Shown: piece after piece, positions 1 to 64,000 of the stretch
Layout: each line of letters opens with the position of its first letter
Numbering within the stretch: the first letter of the stretch is position 1
Assembly: GCA_016209885.1 (NCBI GenBank)
Contig: JACQVF010000078.1
Location: 1 to 64,000, forward strand
Direction: 5' to 3'
Origin: Gemmatimonadota bacterium
GTDB taxonomy: Bacteria; Gemmatimonadota; Gemmatimonadetes; Longimicrobiales; Gaopeijiaceae
DNA length: 64,000 nt
Notes under the pieces: model-generated
What the model saw: only the letters and a program-made list of their open reading frames with translations
Databases searched by the model: none
What the model was told of the DNA's origin: nothing
Program-made: the position numbers and the translations under genes

Positions 1-304
1 CCTTGGCGTCGATGAATTTCAGGGTGGCGAGCGCGAGGACGTCGCGTTTGGGCAGGCGGGCGTTGTAGCTCCAGTCGAAGCTCCCCAGGTCCTTGTGGTC
101 GGGGAGCCCGGAGAGCGCGTAGCGCCGCTCGAGCAGGCGGGAGCGGCGGCGATCCAGTTCGTCCTGCACGAGCCAGGAGAAGGCTTCGAGGAAGTCCATC
201 TCGTGAGTGGCCACCTGTAGGGCGCGGGCCTCGAGCGTGGCCGTCATGCCGGAGAGGCGCAGGCTGCGCAGCGCCCGTTCAAGCTCGGGGATCGACATGG
301 GCAT
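1..304 (-). CDS. istB: IS21-family helper ATPase IstB, N-terminal part (runs off window)
   Basis: Reading leftward from an ATG at 302-304, the first 101 codons resemble the IstB/DnaC-like N-terminus of IS21-family elements: an early LRLSGM stretch, then a helical region containing WLVQDELDRR. IstB is the AAA+ partner that works with the IstA transposase. A perfect AGGAGG lies at 311-316, six bases before the ATG, so the start is well supported. The Walker motifs would lie further left, outside the window. The start sits inside the end of the istA frame, the usual IS21 overlap. Whether the gene is intact cannot be seen here. Confidence 0.8.
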   Translation of the reverse strand, partial: MPMSIPELERALRSLRLSGMTATLEARALQVATHEMDFLEAFSWLVQDELDRRRSRLLERRYALSGLPDHKDLGSFDWSYNARLPKRDVLALATLKFIDAK

Positions 305-750
305 GGGGGTCCTCCTGAGAGTGTGTGCGGGAATGGGTGTCCCAGAACGCCTGGTACTCGGTGATGTCTCGGATGTCCGGTCCGGATTGCGTGACCGGGG
401 GCGTCGCGCCCGAGCTGCACCTGGGCCTCGATGCACTCGCGGTGCACGGCACAGGCCGAGACCGCGGACGGCTCCCATCCCGTCGCGACCGTGCCTCGCG
501 CCATGGCCTGCGTCGCTCTCGGCGCCGGCACCGAGGCGGCGGAGCCCTCCTCGCCCGGTGGCCGGGGTGGGGGCGTTTCCTGCGCCAGCCCTTCCGAGCC
601 GGTGGCCGGGGTGGGGGAATTTGCGGCCCGCGCGTAGCGCCGAATCGTCTTGCGGTCGACGCCGGTGCGCCGTTCGATCTCGCGGTCGCTCGCGCCGCCC
701 TTGAGCAGCGTTTCGATGGTGGTACGGAGATGCGGCTTCAAGACATTCAC
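279..750 (-). pseudogene. istA: IS21-family transposase IstA, internally deleted
   Basis: The frame starting with GTG at 748-750 encodes an IstA-type N-terminal helix-turn-helix (GGASDREIERRTGVDRKTIR) followed by a linker and AVHRECIEAQVQLGRD, a segment typical of the region just before the IstA catalytic domain. After about residue 116 (near base 400) the homologous frame stops. In the next frame a short segment (DIRDITEYQAFWDT) runs to a stop at 279-281, overlapping the istB start as a normal IstA C-terminus would. IstA proteins are usually 400-500 residues, so the DDE catalytic core is missing. I infer one internal deletion that joined the two ends out of frame. The element cannot transpose on its own. 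Confidence 0.65.
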
Positions 751-831
751 TCCTGCCTCCCCTGGTTTGGTTGGGGAGGAGTGTACGTCCCGCCGCAGGG
801 CGCCTACGCTAAGGCGTCACTGGCTCCGTCA

Positions 832-877
832 GGTGGGGGATTTTGGCGTGGCCACGGGTGGGGGACTTTGGGTGGCC
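832..877. repeat. IS21 left-end terminal repeats
   Basis: Two tandem copies of a motif of the form GGTGGGGGAnTTT followed by GTGGCC lie at 832-854 and 857-877, just upstream of istA. IS21-family elements carry multiple transposase-binding repeats at their ends, and these fit that role and position. Two further copies of the same motif sit inside the istA reading frame at 557-578 and 601-622. The exact outer end of the element cannot be fixed from this window alone. Confidence 0.5.
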
Positions 878-1319
878 GCCGGGGACCAAGTGAGCAGACG
901 GGAGTGATCCAAACGGGACTAACCCACGATACGCCGTCCGGTTGAGCCTCCCGCCCTGGCGCCCCCGTATCGGAGCTCGTGCCGCCGGCGGCCGCCGATA
1001 CCCTCTGCACATGTCGTGACGCCTCTCCGCACCCGCGCTTCGTGGGGACGCTCTCCCCGACGCGTGACCATTGATCTTCCCTGCCACGAATAAGCCACGG
1101 TGACGAACCCGGCCCTGGCCGTGGCGCCTGGGCGCGAACCCTTCATGCTTCCTGTCGGCACTCCCTCTCGCGCACGCTCGAAGCCGAGTCGTTGGGGTCG
1201 CGCCGACCCCTCCGTCCTGACGCGGCCTGAGCGTTCCTCCGCACCTCACAGGCGCTCGTGCCGCTCGCAGCGTTTCACGGGTGACGCAGTAGACGCCCAC
1301 CTCGGATGGAGAGAGAGCA
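878..1319. other. No gene recognised
   Basis: About 440 bases between the IS21 end and the first small plus-strand frame. Open frames on both strands are arginine/proline-rich, have no ribosome-binding sites and match no family I know. They look like incidental frames in GC-rich DNA. Confidence 0.5.
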
Positions 1320-1559
1320 ATGCGACGCGACGCGGAGAGGGTTGTGGTGTGGCGCCTCGTCATCTTCGGTCATGCAGACGGTAGCGTGGAGGTCGTCCAG
1401 CGCCCCGACCCCTTCGTGGCCGCCCTTGGCGTTTCCTCTCACGGGCTCACGGTCCTTGAACTGATTGATCGGTTGGGTCTCAGCGACCGCCTCATCGACG
1501 CGTCCACAACGTCCGGTTCCGTTTTCGTGCAGGCGCCGTGCTCGGAGGACCAAGCATGA
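1320..1559 (+). CDS. Hypothetical 79-aa protein
   Basis: A frame opening with ATG after a GGAG-rich stretch (GGATGGAGAGAGAGCA) encodes 79 residues of balanced composition (VVVWRLVIFGHADGSVEVV then LTVLELIDRLGLSDRLID). It reads more like a folded alpha/beta protein than the arginine-rich shadow frames nearby. No family is recognised. It sits between the IS21 remnant and the membrane protein at 1787. Function unknown, and coding status is uncertain. Confidence 0.35.
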   Translation: MRRDAERVVVWRLVIFGHADGSVEVVQRPDPFVAALGVSSHGLTVLELIDRLGLSDRLIDASTTSGSVFVQAPCSEDQA

Positions 1560-1786
1560 AGCCGCCCCGATTCGACGTGCCTCGCGGGAGGGGACCGGCA
1601 CACCGGCGGCATCACCTGGTGAGCGTCGAGTCCAGCCCCTCGGCCTGACGCAGGCTGAGAACCTCTCCAGCGCATGCAGGCCGCCCGCCCGCTCGGAGCG
1701 TTATGAGGGTGAGCGATTTCTGGTAGCCCGCCGGTGATTCCCATCGGCGATCCGAACTCTACAGCTTCTGAACTGGAGGTGTGAAC

Positions 1787-2500
1787 ATGAAGGCGCTCCG
1801 ATTCAACCTCACCGCCGCATGGCGGGACATCAGTGAAACCCTCAACCCTGCGCGCTGGCTGGAGAAGATCCGGGCCTACCGCCAGCAGGCCACGGCGGAG
1901 CTCGACGACCGCCGTAAGGCGCAGGCGACAATCGAGGCCAACCTCTCCAATCTCACGCGCCACCCGGGAACCGGGTCCGGTTCGGAGATCCAGCGGGCGG
2001 GCCTGGCCACGCTCGCCCTGATCCTGGTGCTTGTTGACATCCCGGTGCAGTTCGCGTTGAACCAGGCGTTTCTGCCGGACGTGCCCGCAATGGTCTGGGC
2101 CGTCAGCGCGCCGTTCCTCGCCCTCGGCATCGCGGCCGCGGTCCACGGCGTCATCGTCGCCTTTGCCACGGATCGTGACCGGCCCGCCCGTTCCGTCCGG
2201 CTCGCCCGGGCCTTCGCCTGGCTGGCCTTCCTCGTGGCCCTCAGCTCCGCGGGCATCCTCCTTCTCGCCCGCATCGCGAGCCCGGACATGGCTGGCCGGC
2301 TCGAAGACTTCGCGACCCTTGCCCTCTTCGGGGCCGCCGAAGGCTTCCCGGTCGCCGGCGGCGCGTTCAGCGCCTGGTGGCACTTCCTCTCCGAGCCCGC
2401 CCTCGAGAAGCGCCGCCTGGCGAGGGTGCAGCGTCGTATCCGGGACCTCGAGCAGTTCCTCGATCGCCTGAACGGTGAGGACTCGTCAGGCACCACCTAG
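1787..2500 (+). CDS. Hypothetical four-helix membrane protein with C-terminal coiled coil
   Basis: 237 residues. ATG at 1787 is preferred over the in-frame GTG at 1781 because GGAGG at 1775-1779 is 7 bases upstream. Residues about 1-65 are amphipathic and charged (AELDDRRKAQATIEANL). Four hydrophobic segments follow: around 73-92 (LATLALILVLVDIPV), 100-125, 145-165 and 178-200. The C-terminus (KRRLARVQRRIRDLEQFLDRL) is a short coiled coil. No family is recognised. A second small gene with a strong ribosome-binding site starts 29 bases later, so they may be cotranscribed. The location inside mobile debris suggests accessory cargo, but that is inference. Confidence 0.6.
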   Translation: MKALRFNLTAAWRDISETLNPARWLEKIRAYRQQATAELDDRRKAQATIEANLSNLTRHPGTGSGSEIQRAGLATLALILVLVDIPVQFALNQAFLPDVPAMVWAVSAPFLALGIAAAVHGVIVAFATDRDRPARSVRLARAFAWLAFLVALSSAGILLLARIASPDMAGRLEDFATLALFGAAEGFPVAGGAFSAWWHFLSEPALEKRRLARVQRRIRDLEQFLDRLNGEDSSGTT

Positions 2501-2529
2501 CCTAGCGCTCAACCAACGGAGGAGAACAC

Positions 2530-2694
2530 ATGTCGATTACCATCTTTTCGCTCGCCGCTCACGTCCTGTCCGTCGGTCTCCTCGTCTCGGGGGCCGGCCG
2601 GCTGGACGGCGCAAGCCATACCGTGAATCTGCGAACGGATGCGTCGCACCATCACGCGACTGTTTTCACCCTCGCCGGCGCAAGCGTCCGGTGA
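2530..2694 (+). CDS. Small 54-aa protein with hydrophobic N-terminus
   Basis: GGAGGAG at 2518-2524 lies five bases before ATG 2530, giving a 54-codon frame ending in TGA at 2692-2694. The first ~24 residues (MSITIFSLAAHVLSVGLLVS) form a hydrophobic segment like a signal peptide or single membrane helix. The remainder has a short His cluster (ASHHHATVF). It follows the membrane protein at 1787 by 29 bases and may share its transcript. No family recognised. The ribosome-binding site is the main support. Confidence 0.45.
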   Translation: MSITIFSLAAHVLSVGLLVSGAGRLDGASHTVNLRTDASHHHATVFTLAGASVR

Positions 2695-2765
2695 ATCCAT
2701 GTTTCCCGCGCAGACGCGCCGCGCAATCCTCCTGGGGTCCACGGTCCCGATCACAGGAGGGAGAA

Positions 2766-3002
2766 ATGGCAGGCGACAAGAAGACGGCGGTGGCGCGCGT
2801 GGCGGGGTGGGGATACTGGCGGGCGGCGGATGCGCGCGTGGTGATGGATGGAGGCGTGGCGGCCGAGCGGCGAGACCGCCCGCTGCCCGGCGTAAGCTTG
2901 CCTCGTGTCTTCAGTGGATCGACAGCATTTCTGGAGACTGTCTCAACGCAGTGTGCGGTGCCATATTCCGGCCGTGGTCGGAGTATAGGAGGTAACCAAT
3001 GA
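2766..3002 (+). CDS. Hypothetical 78-aa protein, possibly remnant of a transposase small subunit
   Basis: ATG at 2766 follows AGGAGGGAG and opens a 78-codon frame whose TGA (3000-3002) overlaps the next ATG (2999) as ATGA, the usual sign of coupled translation. The N-terminus (AGWGYWRAADARVVMD) vaguely resembles the opening of small transposase accessory proteins, but the rest does not continue that likeness and nothing is firmly recognised. Either this is a real coupled small gene or a decayed one. The ribosome-binding site and the overlap are the only positive evidence. Confidence 0.35.
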   Translation: MAGDKKTAVARVAGWGYWRAADARVVMDGGVAAERRDRPLPGVSLPRVFSGSTAFLETVSTQCAVPYSGRGRSIGGNQ

Positions 3003-3163
3003 GCATCGAGAGCGAATTGACTGAGCTGAGACGGCAGCTCGAGGAACTCAGGAACCGGGAATACAGCTGTGAAGATGAGCTAGTCCGGACCCACAAAATG
3101 TTCCTCGACGAAATCAGCGACCTGACGCGCAGGGTTGAAGCTTTGGAGCGCGGCCGAAAGTAA
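2999..3163 (+). CDS. Small coiled-coil protein (54 aa)
   Basis: Frame from ATG 2999, with AGGAGGT ending 7 bases upstream, to TAA 3161-3163. Almost the entire sequence is a leucine-heptad coiled coil (LTELRRQLEELRNREY, later LTRRVEALERGRK). Its composition is unlike the GC-driven Arg/Pro frames around it, which favours a real gene. It probably oligomerises; no function can be assigned. The start codon overlaps the stop of the preceding frame. Confidence 0.5.
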   Translation: MSIESELTELRRQLEELRNREYSCEDELVRTHKMFLDEISDLTRRVEALERGRK

Positions 3164-3342
3164 CGAAGCACGCGGCAGCGAAAGAACATTGCAGTCCATC
3201 TGCGACCAGCCTTCTCACAATGAGAGAAAGGGGGTAGGAACGAAGACGGAGGTAAGTTCTCAAGGTGTGTAAATCCAGTGAGCACTGTGGCGTTCACCCC
3301 CAACGACGTCTTCCGGTTATGCCGTCGAGCACGTTCCTCAGG

Positions 3343-3572
3343 ACCACTGAACGCCCTCCTCACCATCCCGTCCACTCCGAGCGTGAGGTACATCTGGTAG
3401 CTGGGGATGCTCACGAGGTTCTCAGGGCCGGAATTCAGGCCAGAATTCCTTCTCCAGGATCTCGGCGTCGGCCAAGCCCACGCGGAAGCCGACCAGCGTC
3501 TCCACGTTCCCGAGGATCGCGTCACGGACCCGCCGCTCATGCGTCGGAACGTCCGGCCCGAGCCGAAGGCGT
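3343..3572 (-). pseudogene. Remnant of conjugative (type IV secretion) DNA-binding ATPase, C-terminal end
   Basis: On the minus strand one frame reads VRDAILGNVETLVGFRVG, then LADAEILEKEFWPEF, which closely resembles the end of VirD4/TraD-like type IV secretion DNA-binding ATPases. A stop at 3422-3424 ends it, and the likely continuation (ENLVSIPSYQMYLTLGVDG) lies in another frame. The frameshift is near two close GAATTC copies at about 3431-3447. No upstream ATPase domain is present in the window. I infer a decayed piece of an integrative or conjugative element, consistent with the tRNA remnant close by. Confidence 0.45.
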
Positions 3573-3789
3573 CGTGCTCCGGTCGGGTCTTGTTACCAGA
3601 CCGAACCAGGCGCAGCGCCCGTACTGGCAGTACGCGTCGCGTTGCGGGAAAGGAAAGTGGCGGAAGAGAGGTCGCTCCGGGTCAAGAAAAAAACAGTGCC
3701 AGTAACAGTGCCAACAGCCGCCGCCGCTGGCCGCTGCCCACCGCTGACGAGGCAGGCTTTCGAGCCAAGAAAGCCCGCCGTTAAGCCAT

Positions 3790-3874
3790 TTCCGCCAAAG
3801 CTATCTCAGCGGTTAGCAGCGCAGTTGCGGCCTCCGGAGCCGAAGGTCACAGGTTCGAATCCTGTCGGGCGTAT
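3790..3874 (+). pseudogene. Degenerate tRNA-Arg(CCG) gene
   Basis: From about 3826 to 3873 the sequence has an anticodon arm with the 7-base loop CTCCGGA (anticodon CCG), a perfect five-pair T-arm with loop TTCGAAT, and a 3' acceptor strand CGGGCGT plus discriminator A. The 5' side is wrong: no strand complementary to CGGGCGT is present, the outer anticodon pair is broken and the D-arm region is irregular. This looks like a tRNA-Arg gene whose 5' half was lost or replaced, as happens at integration sites. The last 33 bases recur exactly at 39897. Confidence 0.55.
3842..3874 (+). repeat. 33-bp tRNA 3'-end direct repeat, copy 1 (att-like)
   Basis: Identical over 33 bases to 39897-39929, in the same orientation. 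It contains the tRNA T-arm and 3' acceptor strand. Direct repeats of tRNA 3' ends are the usual scar of tyrosine-recombinase integration (attL/attR). Confidence 0.6.
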
Positions 3875-3888
3875 TCCTCGGATCGCAA

Positions 3889-3918
3889 GACCCCGCATGA
3901 AGTTATACGGGGCCTTCG
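3889..3918 (+). terminator. Terminator-like hairpin after the tRNA remnant
   Basis: CCCCG (3891-3895) pairs with CGGGG (3908-3912) around a 12-base loop and is followed by CCTTCGTC. The T-run is weak. Its position directly behind a tRNA 3' end fits a tRNA terminator, and the group II intron sequence begins a few bases later. Confidence 0.4.
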
Positions 3919-3923
3919 TCGTT

Positions 3924-4320
3924 GTGTGCCAGGCATGTCATGTCTCTGGAGTGAGAGTCCCCAACAGGCCGGGGTAGCCGGAACTGGATAGCCGAAGGCA
4001 AGGGTGCCCGTCGTGAGGCGGGATCTGAAGGAAGCCGGAGGCGAAGCACGGACTCGACGAACAGGAACCGGATAGGAGGGCCGACGCGGCGGGGCAACCC
4101 GGCAACGGACGGGGAAGCCCGATAGCTACTCGGACGCACGCGGAGGTAAATCCGGCGCGGCCCGTGGGAGCGGCACTCGATCAGCTCCCGCGCGTGAAGG
4201 GCGGCTTGGGCAGGTGCGGGTCGAAGAACTCGGGTTCGGCTCGATGAGCATGCGGGCGGCACGGGGCCCGGCGCAGAGACCAGGAAAGTGACGCTGGGAA
4301 ATCCACCCTTGCTGTATTGA
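3924..4320 (+). mobile_element. Group II intron, 5' part only (reverse transcriptase missing)
   Basis: The segment begins GTGTG, a match to the GTGYG group II intron 5' end. It then carries strings I recognise from domain I of bacterial group II introns: CTGGAGTGAGAGT, TAGCCGAAGGCAAGGGTG, CGTCGTGAGGCGGGATCTGA, GGAAGCCGGAGGCGAA and GACGAACAGGAACCG. A complete bacterial intron would carry an ltrA-type reverse transcriptase/maturase ORF in domain IV and end with domains V-VI. None of these is found before vapC at 4485. I infer a truncated, inactive intron. The 3' boundary given here is approximate. Confidence 0.6.
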
Positions 4321-4484
4321 CACCCAATCGTCGCGTGTCCAGCAGCGCCTGTAGCGGCCCGGTTCTGTGGCCGCTCTAACCCATCTTTGAGGGGTGAGGT
4401 CTCGAGGGCAGCGTCATCCTGTGCGGCATCGGTCTGTGTGTCTGCGGTTTTGGCGCTGGCCATGCTGGCCGTGGTGGGCCGCGC

Positions 4485-4880
4485 CTACCGCAGCAGTTCG
4501 ACGAGCGCCGCGACACCCGGTGCTCGCGCCAGCCTCTCGTCTCGCGTCAGAAGCGTCGCCTCTAGCGCTTCCGCCAGGGACACGTAAGCAGCGTCGTACG
4601 CCGTCAGATTGTCGCGAAGCGCCCAGATCCGAGGCAGGAACGGCTCGTGCGCGTAACGGTTCAGGTCCAGCTGGGATAGATGCCGAAGCGCCACCTCCGC
4701 CCGGTCCTGCTCCAGCACCCCCAGGGTCACGTACCGCCGAAGCGCCTGCGTGACCTCGAGATCAATGACGTGCGGGGCGTGAAGGGTAACCAGTGGCGAG
4801 CGAACACGCTCCATCACTCGCCTCCCGACCGGAGTGCCGAGCAGCAACTCCAGGAGCGCCGACGCGTCCAGTACGATCAA
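4485..4880 (-). CDS. vapC: VapC-type PIN-domain ribonuclease toxin
   Basis: 131 residues, the normal length for VapC toxins. The four PIN-domain acidic positions are visible: D5 (MIVLDASALLE), E42 (DLEVTQALRRY), D96 (YDAAYVSLAE) and D114 (LLTRDERLAR). These coordinate Mg2+ for endoribonuclease activity, typically against tRNA or rRNA. The start overlaps the upstream antitoxin stop by four bases (ATGA), so the two are translationally coupled. The locus sits directly after the truncated intron, in a region of mobile debris, which is common for toxin-antitoxin modules. Confidence 0.92.
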   Translation of the reverse strand: MIVLDASALLELLLGTPVGRRVMERVRSPLVTLHAPHVIDLEVTQALRRYVTLGVLEQDRAEVALRHLSQLDLNRYAHEPFLPRIWALRDNLTAYDAAYVSLAEALEATLLTRDERLARAPGVAALVELLR

Positions 4881-5107
4881 CGGCCCTCGCGCTCCTCCCG
4901 GATGACCGCGGCGGGCTCGGGCTCAAGCGCCACCCCCGGCAGCCGAGCGAGACTCTCCAGCAACTCCTCCCGCGTGGGACGCTGCAGCGCCCTCTCGATC
5001 TCTCTCAACACGTAGTCCGACATGGACATCCCCGCCAGCGCCGCCCGCGCCTTCAGCCTCCGGTGCACCTCCTCAGGCACATTACGGATCTGCATCATCT
5101 TTTTCAT
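4877..5107 (-). CDS. vapB: VapB/FitA-type antitoxin (ribbon-helix-helix)
   Basis: 76 residues from ATG 5107 (MKKMMQIRNVPEEVHRRLKA). The N-terminal ribbon-helix-helix (MQIRNVPEEVHRRLKARAAL, then SMSDYVLREIE) would bind operator DNA as a dimer. The C-terminal tail (ARLPGVALEPEPAAVIREE) should wrap around VapC and block its active site. An upstream in-frame ATG (5137) exists but overlaps the operator-like palindrome, so the start inside MKKMMQ is preferred. No strong ribosome-binding site is seen. Complex formation normally represses the operon. Confidence 0.88.
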   Translation of the reverse strand: MKKMMQIRNVPEEVHRRLKARAALAGMSMSDYVLREIERALQRPTREELLESLARLPGVALEPEPAAVIREEREGR

Positions 5108-5114
5108 GTAACGA

Positions 5115-5142
5115 ACATGCTTTGTATCATAGCACATGTCAA
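5115..5142 (-). promoter_or_regulatory. vapBC operator/promoter region
   Basis: An inverted repeat (ACATGCT at 5115-5121 against AGCACATGT at 5131-5139) lies in an AT-rich patch just before vapB. On the minus strand it contains TATGAT (5126-5131), a good -10. A TTGACA is also present but only five bases away, too close to be its -35. Autorepression by VapBC at such palindromes is typical of the family. Confidence 0.45.
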
Positions 5143-5311
5143 GTCGGCCAGTACGCGCTCAGGTCCGTTCAGCGCTCGATGCTTAACGGCCGCCAGTCGA
5201 ACGAGATCCGCCACGATCTCGGCGTCGCCTCCACCAAGCGCCCCGCCGCTCGGTCACAAAGCGGTCACAAAGATGGCCACTGAGCTGCCCATCCGCGGCC
5301 GGATCGCGCAG

Positions 5312-6043
5312 TCACTCGATGCCGTTGACCAGGTAATGGGCGATCTTGAGGTACTCGTTGACGTAGGCGATGAGGCCCTGCTCGGACTTCCACCAGTTCG
5401 ACTCGTCGAACTGCCCGTTCGCTGCGGGCGCCATGAGGATCTCGACGGGCAGACCCGCAAAGACCTTCCGGAAGATCCAGCGGGCACGACGCGTATGGTA
5501 ACCGGAGGTGACGACGATGATGCGCCGCACCCCGCCGCCATCGACGAATGCGCGTAGCGCCTGCGCCTCGTCGGCCGTGCTGGTCACGCCTGCCGGCACT
5601 GTGAGGACGGTGATCGCCGAGTCAGGGACGCCCAACTCCTTCAGCAGACGAACTGCGACGTCTGTACTGTTCGGCTGGATTCCGAGCGTCACGGTCGGCG
5701 GGTCCGGGAGCCTCGCGGTGGCGATGCGGGGGGCAAGTCCCGCGCCGTGCAGGAGCTTCGCGTAGAACGGCCTCGTGTACAGCCCGCCGTTGAGCAGGTA
5801 GATGAGGTCCGCCGGCGACAGCCGGTCTTCGACGGTCAGGAAACGGCCGAGCCCTGCGAGCGCTGGCGCTCTCAGCGCATAGGCGCCCAGGCCCGCCACC
5901 ACGAGCGCCGTGGCGACCCAGAGTAGCCTCCTCACTCTGTCCCTTCGTCGCCCAGCCGTACCCACAGGCATTCCTCGGGGAGCACCTCGTCGCGGTGCAC
6001 CGGCGGCTACCAGCTGCTTCATGGGGTCGGTGAGAGTGTTCAC
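5312..6043 (-). CDS. YdcF family (DUF218) membrane-anchored protein
   Basis: 243 residues. A single membrane helix at about 40-62 (LLWVATALVVAGLGAYAL) is followed by a DUF218/YdcF domain: SPADLIYLLNGGLYTRPFYA, then LGIQPNSTDVAVRLLKELGV, STADEAQALRAFVDGGGVRR and IIVVTSGYHTRRARWIFRKV. The conserved DEA and SxxH positions of the family are present. YdcF-like proteins are linked to envelope or polysaccharide metabolism, but their reaction is not established. The start is unsure: the GTG at 6043 has no clear ribosome-binding site, and internal starts such as MKQLVAAG are possible. The CapA-like gene lies 100 bases upstream on the same strand. Confidence 0.85.
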   Translation of the reverse strand: MNTLTDPMKQLVAAGAPRRGAPRGMPVGTAGRRRDRVRRLLWVATALVVAGLGAYALRAPALAGLGRFLTVEDRLSPADLIYLLNGGLYTRPFYAKLLHGAGLAPRIATARLPDPPTVTLGIQPNSTDVAVRLLKELGVPDSAITVLTVPAGVTSTADEAQALRAFVDGGGVRRIIVVTSGYHTRRARWIFRKVFAGLPVEILMAPAANGQFDESNWWKSEQGLIAYVNEYLKIAHYLVNGIE

Positions 6044-6143
6044 GCAGCTCGAGAGCTGCTGGAGGGTGAACGCCTCGGGCGAGAGCGGCGGCCCGCGGCC
6101 TGCCGCCGGCTGACGGCACTGCCGCGGGCCGATTTTGTTAGCG

Positions 6144-7586
6144 TTATCGCTGCGACGACGTCGCCGCCCCGCTGGCGCGCCAGACCCCGATCCCGTTCTC
6201 GTAGACGATGCGCGTCCCGAAGGGTTCGGAAAGCTGGGCGAGCCGCTCGATGATCTTTCGTCCGGTGGCCTCGTCCGCCATGCGCGGCGTGCCGCGCTGC
6301 GAGCGCGGCGCCGTCCGCGCCATGTCGATCGGATAGAGCTTCAGCTCGACGAGCCGCTGGCCCTGGAACGTCGGCAGCGCCACGACGCTCTCGTAGTAGA
6401 TCGAGTTGGTGGGAAAGCCGATGGTGCCGCCGCGGAAGCGTGCGTCGTAGAGGTCGGAGGCGAGGGCCGAGTCCGGCAGAGCGTAGACTTCGTAGTTGTC
6501 CGACGGCATCGGGTCGATCGTCTCGTTCTGAAAGACGAAGTTCGCCAGGCTGTAGAAGATCGGCCTGCCTTTGTAGATCTCGATGCCCCGCAGCACGTGG
6601 GGCCCGTGCCCGACGTAGGCGACGGCGCCCGCGTCGATGCACTTCTTGGTCCACTCCCGGTACCAGTCGGGCGGCTCCTGATTGGTGCGGCCGGACTCGT
6701 GGGTATGGCTGGTCACGATGACGAAGTCCGCGAGCTTCGATGCGTTGCGGATCTCGCGCAGGATACGAGCCTCGTCCGAGGGGTTCACCCTCTCGACCAC
6801 CCGCATCTGCGGTCCGCGGTAGACCGTGGCGCCGAAGATGCGGAGCGGCTCGTCCTCCTGTTCCGGAAGCCGCCCGCCCGACCTCTGCGCGAGCGCCTTC
6901 AGCGTCTCGAACGTCGCGCCGTCCGCCTCGTAGCGGCGCTCGATGCGCAGGCCGTTGAGCCCGGGCCGCCCGCGCATGTCCGGCCGGGAAGCGCCGGCCC
7001 GGGACATAGGCGTGAATGTGGACGCCAGGCCGATGAGGGCTACCCGCCCCTTGGGTGTCTCGAAGTACCCGGGCCGGCTCGCCTCGCCCAGGGTCTCGCC
7101 GCTGCCCGCGTGCACGATTTGCAGCTCGTTCAGGAGCTTATTCGTCATGCGCATGCCCTCGACCCCGTAGTCGGTCGTGTGGTTGTTCGCCCGGTTGAAG
7201 AGGTCGAAGCCCACCGCCTTGAGGTCGAGCGCCGCCTCCGGCAGACCGAGCTCCCAGTTGCCGCCCTGTTCCACCTCGGGCCACCCCTTGAACTCGCTCA
7301 GCCGGAAGAACGAGAGCTCGAGGTTCAGGAACGCGGCGTCGGCGCCCCGGATGATCTCGGCGAGCCTCTGAAAGCCCGGGTCGCCGGGGTGATCGAACTG
7401 CGCGATCCGCCGAGTGATGATGGCGTCGCCCACGGCCGCGAGCGTCCAGGTCACGTCCGGTCCGGGACGGACCACCGGATTCGGCGCACGGGCCGCCGTG
7501 CGCGACTGCTGTGTCCACGCGGGCGCCGCGGACCACAGGGTGAGGATCGTTCCGATCCACAGCGTGAGGAGGTGTCGCGTTTTCAT
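6144..7586 (-). CDS. CapA/PgsA-family secreted metallophosphatase-like protein
   Basis: 480 residues from ATG 7586, chosen because it opens a clear signal peptide (MKTRHLLTLWIGTILTLWS) that the longer upstream frame would bury. The CapA fold is marked by LAAVGDAIITRRI (metal-site start), AFLNLELSFF, FDLFNRANNHTTDYGVEGM, VTSHTHESG and VAYVGHGPHVLRGIEIYKG. CapA/PgsA proteins resemble calcineurin-type phosphatases and are associated with poly-gamma-glutamate or capsule export. The substrate here is unknown. It would act outside the cytoplasmic membrane. It is followed by ydcF on the same strand and may share its transcript. Confidence 0.88.
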   Translation of the reverse strand: MKTRHLLTLWIGTILTLWSAAPAWTQQSRTAARAPNPVVRPGPDVTWTLAAVGDAIITRRIAQFDHPGDPGFQRLAEIIRGADAAFLNLELSFFRLSEFKGWPEVEQGGNWELGLPEAALDLKAVGFDLFNRANNHTTDYGVEGMRMTNKLLNELQIVHAGSGETLGEASRPGYFETPKGRVALIGLASTFTPMSRAGASRPDMRGRPGLNGLRIERRYEADGATFETLKALAQRSGGRLPEQEDEPLRIFGATVYRGPQMRVVERVNPSDEARILREIRNASKLADFVIVTSHTHESGRTNQEPPDWYREWTKKCIDAGAVAYVGHGPHVLRGIEIYKGRPIFYSLANFVFQNETIDPMPSDNYEVYALPDSALASDLYDARFRGGTIGFPTNSIYYESVVALPTFQGQRLVELKLYPIDMARTAPRSQRGTPRMADEATGRKIIERLAQLSEPFGTRIVYENGIGVWRASGAATSSQR

Positions 7587-7771
7587 GCCAGCCCTCTGCG
7601 AGAATGGTTGCGGTGCGAGCCCGGAATGCCGCCGGCGATCCACGGCGCGGCTCCGGGCGACTTCGAGCACGGAACTCCGAGATTCCGATGCCTCCGGTCT
7701 GAGACGTCGGGAGTGCCCGGGGTACAATCTGGGTGTGGGGCGCCATACCGGGCAAGAACCGCCGAGGGTCT

Positions 7772-7866
7772 ATTCCTATCCCTCCTCTCCCTCCTCGGCG
7801 CGCGTTGCGCGCAGGACGCATCGACGGTCTTGGTGCTTGACCGTACTTCTGATCGGGAGCGCTAGC
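7772..7866 (+). repeat. Half copy of the CTAG-ended fold-back repeat
   Basis: This stretch aligns with the right half of the complete element at 50674-50880. Shared features are the CTCCTCGGCGCGC block, GGACGCATCGACGGTCT and the terminal GATCGGGAGCGCTAG. The left inverted end is not recognisable. It sits in the roughly 410-base non-coding gap between the CapA gene and the truncated gene at 7998. Nothing else is seen in that gap. Confidence 0.6.
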
Positions 7867-7997
7867 CGCAGCGTGGACGCCGCGGAGCGTGACCCGGCAG
7901 GCGCGGGTGTTCCCCGCCCGCGGGGCCGCGGAGAAAGGTGGCTGTATGGACTCCGAGGGTAGAGCGGCGGAGGGCCGGGGCCTCCCGCGCCGGCTGG

Positions 7998-8278
7998 CTA
8001 CCTCACGATGGGAAACGAGAGCGCGGGGTTCTCGTTGACGATCCACTCGATCGTCCTGCCGGGCTGAACCAGGATGCGATCCGAGATGTGGCTCCATCCG
8101 CCGCCGATGGGATCGATGAGGAGCTGAACCTCGCCGGCTTCCCCGAGCACCGAGCCCGGAATCTCGAACACGGCGGCGTTCATGCTGGTCACGGCGCCCA
8201 GGCGGAACCGAAGCCCCGAACGCACCACGTAGACCCGAATGTCTTGCCTGTTGTAGTTCGTCACGAGCACACCCACGC
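7998..8278 (-). pseudogene. 3' fragment of a secreted beta-sandwich-like protein
   Basis: The last ~93 codons (VGVLVTNYNRQDIRVYVVRS ... GRTIEWIVNENPALS) resemble the C-terminal part of small secreted or lipoprotein-type hypothetical proteins, strand-rich with a GxTIEW motif. No start, signal peptide or lipobox precedes it: upstream of 8278 the frame becomes unrelated sequence that is the complement of another truncated gene. The 5' end has therefore been lost. It faces away from the fragment at 8280, and both break at the same hairpin. Confidence 0.5.
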
Positions 8279-8279
8279 G

Positions 8280-8516
8280 CTCGTGGCGCGCGTAGGCCGG
8301 CCGTATGTGCTCGTGCCCGCGTACTGGCTGCTGGAGCGGCTGCCGGCCATGCGCGCGGGCGCTCGCCGGCTGGGTCTCGTGACGCTGGAGCAGATGGTGC
8401 GTGCGCTCAGCGCGGCTGTCGAGCATCCGCCTCGCGGCGTGCGTATCCTCTCCGTTCCTGACATCCGCGCCGCCATGCCGCTGCCCGCGCGGCCCTTGGA
8501 ACGCGGTGCACGCTAG
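8280..8516 (+). pseudogene. 3' fragment of an NAD(P)H-binding SDR-like protein
   Basis: The final ~78 codons (RPYVLVPAYWLLERLPAMRA ... LGLVTLEQMVRALSAAVEHP) match the C-terminus of atypical short-chain dehydrogenase/NAD(P)H-binding proteins. The glycine-rich Rossmann motif and everything upstream are absent. The frame continues leftward only as a shadow of the minus-strand fragment. The gene has lost its 5' end at about 8280, at the hairpin CACGAGC/GCTCGTG (8262-8285). Confidence 0.5.
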
Positions 8517-8622
8517 CTCTTCAGCGAATCTGGTTGGGGGCGCTCAAGACGCACCGATCGGAGCGTGTCGCCGAGGCCGCGGGCGAGCCGCGGACGGCTA
8601 CGAGCCCCGGCGCTGCGCGGGC

Positions 8623-9396
8623 CTATCCGCCGCCGGCCCAGGGGCCCACGAGGAAGGGCGTGCTGGTGGGCTGCGGCGATCCGCCCGCCGGCTCCTCGGT
8701 CACGGCGCTCAGCTCGAGTTCAATGCCGGCAGGAACGTCCAGGGCGAGGGTGGCGCGGCCCTCCGGCGCGGTATTGAAGGTCCCCAGGCTCACAGGGCGC
8801 TGGCCGCGGGGGATCCCCCAGAGCTGGTAGGTGCGACCGGGCGCCGCCGGCGGCAGGTTGAACGCCACCACGACCACCACGTTCTTCTCCGGATTCCAGA
8901 ACAGGCGGGCCGAGGGCGGCGCGCCGGTCGCCGCGAGCGCGGCGGTGCGAAGCTCGGGGCCGAACAGCGCGGAAACGAGCGAGTCCCGGCGCGCCAGGAC
9001 GGAATCGCGAGCGGCGAGCGCGCTGCGCGCTTCCGCATAGCTGCGCTCCAGGGCCAGCCGCTCACCGCGGCCTCGCCAGTAGGCTACGCCGGCCGTGACG
9101 GCGAGCACGACGGATGCTGCCGCCGCGAGCCATGGCACCGGTGCGGCGACGCGCGCGGGGCGCGGGAGTGGCCGCACCCGCCTGGCCTCATCCAGGATGC
9201 GCTGTCGCAGGCGGGCGGGTGGCTCGGCCGGGGGTGCCGCGTACGCCAGCGCGCCGGCGACCTCGCGTAACTCGCGGACCTCCCGCCTACAGGTCTCGCA
9301 CTCCGCGAGGTGCGCCTCGAAGGAGCTCAGCTCCTCCGGGTCGAGGGCGCCCAGGGCATAGGGCGCAGCCAGCTCGAGCCAGTCATGCGCGCTCAT
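8623..9396 (-). CDS. Anti-sigma factor, RskA-like (anti-sigma-K)
   Basis: 257 residues from ATG 9396, which overlaps the sigma-factor stop as ATGA. The N-terminal zinc-binding anti-sigma domain shows HLAECETCRREV (about 30-41). One membrane helix follows near 93-115 (APVPWLAAAASVVLAVTAG). The outer part contains a coiled segment and an RskA C-terminal domain (NVVVVVAFNLPPAAPGRTYQ, LWGIPRGQRPVSLGTF). Such proteins sequester their ECF sigma factor at the membrane and release it after proteolysis. Operon order sigma then anti-sigma is standard for the SigK/RskA group. Confidence 0.92.
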   Translation of the reverse strand: MSAHDWLELAAPYALGALDPEELSSFEAHLAECETCRREVRELREVAGALAYAAPPAEPPARLRQRILDEARRVRPLPRPARVAAPVPWLAAAASVVLAVTAGVAYWRGRGERLALERSYAEARSALAARDSVLARRDSLVSALFGPELRTAALAATGAPPSARLFWNPEKNVVVVVAFNLPPAAPGRTYQLWGIPRGQRPVSLGTFNTAPEGRATLALDVPAGIELELSAVTEEPAGGSPQPTSTPFLVGPWAGGG

Positions 9397-9995
9397 CGCC
9401 CTGCCTCGAAGGATGCCGCGCTCAACGCCTGGCGCAGCTTCTCCATGCCGGCCCTCATCCGTGTCTTCACGGTCCCTAGCGGCTCCCCGAGCGCCCGCGC
9501 GATCTCGCTCTGAGAGAGCCCCGTGAAATAGGCCAGCTCCAGGACTCGCCGCTGCGCCTCCGGAAGCTCCGCCAGGCTTCGTTCCACCAGCCGGCGTGTC
9601 TCCTCGCGCTCGGTGCCGCGCTCGGGCTCGTGACCCGGCGTGGCGAGCGCCACGGCGAAGCCCCTGGCGTCCTCCGTCGCCGCCCGTTCCAGGAGCCGCT
9701 CGTGGCGCCGTCGCGAGCGCAGCCGGTCGAGGGCGCGGCTTCGCGTGATCGTGATCAGCCAGGCGAGAGCGCTGCCGCGGGCGGGATCGAAGCCGGCGGC
9801 AGTATTCCATAGCTGCACGAACGCGTCGGCCACGATCTCCTCGGCGTCCGCGGGATCCCGGAGGATGCCGCAAGCGACGGAGTACGCGGTGGCCCCGTGC
9901 CGATCGTAGAGCTCTCCGAGGGCACGGTCCTCGCCCGCGGCCATGCGGTTTACCAGCGCGCTGTCCGATGGAGCTTCCCGCTGCGGACTTGCCAT
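9393..9995 (-). CDS. ECF RNA polymerase sigma factor (SigK-like)
   Basis: 200 residues from ATG 9995, with AGGAG four bases upstream. Region 2 is visible (ALGELYDRHGATAYSVACGI, DPADAEEIVADAFVQLW, then SALAWLITITRSRALDRLR) and region 4 (SLAELPEAQRRVLELAYFTG, LSQSEIARALGEPLGTVKTR). It directs transcription of its regulon when freed from the overlapping RskA-like anti-sigma. The TPR and DUF4331 genes lie upstream on the same strand and may be regulated with it. Longer upstream frame sequence is arginine/proline-rich and not part of the protein. Confidence 0.93.
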   Translation of the reverse strand: MASPQREAPSDSALVNRMAAGEDRALGELYDRHGATAYSVACGILRDPADAEEIVADAFVQLWNTAAGFDPARGSALAWLITITRSRALDRLRSRRRHERLLERAATEDARGFAVALATPGHEPERGTEREETRRLVERSLAELPEAQRRVLELAYFTGLSQSEIARALGEPLGTVKTRMRAGMEKLRQALSAASFEAGR

Positions 9996-10406
9996 ACGCT
10001 CCTGACGCCAGGCGTCTTCCGCACGGTGCGACACTCCAACATTGCTGCCGAGGAAAGCTCCGGCAACGGTCGCGATCGCCGCAGGATCCGTCACCATCAC
10101 CCGCCCGCTCCAGAGGCCGTATGTGCCCGGCCGAGGCCCGTGCTCGTGTACTGCGCCTGCCAGTGCCATCAATACAGAGTACGCTGGGCGGCTGCGCCCC
10201 GGATTCTCGGGGGGTCGCCTGGAGGCGAGGGTTGGGGGGATCGCGGCCGACCACGCAGGCAGCTTCCGGAACGGAACCGCGGCCTGGAGGCCTTCGCGGC
10301 GCCAACCTGCGTGCAGAGGGGTGGTCGACGCGCGGATCTCGCGGACGGGCGGGAGCCCGAGGCTGGGCGTATGGAGGACCACCCGCCGGCGCGTGGAGCT
10401 GGCCGG
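9996..10406. other. Intergenic, no gene; probable sigma-operon promoter region
   Basis: 411 bases between the sigma start and the end of the TPR gene. Open frames here are shadows with Arg/Pro-rich composition. It should hold the promoter of the sigma/anti-sigma operon, but no convincing -35/-10 pair was picked out by eye. Confidence 0.5.
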
Positions 10407-11750
10407 CTACTGCCTCTCCAGCTCCCGGAGCTCCCGGAGCACGCGCCGCGACTCTTCCACCTGGAAGGGGTGGAAGTACGGGTTTGTCTCGAGTGCCGCG
10501 CGCAGGTACGACCGGGCGGCCGTGTTCGAGCCGAGTGCTTGCTCGATCATCCCCGCGTGGAAGAAGATCATGGCGTCCACGGTCCCCAGCCGCAACGCCT
10601 GCCGCATCGCGAGCCGAGCACCCGCATAATCTCCCGTTCGGTAGAGCGCCCAGGCGAGCTGGTCATAGCCGTAGACGTCCTGGCGGCCGCGGATCTCCTC
10701 GCGCAGGAGCGCCAGCGCCTCGGGCAGGCGCCACCGGTGGTCGAGCAGGAAAAGCGTCCACTGCCGATTGTACGGCTCCGGCCGCTTGACGCCGGCGGCG
10801 TCCGCGCGGCGCCAATAGGCCTCAGCGCGGGCAATGTCGCCGAGCGCGGCGTAACCATCGCCGACCAATCCCAGGGTCGCGATGTCGGCGCCTGCGCCCG
10901 CGCGCTCGCCGTAACGGATCGCCTCGCGCCAGTGCCGGCGCGCGGCCGCCAGCCGGGCGGCGGCGGCGAGCAGCCGCGGGTCGTCGGGCGCGACGTCCAG
11001 CCCGCGTTCCAGCACACGCCTGGCTTCACGGAGCCGGCCGTAGCGGAGCGCGAAGTCCGCCACGCGAAGGTGGAACCAGGCGACCTGCTCGCGGGGCAGG
11101 TCCTTGCGCCGCGCCGCCTCGTCTCGTGCGGCTCCCAGGACCTTCCACGCCTCGCCCGGCCGCCCCTCCAGCTCCGCCCAGCGCGCCAGTCGCGGCGCGA
11201 CCGCCAGGTTGTCGCGCGCGGCGAAGAGCGCCCGGAACGTAGCGCGCGCGTCGTCGTAGTGCCCCAGCTCGAGCTGGATCTCGCCGAGCAAGGCGCGGTA
11301 CGACGGTCTCTCCGGCTCGAGCGCGACCAGCGCCTCGGCCGCGTCGAGCGCTTCCGCAAACCGGTGCTGAGCCAGCAGGCTGGAGGCAAGGGCCAGGTGC
11401 GCCTTGCCGTTGCGGAAGGAGCGCAGAGCGAGCGACGCCCGGGCGTAATCCTCGGCGCGGCGATAGTCCTCGACCGCGCTGGTCTCTCGCGCTCGCTGGA
11501 GGTACAGCGCCGCGAGCTGGGCCCGATCCGCCGCCGAGTAGGCGTCACGCTGCGCGCGCTCCGCGTAGAACGCGATGTTGCGATCGCGGTGCTCGATGTC
11601 CGACGTTCGCGCCGAGACCTCCGGGGTCGCCCCGCTCCGGCTCGGCTCGGCTCCGCTGAGACACGCCAGGCTGCGGTTCGCCCACACGCCGGTGGCGGCG
11701 CCCGCGACGGCGAGGGCCAGGATCGGGACGAGGACAAACGTTCTGCTCAT
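10407..11750 (-). CDS. Secreted or membrane-tethered TPR protein
   Basis: 447 residues from ATG 11750 (GGAGG just upstream). An N-terminal hydrophobic segment (MSRTFVLVPILALAVAGA) acts as signal or anchor. The rest is built of tetratricopeptide-like helix pairs, for example LAALYLQRARETSAVEDYRR, AHLALASSLLAQHRFAEALD, YRALLGEIQLELGHYDDARA and YDQLAWALYRTGDYAGARLA. TPRs mediate protein-protein contacts. It follows the two DUF4331 genes on the same strand; I recall DUF4331 and TPR genes occurring side by side in other bacteria, so a shared function with them is likely but undefined. Confidence 0.85.
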   Translation of the reverse strand: MSRTFVLVPILALAVAGAATGVWANRSLACLSGAEPSRSGATPEVSARTSDIEHRDRNIAFYAERAQRDAYSAADRAQLAALYLQRARETSAVEDYRRAEDYARASLALRSFRNGKAHLALASSLLAQHRFAEALDAAEALVALEPERPSYRALLGEIQLELGHYDDARATFRALFAARDNLAVAPRLARWAELEGRPGEAWKVLGAARDEAARRKDLPREQVAWFHLRVADFALRYGRLREARRVLERGLDVAPDDPRLLAAAARLAAARRHWREAIRYGERAGAGADIATLGLVGDGYAALGDIARAEAYWRRADAAGVKRPEPYNRQWTLFLLDHRWRLPEALALLREEIRGRQDVYGYDQLAWALYRTGDYAGARLAMRQALRLGTVDAMIFFHAGMIEQALGSNTAARSYLRAALETNPYFHPFQVEESRRVLRELRELERQ

Positions 11751-11818
11751 GGGCCCTCCGGTGGGGAGGAGGTCCCACCGCCAGGCGGTGGGGACCTCCG
11801 CCGGTTCATGTGAGGGGA

Positions 11819-12397
11819 TCACTGCGTGGGGGCGGCGAGGTAGGGGAAGCTCGTGCCGAACGACTTGTCGTTCGCCGACACGTTGTCGCTGGTCAGGCCG
11901 GGCGAGACGTTCTCGTTCGCCCCCTGGACGCCGAAAGCGACCAGCAGGTCGCCGAAAATCGCCTTGAGGCCGATGTCGACGACATCGTCCGACAGCTTCC
12001 GGCCGCCGTAGCCGCCGCCGACCCAGCTCAGCCAGCCGGCCCCCGAGCCGGGCTTGTCGGTCTGCACGATCAGCATGTCGGGGATGAGCACCGCTGAGAT
12101 GGTCGCTGCGACCGTGCCCTTGCGGCCGGCCACGCCGCTAACGAACGCCTCGACCTTCTCCTTGAAGGCGTTGCCGACGTCGGTGCTCGGGTCCGTGGTG
12201 TTGTGGAACCCGTGGTCCCTCTTGGGGAACGTGACCTCGCTCACCAGCGGGTTGCCCAGCCGCTCGACCTGGACGAAGACCCGGTCGAGATCCGGCGACA
12301 CGATGTCCTCGTCATCGTCGCAGCCGGCGGCCACCAGCGCGATCCCGAGCGCCGCAGCGGCCAGCCAACGCGTCTTGCCTTGCCACATGTGCCACAT
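11819..12397 (-). CDS. DUF4331-related lipoprotein
   Basis: 192 residues. AAAGGAG precedes the ATG at 12397. A signal peptide ends in a lipobox (ALVAAGC), so the mature protein should be lipid-anchored through its Cys. The body (VERLGNPLVSEVTFPKRDHG ... GLTSDNVSANDKSFGTSFPY) resembles the C-terminal half of DUF4331 proteins. It follows the other DUF4331 protein by about 60 bases. Together the two may correspond to the two halves of longer DUF4331 proteins found elsewhere. No reaction is known. Confidence 0.75.
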   Translation of the reverse strand: MWHMWQGKTRWLAAAALGIALVAAGCDDDEDIVSPDLDRVFVQVERLGNPLVSEVTFPKRDHGFHNTTDPSTDVGNAFKEKVEAFVSGVAGRKGTVAATISAVLIPDMLIVQTDKPGSGAGWLSWVGGGYGGRKLSDDVVDIGLKAIFGDLLVAFGVQGANENVSPGLTSDNVSANDKSFGTSFPYLAAPTQ

Positions 12398-12455
12398 GGC
12401 AGAACTCCTTTCCTGTCGGTTCCTGTCGGTGGATCGTTGCGGGGGGTCCGGCCGC

Positions 12456-13184
12456 TCAGCGGCTGATCGTCCCCGAGATGCCGAGCTTCGTGCTGCCGCC
12501 GGCCGTGAGCTGCGACTCCGGCAGCTCGATGACGATGGCCAGCGTGTTGATCGACTTGAGGAAGTCCACGCCGGGGTTGCGGAACGAGCTCGCGCTCGCG
12601 GTGGCCGGCAGCTTCGAGAGCTCGCCCGTCACCGGCTTACGGTCCGGCACGATGCGGAAGAATTGCTCCAGGTCGATGAAGAAGGGGTCGTCTCGCAGCC
12701 CGGCGAAGACCTGCATTCCGGTGGAGGAGCCGAGGGTCTCGCCGATCCGGCCTCTGACCGACGGGCTCCCCTTCACCAGCGTGTTCCGCGTGCCCACCTC
12801 GCCGGGCGCCGCTGGCCCGCGGACCTCCACCGTCTGGCTGCTTCCTTCGCCGCGGAAGGTGACCTGGATCACCCGGTCCGCGCGCGCGTCCCCGTTGTTG
12901 TCGATCTTGAACTGGTACAGCAGGTTGGGGTCGAAGGACGCTCCGCTCGACTGCGCCGGCGTGAGCGGGGACGATGTCGTCATCGCCAGCACGATTCGGT
13001 CGTCATTCGAGCCCGGGAACGCGTAGACATCGTTGATGTCCATCCGCGGGCTGAGCTCGACCTCGGGCGTGTCCTGGTGGTCCGACGCGATCGAGCGGGT
13101 CACGACGGCCAGGGCGCCCAGCCCCGCTGCCGCCGCCAGGACGGCCCAAAGGCTGCCCCCGCGCGTGTGCGGTGTGATTCTCAT
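12456..13184 (-). CDS. DUF4331 domain secreted protein
   Basis: 242 residues. GGAGGAGGT sits immediately before ATG 13184. A signal peptide/anchor spans about 10-33 (GGSLWAVLAAAAGLGALAVV). The mature start SDHQDTPEVELSPRMDINDV and YAFPGSNDDRIVLAMTTSS, then NLLYQFKIDNNGDARADRVI, are hallmark DUF4331 sequences. Function is unknown for the family. It heads a likely operon with the DUF4331-like lipoprotein and the TPR protein. The 5' leader contains an inverted repeat (GGGTGTC/GACACCC, about 13201-13229) that could form an RNA hairpin or bind a regulator. Confidence 0.85.
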   Translation of the reverse strand: MRITPHTRGGSLWAVLAAAAGLGALAVVTRSIASDHQDTPEVELSPRMDINDVYAFPGSNDDRIVLAMTTSSPLTPAQSSGASFDPNLLYQFKIDNNGDARADRVIQVTFRGEGSSQTVEVRGPAAPGEVGTRNTLVKGSPSVRGRIGETLGSSTGMQVFAGLRDDPFFIDLEQFFRIVPDRKPVTGELSKLPATASASSFRNPGVDFLKSINTLAIVIELPESQLTAGGSTKLGISGTISR

Positions 13185-13477
13185 GACCTCCTCCGAGAAG
13201 TGGGTGTCCGGTTACCCCGGTAGACACCCATCCTACGACGGCCGCATTCGATCGGATTGCCGCCGGAGCGGGAGCACGGGAGACGCTGAGCCGGGGAGGG
13301 GGACCGTCCGAGGAGCCGGGAGCGGCGCTCCGAGCGGCGGAGCGACGCCGCGAGCGGCAGAAAAGTTCCCGCGCCATCCGGGTTCAAGCCCTGTGCCGCA
13401 GCTTGACTCGGATCGCGGTGCCGTGCACCGTACTCCTTGCTGCAGCCTCGTCCCTCCATTTTGGCCGGAGCGATGCT

Positions 13478-14671
13478 ATGAACCAGCCGACTCGGGCGAG
13501 CGGGAGCTCAAGGTTCGTCTTGCCGCTGGCGATCTCGCTGGCCGCGGCGAGTGGGCTCGCGGCGCAGGCCGCTCCGGACAGCGGCGTGTTCGTGGTACGC
13601 CTGGGCGCGGATACGACTGCGGTGGAACGCTACGTGCGTACGGCGGAGCGACTCCACGCGGTCGCCGTGACGCGCTCACCGCGCACCATGGTCCGCGAGC
13701 TCACGCTCACGTTCGGCCCCGACGGCCGCGTGCGGCGCTATGAGATCGCGGTCCGCGACCCGGCGGCCGCGCCCGGTGCGCCGCCCACTCAGACGAGCGT
13801 CATGACGTTCGAGGGCGACAGCATCACCGTGGTGACGACGGAGCGCGGGTCCACGCGCACGCGACGCATGGCGGCCGGCCGCCCGGACGTGATCCCGCGG
13901 ACGCTCACCTTCTTCTCGCTCCAGGAGACGGCGCTCGTACGCGCGCTGGAGAGCGGCCGCACCACCATCTACATGCTGGAGGATGAGCCGGTCTCCATCG
14001 CGCTGCGGCGCATGGGCCGGGACTCGGTCGCGCTGGAGACACCGGATCTGGGGCGCTGGCTCGCGCGCGTCGACGCCCGGGGCCGGATCGTGGGGATGAA
14101 GGCGGGCGACCTCGGGACCACCGTGGAGCGTGCCGGCTGGCTCGACATCGAGGCGGTCGCCCGGCAGTACGCCGACCGCGACGCACGCGGGATGGGGCTG
14201 GGCACGCTGTCGCCCCGGGATACCGTGGTGGCCAGCGTCCAGCGGGCGAAGCTTACCGTGGACTACGGGCGGCCCGCCAGGCGCGGCCGCGTGATCTTCG
14301 GCGGGCTGGTGCCGTGGAACCGCGTGTGGCGCACGGGCGCGAACCAGGCCACCCACTTCAGCACGGACCAGCCGCTCGCCGTGGGCGGAGCCACGATCCC
14401 GGCCGGGACCTACACGCTCTACACGATCCCGGCGCCCGAGGGCTGGACGCTCATCATCAACAGGCAGACGGGGCAAGCGGGCACGGAGTACGACGAGAAG
14501 CAGGATCTCGCTCGCCTGAGCATGCAGATCCGGACCCTGGATGACCCTGTGGAGCGGCTCACCATCGTGATCGAGGAGTCGCAGGAGGGCGGCGTCCTCA
14601 AGCTGAGGTGGGACAGGACGGAGGCCTGGGTCCCGTTCATCGTCGTGCGGGGCACGCCCCGCGAGCGATGA
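13478..14671 (+). CDS. DUF2911 domain secreted protein
   Basis: 397 residues from ATG 13478, chosen because GGAG lies 8 bases upstream and the signal peptide (RFVLPLAISLAAASGLAAQ) starts there; a longer in-frame start at 13403 is possible. The C-terminal half is DUF2911: SVQRAKLTVDYGRPARRGRV, IFGGLVPWNRVWRTGANQAT, then TIPAGTYTLYTIPAPEGWTL and IINRQTG. This family is common in Gemmatimonadota and Bacteroidota secretomes; its biochemical role is not known. The N-terminal half (residues about 30-250) is not recognised. It is convergent with the BNR protein at 14730. Confidence 0.85.
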   Translation: MNQPTRASGSSRFVLPLAISLAAASGLAAQAAPDSGVFVVRLGADTTAVERYVRTAERLHAVAVTRSPRTMVRELTLTFGPDGRVRRYEIAVRDPAAAPGAPPTQTSVMTFEGDSITVVTTERGSTRTRRMAAGRPDVIPRTLTFFSLQETALVRALESGRTTIYMLEDEPVSIALRRMGRDSVALETPDLGRWLARVDARGRIVGMKAGDLGTTVERAGWLDIEAVARQYADRDARGMGLGTLSPRDTVVASVQRAKLTVDYGRPARRGRVIFGGLVPWNRVWRTGANQATHFSTDQPLAVGGATIPAGTYTLYTIPAPEGWTLIINRQTGQAGTEYDEKQDLARLSMQIRTLDDPVERLTIVIEESQEGGVLKLRWDRTEAWVPFIVVRGTPRER

Positions 14672-14729
14672 TCCGGTAGCAGCTTCGTCCGCGCCCGCGG
14701 ACCATGCACCCGGCCGTCGGACCGGGACT

Positions 14730-17700
14730 CTATCTGCGCTCCCACTTCTGGCGGCTCAGGAGTTCGAGCGGCTGCTGGCGGCGCCGGGCGAGCTGCTCGC
14801 TCAGCGCGCGGAGCCCGGCACCGGTGAGGACCCCAAAGCGGGCCTCGGCCGCCTCGAGCTCGCGGGCCAGGAGTTCCATTCGCCGGAGCTGGGAGTCCGT
14901 GGGCCGGCCCTCGTAACCGTTCACCGCGCCGTACAGCGCTACCAGCTTCTCCCGCAGCCGCTCCTCGCCGGCGAGAAAGCCCGCCTCGCTCGTGGCGACC
15001 AGGCCCGCGCGGAACGCATCGAGCCGCTCCGCATACGCGACGAGGGCACGAGACGGCGCTCCCTGCGTACCCGGCTCCGCGGCCCGCGCTCGCGCCCGGT
15101 CCCGCAGCTCAATGATCGCGTCCACCATATAGGCGAGCCGCTCGACCATCGCGTAGAGGGTGAGCGCCGTGCGGTCCTGCAACGCGCGGTCTTCGGGCGT
15201 GCTCGCGGTTCGCGGGTCGGCCACGAGAGTCATGGTCGCCTCGAGGGTCGTATCGCCCTTCACCAGCCTCATCGTGTACGTGCCCTCCGGGACGCGCGGC
15301 CCGAGTAACGCGAATGGCTGAGTGACGAGGGAGGCGGCGGGCGGTACGCGCGGCGGCCGCAGGCGCATGGGCCACTCGACGCGGTTGAGGCCGCGGCGCG
15401 TCCCACCCGGGTGCGTGGCCACGAGGTTGCCGCCGGAGTCGTGGACCTCGATGCGAAGATCGCCGAACAGGTGCCGCCGCTTGAGGTGGTAGACTACGCT
15501 CGCCGCCTCGGCAGGGTTCTCGCCCACGAACTCTTCGTCTCCCGGAAACTCCTGCACCGCGGCGGGGAGCGTGAGGACGGCCGGGCGCGAGGGAAGCAGC
15601 GCGACCTCGCGCTCCACCGTCTCGCGGGTGAGATGCCGGAGGGGAGTGATGTCGTCCAGGATATAGAGGCCACGCCCGTGGGTGGCGATGGCGAGGTCGT
15701 GCTCCCGCGGGTGGATCTGCAGGTCGCGGACCGCCACCCTCGGCAGCTTCCCCTCGAAGCGGGCCCAGCTCCGGCCGCGGTCCAGCGAGATGAACAGCCC
15801 CAGCTCCGTGCCCAGGAAAAGGAGATCGGGGCTTACGGGGTCCTCGCGGATCACGTGGGCATATCCCTCCAGCGCGGCCGTCGCCAGTGGCTCCCAGCGC
15901 TCGCCGAAATCGGCCGTGCGGTACACGTACGTCCGCATGTCCCCGGCGTAGTGCCCGTCGAATGCGGCGTAGGCGATGCCCTCGGCCAGGCGTCCGGCTT
16001 CCACGTGCGAGACCCAGAGGTTCGGAGGCAGCCCCGGGACGTTGTCCACCACGTTCTTCCACGTGCCGCCGCCATCGCGGGTGACCTGGAGGTTGCCGTC
16101 GTCCGTGCCCACCCAGATCACGTCCGCGTTCCGCGGCGCCTCGCTGATCGTGTAGATCGTCGTGTGGTTCTCGGCTGTGGAGTTGTCGATCGTCAGACCG
16201 CCGGACTCCTTCTGCCGTTGCTTCGCCGGGTCGTTCGTCGTGAGGTCCGGCGAGAGCCGCTCCCACGACTCGCCCCGGTCGCGCGAGCGGAAAAGGAACT
16301 GGGCACCGAGGTACAGCGTGCCCGGCCGGCCCGCTGAGAGGTGGACCGGCGTGTTCCAGTTGAAGCGGAGCTCGGGCTCGCCGTCCCGGGGATAGGGCTT
16401 GATGTCCTTGGTCTCGCCCGTGGACTTGCGCACCCGCAGCAGGTTGCCGCCCTGGAACTCGACATAGGCGATATCCGGGTCCGCGAGGTCGGGGTAGGCG
16501 TGAAAACCGTCGCCGAAGCCGATGTTCCTCCAGTGCCGGTTCTGGATGCCACCGACCGCGCGGGACGGACCCATCCAGCTCCCGTTGTCCTGAAGACCGC
16601 CGTACACGTTGTAGGGCTGCTCCATGTCGTAGGCGACCTCGTAGAACTGCGAGATCGGAAGCGCCTTGACGTGACGCCAGTGAGCGCCGCGGTCGCGGGA
16701 GACGTAGACGCCGCCGTCCGTGCCGAGGACGAGCTCGTGCGGGTCCTCCGGGTTGATCCAGAGGGCGTGGTGGTCGGAGTGTACGCGCGAGCCGGAGATG
16801 AAGAACGGGGAGAACGAGCGGCCGCCGTCCGTGGAGATCGCCAGCGAGAAGCCCGGCTTGTAGACGCGGTGGAAGTCCGCGGGGTCCACGACCACCTGGG
16901 CGAAATAGAACGGTCGGGCCTGCACGCTGGCGGACGCGTTCATCTCCGTCCAGCTCTCGCCCAGGTCATCGGAGCGGTAGAGCGCGGTCCGTCGCGCCTC
17001 GACGACGGCGTAGACGACGCTGGGCCGCGAGGGCGCCACGGCGACGGCGATCCTCCCCTTCTCGCCCGCGGGCAGCCCGTTCTCGATCTTCCGCCAGGTC
17101 TCGCCGCCGTCCGTCGATTTGTAGAGGCCGCTGCCCGGTCCGCCGGACGTGAAGAAGTCGGCGCGACGCCGGAACTGCCACATGCCCGCGTAGAGGATGC
17201 GCGGGTCCTGGGGATCGAGGGCCAGGTCCGAGCAGCCCGTGTCGCGGTTCACGAAGAGCAGCCGATTCCAGGTCCTGCCGCCATCGGCGGTCCTGTATAC
17301 CCCGCGCTCGTCGTTGCCGTCCCAGAGGTGGCCAGTGGCGCAGACGAAAGCCGTGTCGCCGCCTCGAGGGGGCACTACGATCCGGGCGATGCGCTCGGAA
17401 TCCCGGAGTCCCAGGTGAGTCCACGTCGCGCCGCCGTCCGTGCTGCGGTAGACGCCCGTGCCCACGGAGACGCTGTTCCGGACCCAGGATTCGCCCGTCC
17501 CCACCCAGACGGTCTCCGGGTGCGAGGGATCCACGGCGATCGCGCCGATGGACTGCGTGTGCTCGTCGAAGACCGGCTTGAACGTGACGCCGCCATCGGT
17601 GGACTTCCAGACGCCGCCGCCCGCGGTGCCCACGTAGAGCGCGAGCGGCTTCTTCGGCACGCCGGCGATGGCGGCCACGCGCCCGCTCATGACGGCGGGG

Positions 17701-17846
17701 CCGATCGTCCGGGCCTCGAGATCGCCGAACGTGCTCGGCTCGACGGCGACCTGGCCCGCCCCGGGGACGGGCAGCGCGAATGCAAGCGCGAGGAGCCCGC
17801 TCGCCGCCGCCAGGGCGCGGCCGAGCCGTCGCCGTGCCGTGGTCAC
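14730..17846 (-). CDS. Large secreted BNR/sortilin-like beta-propeller protein
   Basis: 1038 residues with an N-terminal signal peptide (ALAAASGLLALAFALPVPG). At least nine BNR-type Asp-box motifs are visible (GGVWKSTDGGVTFKP, GVYRSTDGGATWTHL, GLYKSTDGGETWRKI, FRSRDRGESWERL and others), forming one or two beta-propellers through about residue 750. The C-terminal ~290 residues carry a beta-domain and a helical tail (ELRDRARARAAEPG, LEAAEARFGVLTGAGLRALS). Related proteins are annotated as VPS10/sortilin-like or exo-sialidase-like, but catalytic sialidase residues are not evident. Role in secretion or polymer binding is only a guess. The next gene overlaps its start (ATGA). Confidence 0.88.
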   Translation of the reverse strand: MTTARRRLGRALAAASGLLALAFALPVPGAGQVAVEPSTFGDLEARTIGPAVMSGRVAAIAGVPKKPLALYVGTAGGGVWKSTDGGVTFKPVFDEHTQSIGAIAVDPSHPETVWVGTGESWVRNSVSVGTGVYRSTDGGATWTHLGLRDSERIARIVVPPRGGDTAFVCATGHLWDGNDERGVYRTADGGRTWNRLLFVNRDTGCSDLALDPQDPRILYAGMWQFRRRADFFTSGGPGSGLYKSTDGGETWRKIENGLPAGEKGRIAVAVAPSRPSVVYAVVEARRTALYRSDDLGESWTEMNASASVQARPFYFAQVVVDPADFHRVYKPGFSLAISTDGGRSFSPFFISGSRVHSDHHALWINPEDPHELVLGTDGGVYVSRDRGAHWRHVKALPISQFYEVAYDMEQPYNVYGGLQDNGSWMGPSRAVGGIQNRHWRNIGFGDGFHAYPDLADPDIAYVEFQGGNLLRVRKSTGETKDIKPYPRDGEPELRFNWNTPVHLSAGRPGTLYLGAQFLFRSRDRGESWERLSPDLTTNDPAKQRQKESGGLTIDNSTAENHTTIYTISEAPRNADVIWVGTDDGNLQVTRDGGGTWKNVVDNVPGLPPNLWVSHVEAGRLAEGIAYAAFDGHYAGDMRTYVYRTADFGERWEPLATAALEGYAHVIREDPVSPDLLFLGTELGLFISLDRGRSWARFEGKLPRVAVRDLQIHPREHDLAIATHGRGLYILDDITPLRHLTRETVEREVALLPSRPAVLTLPAAVQEFPGDEEFVGENPAEAASVVYHLKRRHLFGDLRIEVHDSGGNLVATHPGGTRRGLNRVEWPMRLRPPRVPPAASLVTQPFALLGPRVPEGTYTMRLVKGDTTLEATMTLVADPRTASTPEDRALQDRTALTLYAMVERLAYMVDAIIELRDRARARAAEPGTQGAPSRALVAYAERLDAFRAGLVATSEAGFLAGEERLREKLVALYGAVNGYEGRPTDSQLRRMELLARELEAAEARFGVLTGAGLRALSEQLARRRQQPLELLSRQKWERR

Positions 17847-18613
17847 CGGCCGCCGGGCGGAGTCCGGGTCCCGGGCCCCGGGGCATTCGGCATGTGAAAC
17901 TGCAGATCGTCGAGCTGGACATCGAGCTCGACCCGCTCGATGATGAGGGTCTGCTCCCCCGGCCCGCTCCCGGAGATGCGGACCGAATGCGGCATCGTGA
18001 GGCCGCCCACCTCCTTGAAATCGCCGTACGTGACGCTCACCTCCACCTCGGTCCCCTGGATCGTACGCTTGGCCGTCATCCGGATGGGCAGGAAGTACTC
18101 GCTGTCGAGGTAGTAATACGAGACGTCGCCGCTCTTCAGCGTCACCTTGAGCTTGTACGCGTCGCTACCTTCGACCTGCTCCTTGCCCGCGAGCTCGATC
18201 CCGTGCCCCTTTTGCTGGTAGTCGACGAGCGGCCCGTCGAAGTCCGCGTCCTCGATCATTTGCTTGGCCATGTCTGCGGGCATGACCTCGGGAGCCGTGC
18301 GCCCCATGAACGGCATGAGCATCCAGGCGGTCTCGCCGTCGTACGCCTGGATCCCCGTCATGCCCTGCACCGTGAACTCGAGACGCGTCTTGTTCGGCCG
18401 CTTCGCCCAGCGGGTGAAGGAGGCCTCCATCCCTTGAGCCATGATCATGCGGCCGGTCATCCGCATGGAGCGGACTGCCTTCGTCTTCTCGATGCCGCCG
18501 ATCGCCTGGTAGTGGCGGTCGAGGACCTGCTGGAGCCCGAGCTCCTGGGTGCGGGCGGGCGAGACGGCGGCCGCGGCGAGGAGGGTCAGGGGGAGTAGGG
18601 TCCTGGGCATCAT
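17843..18613 (-). CDS. LolA-like outer-membrane lipoprotein-sorting protein
   Basis: 256 residues from ATG 18613 (GGAGG 5-6 bases upstream). A signal peptide (TLLPLTLLAAAAVSPARTQ) precedes a domain with strand pattern and motifs typical of the LolA/LolB-like fold used in outer-membrane lipoprotein-sorting annotations: HYQAIGGIEKTKAVRSMRMT, GMTGIQAYDGETAWMLMPFM, VSYYYLDSEYFLPIRMTAKR and VTYGDFKEVGGLTMPHSVRI. It would act in the periplasm. True lipoprotein carrier function is not proven for this subgroup. It is coupled (ATGA) to the following BNR protein, so it may help that protein's localisation or detect its ligand. Confidence 0.8.
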   Translation of the reverse strand: MMPRTLLPLTLLAAAAVSPARTQELGLQQVLDRHYQAIGGIEKTKAVRSMRMTGRMIMAQGMEASFTRWAKRPNKTRLEFTVQGMTGIQAYDGETAWMLMPFMGRTAPEVMPADMAKQMIEDADFDGPLVDYQQKGHGIELAGKEQVEGSDAYKLKVTLKSGDVSYYYLDSEYFLPIRMTAKRTIQGTEVEVSVTYGDFKEVGGLTMPHSVRISGSGPGEQTLIIERVELDVQLDDLQFHMPNAPGPGTRTPPGGR

Positions 18614-18795
18614 ACGTGCCTCCCTGTAGTTCGTCAGCGACCTGCTGCGCCGGGAGGGCCGCCGCAAGCGATCGCGGCCGGCCAAATCGTCTACGAGGAT
18701 ACCGTCGCGATCCGTCAACCGCTGAGCACTCCCGCGCGCTGCGACGGGACGCAGTCCGGGCTTCTGCCAGTGCGCACCTCGCTTCCGCGCCACGC

Positions 18796-20358
18796 TCACC
18801 GCGAGCAGCGCACGGACAGGATGGGTGGCAGGTGCTCCGCGAAGGTGGACCACGTTCTGCCGGCGTCCGCCGAGCCGAAAAGCTCCCCGGACTCAGCGCC
18901 GAAATAGAGGCCGAGCGGCGCGTTGGCGTCGGTGCAGAACGCCTGCCGCAGGATCGTGAGGTAGGCGTTCTGCTGAGGGAGACCCTTCGCCCGCGCCCTC
19001 CAGTGCTGCCCGCCGTCCCGCGTCTCGTAGATCCGGAGCTTGCCCTGGGGCGTGACCCGGTCCTCGTCGCGGACCAGAGGGATCACGAAGGCGCGGTCCG
19101 GGTCATGGGGGTCCACGGCGATGGGGAACCCGAAGTCGGAGGGGAGCCCACGGTCCGTGCCGATGTCGATCCACGTCTCGCCGGCGTCGTCCGAGCGGTA
19201 CACGCCGCCGTGGAACTGCATATAGAGCGTCGCCGGCCGCAGCCGCGCGCGCTGCAGACTGTGGACGCAGTACGCGAGAGTGTTGGCCCGTGCCTCCTCG
19301 GGCACGTAACGGGGCACGAGCCCGTGGACGCCCCAGCGCCAGCTCTCGCCGCCGTCGTCGGTGATCCATACGCCCGCGGCCGAGATCCCGACGGCCAGCC
19401 GCTTGGGGTCTCCCGGCCACGTGCAGATCGAGTGGAGGCACAGTCCGCCCGCCCCCGCCTCCCACTGGGGCCGCGTCGGCTGGTCCCAGAGCGCGCGGTT
19501 GAGCGTCCAGGTGCGGCCCGCGTCCGTGCTCTTGAAAAACGCGGCGGGCGCGGCGCCGGCCCAGAGTACGCCGGGCTCGACCCCGGGCTCGATCACCCAG
19601 ATGCGGCTGACGGCCGCGCCGGCGTCCGGCGGGAAGGCCGGCCCGTCCGCCTGCTGCCACTCACCCGCGGGGTCGTTCGTGAGAAAGACATGCGGGCCAA
19701 ACTGCCAGTGGGTCACCGATGCGAGGTAGGTACCCGTTCGCGGGTCCCGCGTGGCGAACTCGACGGGGAGGCCGGGGAACGCACGCGCCACAACCTTCAT
19801 GGGACCACCTCGGGGACCGCGGAGCACGATGAGCCCTTTGCGCGTACCGACCAGGAGCTCCGCGCGTTCCGCGCGCGAGGGCCGCGAGGCAGGCAACGTG
19901 GCAGTGCGTGCCGGGACGGAGCGCTTGCCACCGGATCGGCGGCGAGCAGAGCGACGCGGCTTCGAACGCCGTTTTGCCGCGCCACGGCGTCCCGACTGTG
20001 CCCGGGTCGTGCCCCGCCGTCCGCCGAGCCGCCGCCTCCGGGGCTCACGCCGCGAGCGCGCTCGCTCCGAGCCGCCGCGCCGAGCCCGGCCCGCGCCCCC
20101 CGAGATCGCCGGGACAATGTGAAGCTCATCGCCGTCCGAGAGCGCGGTGTCCAGCGACGCTTCCGCGTCGTTCACGAACAGCTTCACGTGCTCTCGCAGC
20201 CGGCCCTGCTCATCGAGGATCCAGCCCCGCAGGCCGGCGTGCTGCACCTCGAGGCGCCGAATCACCTCGAGGGCTGTCCCGCTGGGAACGTCGAGCTGCC
20301 GAAGGCCGCCGGCTCGGTCCACGAGCGGCGACGGGAGGGTCACCGTGGGCATGTGCAT
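18796..20358 (-). CDS. MoaD/ThiS ubiquitin-like domain fused to BNR beta-propeller
   Basis: 520 residues. Residues 1-88 are a MoaD/ThiS-type ubiquitin-like domain (LDVPSGTALEVIRRLEVQHA, then LFVNDAEASLDTALSDGDEL and HIVPAISGG), including the Gly-Gly that normally forms the C-terminus. Residues ~89-165 are an extreme Arg/Ser/Gly linker. Residues ~165-520 form a cytoplasmic-type BNR propeller (LLVGTRKGLIVLRG, FFKSTDAGRTWTL, WITDDGGESWRWG, YRSDDAGETWIDI, LFGSADAGRTWSTF). No signal peptide is present. GGAGGGAG precedes the ATG. MoaD/ThiS proteins are often encoded beside this kind of propeller; here they form one frame. The Gly-Gly would need cleavage to act in sulfur transfer or conjugation. Confidence 0.82.
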   Translation of the reverse strand: MHMPTVTLPSPLVDRAGGLRQLDVPSGTALEVIRRLEVQHAGLRGWILDEQGRLREHVKLFVNDAEASLDTALSDGDELHIVPAISGGAGRARRGGSERARSRREPRRRRLGGRRGTTRAQSGRRGAAKRRSKPRRSARRRSGGKRSVPARTATLPASRPSRAERAELLVGTRKGLIVLRGPRGGPMKVVARAFPGLPVEFATRDPRTGTYLASVTHWQFGPHVFLTNDPAGEWQQADGPAFPPDAGAAVSRIWVIEPGVEPGVLWAGAAPAAFFKSTDAGRTWTLNRALWDQPTRPQWEAGAGGLCLHSICTWPGDPKRLAVGISAAGVWITDDGGESWRWGVHGLVPRYVPEEARANTLAYCVHSLQRARLRPATLYMQFHGGVYRSDDAGETWIDIGTDRGLPSDFGFPIAVDPHDPDRAFVIPLVRDEDRVTPQGKLRIYETRDGGQHWRARAKGLPQQNAYLTILRQAFCTDANAPLGLYFGAESGELFGSADAGRTWSTFAEHLPPILSVRCSR

Positions 20359-20910
20359 TCTCCCTCCAGTGCGTTTCAGGGTGGTCTCGAGACGACCCGC
20401 GAGCGCGGGGATCCCCGTGTTCCTGCTCTCGGCGTCTCGAGCGTCGAGCCGGCTGCGGGCCGCGCGCTCGAAGTCGTCGCCGGCCCCCGCGCGTGCCCCG
20501 AGAAACCGTGGGCCACGGCAGACACGTCAGCGAACACGCTCGCCGCCCAAGATGTGGGCAGGGGCGGGACGCAGCAAGCGCGCCCAGCGCGAAAGTGCCC
20601 AGCGCGGAGCGCGCGCGGGCCGCACCGGCACGCCGTGACCATGAAGGCCGCCCACCTGGCGCCCGGTCCCCCGAAGCAGGCGGTGCGGCAAGGATCGTGC
20701 GGCACGTGCGGCACGGATTGGCTTGTGTCGCGGGGAACCGAGCGTTGAACTGAACCGCTGCGCGGTGGCGGTCGTGGTGTCCTCCCGGGTAGTCGTCACT
20801 CCCGACACAAGTTGAGTGGAGCTCGCTCCGCGGCCCGGCCGAGGTGGGTCTGTGGAGTGGACGGGCCAAGTTGCGGTCTTGGCAACGCAACCCCGTCACA
20901 GGAGGGACCG
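20359..20910. other. No gene; possible left border of an integron-like cassette
   Basis: 552 bases with only shadow frames. GTTGAAC at 20744-20750 fits the GTTRRRY core consensus used at integron cassette junctions, but no partner RYYYAAC and no attC fold were found with it, so this is weak. An inverted repeat (GTTGCG/CGCAAC, 20870-20891) lies just before the next ribosome-binding site. Confidence 0.35.
20870..20891. promoter_or_regulatory. Inverted repeat upstream of the brnT-like gene
   Basis: GTTGCG at 20870-20875 pairs with CGCAAC at 20886-20891 across 10 bases. It ends 20 bases before ATG 20911. BrnTA systems autorepress through BrnA, so this could be an operator, or a leftover recombination site. 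No matching -35/-10 pair was evident. Confidence 0.3.
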
Positions 20911-21276
20911 ATGAGCGAGCTGCGCCGGAGGATGCTGACGGACCTGAGGATTCGGAGCTACGCGGAGCGGACTCAGGAGATCTACGTCGGGCGAGTGGCC
21001 GAGATGGCCGTGTACTTCAACCGTTCCCCGCAAGGGCTGAGCCGGGAGGACGTGCGGGGGTACCTACGTCACTTGAAGGAAGACCCGCTCTCGATTACAC
21101 TCGACGACCCGGACCACTCGAGCACCGAGCAGCGCTTTCTCCTGCTCGGCCGTGCAGCGACCGATCGTCTACTGATCGTGGCGATTGCGAAACGAGACGA
21201 CGCAGTGCGCATCATCAGTGCACGGCTGATGACTCGGCGTGAGAGAAGAGCCCATGAGCAACAAACCGGCCGCTGA
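20911..21276 (+). CDS. Chimera: tyrosine-recombinase N-terminal domain joined to BrnT toxin C-terminus
   Basis: 121 residues from ATG 20911 with CAGGAGG upstream. Residues 1-55 (MSELRRRMLTDLRIRSYAER, TQEIYVGRVAEM, LSREDVRGYLRHLKED) match the SAM-like N-terminal DNA-binding domain of phage/IS-associated tyrosine recombinases. From about residue 58 the sequence is BrnT: DPLSITLDDPDHSSTEQRFL, LLGRAATDRLLIVAIAKRDD, AVRIISARLMTRRERRAHE. A normal BrnT starts with ~27 residues (FEWDPxKA... type) that are missing. The junction is in frame, so a protein could be made, but RNase activity is doubtful. The antitoxin BrnA overlaps its end. Confidence 0.7.
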   Translation: MSELRRRMLTDLRIRSYAERTQEIYVGRVAEMAVYFNRSPQGLSREDVRGYLRHLKEDPLSITLDDPDHSSTEQRFLLLGRAATDRLLIVAIAKRDDAVRIISARLMTRRERRAHEQQTGR

Positions 21277-21481
21277 CGAGCTTCGTGAGGAGTATGACTT
21301 CACACCTGACCAGCTCCGCGCTGGCGTCCGTGGGAAGTACGCAGAGCGCTACGCTCGAGGCGTCAACATCGTTCGTCTTGATCCGGATGTTGCCGCCGTC
21401 TTCCCGGATTCCGAATCGGTGAACGAGGCGCTCCGTGCCCTCGCTGAGGTCATCCGAAATCGCGAACGCCGTTCGGCCTGA
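21254..21481 (+). CDS. brnA: BrnA-like antitoxin
   Basis: 75 residues from ATG 21254 (MSNKPAADELREEYDF). The pattern ELREEYDFTPDQLRAGVRGK, YAERYARGVNIVRLDPDVAA and VFPDSESVNEALRALAEV is characteristic of BrnA/CopG-type antitoxins, with a C-terminal ribbon-helix-helix for DNA binding and dimerisation. It would neutralise BrnT and repress the operon. It overlaps the toxin frame by 23 bases, as usual for brnTA. A GTT-type attC site follows 114 bases after its stop, suggesting the pair was mobilised as a gene cassette. Confidence 0.85.
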   Translation: MSNKPAADELREEYDFTPDQLRAGVRGKYAERYARGVNIVRLDPDVAAVFPDSESVNEALRALAEVIRNRERRSA

Positions 21482-21594
21482 GCGGTATCCGCCCTCCGAC
21501 GGCACCAGCGCGGCGACTCCCAGCTCAGCTAGAACCGTCGCGCTAGGCGATCCTGCATCCGTCAGTCCAAGTCGCACATCATTATCGGCCCGCG

Positions 21595-21696
21595 TCCTAA
21601 CAGGCCGCTGCAGCCGACGAGCGACGCGTGGGAACCACACGCTGCGAAGTCAAGGATCGTCCGCGCCGCTCGCGGCTGAGCGCCAAGGCGTTAGGA
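21595..21696 (+). other. Integron-type attC recombination site
   Basis: Outer boxes TCCTAAC (21595-21601) and GTTAGGA (21690-21696) are perfect inverse complements. Inside them CAGCCG-A-CGAGCG on the left pairs with CGCTCGCGGCTG on the right, leaving one extrahelical A, then CGCG/CGCG. A small GTGG/CCAC loop sits at the centre. This is the R''/L''-loop-L'/R' layout of attC sites, and the right side (GCGGCTGAGCGCCAAGGCG) is very attC-like. It points the right way to belong to the brnTA cassette. No integron integrase is present in the window. Confidence 0.65.
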
Positions 21697-22053
21697 CCTT
21701 CGCCGCCTCCGCGCGATCAAGGCTTCCAGCTCCGGTACCTGTTCGAGATCCTCCGGTCGCCGCATCGCCGGCTTCGCTTTCAGCAGCCTCTCCAGATTGA
21801 GCGCTTGGAAGCCGAGGTCGCCTGCGGCGATGTCCACTGACTGCCGGGGCGCCCTGGCATAGTCGCCCACACCCTGGACGACGTCGACGAGGTCGAGATG
21901 GCCCTCGTCCGTCGTGAGGGTCAGCACCGGCGACGCCGCAAGCGTCCGCACGTCGACAATGAAAGACCCGCCCAACTCACGAAGCTCGAGCGGCGCTCCC
22001 GCGGCTCCCGCGGCCTTTTCCTCGACAGCCGCCAACGGCGCGGGTAGATTGCG
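21691..22053 (-). pseudogene. 3' fragment of a nucleotidyltransferase-like (DUF6036-type) protein
   Basis: The frame reads LTTDEGHLDLVDVVQGVGDY ... LGFQALNLERLLKAKPAMRR, PEDLEQVPELEALIARR, matching the C-terminal half of small nucleotidyltransferase-fold proteins often found in toxin-antitoxin-like loci. The N-terminal GG/GS and DxD nucleotidyl-transfer motifs are absent. Similarity fades at about 22053, exactly at a hairpin GGGTCG-AAG-CGACCC. Its stop codon lies within the GTTAGGA box of the attC site, so the gene abuts the recombination point. Probably inactive. Confidence 0.5.
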
Positions 22054-22197
22054 GGTCGAAGCGACCCCGCTGTCCCCTCTCTGCCAGACCGTTCGGCCTG
22101 CCGGGCACTGCGTGGCGACTGGCGTTGTGGGGGTCATCTCGCGCCACACCGAGATCGCAGACAGCATGTCGCCTCGTTCCGAGGGTCGGCGTATTCC

Positions 22198-22635
22198 ATG
22201 CGGTACACGATGCGACCTCCTAGCCGCTTCAGCCCGATCGTGGCGGCGTGCGGCTGCGTCGCACTGGCGGCGGCCGGCCGCCCGCCCGCGCAGACCGCCG
22301 GAGGGCTGGCGTCGGCGCGCGCGACCAATCGCTTCGCGCCGGCTCGCGCGTTCATCCTGGGTTACATGCAGGAGCGCCGCCTTCCCTCGGTGGCGGTTGC
22401 GGTGGCGAAGGATGGCGAGATCCTGTGGGAGGAAGGATTCGGCTGGGCGGACCTCGAGCACCGGATTCCGGTCACCCCCAATGCCCCCCATTCCCTCGCC
22501 TCGATCTCGAAGCCGATGACGGCCACTGCGATTATGGAGCTGGCCCAGGAGGACAGGCTCGAGCTCGACCGGCCGGCGAACGACTACCTGGGAAGCGGCA
22601 AGCTCACCGGGCTGGCCGGCGATGCGTCCGGCTGA
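22198..22635 (+). pseudogene. 5' fragment of a beta-lactamase-related serine hydrolase
   Basis: After a signal-like segment (PIVAACGCVALAAAG), the frame has FILGYMQERRLPSVAVAVAK, DGEILWEEGFGWADLEHRIP and SLASISKPMTATAIMELAQE. SISK is the SxxK nucleophile motif of class C beta-lactamase/penicillin-binding-like hydrolases. The frame stops after about 140 residues, before the YxN and HTG motifs expected in a ~350-500-residue enzyme. Following sequence in another frame (LRDGKLSGQATAQTTEEAVY, to about 22760) could be the far C-terminus, implying an internal deletion. A start at 22210 is also possible. Confidence 0.6.
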
Positions 22636-22811
22636 GCCACACGGACCTGCGGCTGCGCGACGGCAAGCTCAGCGGCCAGGCGACGGCGCAGACCACTGAG
22701 GAGGCGGTGTATTTCGCACTGACGTCGTACGTGGAGCTGCGGCGGTCATCGAGAACCCGCTGACCGCGCGGTGCCCAGCTGCGGACTGCGCGTCACGAAC
22801 CGGAGACGTGA

Positions 22812-24326
22812 ATGACGAGAAGTCTGGAGCTGATGCTTATCACGCGAGCCCGCGGCCATGGTGTCCGGGCCGCCGTCGTGGCGGCCGAGGGGACGTTCAG
22901 CTACAGCGAGCTGCTCGACGCCTCGGCGCGCGTAGCGAGCGCGCTCCTGGGCGGCGGGGAGGACCTCGAGCAGGCACGGATCGCTTTCCTCGTCCCGCGC
23001 GGCTTCCAGTACGTAGCCGTGCAGTGGGGAATCTGGCGCGCGGGAGGCATCGCCGTGCCCTTGGCGGTCTCGCACCCGGCGCGCGAGCTCGAATACGTGG
23101 TCGCGGACGCGGACGCCTCAGCGATCGTCGCCCATCCCGACTTCGAGGCGGTCCTGAAGCCGATCGCGACGTCGCGGGCGATCCGCTTCGTGAGCACGAC
23201 CGAGGTCCTGGCCGCCGCGCCGCCACTTTCGCTTCCGGGAGTGGACGAGCGCCGGCGAGGCTTGATCCTGTACACCAGCGGCACCACCGGGCGGCCGAAG
23301 GGGGTCGTGCTCACGCACGCGAACCTACGGGCGCAGGTCAGCTCGCTGGTCGCCGCGTGGGGATGGAGCGCGCACGATCGGATTCTCGGGGTGCTGCCGC
23401 TCCACCACACCCACGGGATCATCAACGTGCTGAGCTGCGCCCTCTGGCCGGGCGCATGCTGCGAGCTGCTTCCCGCGTTCGATGCAGAACGCGTGTGGCA
23501 GCGCTTCGCCGACGGCGACGTGACCGTGTTCATGGCCGTTCCCACGATCTACGCGCGGCTGATTGCGGCGTGGGAGACCGCGCCGGCCGCGTCCCGCAAG
23601 GCCATGTCCGACGGCTGCGCGCGCATGCGCCTCATGGTTTCCGGCTCCGCGGCGTTGCCGGTTCGCGTTTTCGAGCGCTGGAGGGAGATCACCGGCCACA
23701 CGCTCCTTGAGCGCTACGGGATGACGGAGATCGGCATGGCGCTCTCGAACCCCCTGCGCGGCGAAAGGGTTGCGGGCTCGGTGGGCACGCCGCTCCCGGG
23801 CGTGGAAGTACGGCTCGTGGACGAAGAGGGACGGCCGGTGGAGCCGGGAGCCGCGGGCGAGATCCAGGTCCGCGGCCCCGCTGTGTTCCTGGAGTACTGG
23901 CGCCGACCGGATGCCACGGCTGAGGCCTTCCGTGACGGGTGGTTCATGACCGGCGACCTCGCGGTGGTCGAGAACGGGCGATACCGAATCCTGGGCCGAA
24001 AGAGCGTGGACATCATCAAGACCGGGGCCTACAAGGTCTCGGCGCTCGAGATCGAGGACGTGTTGCGCGAGCACCCCGACGTTCGCGAATGCGCGGTGGT
24101 GGGAATCCCGGATCCGGAGTGGGGCGAACGCGTGGCGGCGGCGGTGATCACGAGGCACGGGAATGAGCTGGACCTGCAGGCGCTGCGGGATTGGGCGCGC
24201 CAGCGGCTCGCCCCCTACAAGCTGCCGGCCCGGCTGCTCGTGGTGCCCGACCTCCCGCGAAACGCGATGGGTAAGGTGCAGAAGCCTGAGGTCACGGCAC
24301 TGTTCGAAGCTGTGGATCGGGTGTAG
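22812..24326 (+). CDS. Acyl-CoA synthetase (AMP-forming), malonyl-CoA synthetase-like
   Basis: 504 residues, GGAG six bases before ATG. The adenylate-forming core is complete: P-loop LYTSGTTGRPKGVVLTHANL, LPLHHTHGIINVL, YGMTEIGMALSNP, the GDLA/GRK hinge (TGDLAVVENGRYRILGRKS) and the C-terminal lysine region (PRNAMGKVQKPEV). The closest family by eye is MatB/ACSF3, which ligates CoA to malonate or methylmalonate, but substrate choice cannot be read reliably. It converts an organic acid plus ATP and CoA into acyl-CoA and AMP. The adjacent symporter probably imports its substrate. Confidence 0.85.
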   Translation: MTRSLELMLITRARGHGVRAAVVAAEGTFSYSELLDASARVASALLGGGEDLEQARIAFLVPRGFQYVAVQWGIWRAGGIAVPLAVSHPARELEYVVADADASAIVAHPDFEAVLKPIATSRAIRFVSTTEVLAAAPPLSLPGVDERRRGLILYTSGTTGRPKGVVLTHANLRAQVSSLVAAWGWSAHDRILGVLPLHHTHGIINVLSCALWPGACCELLPAFDAERVWQRFADGDVTVFMAVPTIYARLIAAWETAPAASRKAMSDGCARMRLMVSGSAALPVRVFERWREITGHTLLERYGMTEIGMALSNPLRGERVAGSVGTPLPGVEVRLVDEEGRPVEPGAAGEIQVRGPAVFLEYWRRPDATAEAFRDGWFMTGDLAVVENGRYRILGRKSVDIIKTGAYKVSALEIEDVLREHPDVRECAVVGIPDPEWGERVAAAVITRHGNELDLQALRDWARQRLAPYKLPARLLVVPDLPRNAMGKVQKPEVTALFEAVDRV

Positions 24327-24360
24327 GGGTGGGTCACGGCGAATCGTGGGGACGGTGGTG

Positions 24361-25866
24361 ATGCGCTGGATCACCGACCACTGGGTCTTCCTTGCCCTGT
24401 TCGCGGGCTACACCGCGCTCCTGGCGCTCCACGCGTGGGAGGGACAGCGGCGGACCCGAGGTCTCCTGGACTACTACGTGGGCGGCCGCACGATGGGTGG
24501 AGTGGCCATCGGCCTCTCATTCTTCGCCACCTACTCCAGCACGAACAGCTACGTCGGTTTCGCCGGCCAGGCGTATTCGTGGGGCCTGCCCTGGCTGCTC
24601 CTCGTTCCTTGCATCGTGGGGTTCTCGCTCGTCGCCTGGGTCTGGATCGCGCCGCGGCTGCGGGAGTTCGCCGCCAGCCTCGACTCTGTCACGATCCCGG
24701 ACTTCATCGGCTTTCGCTTCGGCAGCGCACCGGCACGCTTCTTCGCCGCCGCCATCGTGCTGGTCGCCAGCTTCTTCTACATGACCGCGGTGTTCAAGGG
24801 CGCCGGCGAGCTCATGGCGGCATTCCTGAACGTGCCCTACAGCGCCGCCATCGCGATCGTGTTCCTGATCGTGATGCTCTACACGGCCATCGGGGGGTTC
24901 ATCTCCGTGGTACGGACGGACGTGGTGCAGGGGATCATCATGGTCTTCGCGGCGGCCATCCTCTTCGCCGGGGTGACCCGTGCCGCCGGCGGCGTCGCGT
25001 CGTTCTTCGCAGTGCGCGCCCGGCCGGAGAGCGCCGCCCTCTTCTCCTGGAACGCTGGCATCGAGTTCCCCGTGCTGCTGGGGATCCTCTTCGCCGGGAC
25101 GATCAAGTTCGTGGTCGAGCCGCGGCAGCTCTCGCGCTTCTACGGGCTGGCGGACCGGAGGGCGGTACGCCACGGGATGTGGGTCTCGACCCTCGCGTTC
25201 CTCTTCGTCTACTCGCTCCTGGTCCCGATCGGCATCTACGCGCGCAACATCGTTCCCACCGGCATGACGGACACGGACCGGATCGTGCCCGCGCTGCTGA
25301 CGGATCCCGGAGTCTTTCACCCCGCGGCGAGCGCGTTCCTCCTCGTGGCGATGGTGGCCGCCGCCATGTCCTCGCTGGACAGCGTGCTCCTCGTGATGGC
25401 GTCCACATTCGAGCGCGATCTGGTCGGACTCGTCCGCCCGTCGCCCTCGGAGGGCCACGCCATTCGCGCGACCCGCCTCTACGTCGTGCTCTTCTCCATG
25501 ATCACTGCCGTCCTGGCCCTCGAGCCGCCGGGCGGCATCGTGACGCTCACGGCATTCTCCGGCAGCCTGTACGCCGCGTGCTTCCTGCCGGCCATCGTGC
25601 TGGGACTGTACTGGCACCGCGGCAACGGTACGGCGGTCCTCGCCTCCTTCGCGGCGGGGCTCGGCGTGTTACTCTCTTGGAAGCACCTTCCCGCCGCCGG
25701 CGCCGTGCACGAAGTGTTCCCGGCGCTCCTCCTGTCCACCGGGACCTACGTGCTGGTCGCGCTCGCCGGCGCGCCGAACGCCGCGGACCGCGTCGCGCAG
25801 CTCTTCCCGCGCCGAGGAGCCGAAGCCGGGGCGGCCGAGACCGTAGCCGTCGCCGAGGCGGACTGA
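24361..25866 (+). CDS. Sodium/solute symporter (SSS family)
   Basis: 501 residues with about 13 hydrophobic helices. The SSS pattern is evident: LLDYYVGGRTMGGVAIGLSF, ATYSSTNSYVGFAGQAYSWG, YTAIGGFISVVRTDVVQGII and the late helix with MSSLDSVLLVMASTFERDL. Members use a sodium gradient to import acids, sugars or amino acids. Starting ATG 24361 has GGGGA 8 bases upstream; GTG 24355 is an alternative. It starts 34 bases after the acyl-CoA synthetase, suggesting a transport-activation pair for a carboxylic acid. Confidence 0.9.
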   Translation: MRWITDHWVFLALFAGYTALLALHAWEGQRRTRGLLDYYVGGRTMGGVAIGLSFFATYSSTNSYVGFAGQAYSWGLPWLLLVPCIVGFSLVAWVWIAPRLREFAASLDSVTIPDFIGFRFGSAPARFFAAAIVLVASFFYMTAVFKGAGELMAAFLNVPYSAAIAIVFLIVMLYTAIGGFISVVRTDVVQGIIMVFAAAILFAGVTRAAGGVASFFAVRARPESAALFSWNAGIEFPVLLGILFAGTIKFVVEPRQLSRFYGLADRRAVRHGMWVSTLAFLFVYSLLVPIGIYARNIVPTGMTDTDRIVPALLTDPGVFHPAASAFLLVAMVAAAMSSLDSVLLVMASTFERDLVGLVRPSPSEGHAIRATRLYVVLFSMITAVLALEPPGGIVTLTAFSGSLYAACFLPAIVLGLYWHRGNGTAVLASFAAGLGVLLSWKHLPAAGAVHEVFPALLLSTGTYVLVALAGAPNAADRVAQLFPRRGAEAGAAETVAVAEAD

Positions 25867-26088
25867 TCGCCTGGCGGGCTCGGAACTCGAGACGCGGCAC
25901 CCATCCCGGCGGCCAGCTTCCGGAGCCAGCCCGCGAAACCGCTGCCTCGCGCCTCACTATTGATTACGATTAACGCTCGGCCGCCTGACGGCATCTAATC
26001 GAGTGGTTGTCACCGCTGCTTCCCCATGCCCCCGACGCCGGCGGGACCCGGCTTGGGGGGCTCGAGCCCTTGCCGGTAGGAGGTTCCC

Positions 26089-27402
26089 ATGTCTCCCAGG
26101 CGATTTCCTTCGCGGTGGCCCGTCGTTCATTCACAGCGGTCACAGCGTTCCGTCTGGCCGCTGGCGTTCGCGGCGCTCGCGTTGGCGGCCTGCGACATCA
26201 CCGAGCCGCTGGACGAAGCGGCGGGGCGCCGGCCGCCGGATGCGCTGCGGGGGCAGGCGGCGTTCGTGGCGAGCTGCTCGGGGTGCCACGCGTCGGGCGA
26301 CGGCCTGGACCTGGCGTACTTCCGCTTTACGGACACGACCGTCGTGCGGCGCGCCGTGGCGCACGTGGATACGGCCACGGCTCTGGACATCGTCGCGTAC
26401 ATCCACACGCTGGACGTGCGGCCGGCGAACCGGGATGTCCGGCTCTTCCAGCCCGGCGGCAGCGTGCTGGCGAGCGACGTGGCGTTCGCGCACGAGCTCT
26501 TCGGCGGCGATCGCTGGGCCGCCGACCTGACGACGGAGCGGCTCCAGGCCATCGACCCACTGCACGTGAAGGTTGCGGTGCCGTTCCCACTGTGGTCTAT
26601 CGAAAAGCAGAATGTGGACTGGATGCCCGACGACTCGCTGCCGCGCGCGATTCTGGACGATCAGGGCGCGCTGGTGCGCGGGTCGATCGGCGCCTATCGT
26701 GCCGCGCCCACCGTGGCGAACCTGGTGCGGGCGGTGAGTGCGGTGCGCAGCGCGGCTCGGCGCATCGAGAACCCGGGGGCACCGTGTGTCATGGAGGACT
26801 CCGACCGGGTGGACTACCAGAAGTGCTTCCAGGTGCGGCGCTGGGCCTCGACCCTGGTGGCGCAGCACATGATCCGTACCAGCCTCACCGGCCGGATCGA
26901 TCCTACGCTGCACGACGTCTGGTGGGATGTGGGCGACGCGGTGCGGCAGGCCCTCTCGCACGCGTTCCTGCCGTTCGAGAACGGCCGTGAGCTCTGGGCC
27001 TCCTGGATGTACCTGGGCTGGGCCTTCGAGCCGACGCGCCACGCGAGCGTGTACACGGGCCGCGGGCTGGTGAACGTGGGGCTGGCGCGCCACGCCACGT
27101 TCCTCGCGCTCCGCAGCGCGGTGGCCCGGCCGAAGGGCAGCACCGCGCCGTACGAGGATGTGTCGAGCGCCGCGACCTTCGCGCCGGCGCACTGGACGCT
27201 CGATGCCGTCCGTTTCGGGTTCAATCACCTTCTCGAGCGGCTTGCCGCGAGCGACCGCCCGGCCAGGGCCGAGCAGGTCATCACTGCCCGGCAGCGAGTC
27301 GTCTCTGCGCTCGAGCTCGCCAACCGCAAGGTTGGGCCTGCGGACCGGGCGACCCTGCAGCAGCTCGCGCAACGGGTGCTGGCGGCGCTGCCGGAGCGCT
27401 GA
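26089..27402 (+). CDS. Lipoprotein c-type cytochrome
   Basis: 437 residues, AGGAGG just before the ATG. The signal peptide ends in a lipobox (LALAACD), and a single haem c motif follows soon after (ASCSGCHASG, about residues 60-65), typical of periplasmic monohaem cytochromes. The remaining ~370 residues are helical and not recognised (VDWMPDDSLPRAILDDQG, CVMEDSDRVDYQKCFQVRRW). This long C-terminal region suggests a dedicated redox partner or an oxidase-like protein rather than a simple electron carrier. It ends at a strong palindrome and is convergent with the MmgE/PrpD gene. Confidence 0.82.
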   Translation: MSPRRFPSRWPVVHSQRSQRSVWPLAFAALALAACDITEPLDEAAGRRPPDALRGQAAFVASCSGCHASGDGLDLAYFRFTDTTVVRRAVAHVDTATALDIVAYIHTLDVRPANRDVRLFQPGGSVLASDVAFAHELFGGDRWAADLTTERLQAIDPLHVKVAVPFPLWSIEKQNVDWMPDDSLPRAILDDQGALVRGSIGAYRAAPTVANLVRAVSAVRSAARRIENPGAPCVMEDSDRVDYQKCFQVRRWASTLVAQHMIRTSLTGRIDPTLHDVWWDVGDAVRQALSHAFLPFENGRELWASWMYLGWAFEPTRHASVYTGRGLVNVGLARHATFLALRSAVARPKGSTAPYEDVSSAATFAPAHWTLDAVRFGFNHLLERLAASDRPARAEQVITARQRVVSALELANRKVGPADRATLQQLAQRVLAALPER

Positions 27403-27409
27403 GGCGAGT

Positions 27410-27441
27410 GTCGGCGCGCCACCCGGGTGGCGCGCCGGCAC
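27410..27441. terminator. Bidirectional hairpin between convergent genes
   Basis: GGCGCGCCACCC at 27413-27424 is followed directly by its perfect inverse GGGTGGCGCGCC at 27425-27436, with flanking TGTC/GGCA nearly pairing. It has no T-run, but its place between the stop codons of two convergent genes suggests a shared terminator. Confidence 0.55.
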
Positions 27442-27519
27442 CTGTGTCGAAGGAGTGGATCGGGAGGCCGGGCGTACGGCGAGCTCGCGCCTGGATCACG
27501 GCGCCCGGTTACCTGCCTG

Positions 27520-28866
27520 TCAGCGAGCTGCCAGGGCGGAGGACATCACTCCGGCCGTCACCCACGGGAGCGCGAAGGGCGGGCCGTCTTCCGGGAGCGC
27601 CTTGCAGGCCTCGAGGAGCGCTTCCGTCTCCGTCGGCTCGAGACCGCCCGCGGCGCACAGGCCGCGGACCTTCTCGTCGAGATCCACGTCGGTGAGCGGG
27701 TTCTCGGGGTCGCCGGTGGGGGAGGTCTGGCGCGCGCGGTGCCGCGCGCCGTCGCCGGTCTCGACCTCGATCTCGCATCCCCAGCGCTCGGGGTAGGCCG
27801 CCGCGAGCTCCGCGTTTTCCTCCACCGTCGTGCGCTCCATGAGGCGGACAAGCTCCGGATCCCGCAGGCGGCTCTCCTCGAAGGAGGCGGGGGTCGGCCG
27901 GCCGCGAGCGAGCGCCGTGGCGACGCAGAACTGGAAGCTGAACTGTGCCGCGTAGCGCGAGCCGGGCGCGGGTTTGTCGTTCAGGCGTATCGCCGCCGGA
28001 TAGCTGAAGATCCGGATTGCGGCGATGGCATCCGGGAAGTTCGGCCTGGATGCCAGGCCGGCCCGCAGCTCGAGTGCCGCATCGATGGCGGGGTGGGTGT
28101 GCCGGCAGGAGGGATACGGCTTGAGCGAAGCTTCCGGGAGCTTCCACCCGTGCGCCGGCTTGAGGACGGCCTCGGGGCGCGGGTCCGGGCAGAAGCCGCG
28201 GAAGAAGCCCTGCTCACCCTCCAGGATGGCCGTGGCGCCCGTGAAGCCCTCCCTTGCCAGCAGCGCGGCCCGGAGCCCGGCCTCCGCGGCATGCCCGGCG
28301 TGCAGGTGCTTGGACATGGCGCTGTCCGCCAGGAACTGCCACAGCCCTGATGCCTGCGTGCCCGCGTTCCCCAGCGCCCACAGCCATGCCTCTTCCTCGA
28401 GCTCGAGGAGTGACGCCGCCGCTGCCGCCGACCCAAACACGCCCGCCGTGGCGGTGTTGTGAAAGATCTGGTAGTGCGCCGGTCCCAAGGCCTCGCCCAC
28501 GCGGATCATCGCCTCGTAGCCGGCGAGCACCGCGCGCAGCACCTGGCGACCGCGGGCCCCCAGACTGTCCCCCAGCAAGAGCGCGGTAGGTACGACCACG
28601 CAGCCAGGATGGCTCACGGAGGTACGGTGCAGGTCGTCGGTCTCCGTGATGTGGGAGAGCGCGGCCGCCAGGAACGTCCGGCCCTCCACGTCTTCGCGGC
28701 GCTGCGCATACGTCCGGAGGATCGCACCGGGCCGCGTCGCGCCGCCCGCAGTCAGCGACCCGAGCCAGTCGCGGACGAAGCGCTCCGCGGCCCGGAGGTC
28801 ATCCTGCGAAACCGGGTGCGACCGGATGAGCTGCACCAGGGAGCGGGAAAGGTTGTCCTGCGCCAT
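27520..28866 (-). CDS. MmgE/PrpD family protein
   Basis: 448 residues; GGGAGGA precedes the ATG. Family marks include HITETDDLHRTSVSHPGCVV, LRAVLAGYEAMIRVGEALGP, HNTATAGVFGSAAAAASLLE, KHLHAGHAAEAGLRAALLAR and LKPYPSCRHTHPAIDAALEL. The family contains 2-methylcitrate dehydratase (PrpD), cis-aconitate decarboxylase (itaconate-forming) and iminodisuccinate epimerase. Which reaction applies cannot be decided here. It is the last gene of a minus-strand run with the hydratase, CitE-like lyase and acyl-CoA dehydrogenase, so it most likely handles a tri- or dicarboxylate feeding that pathway. Confidence 0.87.
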   Translation of the reverse strand: MAQDNLSRSLVQLIRSHPVSQDDLRAAERFVRDWLGSLTAGGATRPGAILRTYAQRREDVEGRTFLAAALSHITETDDLHRTSVSHPGCVVVPTALLLGDSLGARGRQVLRAVLAGYEAMIRVGEALGPAHYQIFHNTATAGVFGSAAAAASLLELEEEAWLWALGNAGTQASGLWQFLADSAMSKHLHAGHAAEAGLRAALLAREGFTGATAILEGEQGFFRGFCPDPRPEAVLKPAHGWKLPEASLKPYPSCRHTHPAIDAALELRAGLASRPNFPDAIAAIRIFSYPAAIRLNDKPAPGSRYAAQFSFQFCVATALARGRPTPASFEESRLRDPELVRLMERTTVEENAELAAAYPERWGCEIEVETGDGARHRARQTSPTGDPENPLTDVDLDEKVRGLCAAGGLEPTETEALLEACKALPEDGPPFALPWVTAGVMSSALAAR

Positions 28867-28964
28867 GAGTCCTCCCGTCTGGGGTTCGCATCGTTTCCGT
28901 CACACGCTTGCGCTGCGCCCGGGCTCTGGTAGCGGGACGAACGCCGCGTCAGCGGATCAGCGGA

Positions 28965-29804
28965 TCAGCGCGTCCACTCCACCGTTCCGCGCATGGCGAC
29001 CCGGCCGGCAGGGCCGGCTGCCCACACCTCCGTCCCCCCATCGCCGTTCGTGCGGCCGGCGAGCGTGATCAACTCTCCGCTGAAGAGGGGCGCCAGCCCG
29101 CGGTACCGGTACAACAGCGCTACGCGCTTCTCGTGGCGCGTCGCCGCCTCCAGCATAAGGGTCGCCGTGAGGGGTCCGTGTACCACGAGCCCGGGATAGC
29201 CCTCCACCTGCGTCACGTATGCGTGATCGTAATGGATGCGGTGCCCGTTGAACATGAGCGCCGAGTAACGGAACAACGCGACCTCGTTCGGCAGAACGGT
29301 TTCGGACCAGAGGGCTTCGGCCTGCGCCGGCTCGCCCTGCGCCACCGGCTCACCCGTGCGCGTCGCGTCGCGGTAGACGATGTCCTGCTCGTCCTCGACG
29401 GCCGGCCCTGCCGGACCTTCCACCAGGTGGCCGACCGTCACGAACACGAGCTTCCCGCTGCGCCCCTCCTTCTCCGTCACCGAGAGGATCCGGGAGCGCT
29501 TCGTGGCACGCTCCCCGACCACGAGCGGACGGTGGAAGCGGAGCCGGCCGCCCGCCCACATGCGGCGCGGAAGCGTGACCGGCGGCAGGAAACCGCCTCG
29601 CAGCGGATGCCCGTCCTCGCCGATCTGCGACTGCCGGACCAGCGGCTTGAAGTACAGCCAGTGCCAGCACTCGGGCAGCGGCGAGCCCTCCGCGATGGCT
29701 CCGGGCTCGCGATCGAGGAGCGCTGCCATCCCGCGCGCGGTCGCGAGGTTGATCAGGTCCTCCTCCACCTGCTCACGTCCCACCCATTCCTCAAGCGCGC
29801 TCAA
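28965..29804 (-). CDS. MaoC/FAS1-like dehydratase, mesaconyl-CoA hydratase type
   Basis: 279 residues forming two hot-dog domains. Features match the mesaconyl-C4-CoA/itaconyl-CoA hydratase group: WHWLYFKPLVRQSQIGEDGH, MWAGGRLRFHRPLVVGERAT, ALMFNGHRIHYDHAYVTQVE and GYPGLVVHGPLTATLMLEAA, the latter containing the catalytic H-G-P region. It would add water to an unsaturated acyl-CoA such as mesaconyl- or itaconyl-CoA to give citramalyl-CoA or methylmalyl-CoA. The next gene encodes a CitE-like lyase that could split that product. A long REP-like inverted repeat lies just upstream. Confidence 0.82.
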   Translation of the reverse strand: MSALEEWVGREQVEEDLINLATARGMAALLDREPGAIAEGSPLPECWHWLYFKPLVRQSQIGEDGHPLRGGFLPPVTLPRRMWAGGRLRFHRPLVVGERATKRSRILSVTEKEGRSGKLVFVTVGHLVEGPAGPAVEDEQDIVYRDATRTGEPVAQGEPAQAEALWSETVLPNEVALFRYSALMFNGHRIHYDHAYVTQVEGYPGLVVHGPLTATLMLEAATRHEKRVALLYRYRGLAPLFSGELITLAGRTNGDGGTEVWAAGPAGRVAMRGTVEWTR

Positions 29805-29827
29805 CCCTCCTCCTTCCTTCGCTGAAG

Positions 29828-29875
29828 GATTAGCGATTCCGCGGGATACGCATCGCGAGTCGCGAATCGCTAATC
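29828..29875. repeat. REP-like inverted repeat between citE-like and maoC-like genes
   Basis: GATTAGCGATTC (29828-29839) and GAATCGCTAATC (29864-29875) are perfect inverse complements around 24 bases. The repeat overlaps the stop codon (29870-29872) of the CitE-like gene and precedes the hydratase start. Related units (GCGAATCGC, AAATCGC) occur at 61407-61440. Confidence 0.6.
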
Positions 29876-30817
29876 GCTAGTCGTCTCCTGAGGCTCGGCC
29901 CGGGGGCGCGCGGCGGAGCCGCCGGCCTCGAGCCCCTCGGCAATCGCCAGCGTGCGCTGCGCCGCCAGGATCACCGGGCGCTCCACCAGCTTGCCGTCCA
30001 CGAGCAGCACGCCTCCGCGGTTCTGCTCGTACGCCTCGATGATGCGGCGAGCGCGCTGGATCTCCTGCGCTGCCGGCGAGAATGCGGCGTGAATCACCGG
30101 GATCTGGCTCGGATGGATCGCCACCTTGCCGCGGAAGCCGACGCGGGCTGCGCCTCGCGCCTCCCGCTCGAGCCCCTCCGGGCTCGACACGTCCAGGTAC
30201 GGCATGTCGATGGCGTCGATGCTGGCGAGCGCTGCGGCATGGACCACGCGTGAGCGGGCGTAGAGCAGGGCGTCCCAATCCATGGCGCACCCCAGCTCGG
30301 CCGAGAGGTCGACACCGCCGAGCACGAGTGCGCTGATGCCCGGCAGCGCGGCGATCGCCTCGACGGACGCCAGCCCCTGCACCGTCTCGATGAGCGGGCT
30401 GAGGGGAAGGTGAGCGCCGCGGCGGGCGACGGAGTCACCCACCCGCCGCACCTCCTCCGGCGCGCGTACCTTCGGGACCATCATCGAGTCGGGCCGCGCA
30501 CCGGCCGCCAGGAGCGCGTCCAGGTCCGCGCGGCCAACGGCGCTCTCCGGGTCGTTGATCCGGAGGATGACCTCGACGCGACGAAGCAGGGACGGATCCA
30601 CGGCGAAACCAGGATCCGGCGCCTGCCGTGTCGCCGCGAGCCGCTCGAGCAGCGCCAGCGCCGCCGCGCGGCCCTCATCCTTGGCGTCCGGCGCCACCGC
30701 GTCCTCGAGGTCGACGCATACCGCGTCGGCGCCGGTGGCGACCGCCTTCTCGAAGCGGTCCGGGCGCGTCGCGGGGAAGAACAGGATCGAGCGGCGAAGA
30801 TACACGGGACCGTCCAT
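29870..30817 (-). CDS. HpcH/HpaI-CitE family acyl-CoA lyase
   Basis: 315 residues. The TIM-barrel signatures of the CitE/malyl-CoA lyase group are visible: LRRSILFFPATRPDRFEKAV, ADAVCVDLEDAVAPDAKDEG, VILRINDPES, DSMMVPKVRAPEEVRRVG, LSPLIETVQGLASVEAIAAL and GFRGKVAIHPSQIPVIHAAF. Such enzymes cleave citramalyl-CoA, malyl-CoA or beta-methylmalyl-CoA to acetyl- or propionyl-CoA plus pyruvate or glyoxylate, using Mg2+ bound by Glu/Asp. The hydratase encoded downstream would supply its substrate. Confidence 0.88.
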   Translation of the reverse strand: MDGPVYLRRSILFFPATRPDRFEKAVATGADAVCVDLEDAVAPDAKDEGRAAALALLERLAATRQAPDPGFAVDPSLLRRVEVILRINDPESAVGRADLDALLAAGARPDSMMVPKVRAPEEVRRVGDSVARRGAHLPLSPLIETVQGLASVEAIAALPGISALVLGGVDLSAELGCAMDWDALLYARSRVVHAAALASIDAIDMPYLDVSSPEGLEREARGAARVGFRGKVAIHPSQIPVIHAAFSPAAQEIQRARRIIEAYEQNRGGVLLVDGKLVERPVILAAQRTLAIAEGLEAGGSAARPRAEPQETTSD

Positions 30818-30840
30818 GGCTGGGGTTGTTCCGCAACTTG

Positions 30841-31980
30841 TCAGAACGAACGCGGCATGCCCAGTACGTGTTCGCCCACGTAGCTGAGCACCAGATTGTT
30901 CGAGATCGGCGCCACCAGGTACAGCCGCGACTCACGGAACTTCCGCTCGATCCCGTACTCGACGGCCATCCCGTAGCCGCCGAAAGCGTTCATGGCCGCG
31001 TTCGCCGCCTCCCATGCCGCCTCCGAGGCCAGGTACTTGCACATGTTCGCCTCCGCGCCACAGGGCTGCCCGGCGTCGTAGAGCTCGGCGGCCAGATCGC
31101 GCATGGACGCCGCGGCCCGCGTCGACATGTACGCCTTCGCGATGGGGAACTGCACGCCCTGGTTCTGGCCGATGGGACGCCCGAATACGATCCGCTCGTT
31201 CGCGTACGCGGTCGCCCGGTCCACGAAGTAGAGACCGTCCCCTATGGACTCCGAGGCGAGGAGGATGCGCTCGGCATTCATCCCGCCCAGGATGTACTTG
31301 AAGCCGCTGCCTTCCTCCCCGATTCGGTTCTCGGCCGGCACCTCGAGATCGTCGAAGAACAGCTCATTCGTCTCGTGGTTCACCATCGTGTGCACGGGAC
31401 GCACGTGCAGCCGGTCGCCCGCGGTGCGCAGGTCCACCAGGAAGACCGAGAGCCCCTCCGTCTTCTTCTTCACCTCCTCCAGCGCCGTCGTCCGCGCCAG
31501 GAGGATCATCAGCTCGGAGTGCTGAACCCTGGAGATGAAGATCTTCTTCCCGCGAACCACGTAGCGGTCGCCCCGGCGCTCGGCCAACGTGCGGATCTTC
31601 GTCGTGTCCGAGCCGGCATCCTGCTCCGTCACCGCGAACGCCTGGAGCCGCAGCTCGCCCGACGCGATCCCGGGGAGATAACGGCGCTTCTGATCCTCCG
31701 AGCCGTGGCGGAGCAGCGTGCCCATCGTGTACATCTGCGCGTGGCATGCCGCGGAGTTCGCACCCGAGCGGTTGATCTCCTCCAGAATCACGCACGCCTC
31801 CCGCATCCCCAGGCCGGCGCCCCCGTACTCCTCGGGGATCAGGCAGCTCAGGTACCCGCTCTCCGTGAGCTCCCGCACGAACGCCTCGGGATAAGCCCGC
31901 GCGCCGTCCAGCTCGCGCCAGTACTCATCCGGGTGCTTCTTGCACAGCGCTCGGATCGCCTCTCGAAGCTCTTGCTCCAT
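30841..31980 (-). CDS. Acyl-CoA dehydrogenase
   Basis: 379 residues from ATG 31980, with GGGGGGAT five bases upstream; an in-frame start at 32004 is less likely. Diagnostic segments: PEEYGGAGLGMREACVILEE, AFAVTEQDAGSDTTKIRTLA (FAD site), NERIVFGRPIGQNQGVQFPI, AKAYMSTRAAASMRDLAAEL and MNAFGGYGMAVEYGIERKFR with the catalytic-loop region. It oxidises an acyl-CoA to the 2-enoyl-CoA using FAD. It starts the minus-strand acid-degradation cluster; methylsuccinyl-CoA to mesaconyl-CoA is one fitting reaction. Confidence 0.9.
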   Translation of the reverse strand: MEQELREAIRALCKKHPDEYWRELDGARAYPEAFVRELTESGYLSCLIPEEYGGAGLGMREACVILEEINRSGANSAACHAQMYTMGTLLRHGSEDQKRRYLPGIASGELRLQAFAVTEQDAGSDTTKIRTLAERRGDRYVVRGKKIFISRVQHSELMILLARTTALEEVKKKTEGLSVFLVDLRTAGDRLHVRPVHTMVNHETNELFFDDLEVPAENRIGEEGSGFKYILGGMNAERILLASESIGDGLYFVDRATAYANERIVFGRPIGQNQGVQFPIAKAYMSTRAAASMRDLAAELYDAGQPCGAEANMCKYLASEAAWEAANAAMNAFGGYGMAVEYGIERKFRESRLYLVAPISNNLVLSYVGEHVLGMPRSF

Positions 31981-32095
31981 GAGATCCCCCCGGTCGTCAT
32001 CCACACGACCCCGCGGCGCGCGCGCCCGGCCCTGTCCTGGTCCTCCGGCCGCCCGGCTGCGCGCGGAAGCGACGCCCCCAGGGCGGTGGGATTCC

Positions 32096-32584
32096 TCAAG
32101 AGTCTAGGACCGAGTCGTCCATGTCGCGGGGATCCTCCTCCTTTCCCATCCGTCGGGCGTGCTCCGGCGTCAGGGGCTGGCGTCCGCGGTAGCCGGCGTC
32201 GACCTCGTGCCAGGCCGCGAGCCCCGGCTCGTCGACACGCCAGCAGAGAAAGACCCACCGACCCTCGAACACCGTGGGGAAATCCACCAGGCCGTACTCG
32301 AGGCCGCCCTGCGGAAAACGGAGCCCCCGCCCCCGAATCTCCCGCTCCACCAGCTCCTCGATGGCGCGCACCGCACGGCGGATGGCCGCCCGATGCTCCA
32401 GGTATTCGTCGTGGTCCGGGTTCCCCGGACGCGCCACCGCCTCGCCCCACAGCACATCGAGCACCTGCAACTTCTCGTACCGCACCCGCACCCGCCGCTG
32501 CTCGTCCGCGATCCGCTCGAAGGCCGCGCGCAGCACCGGAATCAGCGCATTCGCCTCCTCCACGGTGAACGCCCTTCGCTCCAT
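32096..32584 (-). CDS. DUF2203 family protein
   Basis: 162 residues from ATG 32584 (GTGGAG upstream); earlier in-frame starts add poor sequence. DUF2203 features: RRAFTVEEANALIPVLRAAF, ELVEREIRGRGLRFPQGGLE, GLVDFPTVFEGRWVFLCWRV and DEPGLAAWHEVDAGYRGRQP. It is a small cytoplasmic protein of unknown activity, found across many bacteria. It precedes the acyl-CoA dehydrogenase on the same strand by 116 bases. Confidence 0.85.
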   Translation of the reverse strand: MERRAFTVEEANALIPVLRAAFERIADEQRRVRVRYEKLQVLDVLWGEAVARPGNPDHDEYLEHRAAIRRAVRAIEELVEREIRGRGLRFPQGGLEYGLVDFPTVFEGRWVFLCWRVDEPGLAAWHEVDAGYRGRQPLTPEHARRMGKEEDPRDMDDSVLDS

Positions 32585-32990
32585 CGCTCCACGTTCGCGG
32601 GAGAACGCCAAGGCTCGCAGCTCGGGCGGTACGTCCGCCGGATCGCGCCAACCTAATGCGTGGAGCACGATCCGGCCATAGCGTCCTCTGTCTCTCTATC
32701 TCCGCCCGGACCTCGGCCCACCGCGCAGCGCCCGCTCCTCGCGGCACGGGGGGGGAGATCAATGTCCTGAAGGACCGGGCGGTGGTCGAGCTTGTCAACC
32801 TCCGGTTCATTGCCGACCATTACGGAGTGCCGCCCGAGCGCGTACTGGAGCTCCGCTCGAAGGGGCACGGAATCCTGGCGGTTCACGATCACGCCCGGCG
32901 GGTTGCGCAGGGGCACCGGAGCGGGAAGCGTCCCGGCTGAGGCCGGCACGGTGTCCGCGCCTGACCGGGCAGCGGTGTGGCGATCCGGTC

Positions 32991-33656
32991 ATGTGCGGAC
33001 GGTACACGCTGACGGCCGACAGCGACGCGCTACTCGAGGAGTTCGGGCCGGCGCGTCTCCTGGTCGTACACAAGCCGCGCTACAACATCGCGCCCACGCA
33101 GGAGGCGCCTGTCCTGGCGGCGAAGGACGGCCAGCGATACATCGTCGGCTTCCGCTGGGGGCTCATCCCCTACTGGGCTCGGGACCCGGCGATCGGGAAC
33201 CGCATGATCAACGCCCGGGCGGAGACCGCGGCCCGGAGACCCGCCTTCCGCCGCGCGTTCGAGCGCCGGCGCTGCGTTGTGCTCGCGGACGGGTTCTACG
33301 AGTGGACGAAGGAATCGGGCGGGAAGTGGCCCATGCTCGTCCGGCTCAAGGCCGGGGGCCTGTTCGGGATTGCGGGACTGTGGGACCGCTGGCGCCCGCC
33401 GGGCGGCGGCCAGCCTTTCCGCACCTTCACGATCCTGACCACGGACGCCAATGACCTGCTGCGCCCGATCCACGACCGCATGCCCGCCGTACTCCCGCCC
33501 GAGGCTTGCGACCGCTGGCTGGACCCGCGGGCGGACCCCGCTTCGCTGCTCGAGCTCCTGCGTCCCCATGCGAGCCAAGAGCTCGACGTATACCGGGTTT
33601 CCCGACTGGTGAACTCGCCCGAGAACGACCGGCCGGAGTGCGTCGAGCCAGTATGA
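32991..33656 (+). CDS. SOS response-associated peptidase (SRAP, YedK/HMCES-like)
   Basis: 221 residues. All key SRAP residues are present: Cys2 (MCGRYTLTA), which after Met removal forms a thiazolidine crosslink with abasic sites in single-stranded DNA; N32 (YNIAPTQ); E104 (ADGFYEWTK); and H161 (LRPIHDRMP). It shields abasic sites during replication and may also cleave the protein-DNA bond autocatalytically. The length matches the family. No SOS box was identified. It is followed by a MOSC protein 41 bases on. Confidence 0.93.
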   Translation: MCGRYTLTADSDALLEEFGPARLLVVHKPRYNIAPTQEAPVLAAKDGQRYIVGFRWGLIPYWARDPAIGNRMINARAETAARRPAFRRAFERRRCVVLADGFYEWTKESGGKWPMLVRLKAGGLFGIAGLWDRWRPPGGGQPFRTFTILTTDANDLLRPIHDRMPAVLPPEACDRWLDPRADPASLLELLRPHASQELDVYRVSRLVNSPENDRPECVEPV

Positions 33657-33697
33657 GGTGCGACGCCGCTGGCACCCGCTGAGAGGAGAACACGGGG

Positions 33698-34159
33698 ATG
33701 GCCGCACATATCGTCTCCATCCACATCACGCCCGCTGCTGGCGCCGCGATCAGATCCGTGGCCGAGGCGCGCGCTGTCCCGGGGAAGGGGCTCGAGGGCG
33801 ATCGCTACGCCACGGGCACAGGATTCTATTCCGGCAACCCGCGCGGGCACGACGAGATCACGCTCATCGAGGTGGAGACGATCGAAGCCCTGGCCCGCGA
33901 CCACGCCATCACCATCGGCCCGGGCGACGCCCGCCGCAACCTCGTGACCCGGGGCGTGGCGCTCAACCACCTGGTGGGCAGAGAATTCCGGGTGGGAGAG
34001 GTGCGCCTCCGGGGGCTCCGCCTCTGCGAACCCTGCGGCCACCTGGAGTCACTCACCCAACCGGGCGTGAAAAGCGCGCTCGTCCACCGCGGCGGTCTCC
34101 GCGCACAGCTCCTCACGGAAGGCACGATCCGGGCGGGCGATCCCGTGCAAGAGACGTGA
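33698..34159 (+). CDS. MOSC domain protein
   Basis: 153 residues; GAGGAG lies upstream of the ATG. MOSC family signatures: GLEGDRYATGTGFYSGNPRG, HDEITLIEVETIEALAR, RRNLVTRGVALNHLVGREFR and RLCEPCGHLE with the conserved Cys that binds molybdenum or activated sulfur (CEPCGH). MOSC domains occur in molybdenum-cofactor sulfurases and related sulfur carriers or reductases. As a stand-alone domain, its partner is unknown. The GLEGDRYA motif is complete, so it should be active. Confidence 0.88.
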   Translation: MAAHIVSIHITPAAGAAIRSVAEARAVPGKGLEGDRYATGTGFYSGNPRGHDEITLIEVETIEALARDHAITIGPGDARRNLVTRGVALNHLVGREFRVGEVRLRGLRLCEPCGHLESLTQPGVKSALVHRGGLRAQLLTEGTIRAGDPVQET

Positions 34160-34454
34160 CCCCCGCACTGGCGGTGGCCTACGCGGGCGCGCCGCCGCCC
34201 CGTGGAACCCAAGAACAGACCCGGGGCTCCGTCTCGCCGGCGTGACCTGCCGCTTCCGCATCCGCCGGCGGATCCCGTCTGACCGGCCGCGCCGCGGCCG
34301 CGGGAGGCGGCACCTGCACCCCCAGCGCGCACGCGGGTGCGTGCACGAACACAAATTTACAGCTTACTATTCTTATTCTATCCCGCTATAGGGGTGTGAA
34401 GAGGTCAAAAGGCATGAGGCGCGACGTGAGGGTGCTCAGAGGATTGGCGAGCGT
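34160..34454. other. Convergent intergenic region with terminator-like hairpin and AT-rich tract
   Basis: GCACGC/GCGTGC (about 34328-34343) forms a six-pair hairpin with a four-base loop, followed by ACGAACACAAATTT. A clearly AT-rich stretch then runs 34346-34399. No coding frame is convincing. Confidence 0.4.
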
Positions 34455-34859
34455 TCACTCAACGATGACGGTGGCCTGGATGAAGGGGTGCGGCACGCAG
34501 TGGTAGGGGAAGGTTCCCGGCCGATCGAACGTGCGAGAGTAGGTAGCTCCCGGCTGCAGGAGAGGCGAGTCCCAGAGCGCGGCGTCGGACGTACTGGTGT
34601 GGGGGGCGATGTTCTCGGGCTCGCAGTTCACCCAGGTGACCGTGGTGCCGCGGGGGACGCGGAGGGTTCGTGGGTGGAATGCGAAATTCCGGATGGCTAC
34701 GAGGGCCTGGACGGAGCCCACGACGGTAGAGCCGACGCCGATTCGGCACTCGCCCTCGGGGGGTGCGGTGACGTCCTCTTTTTCGGAGAAGCAGGCGAGG
34801 GTGACGGCCGCGACGGCGGCGGCAGCGAGCGCAGCTCCCAGAGGCAGTCGGGCGATCAT
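34455..34859 (-). CDS. Cupredoxin (plastocyanin-like) lipoprotein
   Basis: 134 residues. Signal peptide and lipobox (AAVAAVTLAC) give a lipid-anchored mature protein. The cupredoxin fold is shown by IRNFAFHPRTLRVPRGTTVT, WVNCEPENIAPHTSTSD (first His ligand) and RTFDRPGTFPYHCVPHPF (Cys and second His ligand). The usual axial Met is replaced by Ile after HPF in this copy. The domain probably carries copper for electron transfer on the cell surface. A closely similar domain ends the neighbouring upstream protein, 54 bases away, suggesting duplication. Confidence 0.85.
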   Translation of the reverse strand: MIARLPLGAALAAAAVAAVTLACFSEKEDVTAPPEGECRIGVGSTVVGSVQALVAIRNFAFHPRTLRVPRGTTVTWVNCEPENIAPHTSTSDAALWDSPLLQPGATYSRTFDRPGTFPYHCVPHPFIQATVIVE

Positions 34860-34913
34860 GGGTCCGGTGCGGTTTCCTGTGGATCGGGCGGTTCCGGCGT
34901 GGCTCAGTGCGGT

Positions 34914-35978
34914 TCAGCGCACGACCACGACCCCGGTCATGAAGGGGTGTGGCGTACAGTGGAACGGGTACGTGCCCGGTCGCTCGAAGGTGCGGCGCCA
35001 GCTCTTGCCGGGCTCGATGAGCGGCGAGTCCCAGGCGCCGTCGTCCGCTGTGGACGAGTGCGGTAGCGGGTCCCCGTTGGTCCACTCTACGGTGGTTCCG
35101 GCCGTCACCTCGATTCGCGGCGGCTCGAACCGGAATCCCTTCATCTCGATAGTGATGAGTTCTGCCGCTGCTGGGGCCGTGGCCCCTTCGCCTTCCGGCC
35201 GCCTGCGGCCGCCAAGGTAGCGCGAGATGGTCACTGGGATCGTGAACTCGAATCCGTACCGTACGCGGTCCGCTCCTCGGGACGCACCCTGGAGCGTTCC
35301 GGTGGTCGTGTTCGCCGCGTGGAGCGAGACGGTATGGGGCGTGTAGGGGATGGCGATCTGCAGGCCGACTCCCCACGCCGCTCCCTCGCCGTCGTCGCGG
35401 TCGAGGAGCGACGCCACGTCCCCGGCGAGGGCGAGGGAGCTTCCCAGGCGCAGGGTCAGGCCCCCGGCCAGGGCGAACCGCGCGGAGTCGGCCGCGTAGC
35501 CGTTCGAGAGAGCACGTGCCACAGCCAGGAGGCGTACGGGGCCCAGCCGTCGCGCGAGGGACAGCTCACCGTCCACGCTCTCCGCCGCCTGGTTGTAGCC
35601 CGCGCTCACTGCGAGGTCCAGGGGCGCGCCTGCGTCCTGGCCCAACGGCGCCAGGCGCCCGAAGAACTCCCACTCGTTCGGGGCCCCCGGCGCCACGTCC
35701 GAGCTTGTGGCATACTGGAACCCGACGAGCGTGCGGCCCGGCGTTCGCGCGGCCAGTAGGAATGTGGGCGAGTTCGACACCTTGCGTGCCGGCGCGTCAC
35801 CGACGTCGAACCGATGGAGGAAATGGAAGTAGAGCGTGCCTTCCGCGCCGATCCACCCACCCGAGAGGTTCGGCGGCCGGTCCAGCACGGACTGGCAGGG
35901 CGCCGGCGTCGCTGCCAGGAGGCCCAGGGGCGCCAGGAGCGAAACCGTCGCAACTCGCCAGGCTCGGCCGGGATTCAC
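34914..35978 (-). CDS. Outer-membrane barrel-like protein with C-terminal cupredoxin
   Basis: 354 residues with a signal peptide (VATVSLLAPLGLLAATPA). Residues ~30-250 are strand-rich with alternating hydrophobics and resemble the DUF5777-type barrel family (GTLYFHFLHRFDVGD, VGFQYATSSDVAPG, LDLAVSAGYNQAAES). Residues ~265-354 are a cupredoxin: ITIEMKGFRFEPPRIEVTAG, TTVEWTNGDPLPHSSTADDG, FERPGTYPFHCTPHPFMTGV, with His-Cys-His and an axial Met. This could place a copper site beside an outer-membrane barrel for extracellular electron transfer. Barrel assignment is by pattern, not proven. Its cupredoxin closely parallels the separate lipoprotein downstream. Confidence 0.7.
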   Translation of the reverse strand: MNPGRAWRVATVSLLAPLGLLAATPAPCQSVLDRPPNLSGGWIGAEGTLYFHFLHRFDVGDAPARKVSNSPTFLLAARTPGRTLVGFQYATSSDVAPGAPNEWEFFGRLAPLGQDAGAPLDLAVSAGYNQAAESVDGELSLARRLGPVRLLAVARALSNGYAADSARFALAGGLTLRLGSSLALAGDVASLLDRDDGEGAAWGVGLQIAIPYTPHTVSLHAANTTTGTLQGASRGADRVRYGFEFTIPVTISRYLGGRRRPEGEGATAPAAAELITIEMKGFRFEPPRIEVTAGTTVEWTNGDPLPHSSTADDGAWDSPLIEPGKSWRRTFERPGTYPFHCTPHPFMTGVVVVR

Positions 35979-36050
35979 GCTGGATACCCTCCCTCAGAAA
36001 GGCCGCCTCCGCTGCACAGCCGCCGCTCCCTTCGCCCCTTGGCGTTCCGG

Positions 36051-36063
36051 CCGGAATTAGAAA
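36051..36063 (+). promoter_or_regulatory. Candidate ECF promoter element, copy 1
   Basis: CCGGAATTAGAAA differs by one base from the copy at 37457. It lies upstream of the small secreted protein and sigma-factor genes. GGAAT is typical of ECF -35 boxes. No -10 was fixed with certainty. Confidence 0.45.
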
Positions 36064-36275
36064 CGTTCGTGGTTCGCGCCGCAAGGGCAACACCCGCCCG
36101 CAGGAGCCACGGCAGCCATGCCCGGGAACTTCCGGGCGCCTCGTGCGTCGTTTCAAAAGGGAGCCGGCCGGCTCGCGTGGAGCGCGACTCGAGACAGGGA
36201 CGCCAACCCCCGAAGGGAGGATGGCCCCCGTACCGGAAGGCAGGATGGTCCCCCGTCCCCGACCTGGAGGCAGCT

Positions 36276-36452
36276 ATGACGATGAGAGCCCTTGCCGTTG
36301 CGGCCAGCTTCACCCTCTTCGCCACCCCGGCGTTCGCGCAGGCGACGGCGTCCGAGCCGGCGCAGCATTTCCAGGTCCCCGCGCGGGAGCAGGATGAGCT
36401 CGTTGCCATTGTGGAAAGCACGAAAGCGGATATCGTGGTGCGTTCCCAATGA
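36276..36452 (+). CDS. Small secreted protein (58 aa)
   Basis: GGAGG lies six bases before ATG 36276. The protein has a clean signal peptide (MTMRALAVAASFTLFATPAF, cleaving after FAQA-type site) and a ~38-residue acidic mature part (EPAQHFQVPAREQDELVAIV). It is too short for the usual gene finders but has strong start and export signals. It directly precedes the ECF sigma factor and follows the candidate promoter motif, so it may be part of that regulon or a signal for it. Confidence 0.6.
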   Translation: MTMRALAVAASFTLFATPAFAQATASEPAQHFQVPAREQDELVAIVESTKADIVVRSQ

Positions 36453-36501
36453 GGGGCGCGCCTTTCCGCTGGAACGGGAAAGCGCATCTCATACGCGCAG
36501 A

Positions 36502-37139
36502 ATGGATCAGAGTGGGGGAGGGGTTCCGGTGACGCCCCGCGAGGACGATCGGGACTGGTTCCAGGACCAGGTCCTGGCCTTCCTCCCCGACATGTACGCG
36601 ACGGCACAGCGTCTGGCGAAGAACCGGGCCGACGCCGAGGATCTGGTGGCCGAAGCGGTGGCCAAAGCGTGGGCGAACCTGGCCGCGCTCAGGGACCGGG
36701 ACCGCTTCCGCGGCTGGCTCATGCGGATCCTCACGAACGCGTTCGTGAGTGGCTGCCGCGCGGCTGCGGTGAGGCCCGAGCTCCGGTCGCCGGACGAGGA
36801 GCTGGCAGGCGAAGAGCACTTCTCCTTGTTCGAGCGTCTGCATCAACCGTTCCTGCTCTGGTGGGGGAACCCGGAGCAGGAGTTCCTGAACAAGCTCCTG
36901 CGGGAGGACCTCGAGGCGGCCATCGACTCGCTGCCGGAGGCGTTCCGCGTGGTCGTCGTGCTGGCGGACTCCAGGGCCTCGCCTATCACGAGATCGCGGA
37001 GACCCTGGAGCTGCCTGTCGGCACCGTGCGATCTCGCCTCGCCCGGGCACGTGCCCGGCTGCAGAAGTCGCTGTGGGAACACGCCCAGGACGCCGGGCTC
37101 ACGAGCAGGTCGACGAACCGCAGAACGGAGGCACGATGA
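36502..37139 (+). pseudogene. ECF sigma factor with a one-base frameshift
   Basis: From ATG 36502 (or GTG 36529, which has GGGGGAGGGG upstream) the frame gives sigma region 2: FLPDMYATAQRLAKNRADAE, DLVAEAVAKAWANL, RFRGWLMRILTNAFVS, then the start of region 4 (AIDSLPEAFRVVVVLAD). At 36968-36971 the homology jumps to another frame reading QGLAYHEIAETLELPVGTVR and SRLARARARLQ, ending at 37139. A single missing base after GCGGAC would explain it. Unless this is a sequence error or slippage, region 4 is lost and the protein is inactive. The anti-sigma gene overlaps its end (ATGA). Confidence 0.75.
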
Positions 37140-37399
37140 GCGAACTGCGGCTGCTCGCCTGCGAGGAGGCCCTGAAGCTCCTTGCCGCCTTCCTGGACGG
37201 CGAGCTCGGGGGTGACGAGCAGGATGACGTCGAGCGGCATCTCGAACGCTGCCGGAGCTGTTTCTCCCGCGCCGAGTTCGAGAAGCAGCTCAAGGCGCAG
37301 CTCGGTGCGCTCGGCCGCGAGCCGGTGCCAGCGGACTTCGGGGAGCGGATTCGCACCCTGATCGCTCGCTTCGATCGCCGCACCGGGACCGATCGCTGA
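37136..37399 (+). CDS. Zinc-binding anti-sigma factor (zf-HC2)
   Basis: 87 residues from ATG 37136, overlapping the sigma stop by ATGA. The anti-sigma zinc motif is present: CEEALKLLAAFLDGELGGDE and HLERCRSCFSRAEFEKQLKA (H-x3-C-x2-C). There is no membrane segment, so it is a soluble anti-sigma. It would bind the upstream ECF sigma factor, possibly releasing it on redox or metal stress through its zinc site. The sigma partner is frameshifted in this genome. Confidence 0.85.
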   Translation: MSELRLLACEEALKLLAAFLDGELGGDEQDDVERHLERCRSCFSRAEFEKQLKAQLGALGREPVPADFGERIRTLIARFDRRTGTDR

Positions 37400-37456
37400 G
37401 GGTGGGACGGCGGGACGGCAGCACGTTCGGCCGCCGCTATGGGTTTGCTTTCGCGT

Positions 37457-37469
37457 CCGGAATAAGAAA
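37457..37469 (+). promoter_or_regulatory. Candidate ECF promoter element, copy 2
   Basis: CCGGAATAAGAAA matches 36051-36063 in 12 of 13 positions. It lies about 80 bases upstream of the methyltransferase start, as a promoter would. The pair suggests a small regulon of the local ECF sigma factor. Confidence 0.45.
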
Positions 37470-37551
37470 ACTTAGCAGTCGCGGATATGCGCTATTGCCG
37501 TATCAGAGCCGGGATGGTCGCGGTATCGTCGCTTGAGCGAGGAGGCACGCC

Positions 37552-38397
37552 ATGGTGCTCGTCACTTCGGGTCATCGCGATATGATCTTCGATGCGGTGC
37601 GCGCCATGTACACGGCGGTCGCCCGCGAGCCGGAGCGTGGCTTCCACTTTCCGACGGGGCGGCGGGCGTGCGAGTACGTGGGCTATCCGGCGGCACAGCT
37701 CGACGCGCTGCCGGAAGCGGCCGTCGAGTCGTTCGCGGGCGTCGGCTATCCGTTCGCGGCGGACGTGGTCCGCCCGGGCGACGTCGTTCTGGACATTGGT
37801 TCGGGCTCCGGTACGGACGCGCTGATCGGCAGCCTTCTGGTGGGGCCGGCGGGCCGCGTGATCGGTCTGGACATGACCGGAGCCATGAGGGCGAAGCTGC
37901 GGGCGAACGCGGCGCTGATGGGTGCGGTGAACGTAGAGGTGCTCGACGGGAACGCGGAGGATGTCCCGCTGCCGGACGCGTCCGTGTCCGTCGTGACGAG
38001 CAACGGCGTCCTCAACCTGGTTCCGGACAAGCCGAGGGCGGTCGCGGAGATTTTCCGCGTGCTGCGTCCGGGCGGGCGAGTCCAGATCGCGGACATTGTG
38101 GTGGAAATGGAGCCCTCGGCGGCGTGCCGGGCACAGCCGCAGCTCTGGGCGGAATGCATCGTGGGCGCCACGACGAAGGGCGACTACCTGGAGATGTTCC
38201 GCGTCGCGGGCTTCCACGAGGTCGAGGTGCTCCGCGAGCTCGACTACTTCGCGGCGAGCTCGAGCGAGGAGACGAGGAAGGTTGCGGGGTCGTTCCGTGC
38301 GCACGCGGTCGTGCTTCGGGCGATTCGCGGAGCGCGCATCGCGGAGCAGTCATCGCGAAGCCCTCGCCCGTCCGCCTACCCCGCTGCGGATGAGTGA
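37552..38397 (+). CDS. SAM-dependent methyltransferase, ArsM-like
   Basis: 281 residues; GGAGG is upstream of ATG 37552. Class I methyltransferase motifs: VVLDIGSGSGTDALIGSLLV (motif I), VIGLDMTGAMRAKLRANAAL, VEVLDGNAEDVPLPDASVSV, SNGVLNLVPDKPRAVAEIFR and VLRPGGRVQIADIV. The order and the late conserved Cys segment (LWAECIVGATTKGDYLEMFR) resemble arsenite methyltransferases, though the full set of ArsM cysteines cannot be confirmed. It transfers a methyl group from SAM to an unidentified acceptor. It lies behind the shared promoter motif and overlaps the end of the convergent aminotransferase by 22 bases. Confidence 0.8.
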   Translation: MVLVTSGHRDMIFDAVRAMYTAVAREPERGFHFPTGRRACEYVGYPAAQLDALPEAAVESFAGVGYPFAADVVRPGDVVLDIGSGSGTDALIGSLLVGPAGRVIGLDMTGAMRAKLRANAALMGAVNVEVLDGNAEDVPLPDASVSVVTSNGVLNLVPDKPRAVAEIFRVLRPGGRVQIADIVVEMEPSAACRAQPQLWAECIVGATTKGDYLEMFRVAGFHEVEVLRELDYFAASSSEETRKVAGSFRAHAVVLRAIRGARIAEQSSRSPRPSAYPAADE

Positions 38398-39518
38398 GCA
38401 CGCCCTGCGACGCGCTCGAAGGCTTTGCCGATCCGCGCCAGCGCCTCCTCCAGCTCGTCGGCCGGTGGCCCGTAGCCGATGCGGAGGTAGTGGTCCATGC
38501 CGAAGTGGTCGCCGGGCACCACGAGCACGTCCTCTTCGACCCGTAGCCGCTCCGCCAACGCGGAGGAGTTCTCGCGTGTAGCGTAGCGGAGATAGCAGAT
38601 GGCGCCCGCGTCCGGCAGCCAGTAGGTGAAGAGGTCGCCCTGGGCTGCGAGCCAATCGGCGACGATCGGCAGGTTCCGCCGCAGGATGCTCCGGGTGCGC
38701 GCCAGGATACGCTGGCGCACGGGTGGCTCGAGCGCGATGGCGGCCAGGGCGTCCGAGATCGTTGCAGGCGCGATGGTCGTGTAGTCCGTGCGAGCCCAGA
38801 GCTCTGCGGCCACGGGCTCGGGGGCGACGATCCACCCGAGGCGGAGCCCCGGCAGGCCGTAGGCTTTCGAGAGCGAGTTGGTGACGATGACCCTGTCGTA
38901 GCTTCCCCAGAACGATGGGGTCTCGGCGCCGTCCAGCTCGGCGCCGCCGTAGACCTCGTCGGCCAGGATCCACGCGCCCACTCGCTCCGCCTCGGCCACG
39001 ATGGCGTCCATCGCTTCGGGCGTGAGGGCCGCCCCCGTCGGATTGTTCGGGTTCGTCACCAGGATGAACCGGGCTCCCCGCTCGAGGGCGGCGTGTAGCT
39101 CGTCGAGATCCGGCTGCCAGCCACTTTCCTCGCGGAGGTGAAAGGGCAGCGGCGTGCCGCCCGCGCTCTGCACGAGCCCGGGCACCTGCATGTAGTTCGG
39201 AAGCATAACGGCGGCCGTGCGCCCCGCCTCCGTCAGGTACCACGTGGAGACGAAGTTGGCCTCGGCACCACCCGCGGCGGCGACTACGCAGCCGTCCGTC
39301 GCCCCCGGGTACAGCGCGGCGATCCGCTCGCGCAACGCGTCGGTCCCGTTCGACTGGTCGTAACCCAGCCGAATGCTCCCCACGTCGAGACTCGACCCCG
39401 CGAGCTCCAACAGCTCGCGCACCGTCATGGGGTATACTCCGCTCTCGGACAGGTTGAGGCGGACCCGGTGCTCGTACGTGGACTGCCATCGTTCCATGCG
39501 GAAAGGCACGAAGCCCAC
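38376..39518 (-). CDS. PLP-dependent class I/II aminotransferase
   Basis: 380 residues from GTG 39518, chosen because GGAGG (39526-39530) is 7 bases upstream; the longer ATG frame adds unlikely sequence. Family features: SIRLGYDQSNGTDALRERIA, AALYPGATDGCVVAAAGGAE, ILVTNPNNPTGAALTPEAMD, ILADEVYGGAEL and NSLSKAYGLPGLRLGWIVAP with the PLP lysine. It would transfer an amino group between an amino acid and a keto acid. The substrate is unclear; capreomycidine-synthase-like and aspartate-type enzymes are alternatives. Confidence 0.88.
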   Translation of the reverse strand: MGFVPFRMERWQSTYEHRVRLNLSESGVYPMTVRELLELAGSSLDVGSIRLGYDQSNGTDALRERIAALYPGATDGCVVAAAGGAEANFVSTWYLTEAGRTAAVMLPNYMQVPGLVQSAGGTPLPFHLREESGWQPDLDELHAALERGARFILVTNPNNPTGAALTPEAMDAIVAEAERVGAWILADEVYGGAELDGAETPSFWGSYDRVIVTNSLSKAYGLPGLRLGWIVAPEPVAAELWARTDYTTIAPATISDALAAIALEPPVRQRILARTRSILRRNLPIVADWLAAQGDLFTYWLPDAGAICYLRYATRENSSALAERLRVEEDVLVVPGDHFGMDHYLRIGYGPPADELEEALARIGKAFERVAGRAHSSAAG

Positions 39519-39757
39519 AGCGAAACCTCCACATGTGGTAGGGAGTTCGGGCGACGGGATAGGGTAGAGAAACCATTGCGTGCCGGCAACGGGTGACGGA
39601 TCGAGGGCGAGCCGGCGAGCTCGGGATTCGCGAATGGCCAATAGGGATCCGGGACAGGCCGTCCGGGACCCTGGGGTTCGTCACGCAGTAGCGGCTCTAC
39701 ATTCGCCCGGCTGCGAAGCCCGGCGGCTCCTCGCTCGGCCTCCGTGGATTGGGGGCG

Positions 39758-39847
39758 TCACTGTCGCCTCCTCAGTCGCTCCGGCGGGGGCTCGATCACC
39801 TCCGGCTCGTAGCTTTGGCGCAGCGTGAGGTAGCTGTGGGCCAGCAT
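39758..39847 (-). CDS. Short 29-codon frame, probable gene fragment
   Basis: Frame MLAHSYLTLRQSYEPEVIEP continuing to PPERLRRRQ-stop. Its composition looks like the tail of a real protein rather than random GC-rich frame, but it has no ribosome-binding site and no recognised family. It may be the C-terminal scrap of a larger gene cut near the tRNA repeat. Confidence 0.2.
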   Translation of the reverse strand: MLAHSYLTLRQSYEPEVIEPPPERLRRRQ

Positions 39848-39896
39848 GAGTGACGACGGCGGCTACTTTGTACGGGAAGAAAAGGAAGGACGTGAG

Positions 39897-39929
39897 GAAG
39901 GTCACAGGTTCGAATCCTGTCGGGCGTAT
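39897..39929 (+). repeat. 33-bp tRNA 3'-end direct repeat, copy 2 (att-like)
   Basis: Exact copy of 3842-3874, including the T-arm and 3' acceptor strand, with no tRNA 5' half. Flanking bases differ (C then T around copy 1; G then C around copy 2), so identity ends sharply at the 33 bases. Confidence 0.6.
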
Positions 39930-40325
39930 CCCACGGCAAGCGGCCGCTTCGCGACCGGACGAGAGAGCCGCTTTTCATCCCCGCCGCCGCCACGATCGGC
40001 GCCCCGCGCAGCACTGCGCCGGCCAGGGCACAGGGAAGCGCAATCGTGACGGCCGGCGCACTGGCGGCTATGTTTATCAGGAGGGCCTGTGGATGGTGGC
40101 GCATCGTTCCTACCATGCGTTGCGCCCGATTTCCAGATTACAATGATTGCGGATCCGGAGCGGTTGGAGGAGCTGGAGCGGTCCTGGCAGCGTCCCGGAT
40201 GAGGCGTGCGGTCGAAGAAATCGTCCACAGCCTTGAACGTCTGGACCCAGCGATCGAAACCTCGCCAACCCCGACGCGCAGCATAGCATACCGCAGCGTA
40301 CTCGCCCACTCGCCTGCTCCCCCCC

Positions 40326-40331
40326 TATAAT
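40326..40331 (+). promoter_or_regulatory. -10 box immediately before apgM (leaderless start)
   Basis: A consensus TATAAT ends six bases before the GTG start. Transcription would begin at or next to the start codon, and no ribosome-binding site is visible. No good -35 was found. A leaderless mRNA is the simplest reading. Confidence 0.5.
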
Positions 40332-40337
40332 TCCGCC

Positions 40338-41552
40338 GTGAACCAGATCCTGTTTCCGGACTCCCTGGTGGAGCGTCGCGAAGACGGCGGGCGCATCGTG
40401 CTCGTGGTCATGGACGGGGTGGGTGGCCTGCCGCACCCCGAGACGGGGCGCACCGAGCTCGAATGCGCGAGCACACCGAACCTGGACGGGCTGGCGGTCC
40501 GGAGTTCACTGGGCATGATGATCCCCGTGAAGCCCGGGATCTCGCCCGGGAGCGGGCCTGGGCACCTCGCGCTGTTCGGCTACGACCCGGTGCGCTTCCG
40601 GATCGGGCGCGGCGTGCTGAGCGCGCTGGGCGTGGGGCTCGAGCTCGAGCCGGGCGATGTGGCCGCGCGCCTCAATCTCGCGACGGTGGACGCGGACGGG
40701 CGCATCACGGACCGCCGCGCCGGCCGCCCGTCCGACGAGGAGGGGCGCCGGGTCGTCGCAAAGCTCGCGGCGGCCCTGGAAGCGCCGGAGGGCGTGGACG
40801 TGGTGCTCCGGCACGAGAAGGAGCACCGCGCTGTGCTCGTGCTCCGCGGCGTGGGGCTGTCCCCGCGAGTGGGTGACACGGACCCGCAGCGCACAAATGT
40901 GCCGCCGCTGGAGCCCGAGACGCTGGCGCCCGAGGCGGAGCGGACGGCAGCGCTCGTAGGCGCGCTGCTCCGGCGGGCGCGCGAGCTCCTCGCGGACGAG
41001 ACCGCCGCGAACGCGGTGCTCGCCCGCGGGTTCGCCGCCTACGAGCGCTACCCCGCGTTCGAGGAGCGCTTCGGGCTGAGGGCCCGGGCCATCGCGCGAT
41101 ATCCCATGTACCAGGGCGTCGCGCGCCTGGTGGGTATGACCGCGGAGCCGCCGCCCAAGTCGGACGAGGGCGTGGCCGCCGCGCTGGCGGAGCGCTACGG
41201 CGCCTTCGAATTCCACTTCCTCCACTTCAAGTACACGGACTCGCGAGGCGAGGACGGCGACTTCGACGCGAAGGTCGCGGCTATCGAGGCGGTGGACCGG
41301 CTGATCCCGCGCGTCATGGCCGTCGCGCCGGACGTGCTTATCGTCACGGGCGACCACTCGACGCCGTCGCGGTACCGCGCCCACTCGTGGCACGCCGTCC
41401 CTGTCCTCATCGCCTCGCCGTGGACGCGGCCGTCGGCCGCCACGTTCGGTGAGACGGCCTGCCGCGGCGGCGATCTGGGCATCTTCGAGGCATGCCACCT
41501 CATGACCCTTGCCCTCGCGCACGCGGGCCGCCTCGCCCGCTACGGCGCGTGA
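40338..41552 (+). CDS. apgM: 2,3-bisphosphoglycerate-independent phosphoglycerate mutase, archaeal-type (ApgM)
   Basis: 404 residues with a GTG start. ApgM motifs: IVLVVMDGVGGLPHPETGRT (metal-site Asp), STPNLDGLA, SPGSGPGHLALFGYDP (nucleophile Ser in the GSGPGH loop), FEFHFLHFKYTDSRGEDGD and VLIVTGDHSTPSRYRAHSWH with the metal-binding His residues. It interconverts 3- and 2-phosphoglycerate in glycolysis using two divalent metals. It appears leaderless and may form an operon with the TPR protein 31 bases downstream. Confidence 0.93.
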   Translation: MNQILFPDSLVERREDGGRIVLVVMDGVGGLPHPETGRTELECASTPNLDGLAVRSSLGMMIPVKPGISPGSGPGHLALFGYDPVRFRIGRGVLSALGVGLELEPGDVAARLNLATVDADGRITDRRAGRPSDEEGRRVVAKLAAALEAPEGVDVVLRHEKEHRAVLVLRGVGLSPRVGDTDPQRTNVPPLEPETLAPEAERTAALVGALLRRARELLADETAANAVLARGFAAYERYPAFEERFGLRARAIARYPMYQGVARLVGMTAEPPPKSDEGVAAALAERYGAFEFHFLHFKYTDSRGEDGDFDAKVAAIEAVDRLIPRVMAVAPDVLIVTGDHSTPSRYRAHSWHAVPVLIASPWTRPSAATFGETACRGGDLGIFEACHLMTLALAHAGRLARYGA

Positions 41553-41583
41553 GAGGGGATCCTCCGCACCCCGACGGCGAGCC

Positions 41584-42426
41584 GTGACGGACATCGACCA
41601 GGTGCTGGAGCAGGCCCTGGCCCACGCCGAGGAAGGCGACTGGTCCGCGGCCGAGAAGCTGCTGCGGGATGAGCTGGAGAAGGCGCCGGAGGACCCGCGG
41701 CTCCTATGTTGGCTTGGCGTCGCGCAGCAGGAGCTTGGGCTTTCGAGCCTGGCGTACGATACGTTCCGCCGCTGCATCTCGACCCAGCCCGTGGATCCGC
41801 ATGTGCTCGCCATCGCCGGCTACGCGATCGCTCGCCTCGACGATCCCGATGCGGAGCCGGCGCTGCGCCTGGCGGCCATCACGGCGCCGGACCTGCCCAT
41901 CGCGCGGTGGAGCTACGGCGCCTACCTGGCGCGGGAAGGTTTGCTCGACGACGCGCTCCGCGAGCTCGACGCCGCCTCCGGACTGGCGCCCGATGACCCG
42001 CATGTGGCCGTGGAGCGCGGCGGCGCGCTGGCCCTCAAGGGCGAGTTCGGCGTGGCGGCTCACGAGTTCCAGCGCGCCGTTACGCTCACGCCGGACGACG
42101 GCTGGCCGCGCATCCTCCTGGGCCTCGTGCTCTTGGAGCTCCGGCGCTGGGAGCCGGCGGCCACGGCTCTCGTGGAGGGTGCGCGCCTTCGCGGGGCGGA
42201 CGCCGGGGCCCAGGTACTGGCCGCGCTGGCCGCTGCGGCGTGGGGCTGGCTGGATATCGCCGAGGAGATGATCGAGCGCGCCCGAGTACAGGCGGTGGGC
42301 GCCGACCGGGCGCTTGTGCGCGAGGCCGAGCGCACGATCGCGCACGGCGGACGCGGCGCGCGAAGCTTGCTCATGACTACCGTCGCGCCGGGTGCGCTGC
42401 GCGAGCGGCTTATGGCGTGGGAGTAA
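41584..42426 (+). CDS. Cytoplasmic TPR protein
   Basis: 280 residues from GTG 41584, with no obvious ribosome-binding site. It consists of tetratricopeptide repeats: ALAHAEEGDWSAAEKLLRDE, LGVAQQELGLSSLAYDTFRR, GAYLAREGLLDDALRELDAA, GALALKGEFGVAAHEFQRAV and WLDIAEEMIERARVQAVG. No signal peptide or membrane segment. The partner is unknown. It follows apgM closely; no clear relation to glycolysis is visible. Confidence 0.8.
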   Translation: MTDIDQVLEQALAHAEEGDWSAAEKLLRDELEKAPEDPRLLCWLGVAQQELGLSSLAYDTFRRCISTQPVDPHVLAIAGYAIARLDDPDAEPALRLAAITAPDLPIARWSYGAYLAREGLLDDALRELDAASGLAPDDPHVAVERGGALALKGEFGVAAHEFQRAVTLTPDDGWPRILLGLVLLELRRWEPAATALVEGARLRGADAGAQVLAALAAAAWGWLDIAEEMIERARVQAVGADRALVREAERTIAHGGRGARSLLMTTVAPGALRERLMAWE

Positions 42427-42428
42427 CG

Positions 42429-42480
42429 TTCCCCGTGTTCCCCGTGTTCCCCGTGTTCCCCGTGTTCCCCGTGTTCCCCG
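42429..42480 (+). repeat. 9-bp tandem repeat array
   Basis: TTCCCCGTG is repeated almost perfectly, giving 5.8 units directly after the TPR gene stop (TAA, 42424-42426). If read in the overlapping frame it would encode repeated Phe-Pro-Val, but no gene is likely there. It may be a slippage-prone tract affecting mRNA ends. Confidence 0.8.
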
Positions 42481-42566
42481 GCGCGTGCTGCATCGGCCGC
42501 CCGGATGCGTTATGTTTACAAGGTATAGCCCCGCCTATCGCGGTACCGGAGACCAGCGAGGGACGT

Positions 42567-42947
42567 ATGCACGAGTTCACGCATCGTCTGCCCCACGAGC
42601 CCTGGTCGAAGCCGAGTCGGAACGAGGAGGAGTACTTCCGTCGCCTGGAGTACGAGACCCGTCTCGAGGCGGCCCGCCACCGCGAGGAGCAGCGGCAGGC
42701 GGAAGAGCGCGAGCGGACGAAGGAGCTGCACAAGGACCACTGTCCGCGCTGCGGGTCGAGGCTCGTACATGTGCGGCTGCGGGATGCCTGGGCGGACCAG
42801 TGCCCGTCCTGCCGCGGGATCTGGCTCGACCGCGACATGTTCGAGCTCTTCACCCACCGGGTGCGCACCCCGCTTGCCGAGTGGTTCCGGTCGACACTGC
42901 TCCAGCACTCCCTGGGAGAGCTTCCCACCGAGAAGGAAGGCCGATAG
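42567..42947 (+). CDS. TFIIB-type zinc-ribbon protein
   Basis: 126 residues from ATG 42567 (GGGA upstream). A charged helical region (EYFRRLEYETRLEAARHREE) leads to a zinc ribbon: DHCPRCGSRLVHVRLRDAWA then DQCPSCRGIWLDRDMFELFT (CPxC...CPxC). This zf-TFIIB family is common in bacteria; function is uncertain but zinc or nucleic-acid binding is likely. The upstream region has TTTACA/TATAG-like promoter elements near 42515-42530. Confidence 0.85.
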   Translation: MHEFTHRLPHEPWSKPSRNEEEYFRRLEYETRLEAARHREEQRQAEERERTKELHKDHCPRCGSRLVHVRLRDAWADQCPSCRGIWLDRDMFELFTHRVRTPLAEWFRSTLLQHSLGELPTEKEGR

Positions 42948-43037
42948 GCTAGAGCGCGCCCCGCTTCCCGGCCGGCCTTCACGCCCGGAGGCGGACGGCC
43001 GAGCCGGGCGTGCGTCTGCCGCCTCTCTCCATGAGTC

Positions 43038-44354
43038 ATGGCGAGGAAAGGCCTGGCTGTGGCAACGAACGAAGAGAGCACGCTGCTGTCGATCCCGTAC
43101 GAACGATACACGCTCGCCAACGGGCTGCGGGTGGTGCTGTCCGAGGACCGTGCGGTCCCGGTGGTTGCCGTGAACCTCTGGTATCTGGTCGGATCACGGA
43201 ACGAGCCGCCCGGCCGCACCGGCTTCGCTCACCTGTTCGAGCACATGATGTTCCAGGGCTCGCAGCACGTGCCCGAGAACCAGTACTTCGCTCTCGTCGA
43301 GCGCGCTGGTGGCTCCCTGAACGGTTCCACCTGGTTCGACCGCACGAACTACTACCAGACGCTGCCGGCCCACCACCTGGAACTCGCGCTGTGGCTCGAG
43401 TCGGACCGCATGGGCTGGCTGCTGCCGGCGATGACGCAGGCACGGCTCGACAACCAGCGCGATGTGGTGAAGAACGAGAGGCGCTGGCGGTACGACAACC
43501 AGCCATACGGAGACTGGGATGAGCGGCTGCAAGCCCTCGTCTTCCCGCCGGAGCACCCGTATCACCACTCGGTCGTCGGCTCGATGGAGGACCTCGACGT
43601 AGCCACACTGGAGGATGTGGAGAGCTTCTTCCGCACGTACTACCGGCCGAACAATGCGGTGCTGACCGTGTGCGGCGACTTCGATCCCGCCCAGGCGAAG
43701 GATGCCGTCGAGGGCTACTTCGGCGGGATTCCGGCGGGGGATCCGACCCCACCGCTCCCGGGCAATCCCGAGGTTGCGCCGACGCTGGGTGGGGGTGTGC
43801 GCCAGGAGGTCGAGGGCGACGTCCCCCTCCCGCGCGTCTATTGTGCGGCGCGGATCCCGCCGTGCGGATCCGCCGACTTCTATGCCGCCGAGGCTCTGGT
43901 GGGCGTACTGGCGAGCGGGAAAGCGTCGCGCCTGTACCGATCCCTCGTCCGGGAACGGCGGCTGGCCAGGGACGTGGTCGCGTTCGCGTTCCCGCTGATC
44001 ACCGGCGCCGCCATGCTCGTTCTCTGGGCCACAGGCTATGCCGGCGTCAAAGCGGAGGCGTTGGAGCGCGCGCTCCACGAGGAGCTGGACGGCGTCGACA
44101 CCGTAACGGGCGCGGAGGTCGAGCGGGCCGTGGCGCTGGCCGAGACGCAGATGGTGCGGGAGATCGAGGGGATGGGTGAGCGCGCGGACCTTCTTTCCAT
44201 GTTCGAGGCGTTCTTCGGCGATCCCGGCCGCCTGAACACGGAGCTGGACCGGCTGCGGGCGGTGACACCGGACCGGCTTCGCCGCTTCGCCGCTGCCTTC
44301 CTTGCCGCGGACAACCGCGCGACCCTGACCTACGTCCCCCGTAGGCCGTCGTGA
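43038..44354 (+). CDS. M16 family zinc metallopeptidase (catalytic subunit)
   Basis: 438 residues from ATG 43038; GTG 43059, preceded by GAGGAAAGG, is an alternative start. The M16 inverted zinc motif is present: H65-LFE68-H69 (GFAHLFEHMMFQG) with a downstream glutamate ligand in VVKNERRWRYDNQPYGDW (E147). The second half carries the M16 C-terminal domain (YTLANGLRVVLSEDRAVPVV begins the first). It would degrade peptides or process proteins in the cytoplasm or periplasm; no signal peptide is evident. The adjacent overlapping gene encodes a second M16 subunit, so they likely form a heterodimer. Confidence 0.9.
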   Translation: MARKGLAVATNEESTLLSIPYERYTLANGLRVVLSEDRAVPVVAVNLWYLVGSRNEPPGRTGFAHLFEHMMFQGSQHVPENQYFALVERAGGSLNGSTWFDRTNYYQTLPAHHLELALWLESDRMGWLLPAMTQARLDNQRDVVKNERRWRYDNQPYGDWDERLQALVFPPEHPYHHSVVGSMEDLDVATLEDVESFFRTYYRPNNAVLTVCGDFDPAQAKDAVEGYFGGIPAGDPTPPLPGNPEVAPTLGGGVRQEVEGDVPLPRVYCAARIPPCGSADFYAAEALVGVLASGKASRLYRSLVRERRLARDVVAFAFPLITGAAMLVLWATGYAGVKAEALERALHEELDGVDTVTGAEVERAVALAETQMVREIEGMGERADLLSMFEAFFGDPGRLNTELDRLRAVTPDRLRRFAAAFLAADNRATLTYVPRRPS

Positions 44355-45721
44355 GCACCGCCCCTCGCCTGGATCGCTCTCGCCCGCCGGAGCCCAGGGC
44401 TGTTCGGCGCTTCGGCTTCCCGGAGGTGCGCTCCGCGAGCCTGGCGAACGGTCTCGACGTGCGAGTCGCCCGGCTGCCCCGTCTTCCCGTGGCGACCTTG
44501 CAGGTCGTCGTCGACGCGGGCGAGGCCGCGGTCCTGAGCGAGGACGCCGGCCTCGCCTTGCTTACCGCCGAGGGGCTGGAGGGCGGCACGAGCGCGCGCT
44601 CGGGCCCCGAGCTCGCGGACGCGCTGGAGCGGCTGGGCGCGAGCCTCGAGGTCAGCGCGGGCTGGGACGCGGCGTCGGTGGGGCTCACCTGTCTGGTGGA
44701 ACGCCTCGCGGAGGCGGCCCCGCTGCTGGCGGAGGTGCTCCTGCGGCCGGCGTTCCCGGAGGACGAGGTTGCGCGTTGCCGCGATCGCCAGCTCGCTACC
44801 CTTGAGCACCGGAAGAAGGACCCGCGCGCGCTCGCGAACGATATGGCCGCCGCGTTCTACTACGCCGCGGGCGTGCCGTATGCCCGACCGCTCTCGGGGC
44901 GTCGCGAGTCGGTGGAGCGGCTGACCCGCGAGCATGCAAATACGTTCTATCGCGCCCGCTATCGCCCCGGCGGCTCCGGCGTCGTCCTGGTGGGAGACGT
45001 GGAACCCGAGCGTGCCCTCGCGCTCGTGGCAGAGCAGCTCGGCCCCTGGACCGGTGAGCCCGCGGCCCCTCCGGAGTTCGAGGCGGTGAGCGCTGTCGAG
45101 CGCCGCACGGTGTTCGTGGTGCATCGCCCCGGCGCCGTGCAGTCCGAGATCCGGATCGGGCACGTGGGCGCCGATCGCGGGACGCCCGACTACTTCCCGC
45201 TCATCGTGCTGAACACGCTCCTGGGCGGCGCGTTCACGAGCCGGCTCAACCTGAACCTCCGGGAGCGGCACGGCTACACGTACGGCGCGCGCTCCCGCTT
45301 CTCGTTCCGGCGGCGCCCCGGGCCGTTCATCGTGGATGTGGCCGTGGCCACCGAGGTGACCGCCGATGCGGTCCGTGAGACCATGACGGAGATCGACGGG
45401 CTGCTCCGCGAGGGACCCGGCGCCGACGAGGTGGCTGCCGCGAAGGACTACATCGCCGGCGTCTTCCCGCTTCAGCTCGAGACGACGGCTCAGGTCGCCG
45501 GGCGCATCACGGAACTCATCATCTACGAGCTGCCCGACCCCTATTATCAGGTCTACCGCGATCGCGTCCTGGCCGTGACGCCGGGGGAGGCGCACGAGGC
45601 CGGCCTGCGCCACATCCACCCCGATCACATGGCCGTCGTCGTCGTAGGCGACGCCGACGCCATCCGACCACCGCTCGAGGCCTTGGAAATCGGTGCCGTG
45701 GAAGTGCACGCTCCGTCGTGA
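44351..45721 (+). CDS. M16 family peptidase, non-catalytic subunit
   Basis: 456 residues starting with GTG that overlaps the previous stop as GTGA. It has the M16 fold (VRSASLANGLDVRVARLPRL, HRPGAVQSEIRIGHVGADRG, LLGGAFTSRLNLNLRERHGY, TYGARSRFSFRRRPGPFIVD) but the region that should hold HxxEH reads LALLTAEGLEGGT, lacking zinc ligands. Such subunits provide substrate binding to the catalytic partner. Coupling to the upstream gene supports a 1:1 complex. Confidence 0.87.
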   Translation: MSTAPRLDRSRPPEPRAVRRFGFPEVRSASLANGLDVRVARLPRLPVATLQVVVDAGEAAVLSEDAGLALLTAEGLEGGTSARSGPELADALERLGASLEVSAGWDAASVGLTCLVERLAEAAPLLAEVLLRPAFPEDEVARCRDRQLATLEHRKKDPRALANDMAAAFYYAAGVPYARPLSGRRESVERLTREHANTFYRARYRPGGSGVVLVGDVEPERALALVAEQLGPWTGEPAAPPEFEAVSAVERRTVFVVHRPGAVQSEIRIGHVGADRGTPDYFPLIVLNTLLGGAFTSRLNLNLRERHGYTYGARSRFSFRRRPGPFIVDVAVATEVTADAVRETMTEIDGLLREGPGADEVAAAKDYIAGVFPLQLETTAQVAGRITELIIYELPDPYYQVYRDRVLAVTPGEAHEAGLRHIHPDHMAVVVVGDADAIRPPLEALEIGAVEVHAPS

Positions 45722-45849
45722 ACGGCGCTGGAGCCGCCGCTCACCCCGGAGCCGGGCGGCCCGGCGCGGCTGCGGGATGCGGCTCGGAGATTCAGCTTCC
45801 TGTGCAACCCGCGCCCCCGCCGTTCGTATCCTAAGGGAGAGAGGACTCC

Positions 45850-46461
45850 ATGACACGCGAGCCCAGCGAGCGGCCTCGGAACCTGCTCGAAGCCGGTGCC
45901 ATCGCGAGCCGCGAGATCTTCGACGGGCGCATCGTGCACCTGACCGTCGACGACGTGAGGTTCCCGGACGGATCGACCGGCCAGCTCGAGATGATCCGCC
46001 ATTCGGGGGCCGCGGCCGTGCTCCCCTTGCTCGGTGAACCGGCGGACCCGGACCCGGAGATCCTCCTCGTGCGCCAGTACCGCTACGCCGCCGCCGGCTA
46101 CCTCTACGAGGTCCCGGCTGGCCGCCCAGCGTACACGGGGGAGCCGTGGCGGGATTGCGCCGCACGCGAGCTGCGCGAAGAGACGGGCTACCGCGCCGAT
46201 CACCTCGAACGCCTCACCATGATCTACACGACGCCAGGGTTCACCGACGAGCGCATTCACCTCTACCTGGCCCGCGGCCTCACGCCCGGTGAAACCGCCC
46301 ACGATCAGGACGAGTTCATGGAGATGGAGCGAATGCCGCTCTCTCGCGCCCTCACGATGGTGCGCGACGGCATGATCGTAGACGCGAAGACGATCTGCAC
46401 GCTCCTCTACGCCGCGACGTTCAACCTGGCGCCGCGGACCCCGTCCCTTCCCGCTACCTGA
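45850..46461 (+). CDS. NUDIX hydrolase, ADP-ribose pyrophosphatase-like
   Basis: 203 residues. The Nudix box is complete (E98 through RELREETGY, residues about 98-114), with the preceding LVRQYRYAAAGYLYEVPAGR typical of ADP-ribose/NDP-sugar pyrophosphatases. It would hydrolyse an NDP-X substrate to NMP plus X-phosphate using Mg2+ bound by the glutamates. Its ribosome-binding site (GGGAGAG) is just upstream. It is followed by the ECF sigma gene. Confidence 0.9.
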   Translation: MTREPSERPRNLLEAGAIASREIFDGRIVHLTVDDVRFPDGSTGQLEMIRHSGAAAVLPLLGEPADPDPEILLVRQYRYAAAGYLYEVPAGRPAYTGEPWRDCAARELREETGYRADHLERLTMIYTTPGFTDERIHLYLARGLTPGETAHDQDEFMEMERMPLSRALTMVRDGMIVDAKTICTLLYAATFNLAPRTPSLPAT

Positions 46462-46682
46462 GGCTGGCAATGAACGAACGTCGCGGCGGTGCTACGGGGC
46501 ACGCGACTGCGGTGCCCCTGCGGCAGAGCTTGCCTCGAGCCGGCGCAGCCTCGCCAGAGGCCCGGTCCCGCCGGCGTCCGCACGCGGGGCGGCGAGTGTC
46601 CTCGCGGGAGGACGGATTTCCCTGCCCGACAAGCGGGAGAAGGCTTGGTACGGATCCTGCGGTGCGGTATGATGGAGGGGGG

Positions 46683-47405
46683 GTGGCGGACGCGGAAGGT
46701 GAGACAGCCGAGGGATCGGCGGAGCGGCAGGCGCGCATGGCGGTGAAGCGCGGTACGCACGGCGGGCGCGACGTTACGGTGGCCGGGCTCGCGGTGAAGG
46801 AGCCCCGGCAGGCGCGGCGTCCGGACCACTCGTCGCTGGACGACAGCCAGGTGGTCCAGCACGCACTGGACGGCGACCGGCGTGCGTTCACCGAGCTTGT
46901 GGACCGTTATCACGGCCGGCTGCTCAATTTCGTGTACCGCACGATCGGCGACCGTGAGCGTGCCGAGGATCTCGTGCAGGAGACGTTCGTGCGTGTGTAC
47001 CGGCACCTGCAACGGTTCGACCAGACGAAGAAGTTCTCGACCTGGATCTATACGATCGCAAGCAATCTGGCGAAGAACGAGCTGCGAAACCGGTCGCGGA
47101 ACCCGCTCGTTCTCTTCCAGACGATCAGGCGGAACTGGGAGGCGGACCACCGGCCGCTGGAGTGGGAGGACAACACGTATCGGCCGGACGACCTTTTCCG
47201 GCAGCGGCACCTGCGCGAGATGGTGGAGCGCGCGGTCGCCCGGCTTCCCGAGCACCACCGGATCGTCTTCGTCCTGCGGGAGATGGAGGGGAAGACGTAC
47301 GAGGAGATCGCCGAGATCACGAGGTGCAACCTGGGGACCGTGAAGAGCCGGCTGAACCGGGCGCGGAACAACTTCGCACGGATCATCGCACCGATGCTGG
47401 AGTAG
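46683..47405 (+). CDS. ECF RNA polymerase sigma factor (RpoE-like)
   Basis: 240 residues from GTG 46683, chosen for the strong GGAGGGG just upstream; ATG 46737 is another option. Region 2 (FTELVDRYHGRLLNFVYRTI, GDRERAEDLVQETFVRVYRH, FSTWIYTIASNLAKNELRNR) and region 4 (RLPEHHRIVFVLREMEGKTY, EEIAEITRCNLGTVKSRLNR) are complete. It should redirect polymerase to stress or envelope genes. TATGAT at about 46665 could be its -10. A strong terminator follows it, and the matching anti-sigma gene lies beyond that terminator. Confidence 0.93.
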   Translation: MADAEGETAEGSAERQARMAVKRGTHGGRDVTVAGLAVKEPRQARRPDHSSLDDSQVVQHALDGDRRAFTELVDRYHGRLLNFVYRTIGDRERAEDLVQETFVRVYRHLQRFDQTKKFSTWIYTIASNLAKNELRNRSRNPLVLFQTIRRNWEADHRPLEWEDNTYRPDDLFRQRHLREMVERAVARLPEHHRIVFVLREMEGKTYEEIAEITRCNLGTVKSRLNRARNNFARIIAPMLE

Positions 47406-47525
47406 CGAGCGAGCGCGCCGGCGGGTGAGCGGGCGAGCGGGCGAGCGAGCTCTCGCCGACACGCCGGCTCTTGGGCTCGAACCGCACGGGCACGCGGCCT
47501 GCTGTGGGGCTCGAGCCGGGCGGGG

Positions 47526-47555
47526 CCCCGCCGCGGAGAGCGGCGGGGCGTTTTT
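47526..47555 (+). terminator. Rho-independent terminator after the ECF sigma gene
   Basis: CCCCGCCGC (47526-47534) and GCGGCGGGG (47540-47548) form a perfect nine-pair stem with loop GGAGA, followed by CG and TTTTT. It lies in the 323-base gap between sigma and anti-sigma genes. Just after it GTGCACGCCGCGCGTGCACG-type short repeats occur; nothing else is recognised in the gap. Confidence 0.8.
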
Positions 47556-47728
47556 GTCCGTACGCCGCGCGTGCACGCCGCGCGTGCACGCGGCGCGCGG
47601 AACCTCCGCCCATGCGGCACAGTATGAGGTGTGGCCACGCGGAACTCGCTCCGTGTGGGCGCGGTAGTAGAGGGTCAGTGTTGGGCCGCGGGTTGGAGGC
47701 TGCTCGAGCGAGGGGACGTTCGGCCACG

Positions 47729-48286
47729 ATGGATTGCGCGGAGTTCCTGGGAGGGCATTCCGACTACCTGGACGGTGTGGTGAGCGCCGCGAGAGCCGGG
47801 GAGTTCGTCCGGCATCAGGAGGCGTGTCCGTCCTGTGCGCGCTATCACCGGGTGCTGGTGAAAGGCAGGGAGCTCCTCCAGATGCTGCCGCCCGTCGAGC
47901 CCCCGCGCGACTTCTATCCTCGTCTGCAGCACCGCCTCTATCACGTGATGGACGGACCCGAGCTCGACTACGGCGCCCGGGCGTCGGGGACGAGCACGGT
48001 GGCGGCCGTGGCGATCGCGGTGCTCATGGCGCTCGCGGCGTGGAGCCCCCTCGTGCGGCCCGAGACGCCGCAGGTCGAGCTCCCGGCCATCGTGGTGGAC
48101 GAGCCTTCTCGCTATGGTCTGGGTCAGACGCTTCGTCTGCTCCCCAACCCGGACGACCTGCACCTGGCGCCGAGCCTCCTGTCGGAGGCACTCTGGGACC
48201 GACCGAACATGCTTCTCTATCTCTACTCGCCGCTGGGATGGCGGGAGCGCCAGGCCCGATCTCTGCGCCCCGTCCGCGTCGAGTGA
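47729..48286 (+). CDS. Membrane anti-sigma factor (zf-HC2)
   Basis: 185 residues from ATG 47729. The N-terminus has an anti-sigma zinc motif (HQEACPSCARYHRVLVKGRE, H-x3-C-x2-C), followed by a membrane helix at about 94-110 (STVAAVAIAVLMALAAWSPL) and an outer segment. It should bind and inhibit the ECF sigma factor encoded upstream, at the membrane. The two genes do not overlap but are separated by a terminator, so the anti-sigma probably has its own promoter; GGAAC near 47596 could be part of it. The ribosome-binding site is poor. Confidence 0.8.
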   Translation: MDCAEFLGGHSDYLDGVVSAARAGEFVRHQEACPSCARYHRVLVKGRELLQMLPPVEPPRDFYPRLQHRLYHVMDGPELDYGARASGTSTVAAVAIAVLMALAAWSPLVRPETPQVELPAIVVDEPSRYGLGQTLRLLPNPDDLHLAPSLLSEALWDRPNMLLYLYSPLGWRERQARSLRPVRVE

Positions 48287-48345
48287 CGCGGCGACGCGCT
48301 CGCTCGCTCTGCGCCGCGGGCGTCCACTGACGCCAGCGGTTCGCC

Positions 48346-49353
48346 GTGTCCCCCGAGGCGCTCCAGGAATGGCTCGATCGAGGTGGACGTGGCGGCGTCT
48401 TCTTCCTCTTCGGTGAGGACGAGTTCCGCAAGGAGGAGGCGGCGCGAGCCCTGGTCGGTGCGCACCTCGATCCCGCGACGCGCGATTTCAATCTGGACGT
48501 GCTGCACGGCTCCGAGCTGGACGCGGAGCGCTTTGCCTCCGTTCTGGCGACGCCGCCGATGCTGGCGGAGTGGCGGGTCGTGGTTGTGCGCGAGGCGGAG
48601 GCGCTGGCGACGCAGGCGCGGTCACGCGAACGGGTCCTCGGGCTCCTGGACCGTGTGCCGCCGGGGCTCGCCCTGATTCTCCTGGCCTCGGTGCCGGCCG
48701 GTTCGCGGGCGCGCTTCTACGAGGAGCTCCAGATGCGAGGGCGTGCCGCGCGCTTTACGGAGATCGATACCACCGATCTGCCGGGGTGGCTCATGCAGTG
48801 GACGCGGGCCCGGTTGGGCGTCGATCTCGAAGAGGGCGCGGCCCGCGCGCTGGCGGCCGCTGTGGGCAGCGACCTGGCCGTGCTGACGCTCGAGCTGGAG
48901 AAGCTGGCGAGCTACGCGGGCGGGCGGGGGCGCATCCGTGAGGACGACGTGCGCGCGGCCGGGATCGTGCTGCCGCGGGTCAATCGCTGGGCATGGTTCG
49001 ACCTGGTGGGCGAGCGCCGGTTCCGCGAAGCGCTGCCCGGGTTGCGGGTGCTCCTGGCCGGTGGCGAAACGGGGGTCGGCCTCACGATCGGGCTGGGGAC
49101 CCAGCTGCTCCGGGTCGGTGTCGCGCTGGAGGGGGGGATCCAAGGCCTCGAGCGCGTTTTGCCGCCCCGGCAGCGGTGGCTGGCCCCGCGAATCGCGGGG
49201 CAGGCGCGGCGCTGGACGCCGGAGTCGCTGGCCGCGGCGGTTCGGGGGCTGCGTCGCGTGGACCAGCTTCTCAAGTCGAGCTCGCTGAGCGCGGAGCACC
49301 TGCTCGAGGAGTGGCTGCTTTCCCAGCTCGTTCGGGAGGTCGAGGTGGTATGA
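48346..49353 (+). CDS. holA: DNA polymerase III subunit delta
   Basis: 335 residues with a GTG start. HolA features: FFLFGEDEFRKEEAARALVG, RDFNLDVLHGSELDAERFAS, TPPMLAEWRVVVVREAEALA, YEELQMRGRAARFTEID and the C-terminal helical collar region (LRRVDQLLKSSSLSAEHLLE). It is the clamp-loader subunit that opens the sliding clamp. It overlaps the next gene (ATGA). Length matches the family. Function in replication is secure from family assignment. Confidence 0.88.
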   Translation: MSPEALQEWLDRGGRGGVFFLFGEDEFRKEEAARALVGAHLDPATRDFNLDVLHGSELDAERFASVLATPPMLAEWRVVVVREAEALATQARSRERVLGLLDRVPPGLALILLASVPAGSRARFYEELQMRGRAARFTEIDTTDLPGWLMQWTRARLGVDLEEGAARALAAAVGSDLAVLTLELEKLASYAGGRGRIREDDVRAAGIVLPRVNRWAWFDLVGERRFREALPGLRVLLAGGETGVGLTIGLGTQLLRVGVALEGGIQGLERVLPPRQRWLAPRIAGQARRWTPESLAAAVRGLRRVDQLLKSSSLSAEHLLEEWLLSQLVREVEVV

Positions 49354-50108
49354 ATCCCGTGGCCCGTCTCGTGTACGCTGCGCTTTTCGCCTTGCCCAAC
49401 GTGTGCGGGGCGCAGCAGCTTGCTCTGCAAGCCATCGACTCACTGGCCGCGGCCGGCCAGGTGGGTGCCGCGCGCACCGCCCTCGATGAGTGGTGGAGGG
49501 CGGACGCGGTCGCTGCATCGCGAGCGGAGCTGCAGCGTGCCATCTGGCTGCGCGGAAAGCTCTCCCTGGACGCAGAGCGTGCGGAGCGCGACTACCAGCG
49601 GCTGGTCCTCGAGTATCCGGGCGGCCCGTACACGGACGGTGCGCTGCTGCGCCTGGGGCTGGCGGCCCGCGAGCGTGGCGACGCGGCGAAGGCGGCGTCG
49701 TACTTCGAGACGCTGCTCCGGGACTACCCGGCGAGCCCATACCGCCACGAGGCGACCCAGTGGTTGGAGAGCGTACGGGTCCGGGGCGCCGGCGGGCCGG
49801 AGCCGCGGGCCGAACGACGAGCGATGCCGGCCGCCACATCGGAAGCGCGCCCGCCGGTGGCCGGGCCGTACACGGTCCAGCTCGGCGCGTTCAGCACCGT
49901 CGAGCGGGCGCGTAGCCTGGCGGCGGCGGCCCGCGCCGCCGGACTCGACCCGCGCGTGGTGCGGGTGGCCAGCAGCCGGCTGGTGCGCGTACGCGTCGGG
50001 CGGTTCACGACGCCGGATGCCGCCACGGCGGCGCGGAGCACGGCGGTCGCAAAGGGCTTTCAGGCCACCGTGGTGAGCGACGCCGCGGCAGAGGAAGGAG
50101 TTCCATGA
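49350..50108 (+). CDS. SPOR domain secreted protein with TPR-like repeats
   Basis: 252 residues from ATG 49350 (ATGA overlap with holA). An N-terminal signal peptide (LVYAALFALPNVCGAQQ) precedes helical repeats resembling YbgF/TPR units (AERDYQRLVLEYPGGPYTDG, ALLRLGLAARERGDAAKAAS, YFETLLRDYPASPYRHEATQ). The C-terminal ~75 residues are a SPOR domain (YTVQLGAFSTVERARSLAAA, VRVRVGRFTTPDAATAARST), which binds denuded septal peptidoglycan. Probably an envelope or cell-division-associated factor. Confidence 0.85.
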   Translation: MNPVARLVYAALFALPNVCGAQQLALQAIDSLAAAGQVGAARTALDEWWRADAVAASRAELQRAIWLRGKLSLDAERAERDYQRLVLEYPGGPYTDGALLRLGLAARERGDAAKAASYFETLLRDYPASPYRHEATQWLESVRVRGAGGPEPRAERRAMPAATSEARPPVAGPYTVQLGAFSTVERARSLAAAARAAGLDPRVVRVASSRLVRVRVGRFTTPDAATAARSTAVAKGFQATVVSDAAAEEGVP

Positions 50109-50677
50109 CGCAGACGAGCGAGCGCCCGGAACCCTGGAGCATCCTGCTCGCCGAGGACAACGAGGATCACGCGCTCCTGATTCGCATGGCGCTGGAGCGG
50201 GCATCGCAGGGGCCGATTGAGCTGGCGTGGGTGCGCGATGGCGACGCCGCGCTCCGCGCCGCGGAAGAGCGTCCCCCGGATCTCCTGCTCCTGGACCTGA
50301 ACATGCCCGGCCGCTCGGGGCACGACGTGCTCGAGCGCTTGAAGGGCGATGAGCGGCTGCGGCGCATCCCGGTGGCGGTGCTCACGTCGTCAGACCGGGA
50401 CGAGGACATTGCCCGCAGCTACGGGCTGGGCACCAATCATTTCATCACGAAGCCGGAGAACCCTGCGGACCTGGAGCGGCGGCTCCGCAGTCTGCTGGAG
50501 CAGCTTCCGCAGCTAGGCGCGGTGCGCCGGGGCACGGGCCGGATGGCGGTGACCGCGGTGAGTGACATCGGCCCTTCCCTCCTTTCCCCGCGGAGCCAGC
50601 TCGTCTGGGGGATCCTCTTGGCGCTGGTGGCTGGTTTCGTCATCTACCTCATCTACCTCGTGTTGGGCGGTGGCTAG
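50105..50677 (+). CDS. Receiver domain with C-terminal membrane anchor
   Basis: 190 residues, starting inside the previous gene's stop (ATGA). The receiver domain has the acidic pocket (ILLAEDNEDHALLIR), phospho-acceptor region (DLLLLDLNMPGRSGHDVLER), Thr/Ser switch (IPVAVLTSSDRDEDIARSYG) and Lys (NHFITKPENPADLE). No DNA-binding output domain follows; instead the last ~25 residues are a membrane helix (LVWGILLALVAGFVIYLIYL). It thus places a phosphorylatable receiver at the membrane. No histidine kinase is encoded nearby. It is paralogous to the C-terminal half of the protein at 50982. Confidence 0.88.
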   Translation: MTQTSERPEPWSILLAEDNEDHALLIRMALERASQGPIELAWVRDGDAALRAAEERPPDLLLLDLNMPGRSGHDVLERLKGDERLRRIPVAVLTSSDRDEDIARSYGLGTNHFITKPENPADLERRLRSLLEQLPQLGAVRRGTGRMAVTAVSDIGPSLLSPRSQLVWGILLALVAGFVIYLIYLVLGGG

Positions 50678-50880
50678 TGCTCCCGACGGGAAGTTCGGTC
50701 GCATGCGACCGCCGCTCGATTCCGGCTCGCTGCGTTGCGCCTCGCTCTCGCCCCACGCAACGTAGGTTGCGTGGGGACCCCGGTGGCAATGGCGCACGGC
50801 TATTCCTCCTCGGCGCGCTTTGCGAGCCGGACGCATCGACGGTCTCGGTGCGTGACCGAACTTCCGGTCGGGAGCACTAG
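50674..50880. repeat. Fold-back (MITE-like) element with CTAG ends
   Basis: 207 bases. CTAGTGCTCCCGAC at the left end and GTCGGGAGCACTAG at the right end are exact inverse complements, and the match continues inward (GGGAAGTTCGGTC against GACCGAACTTCC, with one change). A second internal palindrome (CCCCACGCAAC/GTTGCGTGGGG) sits in the middle. The TAG in the left end is the stop codon of the upstream receiver gene. Partial copies occur at 7772-7866 and 61333-61360. It encodes no protein. Confidence 0.75.
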
Positions 50881-50981
50881 AGCACGGCGGGAGCCGTGCG
50901 GGAAGTCCGCGCACGGGCGTAACGAGGCGCACAACGCACAGACCCGATCGGGGGCGAGGGGGAGGGAGCGGCCCCGGGGCA

Positions 50982-52238
50982 ATGAGCAGCGATCTTCCGA
51001 CGTGGCAGGCGTTCGACGCGATGTCCCCGGCTTTGCCTCCGGGAATCGAGGCGCCGCTGGCGGCCGCCGAGGCCGGGCCGCTGGCGGTGTTCGCGGCGAC
51101 GCCCGCGGCTGAAGCCGACGACTGGGCGCCGCGGGCCGTGGTGGTGCTCGCCTCGCACTCGTCCCGGCGAGGGCGGCGCGTCCTGCTCGCGGACCTCGGC
51201 CTGGAGAATCCGCGTCTCCATGAGGTGCTGGGCCAGGAGAACGTGGAAGGGGTTGTGGACGCGTGTCTCTACGGCGCGTCGTTGCGACGGATCGCGACCG
51301 CGGTTCCGGGCCGCGCGTTCCTCTTTGCGGCTGCGGGCACCTACACCCCCGATCCGGAATCGGTCGTCCGTCACGAGCGATGGGATGCCCTGATCCGCGC
51401 GCTCATAGCTGCGCATGCCGTCATGTTCGCGTACGTGCCCGTGACGCTTCCAGGGTTCAAGGCGTTCGCGGAACGGGGATCGCGGGTGATACTGCTGACG
51501 CACCGATACGAGGACAGCGGCCTCCAGGGGCTGGGGTCCGCAGTGGACAAGGTCGCTGCGGCCCTGGGGCCGCCTGCCGAGACGGCGGCGGTCGCTATGC
51601 CACATGAGGACTCGTGGTGGCCAGACATCGCGGCCCTCGATGCGCCGGTGACGGAGAGGCACACGCTGGGCGGCGAGCGCGGCGGTTCGCCATGGAACAT
51701 CGTTCTTGCGGAGGATGAAGAGAATCATGCGCTGCTGATCCGAATGGCGCTCGAGCGAGCCTCGCGCCGACGCGTCGAGCTGACGTGGGTCCGTGAAGGC
51801 GATGCCGCGCTGCGCGCGGTGGAGGCGGCGCCACCCGACCTGATGCTCCTCGATCTGCACATGCCGGGCCGCTCCGGGCACGAGGTTCTGGGTCAACTGA
51901 AGACCGACGAGCGCCTGCGGCCGGTGCCCGTGGCCGTGCTCACCACGTCGGACCGGGACGAAGACATCGCCCGGAGCTACGGGCTGGGTGCGAATCACTT
52001 CATCACCAAGTCGGGCGACGTCGCTGAGATGGAGCGGCGGCTCCGCAGGCTTCTCGACCAGCTTCCCGAGCTCCGGCCCGCCCGCCGCGGCCCGAGCCAG
52101 ATAGCCGCCACCGCCGCAGCCCCCGCGCTGAGGTACCGGCAAGGCTCGTTGAAAGTGTGGCGCAGCGAGCTCGTCTGGGCGGTGCTGGTTGCAGCCGCGG
52201 CCGCTGGCCTGGTCTACGCGGTGCTTGCGGGCCGATAG
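50982..52238 (+). CDS. Degenerate MinD/CpsD-like domain fused to membrane-anchored receiver
   Basis: 418 residues. Residues ~40-210 resemble a MinD/CpsD-type ATPase fold (VVVLASHSSRRGRRVLLADL, GLENPRLHEVLGQENVEGVV, VTLPGFKAFAERGSRVILLT) but the Walker A glycine-lysine loop is absent, so ATP use is doubtful. Residues ~240-370 are a receiver (NIVLAEDEENHALLIR, LMLLDLHMPGRSGHEVLGQL, VAVLTTSDRDEDIARSYGLG, NHFITKSGDVAEMERRLRRL), and a C-terminal membrane helix follows (LVWAVLVAAAAAGLVYAVL). It looks like a duplicated and extended version of the upstream receiver-anchor protein. Role unknown, perhaps in envelope or polysaccharide signalling. Confidence 0.72.
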   Translation: MSSDLPTWQAFDAMSPALPPGIEAPLAAAEAGPLAVFAATPAAEADDWAPRAVVVLASHSSRRGRRVLLADLGLENPRLHEVLGQENVEGVVDACLYGASLRRIATAVPGRAFLFAAAGTYTPDPESVVRHERWDALIRALIAAHAVMFAYVPVTLPGFKAFAERGSRVILLTHRYEDSGLQGLGSAVDKVAAALGPPAETAAVAMPHEDSWWPDIAALDAPVTERHTLGGERGGSPWNIVLAEDEENHALLIRMALERASRRRVELTWVREGDAALRAVEAAPPDLMLLDLHMPGRSGHEVLGQLKTDERLRPVPVAVLTTSDRDEDIARSYGLGANHFITKSGDVAEMERRLRRLLDQLPELRPARRGPSQIAATAAAPALRYRQGSLKVWRSELVWAVLVAAAAAGLVYAVLAGR

Positions 52239-52348
52239 CGCGGCTGCCGGGTGCGCGGAAACCTGTGGCCCGAGTCGGCATATAAAGGGCGTCCAAGGGG
52301 AGTCGCTTCGCGACACGGCGGCGTCGCGGATAAGCGGCTCCCTGGTCT

Positions 52349-54646
<2,298 letters not shown>

Positions 54647-54664
54647 CTCTCCAGCGACCTGCTG

Positions 54665-54766
54665 ATGCGGCTCGACGTCATCCTGGTGGACCTGGCCGCC
54701 GCGGCCGCGATCACGTGGATCGTCTGGTATTTCTGGCTGTCGAAGAAGAAGGGCGCGCGAGAATGA
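54665..54766 (+). CDS. 33-residue single-pass membrane protein, possible remnant
   Basis: MRLDVILVDLAAAAAITWIV continuing to WYFWLSKKKGARE. One membrane helix plus a basic tail. It ends inside the mutS ATG (ATGA overlap), which supports translation. The sequence resembles the N-terminal membrane anchor of cupredoxin-domain proteins sometimes found next to copA, but the copper domain is missing. Either a stand-alone small protein partnering CopA or what remains after the rest was lost. Confidence 0.5.
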   Translation: MRLDVILVDLAAAAAITWIVWYFWLSKKKGARE

Positions 54767-57426
54767 ACGGCAGAGCGCGCGGCCGCACGGCCTCCCCGGC
54801 GGACGACACGCCGCTTATGCAGCAGTGGCGCGAGATCAAGGCACGCCACCGCGATGCGCTGCTGCTTTTCCGCGTGGGCGATTTCTACGAGATGTTCTAC
54901 GGCGACGCGGAAGAAGGCGCCCGCCTGCTCGGCCTGACCCTGACCTCCCGGAACAATGGCGCTGCCGGCGACGTTCCGCTGGCCGGGATCCCCACCCGTG
55001 CGCTGGACGAGTATCTGGCCCGGCTGGTGCGCCTGGGCCGGCGCGTGGCGATCTGCGAGCAGGTGGAGGATCCGAGCGAGGCGAAGGGGCTGGTGCGCCG
55101 TGAGGTGGTGGAGACGGTGACGCCCGGCGCCGTCCTTCACGACGCGCTGCTCCGCGCGGAGCGGAACAACTTCCTGGTAGCCATCGCGCCGCCGCGGAAC
55201 GGCGCCTACGCCCTCGCCGCCGTCGACCTCTCGACCGGCGAGTTGCTGGTCGAGGAGGTGCCTGAGCACGAGCTCGCCGCGGAGCTCGGGCGCCTCGAGC
55301 CGTCGGAGCTCCTCCTCGCCCGCTGCCTCGCCGACGGCGAAGGCCCGCCCCAGCGCGCGGAGGCCGCCGAGGCCATGAGCGCCGCTCTCCGCACGGTGCG
55401 CGACGATTGGCTGTTCGACGGTGCCCTCGCGGCCGCCGAGCTGTGCCGCCACTTCTGTGTGCACAACCTGGACGGGTTCGGATTCGCTGCGGGTGATGAC
55501 GCGCTCATCGGCGCCGCGGGCGCGCTTCTCGCCTACCTTCGCGAGGTGCAGCCGGCGGCGGTGAGCCACCTGCGGCCGCCGCGCATCGAGCGCACGGGCT
55601 CCGCCATGGTGCTCGACGACATGACGCGCCGCAACCTGGAGCTCGTGGAGCCGCTGCGCGCGGGCGAGGAGGGCGGCACGCTGCTGTCCGTGCTGGATGA
55701 GACGGTGACGCCCATGGGCGCTCGACTGCTTCGCCGCTGGCTGCTCCGCCCCGTGGTGGACGCGCCGACGCTCTGGCGGCGGCACGATGCAGTAGCGGAG
55801 TTGCTCGAGAACCGTGAGCTCAGGCGCGCGCTGCGGCGCGAGCTCCGGGCCGTGGGCGACCTGGAGCGTCTGGCGGCGAAAGTGGGTGCGGCGCGCATCT
55901 CGCCTCGGGAGCTCGCCGCGCTCGGCCGCTCGCTCTCGATCCTGCCGCGTCTCTGCGAGATGTTCGCCGCCGCGGAGAGCGAGCTGCTGCGCGAGCTCAT
56001 GGGCTCCCTCGATCCCCTGGACGACGTTCGCGCGCTCGTGGAGCGCGCTCTTGTGCCCGATCCGCCCGTGACGCTGGCCGAGGGCGGCGTGATCCGGCAG
56101 GGCTATGACGCGGAGCTGGACGAGCTCCGTCAGGTCCGGGATGGGGCGCGGGACTTCATTGCGGGGCTCGAGGCGCGGGAGCGCCGGAGAACCGAGATCC
56201 AGTCGCTCAAGGTGGGATACAACAAGGTCTTCGGCTACTACCTCGAGGTCACTCGCCCGAACCTCGGGCGGGTGCCCCCAGACTACGTGCGCAAGCAGAC
56301 GCTGGTGAACGCGGAGCGCTTCTTCACCCCGGAGCTCAAGGAGTGGGAGGAGAAGGTGCTCGGCGCAGAGGACCGGATCGCCGGGCTCGAGGCGCGCCTG
56401 TTCGCGGGACTGCGGGCGCGCGTGGCGGACCACGTGGCTCGGCTCCAGGACGCCGGGTCACGGGTCGCCACGCAGGACGTGCTTGCCTGCCTGGCCGAGG
56501 TGGCGGAGCGGCGCCGCTACGTGCGGCCCGAGGTGCACACGGGGTACCGTCTCGAGATTCGGGGCGGCCGGCATCCCGTGGTCGAGACGATGATGCCCCG
56601 GGAGGAGTTCATCCCGAACGACGTGATGCTGGACGAGGACCGCCGCACCATGATCCTCACCGGGCCGAACATGGCCGGCAAGAGCACCATCTTGCGGCAG
56701 GTCGGTCTCATCCAGCTCATGGCGCAGATCGGGTCGTTCGTGCCCGCGGACGCGGCGAAGCTCGCCGTCTGCGACCGCATCTTCACGCGCGTGGGCGCCA
56801 GCGACAACCTGGTTCGCGGCCGCTCGACCTTCATGGTGGAGATGAACGAGACAGCGGCGATCATCCACGGGGCGACGCCGCGCAGCCTCGTGCTCCTGGA
56901 CGAGATTGGGCGCGGAACCTCCACGTACGATGGCGTGTCTATCGCGTGGGCGGTCACCGAGCACCTGCACGACCATCTCGGCGCCAAGACGATCTTCGCG
57001 ACGCACTACCATGAGCTCACTCAGCTCGGCGATCTGCTGGACGCGGCCTTCAACCTGAACGTGGCCGTGAAGGAAGTGGGCGAGGACATCGTGTTCCTGC
57101 GGCATCTGGAGCCCGGCGGCGCGGACCGCTCCTACGGGATCCACGTGGCGCGGCTCGCGGGGCTGCCGCCGGACGTCATCGCGCGCGCCGGGGAGATCCT
57201 GGAGGAGCTGCAGGGCTCGCACACGGGCGGAGGCGAGGGGTTGGGACGCCGCGGGCCGCACCGCCCGCGCTCCGTGCCAGCGCCGGACCAGCTCAGCCTC
57301 TTCGCGCCCGAGCACCCGGTGGTGCGGGCGCTGCAGGAGCTCGACGTGGAGCGGATGACGCCCCTGGAGGCCCTCAAGCTCCTGGCCGAGCTGCGGTGCC
57401 GCGCCGGCGGGCGGGCGAGCGGATGA
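54763..57426 (+). CDS. mutS: DNA mismatch repair protein MutS
   Basis: 887 residues. The mismatch-binding Phe-x-Glu (GDFYEMF, F41) is intact, the Walker A motif is at ~634-642 (GPNMAGKST), followed by LVLLDEIGRGTSTYDGVSIA and FATHYHELTQLGDLL. A clamp-binding QLSLF lies near residue 843. It recognises mismatches and starts long-patch repair with MutL. It overlaps the small gene upstream and the TonB-domain gene downstream (ATGA both sides). Full-length and apparently functional. Confidence 0.95.
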   Translation: MNGRARGRTASPADDTPLMQQWREIKARHRDALLLFRVGDFYEMFYGDAEEGARLLGLTLTSRNNGAAGDVPLAGIPTRALDEYLARLVRLGRRVAICEQVEDPSEAKGLVRREVVETVTPGAVLHDALLRAERNNFLVAIAPPRNGAYALAAVDLSTGELLVEEVPEHELAAELGRLEPSELLLARCLADGEGPPQRAEAAEAMSAALRTVRDDWLFDGALAAAELCRHFCVHNLDGFGFAAGDDALIGAAGALLAYLREVQPAAVSHLRPPRIERTGSAMVLDDMTRRNLELVEPLRAGEEGGTLLSVLDETVTPMGARLLRRWLLRPVVDAPTLWRRHDAVAELLENRELRRALRRELRAVGDLERLAAKVGAARISPRELAALGRSLSILPRLCEMFAAAESELLRELMGSLDPLDDVRALVERALVPDPPVTLAEGGVIRQGYDAELDELRQVRDGARDFIAGLEARERRRTEIQSLKVGYNKVFGYYLEVTRPNLGRVPPDYVRKQTLVNAERFFTPELKEWEEKVLGAEDRIAGLEARLFAGLRARVADHVARLQDAGSRVATQDVLACLAEVAERRRYVRPEVHTGYRLEIRGGRHPVVETMMPREEFIPNDVMLDEDRRTMILTGPNMAGKSTILRQVGLIQLMAQIGSFVPADAAKLAVCDRIFTRVGASDNLVRGRSTFMVEMNETAAIIHGATPRSLVLLDEIGRGTSTYDGVSIAWAVTEHLHDHLGAKTIFATHYHELTQLGDLLDAAFNLNVAVKEVGEDIVFLRHLEPGGADRSYGIHVARLAGLPPDVIARAGEILEELQGSHTGGGEGLGRRGPHRPRSVPAPDQLSLFAPEHPVVRALQELDVERMTPLEALKLLAELRCRAGGRASG

Positions 57427-57773
57427 GGGTGCGCGGGCTCTTCCTCGCAAGCGCCTGGCTGCCGCTTGCGGCGTGCGCAGGCGACACGGAGATCGAGAGG
57501 CCGGCGCCGCTCTACGGCGACGTGCCCGTGGACTACCCACTGGAACTGTGGGACCAGGGGATTGAGGGCGAGACGCTGCTGAACGTGCGGGTGAACGAGC
57601 GCGGCGAGGTGGACAGTGCGGTGGTGCTGCGCTCGAGCGGTCACGCCGCGTTCGATTCCGCCGCCCTCGCCGGCGTGGCCGATATGCGGTTCAGCCCGGC
57701 GCGCAAGAAGGGTAGGCGCATCGTCGTCTGGGCCCGGATCCCCGTGCGGTTCACGAAGAAGCACGCGCCGTAG
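57423..57773 (+). CDS. TonB C-terminal domain lipoprotein
   Basis: 116 residues from ATG 57423, overlapping the mutS stop (ATGA). Signal peptide with lipobox (WLPLAACAG), then a TonB-type C-terminal domain (YPLELWDQGIEGETLLNVRV, NERGEVDSAVVLRSSGHAAF, DSAALAGVADMRFSPARKKG). No long proline-rich spacer or N-terminal membrane anchor, so it is not a full energy transducer. Such short TonB-domain lipoproteins may bind TonB-dependent receptors or act in envelope assembly. Confidence 0.78.
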   Translation: MRVRGLFLASAWLPLAACAGDTEIERPAPLYGDVPVDYPLELWDQGIEGETLLNVRVNERGEVDSAVVLRSSGHAAFDSAALAGVADMRFSPARKKGRRIVVWARIPVRFTKKHAP

Positions 57774-57919
57774 CCTCCGGCGCTGTAGAGCTGTAGCAGC
57801 TCGCGGCGGTCCCTCGGCGACCTGCCAGGTGCGCAGGGGCGGCAGCGCCGCCGGGGCCGGCGGAGGTGAGGGGGGTGCGCCGCTGGACACAAGAGCCGCA
57901 GAGTCCACGGGGTGATGCC

Positions 57920-59308
57920 ATGAGCGCACGGTTCCTGGAGCCGTTGGAGAACGTGCTGGCGACGATCGGGTGGACGCCGCTGATCCGCCTGAACAAGGTG
58001 GCGGGTGGCGCTGCGACGCCCGTATACGCGAAGTGCGAGTTCTTTGGTCCCGGGGGTTCGGTCAAGGACCGGATCGGGCTGGCGATCATCGAGAAGGCGG
58101 AGCGCGAGGGCCGGCTGAAGGCGGGCGGCCTCATCGTCGAGGCGACAAGCGGCAACACGGGCGTCGCCCTCGCCACGGTCGCGGCCATCAAGGGCTACCG
58201 CTGCGTCTTCACCATGCCGGACAAGATGAGCCAGGAGAAGGTCCGGTTGCTGAAGGCGTTCGGTGCGGAGGTCATCATCACCCCGACCGCCGTGCCGCCG
58301 GATCACCCGGACCACTACACGCAGCTAGCGAAGCGGATCGCCGAGGAGACGCCGGGTGCGATCCTGGCCGACCAGTTCTACAATCCGGCGAATCCCGAAG
58401 CCCACTACGCGACCACGGGCCCCGAGCTCTGGGAGCAGACGCGCGGTCATATCACCCACATGGTCCTGGGCGCGGGCACCGGCGGGACGCTCACCGGCGC
58501 GGCCCGCTACCTGAAAGAGCGGAAGGCGAAGATCCGTGTGATCCTGGGCGACCCCGTGGGCTCCATCCTCCGTGACTACTTCTATACGGGGACGAAGCCC
58601 GAGGGCCATCCCTATAAGGTGGAGGGGATCGGGAGCGACAAGATCCCGGGCACCCTGGACCTCTCGCTGGTGGACGAGACAGTCGCCGTCAGCGACCGGG
58701 AGGCGTTCCTCATGGGGCGCCGGCTCACTCGCGAGGAGGGGCTGTTCGCGGGCGGCTCGTCGGGGCTCGTCGTGCACGTGGCTGTCCAGCTCGCTCAGCG
58801 GCTCGGTGACCCCGACGCCCTCATCGTGTGCGTCCTCGCGGACACGGGCGAGCGCTACCTGTCGAAGATGTACAGCGACGAATGGATGAGGGAAAACCGG
58901 CTTCTCGAGCCGGAGGCCGGCACCGTGGAGGGCCTGCTGCAAGTGAAGGACGGGGCCACGCCGCCCCTGGTTTCCGTCGAGCCCGCGACGCCGGTGCGCG
59001 TGGCCCTCTCGCTCATCACGGCGCACGACGTATCGCAGCTCCCGGTCCTGGCGGAAGGCGACTGCGTGGGCTCGGTCTCCGAGGCGACGCTCATGAGCCG
59101 CGTCATCGATGATCCCAGCGTGCTCGAGGGGCCGGTGGAGTCGCTCATGGAGCCACCGTTCCCGGTGATCGACTCGCACCTGGATGCCGCCACGGTCATG
59201 CGGCTCCTGAGCCGCCAGAACCCCGCCGTCCTCGTGCGCAGGGACGGCCGCATCGTGGGGATCATCACTCGCTACGACGTGGTGCGCACCATCACGAGCC
59301 GTACCTGA
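57920..59308 (+). CDS. Cystathionine beta-synthase
   Basis: 462 residues from ATG 57920. The PLP lysine is in GGSVKDRIG (K49), with GLIVEATSGNTGVALATVAA and GAGTGGTLTGAARYLKERKA marking the fold-type II active site. Two C-terminal CBS domains (about 335-460) contain VSVEPATPVRVALSLITAHD and VMRLLSRQNPAVLVRRDGRI, likely regulatory. It condenses serine or a related substrate with homocysteine to cystathionine, although O-acetylserine sulfhydrylase activity is also possible in bacteria. It starts 146 bases after the TonB-domain gene. Confidence 0.9.
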   Translation: MSARFLEPLENVLATIGWTPLIRLNKVAGGAATPVYAKCEFFGPGGSVKDRIGLAIIEKAEREGRLKAGGLIVEATSGNTGVALATVAAIKGYRCVFTMPDKMSQEKVRLLKAFGAEVIITPTAVPPDHPDHYTQLAKRIAEETPGAILADQFYNPANPEAHYATTGPELWEQTRGHITHMVLGAGTGGTLTGAARYLKERKAKIRVILGDPVGSILRDYFYTGTKPEGHPYKVEGIGSDKIPGTLDLSLVDETVAVSDREAFLMGRRLTREEGLFAGGSSGLVVHVAVQLAQRLGDPDALIVCVLADTGERYLSKMYSDEWMRENRLLEPEAGTVEGLLQVKDGATPPLVSVEPATPVRVALSLITAHDVSQLPVLAEGDCVGSVSEATLMSRVIDDPSVLEGPVESLMEPPFPVIDSHLDAATVMRLLSRQNPAVLVRRDGRIVGIITRYDVVRTITSRT

Positions 59309-59327
59309 TGGCCGGGGGCCTCGCGCA

Positions 59328-60389
59328 GTGAAGATCACCGTTCTCATGGGCGGGACGTCCGGCGAGCGTGACGTCTCCCTCTCGTCCGGCGCCCAGGTGG
59401 CCCGCGCGCTGCGCCAGGCGGGGCACGAGGTCGTAGCGGTGGACACGGCGCGAGGCGTGCTTGCGCCCGCGGAGGAGCGCCACATCGTCGAGTCGGGTGT
59501 GAAGCCGCTGCCGCCGGAGGCACTCGCGCTGGACCTGCTCGCCACCGGGGATGCCACTGCGCTGACCCGTGCGCCGGAGGTGCGCAACACTGATGTCGTG
59601 TTCCTCACGCTTCACGGCGGTGCCGGCGAGGACGGGACGCTCCAGGCGCTCCTGAATCTGGTCGGCATCCCGTACGTCGGCAGCGGGCCCCTGGGCTGCG
59701 GGCTCGCCATGGACAAGGATCTCGCCAAGCGACTCTTTCGGCAGGCCGGCATCCCGACGCCGGACTGGCTCATGGGGCCGGCCAGCCGGGAGCAGGTGGG
59801 GCGCCTCGGCTACCCCGTGGTCGTCAAGCCGAACAACGGCGGCTCGACCCTCGGGCTCAGCGTCGTGCACAGCGAGGAGGAGCTCGATGCGGCCATGACG
59901 CTGGCGGCGCAGTACGATCAGGAGATCCTCATCGAGCGCTTCATCCGTGGCCGCGAGCTGACGGTCGGCATCCTCGGCGAACGCGCGCTCGCGGTCGGCG
60001 AGATCATCCCGAAGCATGAGATTTTCGACTACGAGTGCAAGTACCAGCCCGGCCTCGCCGAGGAGATCTTCCCCGCCGACCTGCCCGACCAGGTCGCGCG
60101 CCGCGTCCAGGAGATCGCGCTGCGGGCGCACCGCGCCCTCAAGCTCCGGGACTTCAGCCGCATCGACTTCGTGCTCGACGGCGATGAAGTCGCCTGGTGT
60201 CTGGAGGCGAACGCGCTCCCGGGGATGACGGCCACGAGCCTGCTCCCACAGTCCGCGGTCGCCGCGGGCATCCCGTTCCCCGAGCTGTGCTCGCGGATCG
60301 GTCAGCTCGCGATGGAGCGGTGGGAGCGCGAGAGCCGCCAGCGGCCGGGGGCCCCGCGGGGGGCGGAGCTGCGGACGGCGACGTCATAA
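59328..60389 (+). CDS. ddl: D-alanine--D-alanine ligase
   Basis: 353 residues with a GTG start. Ddl signatures: VLMGGTSGERDVSLSSGAQV, VFLTLHGGAGEDGTLQALLN, GSGPLGCGLAMDKDLAKRLF, YPVVVKPNNGGSTLGLSVVH and RIDFVLDGDEVAWCLEANAL, PGMTATSLLPQSA. It joins two D-alanines using ATP for peptidoglycan precursor synthesis. It begins 20 bases after the cystathionine beta-synthase stop, suggesting cotranscription. Length is typical. Confidence 0.93.
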   Translation: MKITVLMGGTSGERDVSLSSGAQVARALRQAGHEVVAVDTARGVLAPAEERHIVESGVKPLPPEALALDLLATGDATALTRAPEVRNTDVVFLTLHGGAGEDGTLQALLNLVGIPYVGSGPLGCGLAMDKDLAKRLFRQAGIPTPDWLMGPASREQVGRLGYPVVVKPNNGGSTLGLSVVHSEEELDAAMTLAAQYDQEILIERFIRGRELTVGILGERALAVGEIIPKHEIFDYECKYQPGLAEEIFPADLPDQVARRVQEIALRAHRALKLRDFSRIDFVLDGDEVAWCLEANALPGMTATSLLPQSAVAAGIPFPELCSRIGQLAMERWERESRQRPGAPRGAELRTATS

Positions 60390-60505
60390 CTCGCGGCGGC
60401 AGGGGAATGGAATCAAGACGAGGGAACCAACCCGCTTGCCCGGGTGTCTCTCAACGCGTAGGCTACACGCCGCACCAGTCGCTTGTTCGGCTTCCCGATG
60501 GTCTT

Positions 60506-61336
60506 ATGGCGTATCGCGGCTTCGGAATGTCGTTCGGATACGGTCTCACTCCCTGGGTGACGCGCCTTCTCATCGCGAACGGGGTGGCCTTCGTGCTCAC
60601 CCTCCCCCTCGATCCGCGTTTCGTCGTCGAGTGGCTCGCGTTCACGCCGGCGCACATCCTGACGCGCCCCTGGGGGCTGCTCACCTACATGTTCATTCAC
60701 GGCGGGTTCTGGCACCTGTTCGTGAACATGTTGGGGCTCTTCTTCTTCGGTGCGCCGCTGGAGGACCGTTGGGGGTCCCGGGAGTTCCTGAAGTATTACT
60801 TCATATGCGGACTGGGCGGCGCAATCCTGAGTTTCCTCTTCGTGAGCTACCCGATCATCGGCGCGTCCGCCGCCGTCTACGGGATCATGCTCGCCTTCGC
60901 GCTGAACTGGCCGGACGCGCCCATCTACGTTTGGGGGATCTTCCCGGTGAAAGCGAAGTGGCTGGTGGCTTTCCTGTTTGCCGTCACTTTCCTGAGCTCC
61001 TTCTCGAACAGCCCCTCCGATGTCGCCAACTTCGCGCACCTGGGCGGGTTCGTCGCCGGCTGGCTCTACCTGAAGATGGACTGGCGGTTCTCCCAGAGGC
61101 TGGCCGCCCTGCGCCGCGGGGCGCGCACGCGGCGGCTCGCCATCGTGCCGCGCGAGGATGTGAGCCCGGAGCCGCTCAGCCGGGGCCGCGACGGCGGCCT
61201 GCCGAGCGAGGAGGACGCGCTCCTGGACGCGGTGGACCGCGTGCTGGACAAGATCAGCGCCAGCGGGCTCGCCTCCCTGACGCCCGAAGAGCGGCGCCTG
61301 CTGGACGAGGTTTCCCGGCGGCGGCGGACGAACTAG
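60506..61336 (+). CDS. Rhomboid family intramembrane serine protease
   Basis: 276 residues from ATG 60506. Six membrane helices with rhomboid landmarks: PWGLLTYMFIHGGFWHLFVN (HxxxN), EDRWGSREFLKYYFICGLGG, catalytic Ser S121 in IIGASAAVYGIM and catalytic His H178 in VANFAHLGGFVAGWLYLKMD. The C-terminal cytoplasmic tail is basic then acidic (LSRGRDGGLPSEEDALLDAV). It cleaves transmembrane substrates. The stop TAG (61334-61336) lies within the CTAG end of a repeat fragment. Confidence 0.9.
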   Translation: MAYRGFGMSFGYGLTPWVTRLLIANGVAFVLTLPLDPRFVVEWLAFTPAHILTRPWGLLTYMFIHGGFWHLFVNMLGLFFFGAPLEDRWGSREFLKYYFICGLGGAILSFLFVSYPIIGASAAVYGIMLAFALNWPDAPIYVWGIFPVKAKWLVAFLFAVTFLSSFSNSPSDVANFAHLGGFVAGWLYLKMDWRFSQRLAALRRGARTRRLAIVPREDVSPEPLSRGRDGGLPSEEDALLDAVDRVLDKISASGLASLTPEERRLLDEVSRRRRTN

Positions 61337-61440
61337 CGCTCCCGACTGGAAGTTTGTCCACCAGAGCGCGGAGGCACCGGAGGTCCAGACCATCTCCAGA
61401 GACCCGATCCTTGATCGCGAATCGCGAATCGCAAATCGCT
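61333..61440. repeat. End fragment of CTAG repeat followed by REP-like units
   Basis: 61333-61360 (CTAGCGCTCCCGACTGGAAG then TTTGTCC) matches the left end of the element at 50674 with a few changes; the rest is missing. At 61407-61440, GCGAATCGC, GCGAATCGC and AAATCGC units repeat, resembling the inverted repeat at 29828. The 197-base gap to the next gene holds nothing else obvious. Confidence 0.6.
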
Positions 61441-61533
61441 GATCATTCGCCTCCTTGACCCCTGTAGGGCCCCGCTCTAGGTTGCCGAATCCCCGAGCTC
61501 GTAGACGGTTCTGGCGCGTGTGGAGGAGGGAGG

Positions 61534-63639
61534 ATGTCCGTGGCCAAAGAGTACGCCACCGAACGGATCCGGAACGTCGTCGTGCTGGGCCACGGCGGGT
61601 GCGGGAAGACGAGCCTTGTCGATGCCCTTTGCTTCGTCACGGGGACCTCGCGGCGTCACGGGAGCGTCCGGGATGGTACCGCGCTCACCATGTACACGCC
61701 CGAGGAGATCGCGCACCGTGTGTCCATGCAGAGCACGCCGGCGTTCGCCGAGTGGATGGAGACGAAGATCAACCTGCTCGACACGCCCGGATACCTGGAC
61801 TTCACCGCCGACGCGCTGGCGGCCACGAGGGTTGCCGATGGGGCTGTAGTCGTCCTCGGCGCCACAACCGGCGTCGAGGTGGGCACCGAAAAAGTCTGGG
61901 AGTACTGCGAGGCCCGCGGGATTCCCAGACTTTTTTTCGTCTCCATGATGGACAAGGATCACGCGGACTTCGAGGACGTCTACAACGACATCAAGGGGCA
62001 CGTGGCCGAGAAGGTGGTGCCGGTGGAGATCCCCATCGGTGCCGGCGAGTCGTTCCGCGGCATCATCAACCTGTTCAGCGAGCGCGCGCACATGTACAAA
62101 CCCGGCACGGTGACGGGCGAGTACGAGGAGCAGGACGTCCCCAAGGAGTTGACGTCCAAGTTCGAGCAGTGGCGCACCGAGCTCCTGGAGAACCTGGCCA
62201 CCACGGACGAGACGTTGCTCGAGCATTACCTGGAAGGGGAAGGGATCTCCCGCGACGAGGCTATCGCCGCCATGAAGGGCGCCATGGCCCGGGGCGAGAT
62301 GTTCCCCCTCTTCTGCGGCGCCGCGGAGAAGACGTACGGAATGCGCGCGCTGCTCTCCAAGCTGGTGGAGCTCTTCCCGCACCCCGGGGAGGCGCAGCCG
62401 GAAGCGGCCCAACGGCTGGGACTCGACCAAACCGTCGAACTGCGCGCGCACGACGACGGCCCGTTTGCCGCCCTGGTCTTCAAGACGACGACGGAGCCCC
62501 ATGTGGGCGAGCTCTCCTTCTTCCGCAGCTTCAGCGGGATCGTCGTGACGGGGCAGGAGGTCCTGAACGCCGATCGCGGGGTGACGGAGAAGCTGGTTCA
62601 CCTCTGCATCGCCCTCGGCAAGGAGCGTCTCGAGGTGGAGCGCCTCCACGCCGGTGACGTCGGCGTCGTGGCGAAGCTTAGGAACACACACACGAACGAC
62701 ACGCTGACCTCGTCCGCGCGGCCGGTTGCGGTGCGAAAGATCGAGTTCCCGCGGCCGGACATCTCGATCGCGCTGCGGGGCGTCTCGCGGGGCGACGAGG
62801 ACAAGCTGGGCGTCGTGCTTCAGAAGCTCCACGAGGAGGACCCTACGTTCGTCTCCGAGTTCAACAGCGAGTTCGGGCAGACGATCGCCCGCGGGCTGGG
62901 CGAGCTGCACCTGGAGATCCAGATCGAGCGGCTGAAGCGGAAGTACGGGGTCAACGTGGAGACCGAGCCGCCCAAGGTCGCGTACCGGGAGACGATCACG
63001 CGCACGGCGGAGGGCCAGGGCAGATACAAGAAGCAGACGGGCGGGCGCGGCCAGTACGGGGACTGCTGGGTCCGACTGCGGCCGCTGCCGCGCGGCGAGG
63101 GGTACCGGTTCGTGGACGGCATCGTGGGTGGGGTGATTCCGGGGAAGTACGTCCCCTCCGTGGACAAGGGGATTCAGGAGGCAGCCCAGCGCGGCATCCT
63201 GGCCGGCTACCCCGTGGTGGACTTCGAGGCCGAATGCTTTGACGGCTCGTATCACTCGGTAGACTCGAGCGATATCGCGTTCAAGGTGGCGGGCTCGCTG
63301 GGGTTCCAGAACGTGGCCCGGGAGGCGGGGTCGGTCCTCCTGGAGCCGATCATGGAGGTCGAGGTCACGACGCCCGACGAGTTCGTGGGTGAGGTCATGG
63401 GCGACGTCACTCAGCGGCGCGGCAAGGTGCTGGGGATGGAGCCCCGGGGCAGCCGCACCGTGATCCGCGCACATATCCCCGAGGCCGAGCTCCACAGGTA
63501 CGCCACCACCGTGCGCTCCATGACCCAGGGTCGAGGCTACCATACGCGCAAGTTCATCCGGTACGAGGAGGTCCCACCCCACGTGGCCGAGCGCATCGCT
63601 GCCGAGTCGAAGCGGCAGAAGGAGGCCGCGGCGCGGTAG
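61534..63639 (+). CDS. Elongation factor G-like GTPase paralogue
   Basis: 701 residues with EF-G domain order: G domain, beta-barrel, and C-terminal domains III-V (FRSFSGIVVTGQEVLNADRG, EFGQTIARGLGELHLEIQIE, YKKQTGGRGQYGDCWVRLRP, RGKVLGMEPRGSRTVIRAHI). The P-loop is GHGGCGKTS (19-27) and G3 is LLDTPGYLDF, but the guanine-specificity NKxD is replaced by SMMDKDHADF. It is thus not the standard FusA; EF-G-type paralogues may act in ribosome recycling or be specialised. The start is well placed after GGAGGGAGG. Confidence 0.88.
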   Translation: MSVAKEYATERIRNVVVLGHGGCGKTSLVDALCFVTGTSRRHGSVRDGTALTMYTPEEIAHRVSMQSTPAFAEWMETKINLLDTPGYLDFTADALAATRVADGAVVVLGATTGVEVGTEKVWEYCEARGIPRLFFVSMMDKDHADFEDVYNDIKGHVAEKVVPVEIPIGAGESFRGIINLFSERAHMYKPGTVTGEYEEQDVPKELTSKFEQWRTELLENLATTDETLLEHYLEGEGISRDEAIAAMKGAMARGEMFPLFCGAAEKTYGMRALLSKLVELFPHPGEAQPEAAQRLGLDQTVELRAHDDGPFAALVFKTTTEPHVGELSFFRSFSGIVVTGQEVLNADRGVTEKLVHLCIALGKERLEVERLHAGDVGVVAKLRNTHTNDTLTSSARPVAVRKIEFPRPDISIALRGVSRGDEDKLGVVLQKLHEEDPTFVSEFNSEFGQTIARGLGELHLEIQIERLKRKYGVNVETEPPKVAYRETITRTAEGQGRYKKQTGGRGQYGDCWVRLRPLPRGEGYRFVDGIVGGVIPGKYVPSVDKGIQEAAQRGILAGYPVVDFEAECFDGSYHSVDSSDIAFKVAGSLGFQNVAREAGSVLLEPIMEVEVTTPDEFVGEVMGDVTQRRGKVLGMEPRGSRTVIRAHIPEAELHRYATTVRSMTQGRGYHTRKFIRYEEVPPHVAERIAAESKRQKEAAAR

Positions 63640-63769
63640 GGGCTCTTCCCCAGCCGTGGCCGGGGCTCGTCGCGGGCGGTGGTCTGTATCCGGATCCGGC
63701 GGGCGGGCCCAAGACGGCAACTGTCCCACTCGCCGGCCCCCTCAGCCGCTCAGCCGACCTCTTCCTCGA

Positions 63770-63799
63770 TTGATCCGCTCCTCATCCGCCGGTTATATT
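63770..63799 (+). promoter_or_regulatory. Sigma-70-type promoter before yebC
   Basis: TTGATC (63770-63775) and TATATT (63794-63799) are separated by 18 bases. Transcription would start near 63806, giving a leader of about 86 bases before the yebC start. This is the clearest -35/-10 pair in the window. Confidence 0.6.
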
Positions 63800-63891
63800 A
63801 CGCCTGCGAATTCCGAACAGACGCCCAAAGCGCCGGCCCCCGGAACGCCGGTGGCGGCCGAACCCCGCAGCGATTTCCCAGGAGGCGCCCC

Positions 63892-64000
63892 TTGTCCGGT
63901 CACAGCAAGTGGGCACAGATCAAGCGCAAGAAGGCGGTCGTCGACCAGAAGCGCGGCAAACTCTTCAGCAAGCTGATCCGTGAGATTACGGTGGCCGCGC
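63892..64000 (+). CDS. yebC: YebC/PmpR family protein, N-terminal part (runs off window)
   Basis: TTG at 63892 follows GGAGG (63881-63885). The visible 36 residues ([35 protein letters not shown]) are the unmistakable YebC N-terminus. Members were described as transcriptional regulators and more recently as translation factors that help ribosomes at polyproline stretches. The remaining ~210 residues lie outside the window. Confidence 0.94.

Follow-up and report, generated by a model that had tools for sequence, protein, structure and literature searches.

In-frame fusion of a MoaD/ThiS-like domain to a BNR β-propeller in a Gemmatimonadota bacterium, with fused and separate counterparts in several phyla

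In Mycobacterium tuberculosis, the MoaD-MoaE fusion MoaX is cleaved between Gly82 and Ser83, and this cleavage is needed for activity (PMC4326299). Sulfur carriers that are capped beyond their terminal Gly-Gly are uncapped by a QbsD-type protease (PMC6006322), and an archaeal JAMM protease was shown to cut linear fusions, with bulky residues after the Gly-Gly blocking the cut (PMC6043591). Iyer, Burroughs and Aravind (2006) predicted that JAB proteins may free ThiS/MoaD from fusions and listed the combinations MoaD-MoaE, ThiS-ThiG and Ubl-ThiF; no propeller partner appears in the text of that paper (no matches to propeller, BNR or sialidase; PMC1779556).

Here we examined a 64,000-nucleotide stretch of Gemmatimonadota DNA, referred to as the window, which carries a MoaD/ThiS-like domain fused to a BNR propeller. 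As in MoaX, an N-terminal MoaD domain with an internal Gly-Gly is joined to a partner (PMC4326299), the residue after the Gly-Gly is small (Ser in MoaX) and separate-gene counterparts exist. However, the partner in MoaX is MoaE, a molybdopterin synthase subunit, whereas here it is a BNR propeller and MoaE is encoded elsewhere in the genome; moreover, cleavage is proven for MoaX, while it is predicted here. The capped carriers QbsE, PdtH and PtmS2 also have residues past the Gly-Gly that need removal, in their case by the JAMM-type QbsD (PMC6006322, PMC1779556), but their caps are of a few residues and the protease lies in the same cluster; in the window an entire domain follows the Gly-Gly, and the JAMM genes lie elsewhere in the genome. 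The CysO-Mec-CysM pathway is comparable in that the MoaD domain is nearest to CysO-type structures and the genome has a cysM-JAB-CysO::E1 operon, although the pair described here has its own MoaD paralogue, with a propeller and not cysM as the neighbour. The literature search retrieved no published description of a MoaD-propeller pair.

Domains of the fused gene

The MoaD/ThiS-type domain, a linker and the propeller are encoded in a single open frame of 520 codons (Table 1), whose ribosome-binding site was judged good (GGAGGGAG). The ThiS family PF02597 matched residues 26-88 and passed its cut-off of 22.5 bits both in the full protein (30.2 bits, E 7e-7) and with the domain alone (35.2 bits, E 2e-8). 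The nearest solved structures were 4n6e chain B (ThiS/MoaD) and 3dwg (CysO), and AlphaFold2, which was confident for the MoaD domain (pLDDT 90-97) and for the propeller, agreed with the MoaD fold. Among NCBIfam models, SAMP1 (NF041918) ranked first with 46.2 bits, below its equivalog cut-off of 60 bits. The Gly-Gly is not a free C-terminus, as it is in the ThiS/MoaD family: 432 residues follow it in frame, so the carrier would require processing if it acts as one.

Table 1. Positions of the fused gene, its parts and related features (window numbering unless another contig is named)
Feature	Position	Strand	Basis or remark
MoaD-propeller ORF	20358-18796	(-)	single open frame
Shine-Dalgarno-like GGAGGG	20362..20367	(-)	read from sequence; GGAGGGAG immediately 5' of ATG
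Start ATG; another in-frame ATG	20358; 20352	(-)	
MoaD/ThiS-like β-grasp domain, residues 1-88, end AISGG	20095..20358	(-)	PF02597, structures, AF2
Gly87-Gly88 codons GGG GGC; predicted cleavage site after Gly88	20095..20100	(-)	sequence
Arg-rich disordered linker, residues 89-166	19861..20094	(-)	composition, codon-position GC, pLDDT
BNR/Asp-box β-propeller, residues 167-520	18799..19860	(-)	profile, phmmer, Foldseek, conserved residues
Stop codon of fused ORF	18796..18798	(-)	ORF list
Large BNR/sortilin-like propeller protein	17846-14730	(-)	just downstream of fused ORF
Junction of one fused relative	L010:5247-5290		GGAGGAGG and in-frame ATG after Gly-Gly
Nonomuraea MoaD-like gene	L073 ~5060-5390		after propeller; ends LPALA
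CysO::E1 fusion, own genome (C35)	L078:4534-6198		with rhodanese domain; downstream of cysM and JAMM gene
Other CysO::E1 fusions	L042, L043, L048, L050, L052, L054-L056, L058, L061-L064, L088		

The linker contains 28 Arg and 3 Lys in 78 residues (40% Arg+Lys). AlphaFold2 predicted residues 85-156 to be disordered, with pLDDT below 40 across most of the linker, and its codon-position composition (GC2 0.87, GC3 0.76) is unlike that of both flanking domains. A tandem-repeat origin was considered and dropped, as no repeat was found in it. Such an Arg-rich linker has so far been seen in the window's genome alone; in the remaining fusions the linker is short (about 3-25 residues) and not basic, so it was also dropped as a general feature and its composition is a local oddity.

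The propeller matched BNR/Asp-box repeats (PF02012, E 6e-8), with Asp-boxes present, from about residue 167 to 520. A full-length homologue is PDB 3b7f, a putative BNR glycosyl hydrolase from Ralstonia eutropha JMP134 (Reut_B4987), whose solved chain has no MoaD domain (phmmer E 2.7e-54); it was also the best Foldseek match, with TM 0.87 normalised by target. Across 29 homologues, W254, H309, H366, Q381, H383, F409-G410-F411, R434 and R471 were invariant or nearly so, and C364 was conserved in 27. Since several conserved residues fall on strands expected to be innermost by their order in the blade (from predicted secondary structure), a putative channel site is plausible. None of the glycoside-hydrolase family models tried against the propeller passed its cut-off, and GH74 propellers resemble it by fold only; labels such as sialidase and glycosyl hydrolase are based on the fold.

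These results bear out what the earlier note had read from the letters: a MoaD/ThiS domain fused to a BNR propeller (one frame, with PF02597, BNR/Asp-box and 3b7f matches), a Gly-Gly at residues 87-88 with some 430 residues after it, and a highly basic linker. Apart from this gene, large BNR/sortilin-like propeller proteins of about 1000-1200 residues were observed at 31 places in the same genome, one of them just downstream of the fused ORF.

Fused and separate genes in relatives

In a first sample of 22 relatives taken from genome contigs, in-frame MoaD-propeller fusions were identified in L009, L010, L011, L018, L019, L021, L022, L024, L026, L028 (with a later frame break within the propeller) and L029, while L012-L017, L020, L023 and L025 have separate overlapping or adjacent genes. 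A search of actinobacterial relatives added three fusions and seven separate pairs. In total, 14 relatives from several phyla are fused (15 with the window), with linkers that vary in length and sequence and are unrelated to the window's, and 16 pairs are separate, adjacent or overlapping, as the earlier note had said of such genes. On the propeller tree there are at least six switches between the fused and the separate state, in which the sister genes L010 and L013 also differ. The carrier-propeller combination, fused or as separate genes, thus recurs across several bacterial phyla, and the fused ORF combines an internal-Gly-Gly carrier, at the N-terminus, with a protein that relatives encode as a neighbour gene.

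The pair was found in Actinomycetota, Acidobacteriota, Alphaproteobacteria, the window's own class and Pseudomonas aeruginosa/Cupriavidus, and that the two genes are neighbours in either order speaks for a functional link. In the P. aeruginosa and Cupriavidus plasmid records MoaD is followed by the propeller, that of P. aeruginosa being annotated as an exo-alpha-sialidase. In the window's own class the usual order is reversed, the propeller preceding a MoaD that ends exactly in Gly-Gly, and propeller identity is only about 40%. The window's version is nearer to genes of Alphaproteobacteria, Actinomycetota and Acidobacteriota (propeller identity up to 72%) than to those of its own class, which suggests that it was acquired by horizontal transfer. 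Propellers with no annotated MoaD neighbour were seen in Rhodobacter and Marivivens (L071 and L075), and visual inspection of ORF lists from 14 relatives revealed no conserved wider operon. We also noted, in Nonomuraea, a MoaD-like gene after the propeller that has no Gly-Gly at its end; a loss of carrier function there is possible.

In 13 of the 16 separate pairs Gly-Gly is encoded by GGA GGN, placing GGAGG a few bases 5' of the propeller start codon. This motif lies over the Gly-Gly codons of only one of the 15 fusions (p 4e-5), and GGA is used for the first Gly in those 13 of 16 versus 18 of the 128 other Gly codons of the same MoaD genes (p 7e-8); both p values were computed on related sequences and overstate the number of independent events. 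It is likely that GGAGG over the Gly-Gly codons is the propeller's ribosome-binding site in the separate pairs, a double use of these codons for which the literature searched gave no precedent. The window's own codons contain no GGAGG, unlike those of most separate-gene relatives. The sole exception among the fusions, L010, retains GGAGGAGG and an in-frame ATG after the Gly-Gly within a fused frame, so it could yield both the fusion and a free propeller. Subunits of one complex are often encoded by coupled overlapping genes (PMC10666635). Fusion may take the place of translational coupling, which is suggested in the relatives whose Gly-Gly codons double as the likely ribosome-binding site, and either arrangement would give matched amounts of carrier and propeller.

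Gly-Gly conservation and the JAMM protease

The 15 fused MoaD domains have a median pairwise identity of 49%, yet 13 of their 91 columns are invariant, including A84, S86, G87 and G88; the chance of at least four invariant columns in the five-residue tail is 0.0012. Gly-Gly is kept in all 15, though the glycine codons vary. The residue that follows is Ala in 11, Ser in two, Gly in one and Asp in one; it is thus small in 14 of 15, in agreement with the preference of the archaeal JAMM (PMC6043591). In L019, the shortest linker modelled, AlphaFold2 modelled the Gly-Gly as coil at low confidence (pLDDT about 61). Ten of the separate relatives have a carrier capped with one to three residues after the Gly-Gly, the recorded caps being QA, I, G, TA, S, A, ER, CV and AYG. 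The Cys-Val cap belongs to the separate carrier of L130 (genome G125) and is like those of capped siderophore-pathway carriers.

The earlier note had proposed looking for JAMM, MoaE and ThiF-like genes in the genome; all are present, elsewhere than at this locus. Of three Prok-JAB genes, one lies in a cysM-JAB-[CysO::E1-rhodanese] operon and not beside the fused gene. Separate ThiS-ThiG and MoaD-MoaE genes are also present, which makes it unlikely that the fused carrier serves molybdopterin or thiamine synthesis.

Taking E below 1e-16 as a strong match, a Prok-JAB (Mec-type JAMM) gene was found in 23 of the 25 genomes whose carrier is fused or capped, versus 2 of the 20 with free-Gly-Gly pairs (Fisher p 3e-8), counts that include many genomes without a completeness estimate. 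No strong match was present in the genomes of L011 (fused) and L124 (capped), and at a looser threshold three free-Gly-Gly genomes have JAB matches (E 1e-11 to 1e-13). Within the window's family, a strong JAB is lacking from five genomes with free-Gly-Gly pairs, of which G060 has a weaker match, whereas the window's genome has a strong one. On the other hand, most of the fusions come from relatives in which JAMM is common, with a base rate of 40 in 61 pair-less genomes among 80 actinobacterial relatives. A phylogeny-aware sign test, with only three independent contrasts, was not significant, JAMM going in the same direction in 1.4 of the 3 on average and almost never in the opposite one. Because of the high base rate and the few independent contrasts, we downgraded co-occurrence from proof, and the tie of JAMM to a non-terminal Gly-Gly is suggestive only.

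A further arrangement was observed in at least 14 genomes of the window's class, where a CysO-like carrier with internal Gly-Gly is fused N-terminally to a ThiF/MoeB E1. Each of these genomes has a JAB match, often as a close neighbour, and CysO::E1 is an independent case of an internal Gly-Gly with JAMM.

Readings of the fusion

The features of the junction suggest that the fusion is a pro-protein, which is its best-supported reading: a CysO/MoaD-type carrier joined to the cytosolic BNR propeller with which it would cooperate, the carrier being freed by a predicted cleavage after Gly88. We lean towards this reading by a little. A single polypeptide is made, as the sequence and the independent in-frame fusions show; a protease, most likely the Mec-type JAMM of the genome, would then cut after Gly88 and free the carrier's C-terminus; an E1-like enzyme of the ThiF/MoeB type, also encoded in the genome, would adenylate and thiocarboxylate Gly88, as expected from the family; and the freed propeller, judging from recurrent gene adjacency, would be the carrier's partner. 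It may act as a scaffold, or else as a sulfur acceptor or enzyme that uses its invariant His, Arg and Trp residues, which probably lie along its channel. When the earlier note raised the pro-protein, it did so beside a carrier recruited as a binding module. Invariant Gly-Gly, small following residues, JAMM and E1 genes and the MoaX precedent now speak for the former, with cleavage still a prediction, and Gly-Gly conservation weakens the latter.

It is highly improbable that two overlapping genes were merged in this assembly by an error in the sequence or by a recent destructive mutation. The genome is indeed a 115-contig assembly, and the Arg-rich linker, with its odd codon-position profile, is unlike those of the other fusions. 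However, both domains share one frame and the linker holds no in-frame ATG or GTG at which the propeller could start, its single TTG (residue 155) having no Shine-Dalgarno sequence visible on reading, so a single merging frameshift, which the earlier note had placed near 20090, is unlikely. The ribosome-binding signature of the separate state is also missing here and 14 relatives are likewise fused. We therefore dropped the artefact explanation; the ORF is a real fusion. The interruption between domains that the note had envisaged in relatives does occur in the 16 separate pairs, against which stand the 14 in-frame fusions.

If the real fusion stays intact, MoaD could serve the propeller as a module for docking or binding, with the Gly-Gly a remnant or a flexible turn, which we regard as unlikely. 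Cleavage here is predicted, in L019 and L026, whose linkers are the shortest, MoaD is separated from the first strand of the propeller by no more than about 4-8 residues, propellers can occur without MoaD, and the MoaD neighbour in Nonomuraea has no Gly-Gly. Against an intact fusion stand a Gly-Gly that is invariant over 15 fusions from several phyla, the small residue that follows it and, even with the short linker of L019, a junction modelled as coil. Even less probable, in our view, is that the freed carrier is conjugated to proteins in SAMP/Urm1 style with the propeller selecting the targets: the SAMP1 model scores best and the genome encodes both JAMM and E1, but that score is below its cut-off (46 of 60 bits) and the nearest solved relatives are CysO-type sulfur carriers.

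Under the pro-protein reading, a broader proposal, which we hold only tentatively, is an undescribed two-part system that delivers thiocarboxylate sulfur from a dedicated CysO-like carrier to a cytosolic BNR propeller enzyme, in which coupling and a JAMM-cut fusion would be interchangeable and fusion would occur only with the protease. If so, this would be a sulfur-carrier pathway with an as yet undescribed acceptor, spread across several phyla. The separate propellers have no signal peptide and begin at once with the first strand; propellers now annotated as sialidases would then probably not be secreted glycosidases. Where the Gly-Gly codons overlap a likely ribosome-binding site, there is a concrete path along which such fusions may form and revert, and the fused, capped and free carriers found in nature make up a series that gives a handle on the need for a JAMM protease.

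Follow-up and report, generated by a model that had tools for sequence, protein, structure and literature searches.

A 5′ fragment of an IS91-family element (20743–21081, + strand) is joined to the 3′ part of a brnT toxin gene (21082–21276, +) in the 64 kb stretch of DNA analysed here, hereafter the window. The end of brnT overlaps the start of an intact brnA-type antitoxin gene of 75 aa (21254–21481, +), behind which lies an integron-type attC site (21595–21696, + orientation). An ORF on the − strand (21691–22125), which is not recognisable as a cassette, reads towards this site, and its TAA stop falls inside the R′ box.

The attC site is 102 bp long and runs from an R″ box, TCCTAAC (21595–21601, +), to an R′ box, GTTAGGA (21690–21696, +), which contains the G/TT crossover point. 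These RYYYAAC/GTTRRRY-type outer boxes are exact complements (7/7), as the first-pass annotation had read them, and the covariance-model match described below has the same two ends. The outermost pair is T-A, which puts the first and last letters of the site off the R...Y consensus, as in some of the sites used to train the model. GTTAGG occurs once on each strand of the window, both times within this site. Between the boxes, the L″ arm CGCT-G-CAGCCG-A-CGAGCG (21606–21623, +) and the L′ arm CGCTCG-CGGCTG-AGCG (21667–21682, +) pair as three inner stems (CGCT/AGCG, CAGCCG/CGGCTG and CGAGCG/CGCTCG). The inner stem with an extrahelical base that had been proposed is present with two bulged bases, G21610 and A21617, separated by 6 bp and confined to the left, R″–L″ arm. 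This is the canonical bulge arm, as in arrays attached to intI, and the same two bulges occur in the arrays behind our model. In intact arrays the bulged arm is the gene-proximal one, and the site accordingly has the orientation expected at the end of a brnTA unit, in agreement with its earlier placement behind brnA in cassette orientation. At 113 bp, the spacing from brnA to the attC is longer than the 13–45 bp of most cassettes in this comparison, which counts against the cassette reading. Folded as DNA, the bottom strand reaches −31.7 kcal/mol (z −3.6; 1 shuffle in 200 did equally well), compared with −30.1 kcal/mol (z −2.9) for the top strand.

An Rfam scan gave no match at the site, its only match being a group II intron elsewhere, and we therefore built an attC covariance model (R1). 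Its 44 training sites come from integrase-linked arrays of the same class, taken from the DNA around TIGR02249 integrases and aligned with a hand-set structure; the window's own site was left out. That structure is kept by 93% of the cells of the alignment, and 17 of its 22 pairs change on both sides. All 44 training sites, like the site in the window, have a G left unpaired where the GTT-type stem gives way to the L″ stem. In a default search of the window, R1 gave a single, full-length match at 21595–21696 (+), with 58 bits and an E value of 3.2e-11. With the Infernal filters off, the score fell to 28 bits for a partial local match covering the inner part only, still the sole match with E below 1; we use the full-length default match as the result, in agreement with the genome-wide search, where the site has an E value of 2.1e-9. 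The model is specific, with 98 of the 121 family genomes lacking any match at E 1e-3, and the site has the top R1 score among these 121 genomes. Nor does the sequence recur as an unrelated repeat: its one other match in the genome, of 24 bp, is itself part of another attC. The site is thus almost certainly a genuine attC. A transcription terminator, or a chance attC-like imperfect inverted repeat behind brnA, would account for a palindrome just 3′ of a gene and for the strong folding of both strands, but is highly improbable. The model, whose training set did not include this site, matches nothing else in the 64 kb and scores no site in the 121 genomes higher; a terminator does not need bulges, yet two are present, canonically spaced and on the arm where an attC has them; a T run is lacking; and sister sites in the same genome stand behind antitoxin genes.

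On the left, the cassette is interrupted. Multi-copy homologues of the segment from about 20743 to 21083 are found at several places in the family genomes, with identities of 81–92% over the first 25–50 bp and 73–80% from about 20838 or 20884 to 21083. The aligned copies share a sharp common start, (G)TTGAACT-AACCGCT-CGCGGTGG, preceded by unrelated DNA, and they diverge from the window past about 21083, running on into the recombinase. The corresponding reading frame in the window (20911–21081, +) encodes the first ~57 codons of a tyrosine recombinase (Phage_int_SAM_4, PF13495, E 2.4e-9) that are 67–72% identical to recombinases in three other genomes (G283, G098 and G191). In an intact copy (L122), the recombinase has 284 aa and is accompanied by an IS91 family transposase (NF033538) of 402 aa; the window copy is without this Y2 transposase, with its zinc-binding domain, and has also lost its right end together with most of the recombinase. 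Its own genome contains the fragment only once, and an assembly jump through a repeat, although still conceivable, is for that reason less likely.

GTTGAAC does occur at 20744, where it had been taken as a cassette feature. Given the sharp common terminus of the copies and the intact L122 element, we assign it instead to the IS91-family end: it is part of the conserved left terminus, CGTTGAACTGAACCGCTGCGCGGTGG, and we reject it as the left cassette border. The + strand of the window has one GTTRRRY motif in roughly every 4 kb, and a match near a cassette gene should not be annotated as a border, as it is here part of an unrelated insertion sequence. The GTTRRRY core of a preceding attC, attI or attG is absent, the IS91 fragment being joined inside brnT, and the real left border of the cassette is lost.

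The junction creates a fusion ORF (20911–21276) in which the recombinase N-terminus is in frame with the C-terminal part of BrnT. The latter covers positions 24–77 of 77 of PF04365 (E 2.3e-13) and starts at residue 32 of an intact BrnT from a related array (L079), so that about the first 31 codons, and with them the full-length RNase toxin domain, are missing. BrnA matches no Pfam or NCBIfam model and is 75% identical over residues 7–73 to a Longimicrobiaceae homologue (L205); homologues of brnA occur in 31 of the 295 class genomes, many directly behind an intact brnT. The original description as a BrnTA locus is therefore right for brnA, which is intact, and needs amending for brnT, which is 5′-truncated and fused to a recombinase. 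The toxin is very probably dead. We consider it very unlikely that the fusion ORF is a functional protein and the module still an active toxin-antitoxin pair. The ORF is in frame, is preceded by a strong Shine-Dalgarno-like sequence (CAGGAGGGACC) and leads into brnA, but the toxin is without its first third, and in two close relatives by brnA (G212 and G198) brnT is deleted or frameshifted beside an intact brnA, which fits toxin-first decay. Because the brnA start overlaps the end of the ORF, brnA could be expressed through translational coupling. The locus is most likely a decayed cassette that can no longer move and whose antitoxin is an orphan, and a dead toxin beside an intact antitoxin fits the logic of toxin-antitoxin decay, in which losing the toxin first is harmless.

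In relatives, brnTA modules travel as attC cassettes. One integrase-linked array (L079, in genome G247) holds an intact brnT of 94 aa with its brnA, the brnT start lying about 30 bp past the preceding attC. Compared with this array, the window keeps the last two thirds of brnT, the whole of brnA and the attC, with ~120 bp of the cassette's left end gone. The order attC-brnT-brnA-attC is also found twice in the Longimicrobiaceae MAG YX3bin18, at L205 (JAUJOM010000015.1) and L284 (JAUJOM010000033.1), whose BrnA proteins are 75% and 71% identical to that of the window; the attC behind brnA in these two loci was recognised by eye or by a weak score only. Across the class, an attC (E below 0.01) accompanies 13 of 29 loci with brnA homologues and none of 29 control loci, which are homologues of the right-flank ORF on the other side of the site. 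Seven of the 13 have the attC 13–45 bp behind brnA. Earlier work lists BrnT/BrnA among the toxin-antitoxin systems carried by integrons (PMC7370490, PMC8876359), and Gemmatimonadota are known to have integrons (PMC8618304). In five of the arrays (L070, L071, L078, L079 and L082) the array lies 3′ of intI in the same orientation, so that transcription of the integrase runs towards the cassettes; class 1 integrons have the opposite arrangement.

The right-flank ORF was considered as a second, reverse cassette and rejected, with no attC behind it and none near its 29 homologue loci. Gene fragments are abundant around the attC. Further right, 22198–22635 (+) encodes the N-terminal fragment of a beta-lactamase family serine hydrolase (PF00144, positions 3–93 of 329), broken off near 22635. 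Elsewhere in the window, 4007–4181 (+) matches a group II intron domain (RF02001, 103 bits). A plasmid collection yielded no relative of the locus. No genome with an empty site was found, a probe with the right neighbour, an acyl-CoA ligase, giving no shared flank and none of the other neighbours.

The lack of an integrase, noted earlier for this stretch, extends to the whole assembly, a MAG that is 93.6% complete in 115 contigs: no protein passes the TIGR02249 cut-off (best 127.7 bits against 265), which is passed by 92 of 295 class genomes and by none of 14 control genomes. The best-scoring protein, a recombinase on contig C45, was rejected as the missing integrase on its 127.7 bits and a gap between profile positions 177 and 238, which we take to be the place of the integrase-specific insert. 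At 93.6% completeness, an integrase could lie in the missing part.

The genome-wide R1 search found further attC sites. One on contig C39 (43671–43770) scores 41.5 bits and one on C48 (561–627), weaker, 33 bits; three on one strand of C106, between 21894 and 23066, score 30.2, 30.1 and 25.9 bits, and a match at C21:22293 (22.6 bits, E 0.5) is uncertain. The C106 sites (21894–23066, equal to L116 5895–7067) form a three-cassette CALIN, with an attC after each cassette. Its cassettes contain a toxin remnant with a Phd-type antitoxin (PF02604), a gene that we read as cupin-like although it has no Pfam match, and a small ORF. A homologue of this antitoxin in another genome (G304:C206) is followed by an attC-like left half. 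The C39 attC is preceded by a 5′-shortened ParE-like toxin, a weak match below the Pfam cut-off, and a Phd-type antitoxin. In this C39 site (L087 1501–1600), GTTAGG is followed by GTGCGCC, and a group II intron (RF02003, L087 1625–1776) lies directly after it in the same orientation as the cassette; known group IIC-attC introns are mostly in the opposite orientation to the cassette (PMC7923331). The suggestion of an isolated cassette far from an array thus holds for the window, where the cassette is alone, and oversimplifies the genome, which has other attC sites including the three-cassette cluster. With further attC sites and no integrase over the cut-off, this is a SALIN/CALIN case, and the genome is a CALIN/SALIN carrier. 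At least eight other family genomes likewise have attC sites and no integrase match at E 1e-60.

Taken together, we read the locus as the surviving 3′ part of a brnT-brnA-attC cassette, located in the chromosome of a genome with no recognised integrase: a SALIN in a genome with a small CALIN. We put the probability of this reading at roughly 0.87. An IntI, present earlier in the lineage or acting in trans, would have inserted the cassette by way of the folded bottom strand of the attC, either outside an integron, at an attG-type site, or into an array that has since disappeared or been split up. An IS91-family element would then have arrived on the 5′ side of the cassette, and a deletion would have joined the first 340 bp of the element to codon 32 of brnT, taking away the left border, the start of brnT and all further parts of the element. 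The attC may still be a recombination substrate, but with neither an integrase nor a left border, normal cassette excision of the unit is not possible.

Accepted routes to a CALIN are off-target insertion, intI loss and rearrangement (PMC8618304), and insertion at non-classical attG sites is described by Loot et al. (2024), as cited in PMC12690207 and PMC12444791. Rather than a single attG-type insertion, the cassette may have been the last of a larger array or integron with intI, the rest of which was deleted or sits on an unassembled contig. This variant concerns the origin only and leaves the attC and cassette parts of our reading unaffected; we regard it as a serious possibility, somewhat short of even odds. 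It draws on the perfect R″/R′ match, the C106 cluster and the several contigs with attC sites, the fragmented and incomplete assembly, and the acceptance of intI loss and rearrangement as CALIN sources in the work just cited. Against it, both flanks of the locus on its contig (C59) look chromosomal, and R1 finds no second attC within the 64 kb window. A past insertion at a non-attC site does not follow from the 7/7 match of R″ and R′ alone.

Incomplete toxin genes in this genome are brnT in the window, the parE-like toxin on C39 and the toxin remnant beside the antitoxin on C106. In the window and L207, and probably also L136, brnT breaks at one shared codon, the D of DPLS, and the DNA in front of the break is unrelated; for L207 it was judged against the near-identical intact L284 copy of the same MAG. 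Other shortened brnT copies break at other places, and the shared codon may be due to chance. YX3bin18 thus has two near-identical brnTA cassettes, one intact (L284, JAUJOM010000033.1) and one cut at the window's codon (L207, JAUJOM010000005.1). A broader proposal would hold that, in Gemmatimonadota without an integrase, toxin-antitoxin cassettes tagged by an attC decay in a fixed, toxin-first order, and that the break at the D of DPLS, in up to three loci, marks a preferred recombination point. We find this conjunction unlikely as a whole; if it were true, the orphan antitoxins left behind, tagged with an attC, may still protect against incoming toxin-antitoxin modules.

Recognisable cassettes, mainly toxin-antitoxin ones, are scattered in a Gemmatimonadota genome in which no integrase was recognised, and integrase-bearing relatives hold large arrays. 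This group is thus a natural setting for studying how cassettes exit from integrons, how they persist without an integrase, and the order in which toxin-antitoxin cassettes decay.

The locus is not a new system; it is a leftover of a known type, here well preserved. SALINs and CALINs are single attC sites, or clusters of them, without an integron integrase (PMC12690207, PMC9024848, PMC8618304). Like these, the window combines an attC with cassette genes at a distance from any intI, and no intI could be recognised in its genome; unlike them, the left half of its cassette has been destroyed by an insertion-sequence remnant. That remnant, at 20743–21081, has the left terminus and the 5′ end of the recombinase of IS91-family elements with an accessory tyrosine recombinase, and differs from them in having neither the transposase nor the right end and only the beginning of the recombinase. 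With the BrnT/BrnA cassettes of environmental and chromosomal integrons (PMC7370490, PMC8876359), the locus shares the toxin-antitoxin order, the overlapping genes, the attC behind them and the same orientation, whereas its brnT is truncated at codon 32 and only the antitoxin is intact. Its counterparts in YX3bin18, L205 and L284, come from the same phylum and have the same gene order, with BrnA 71–75% identical and an attC behind the genes; unlike the window, they have an attC on both sides and an intact brnT.
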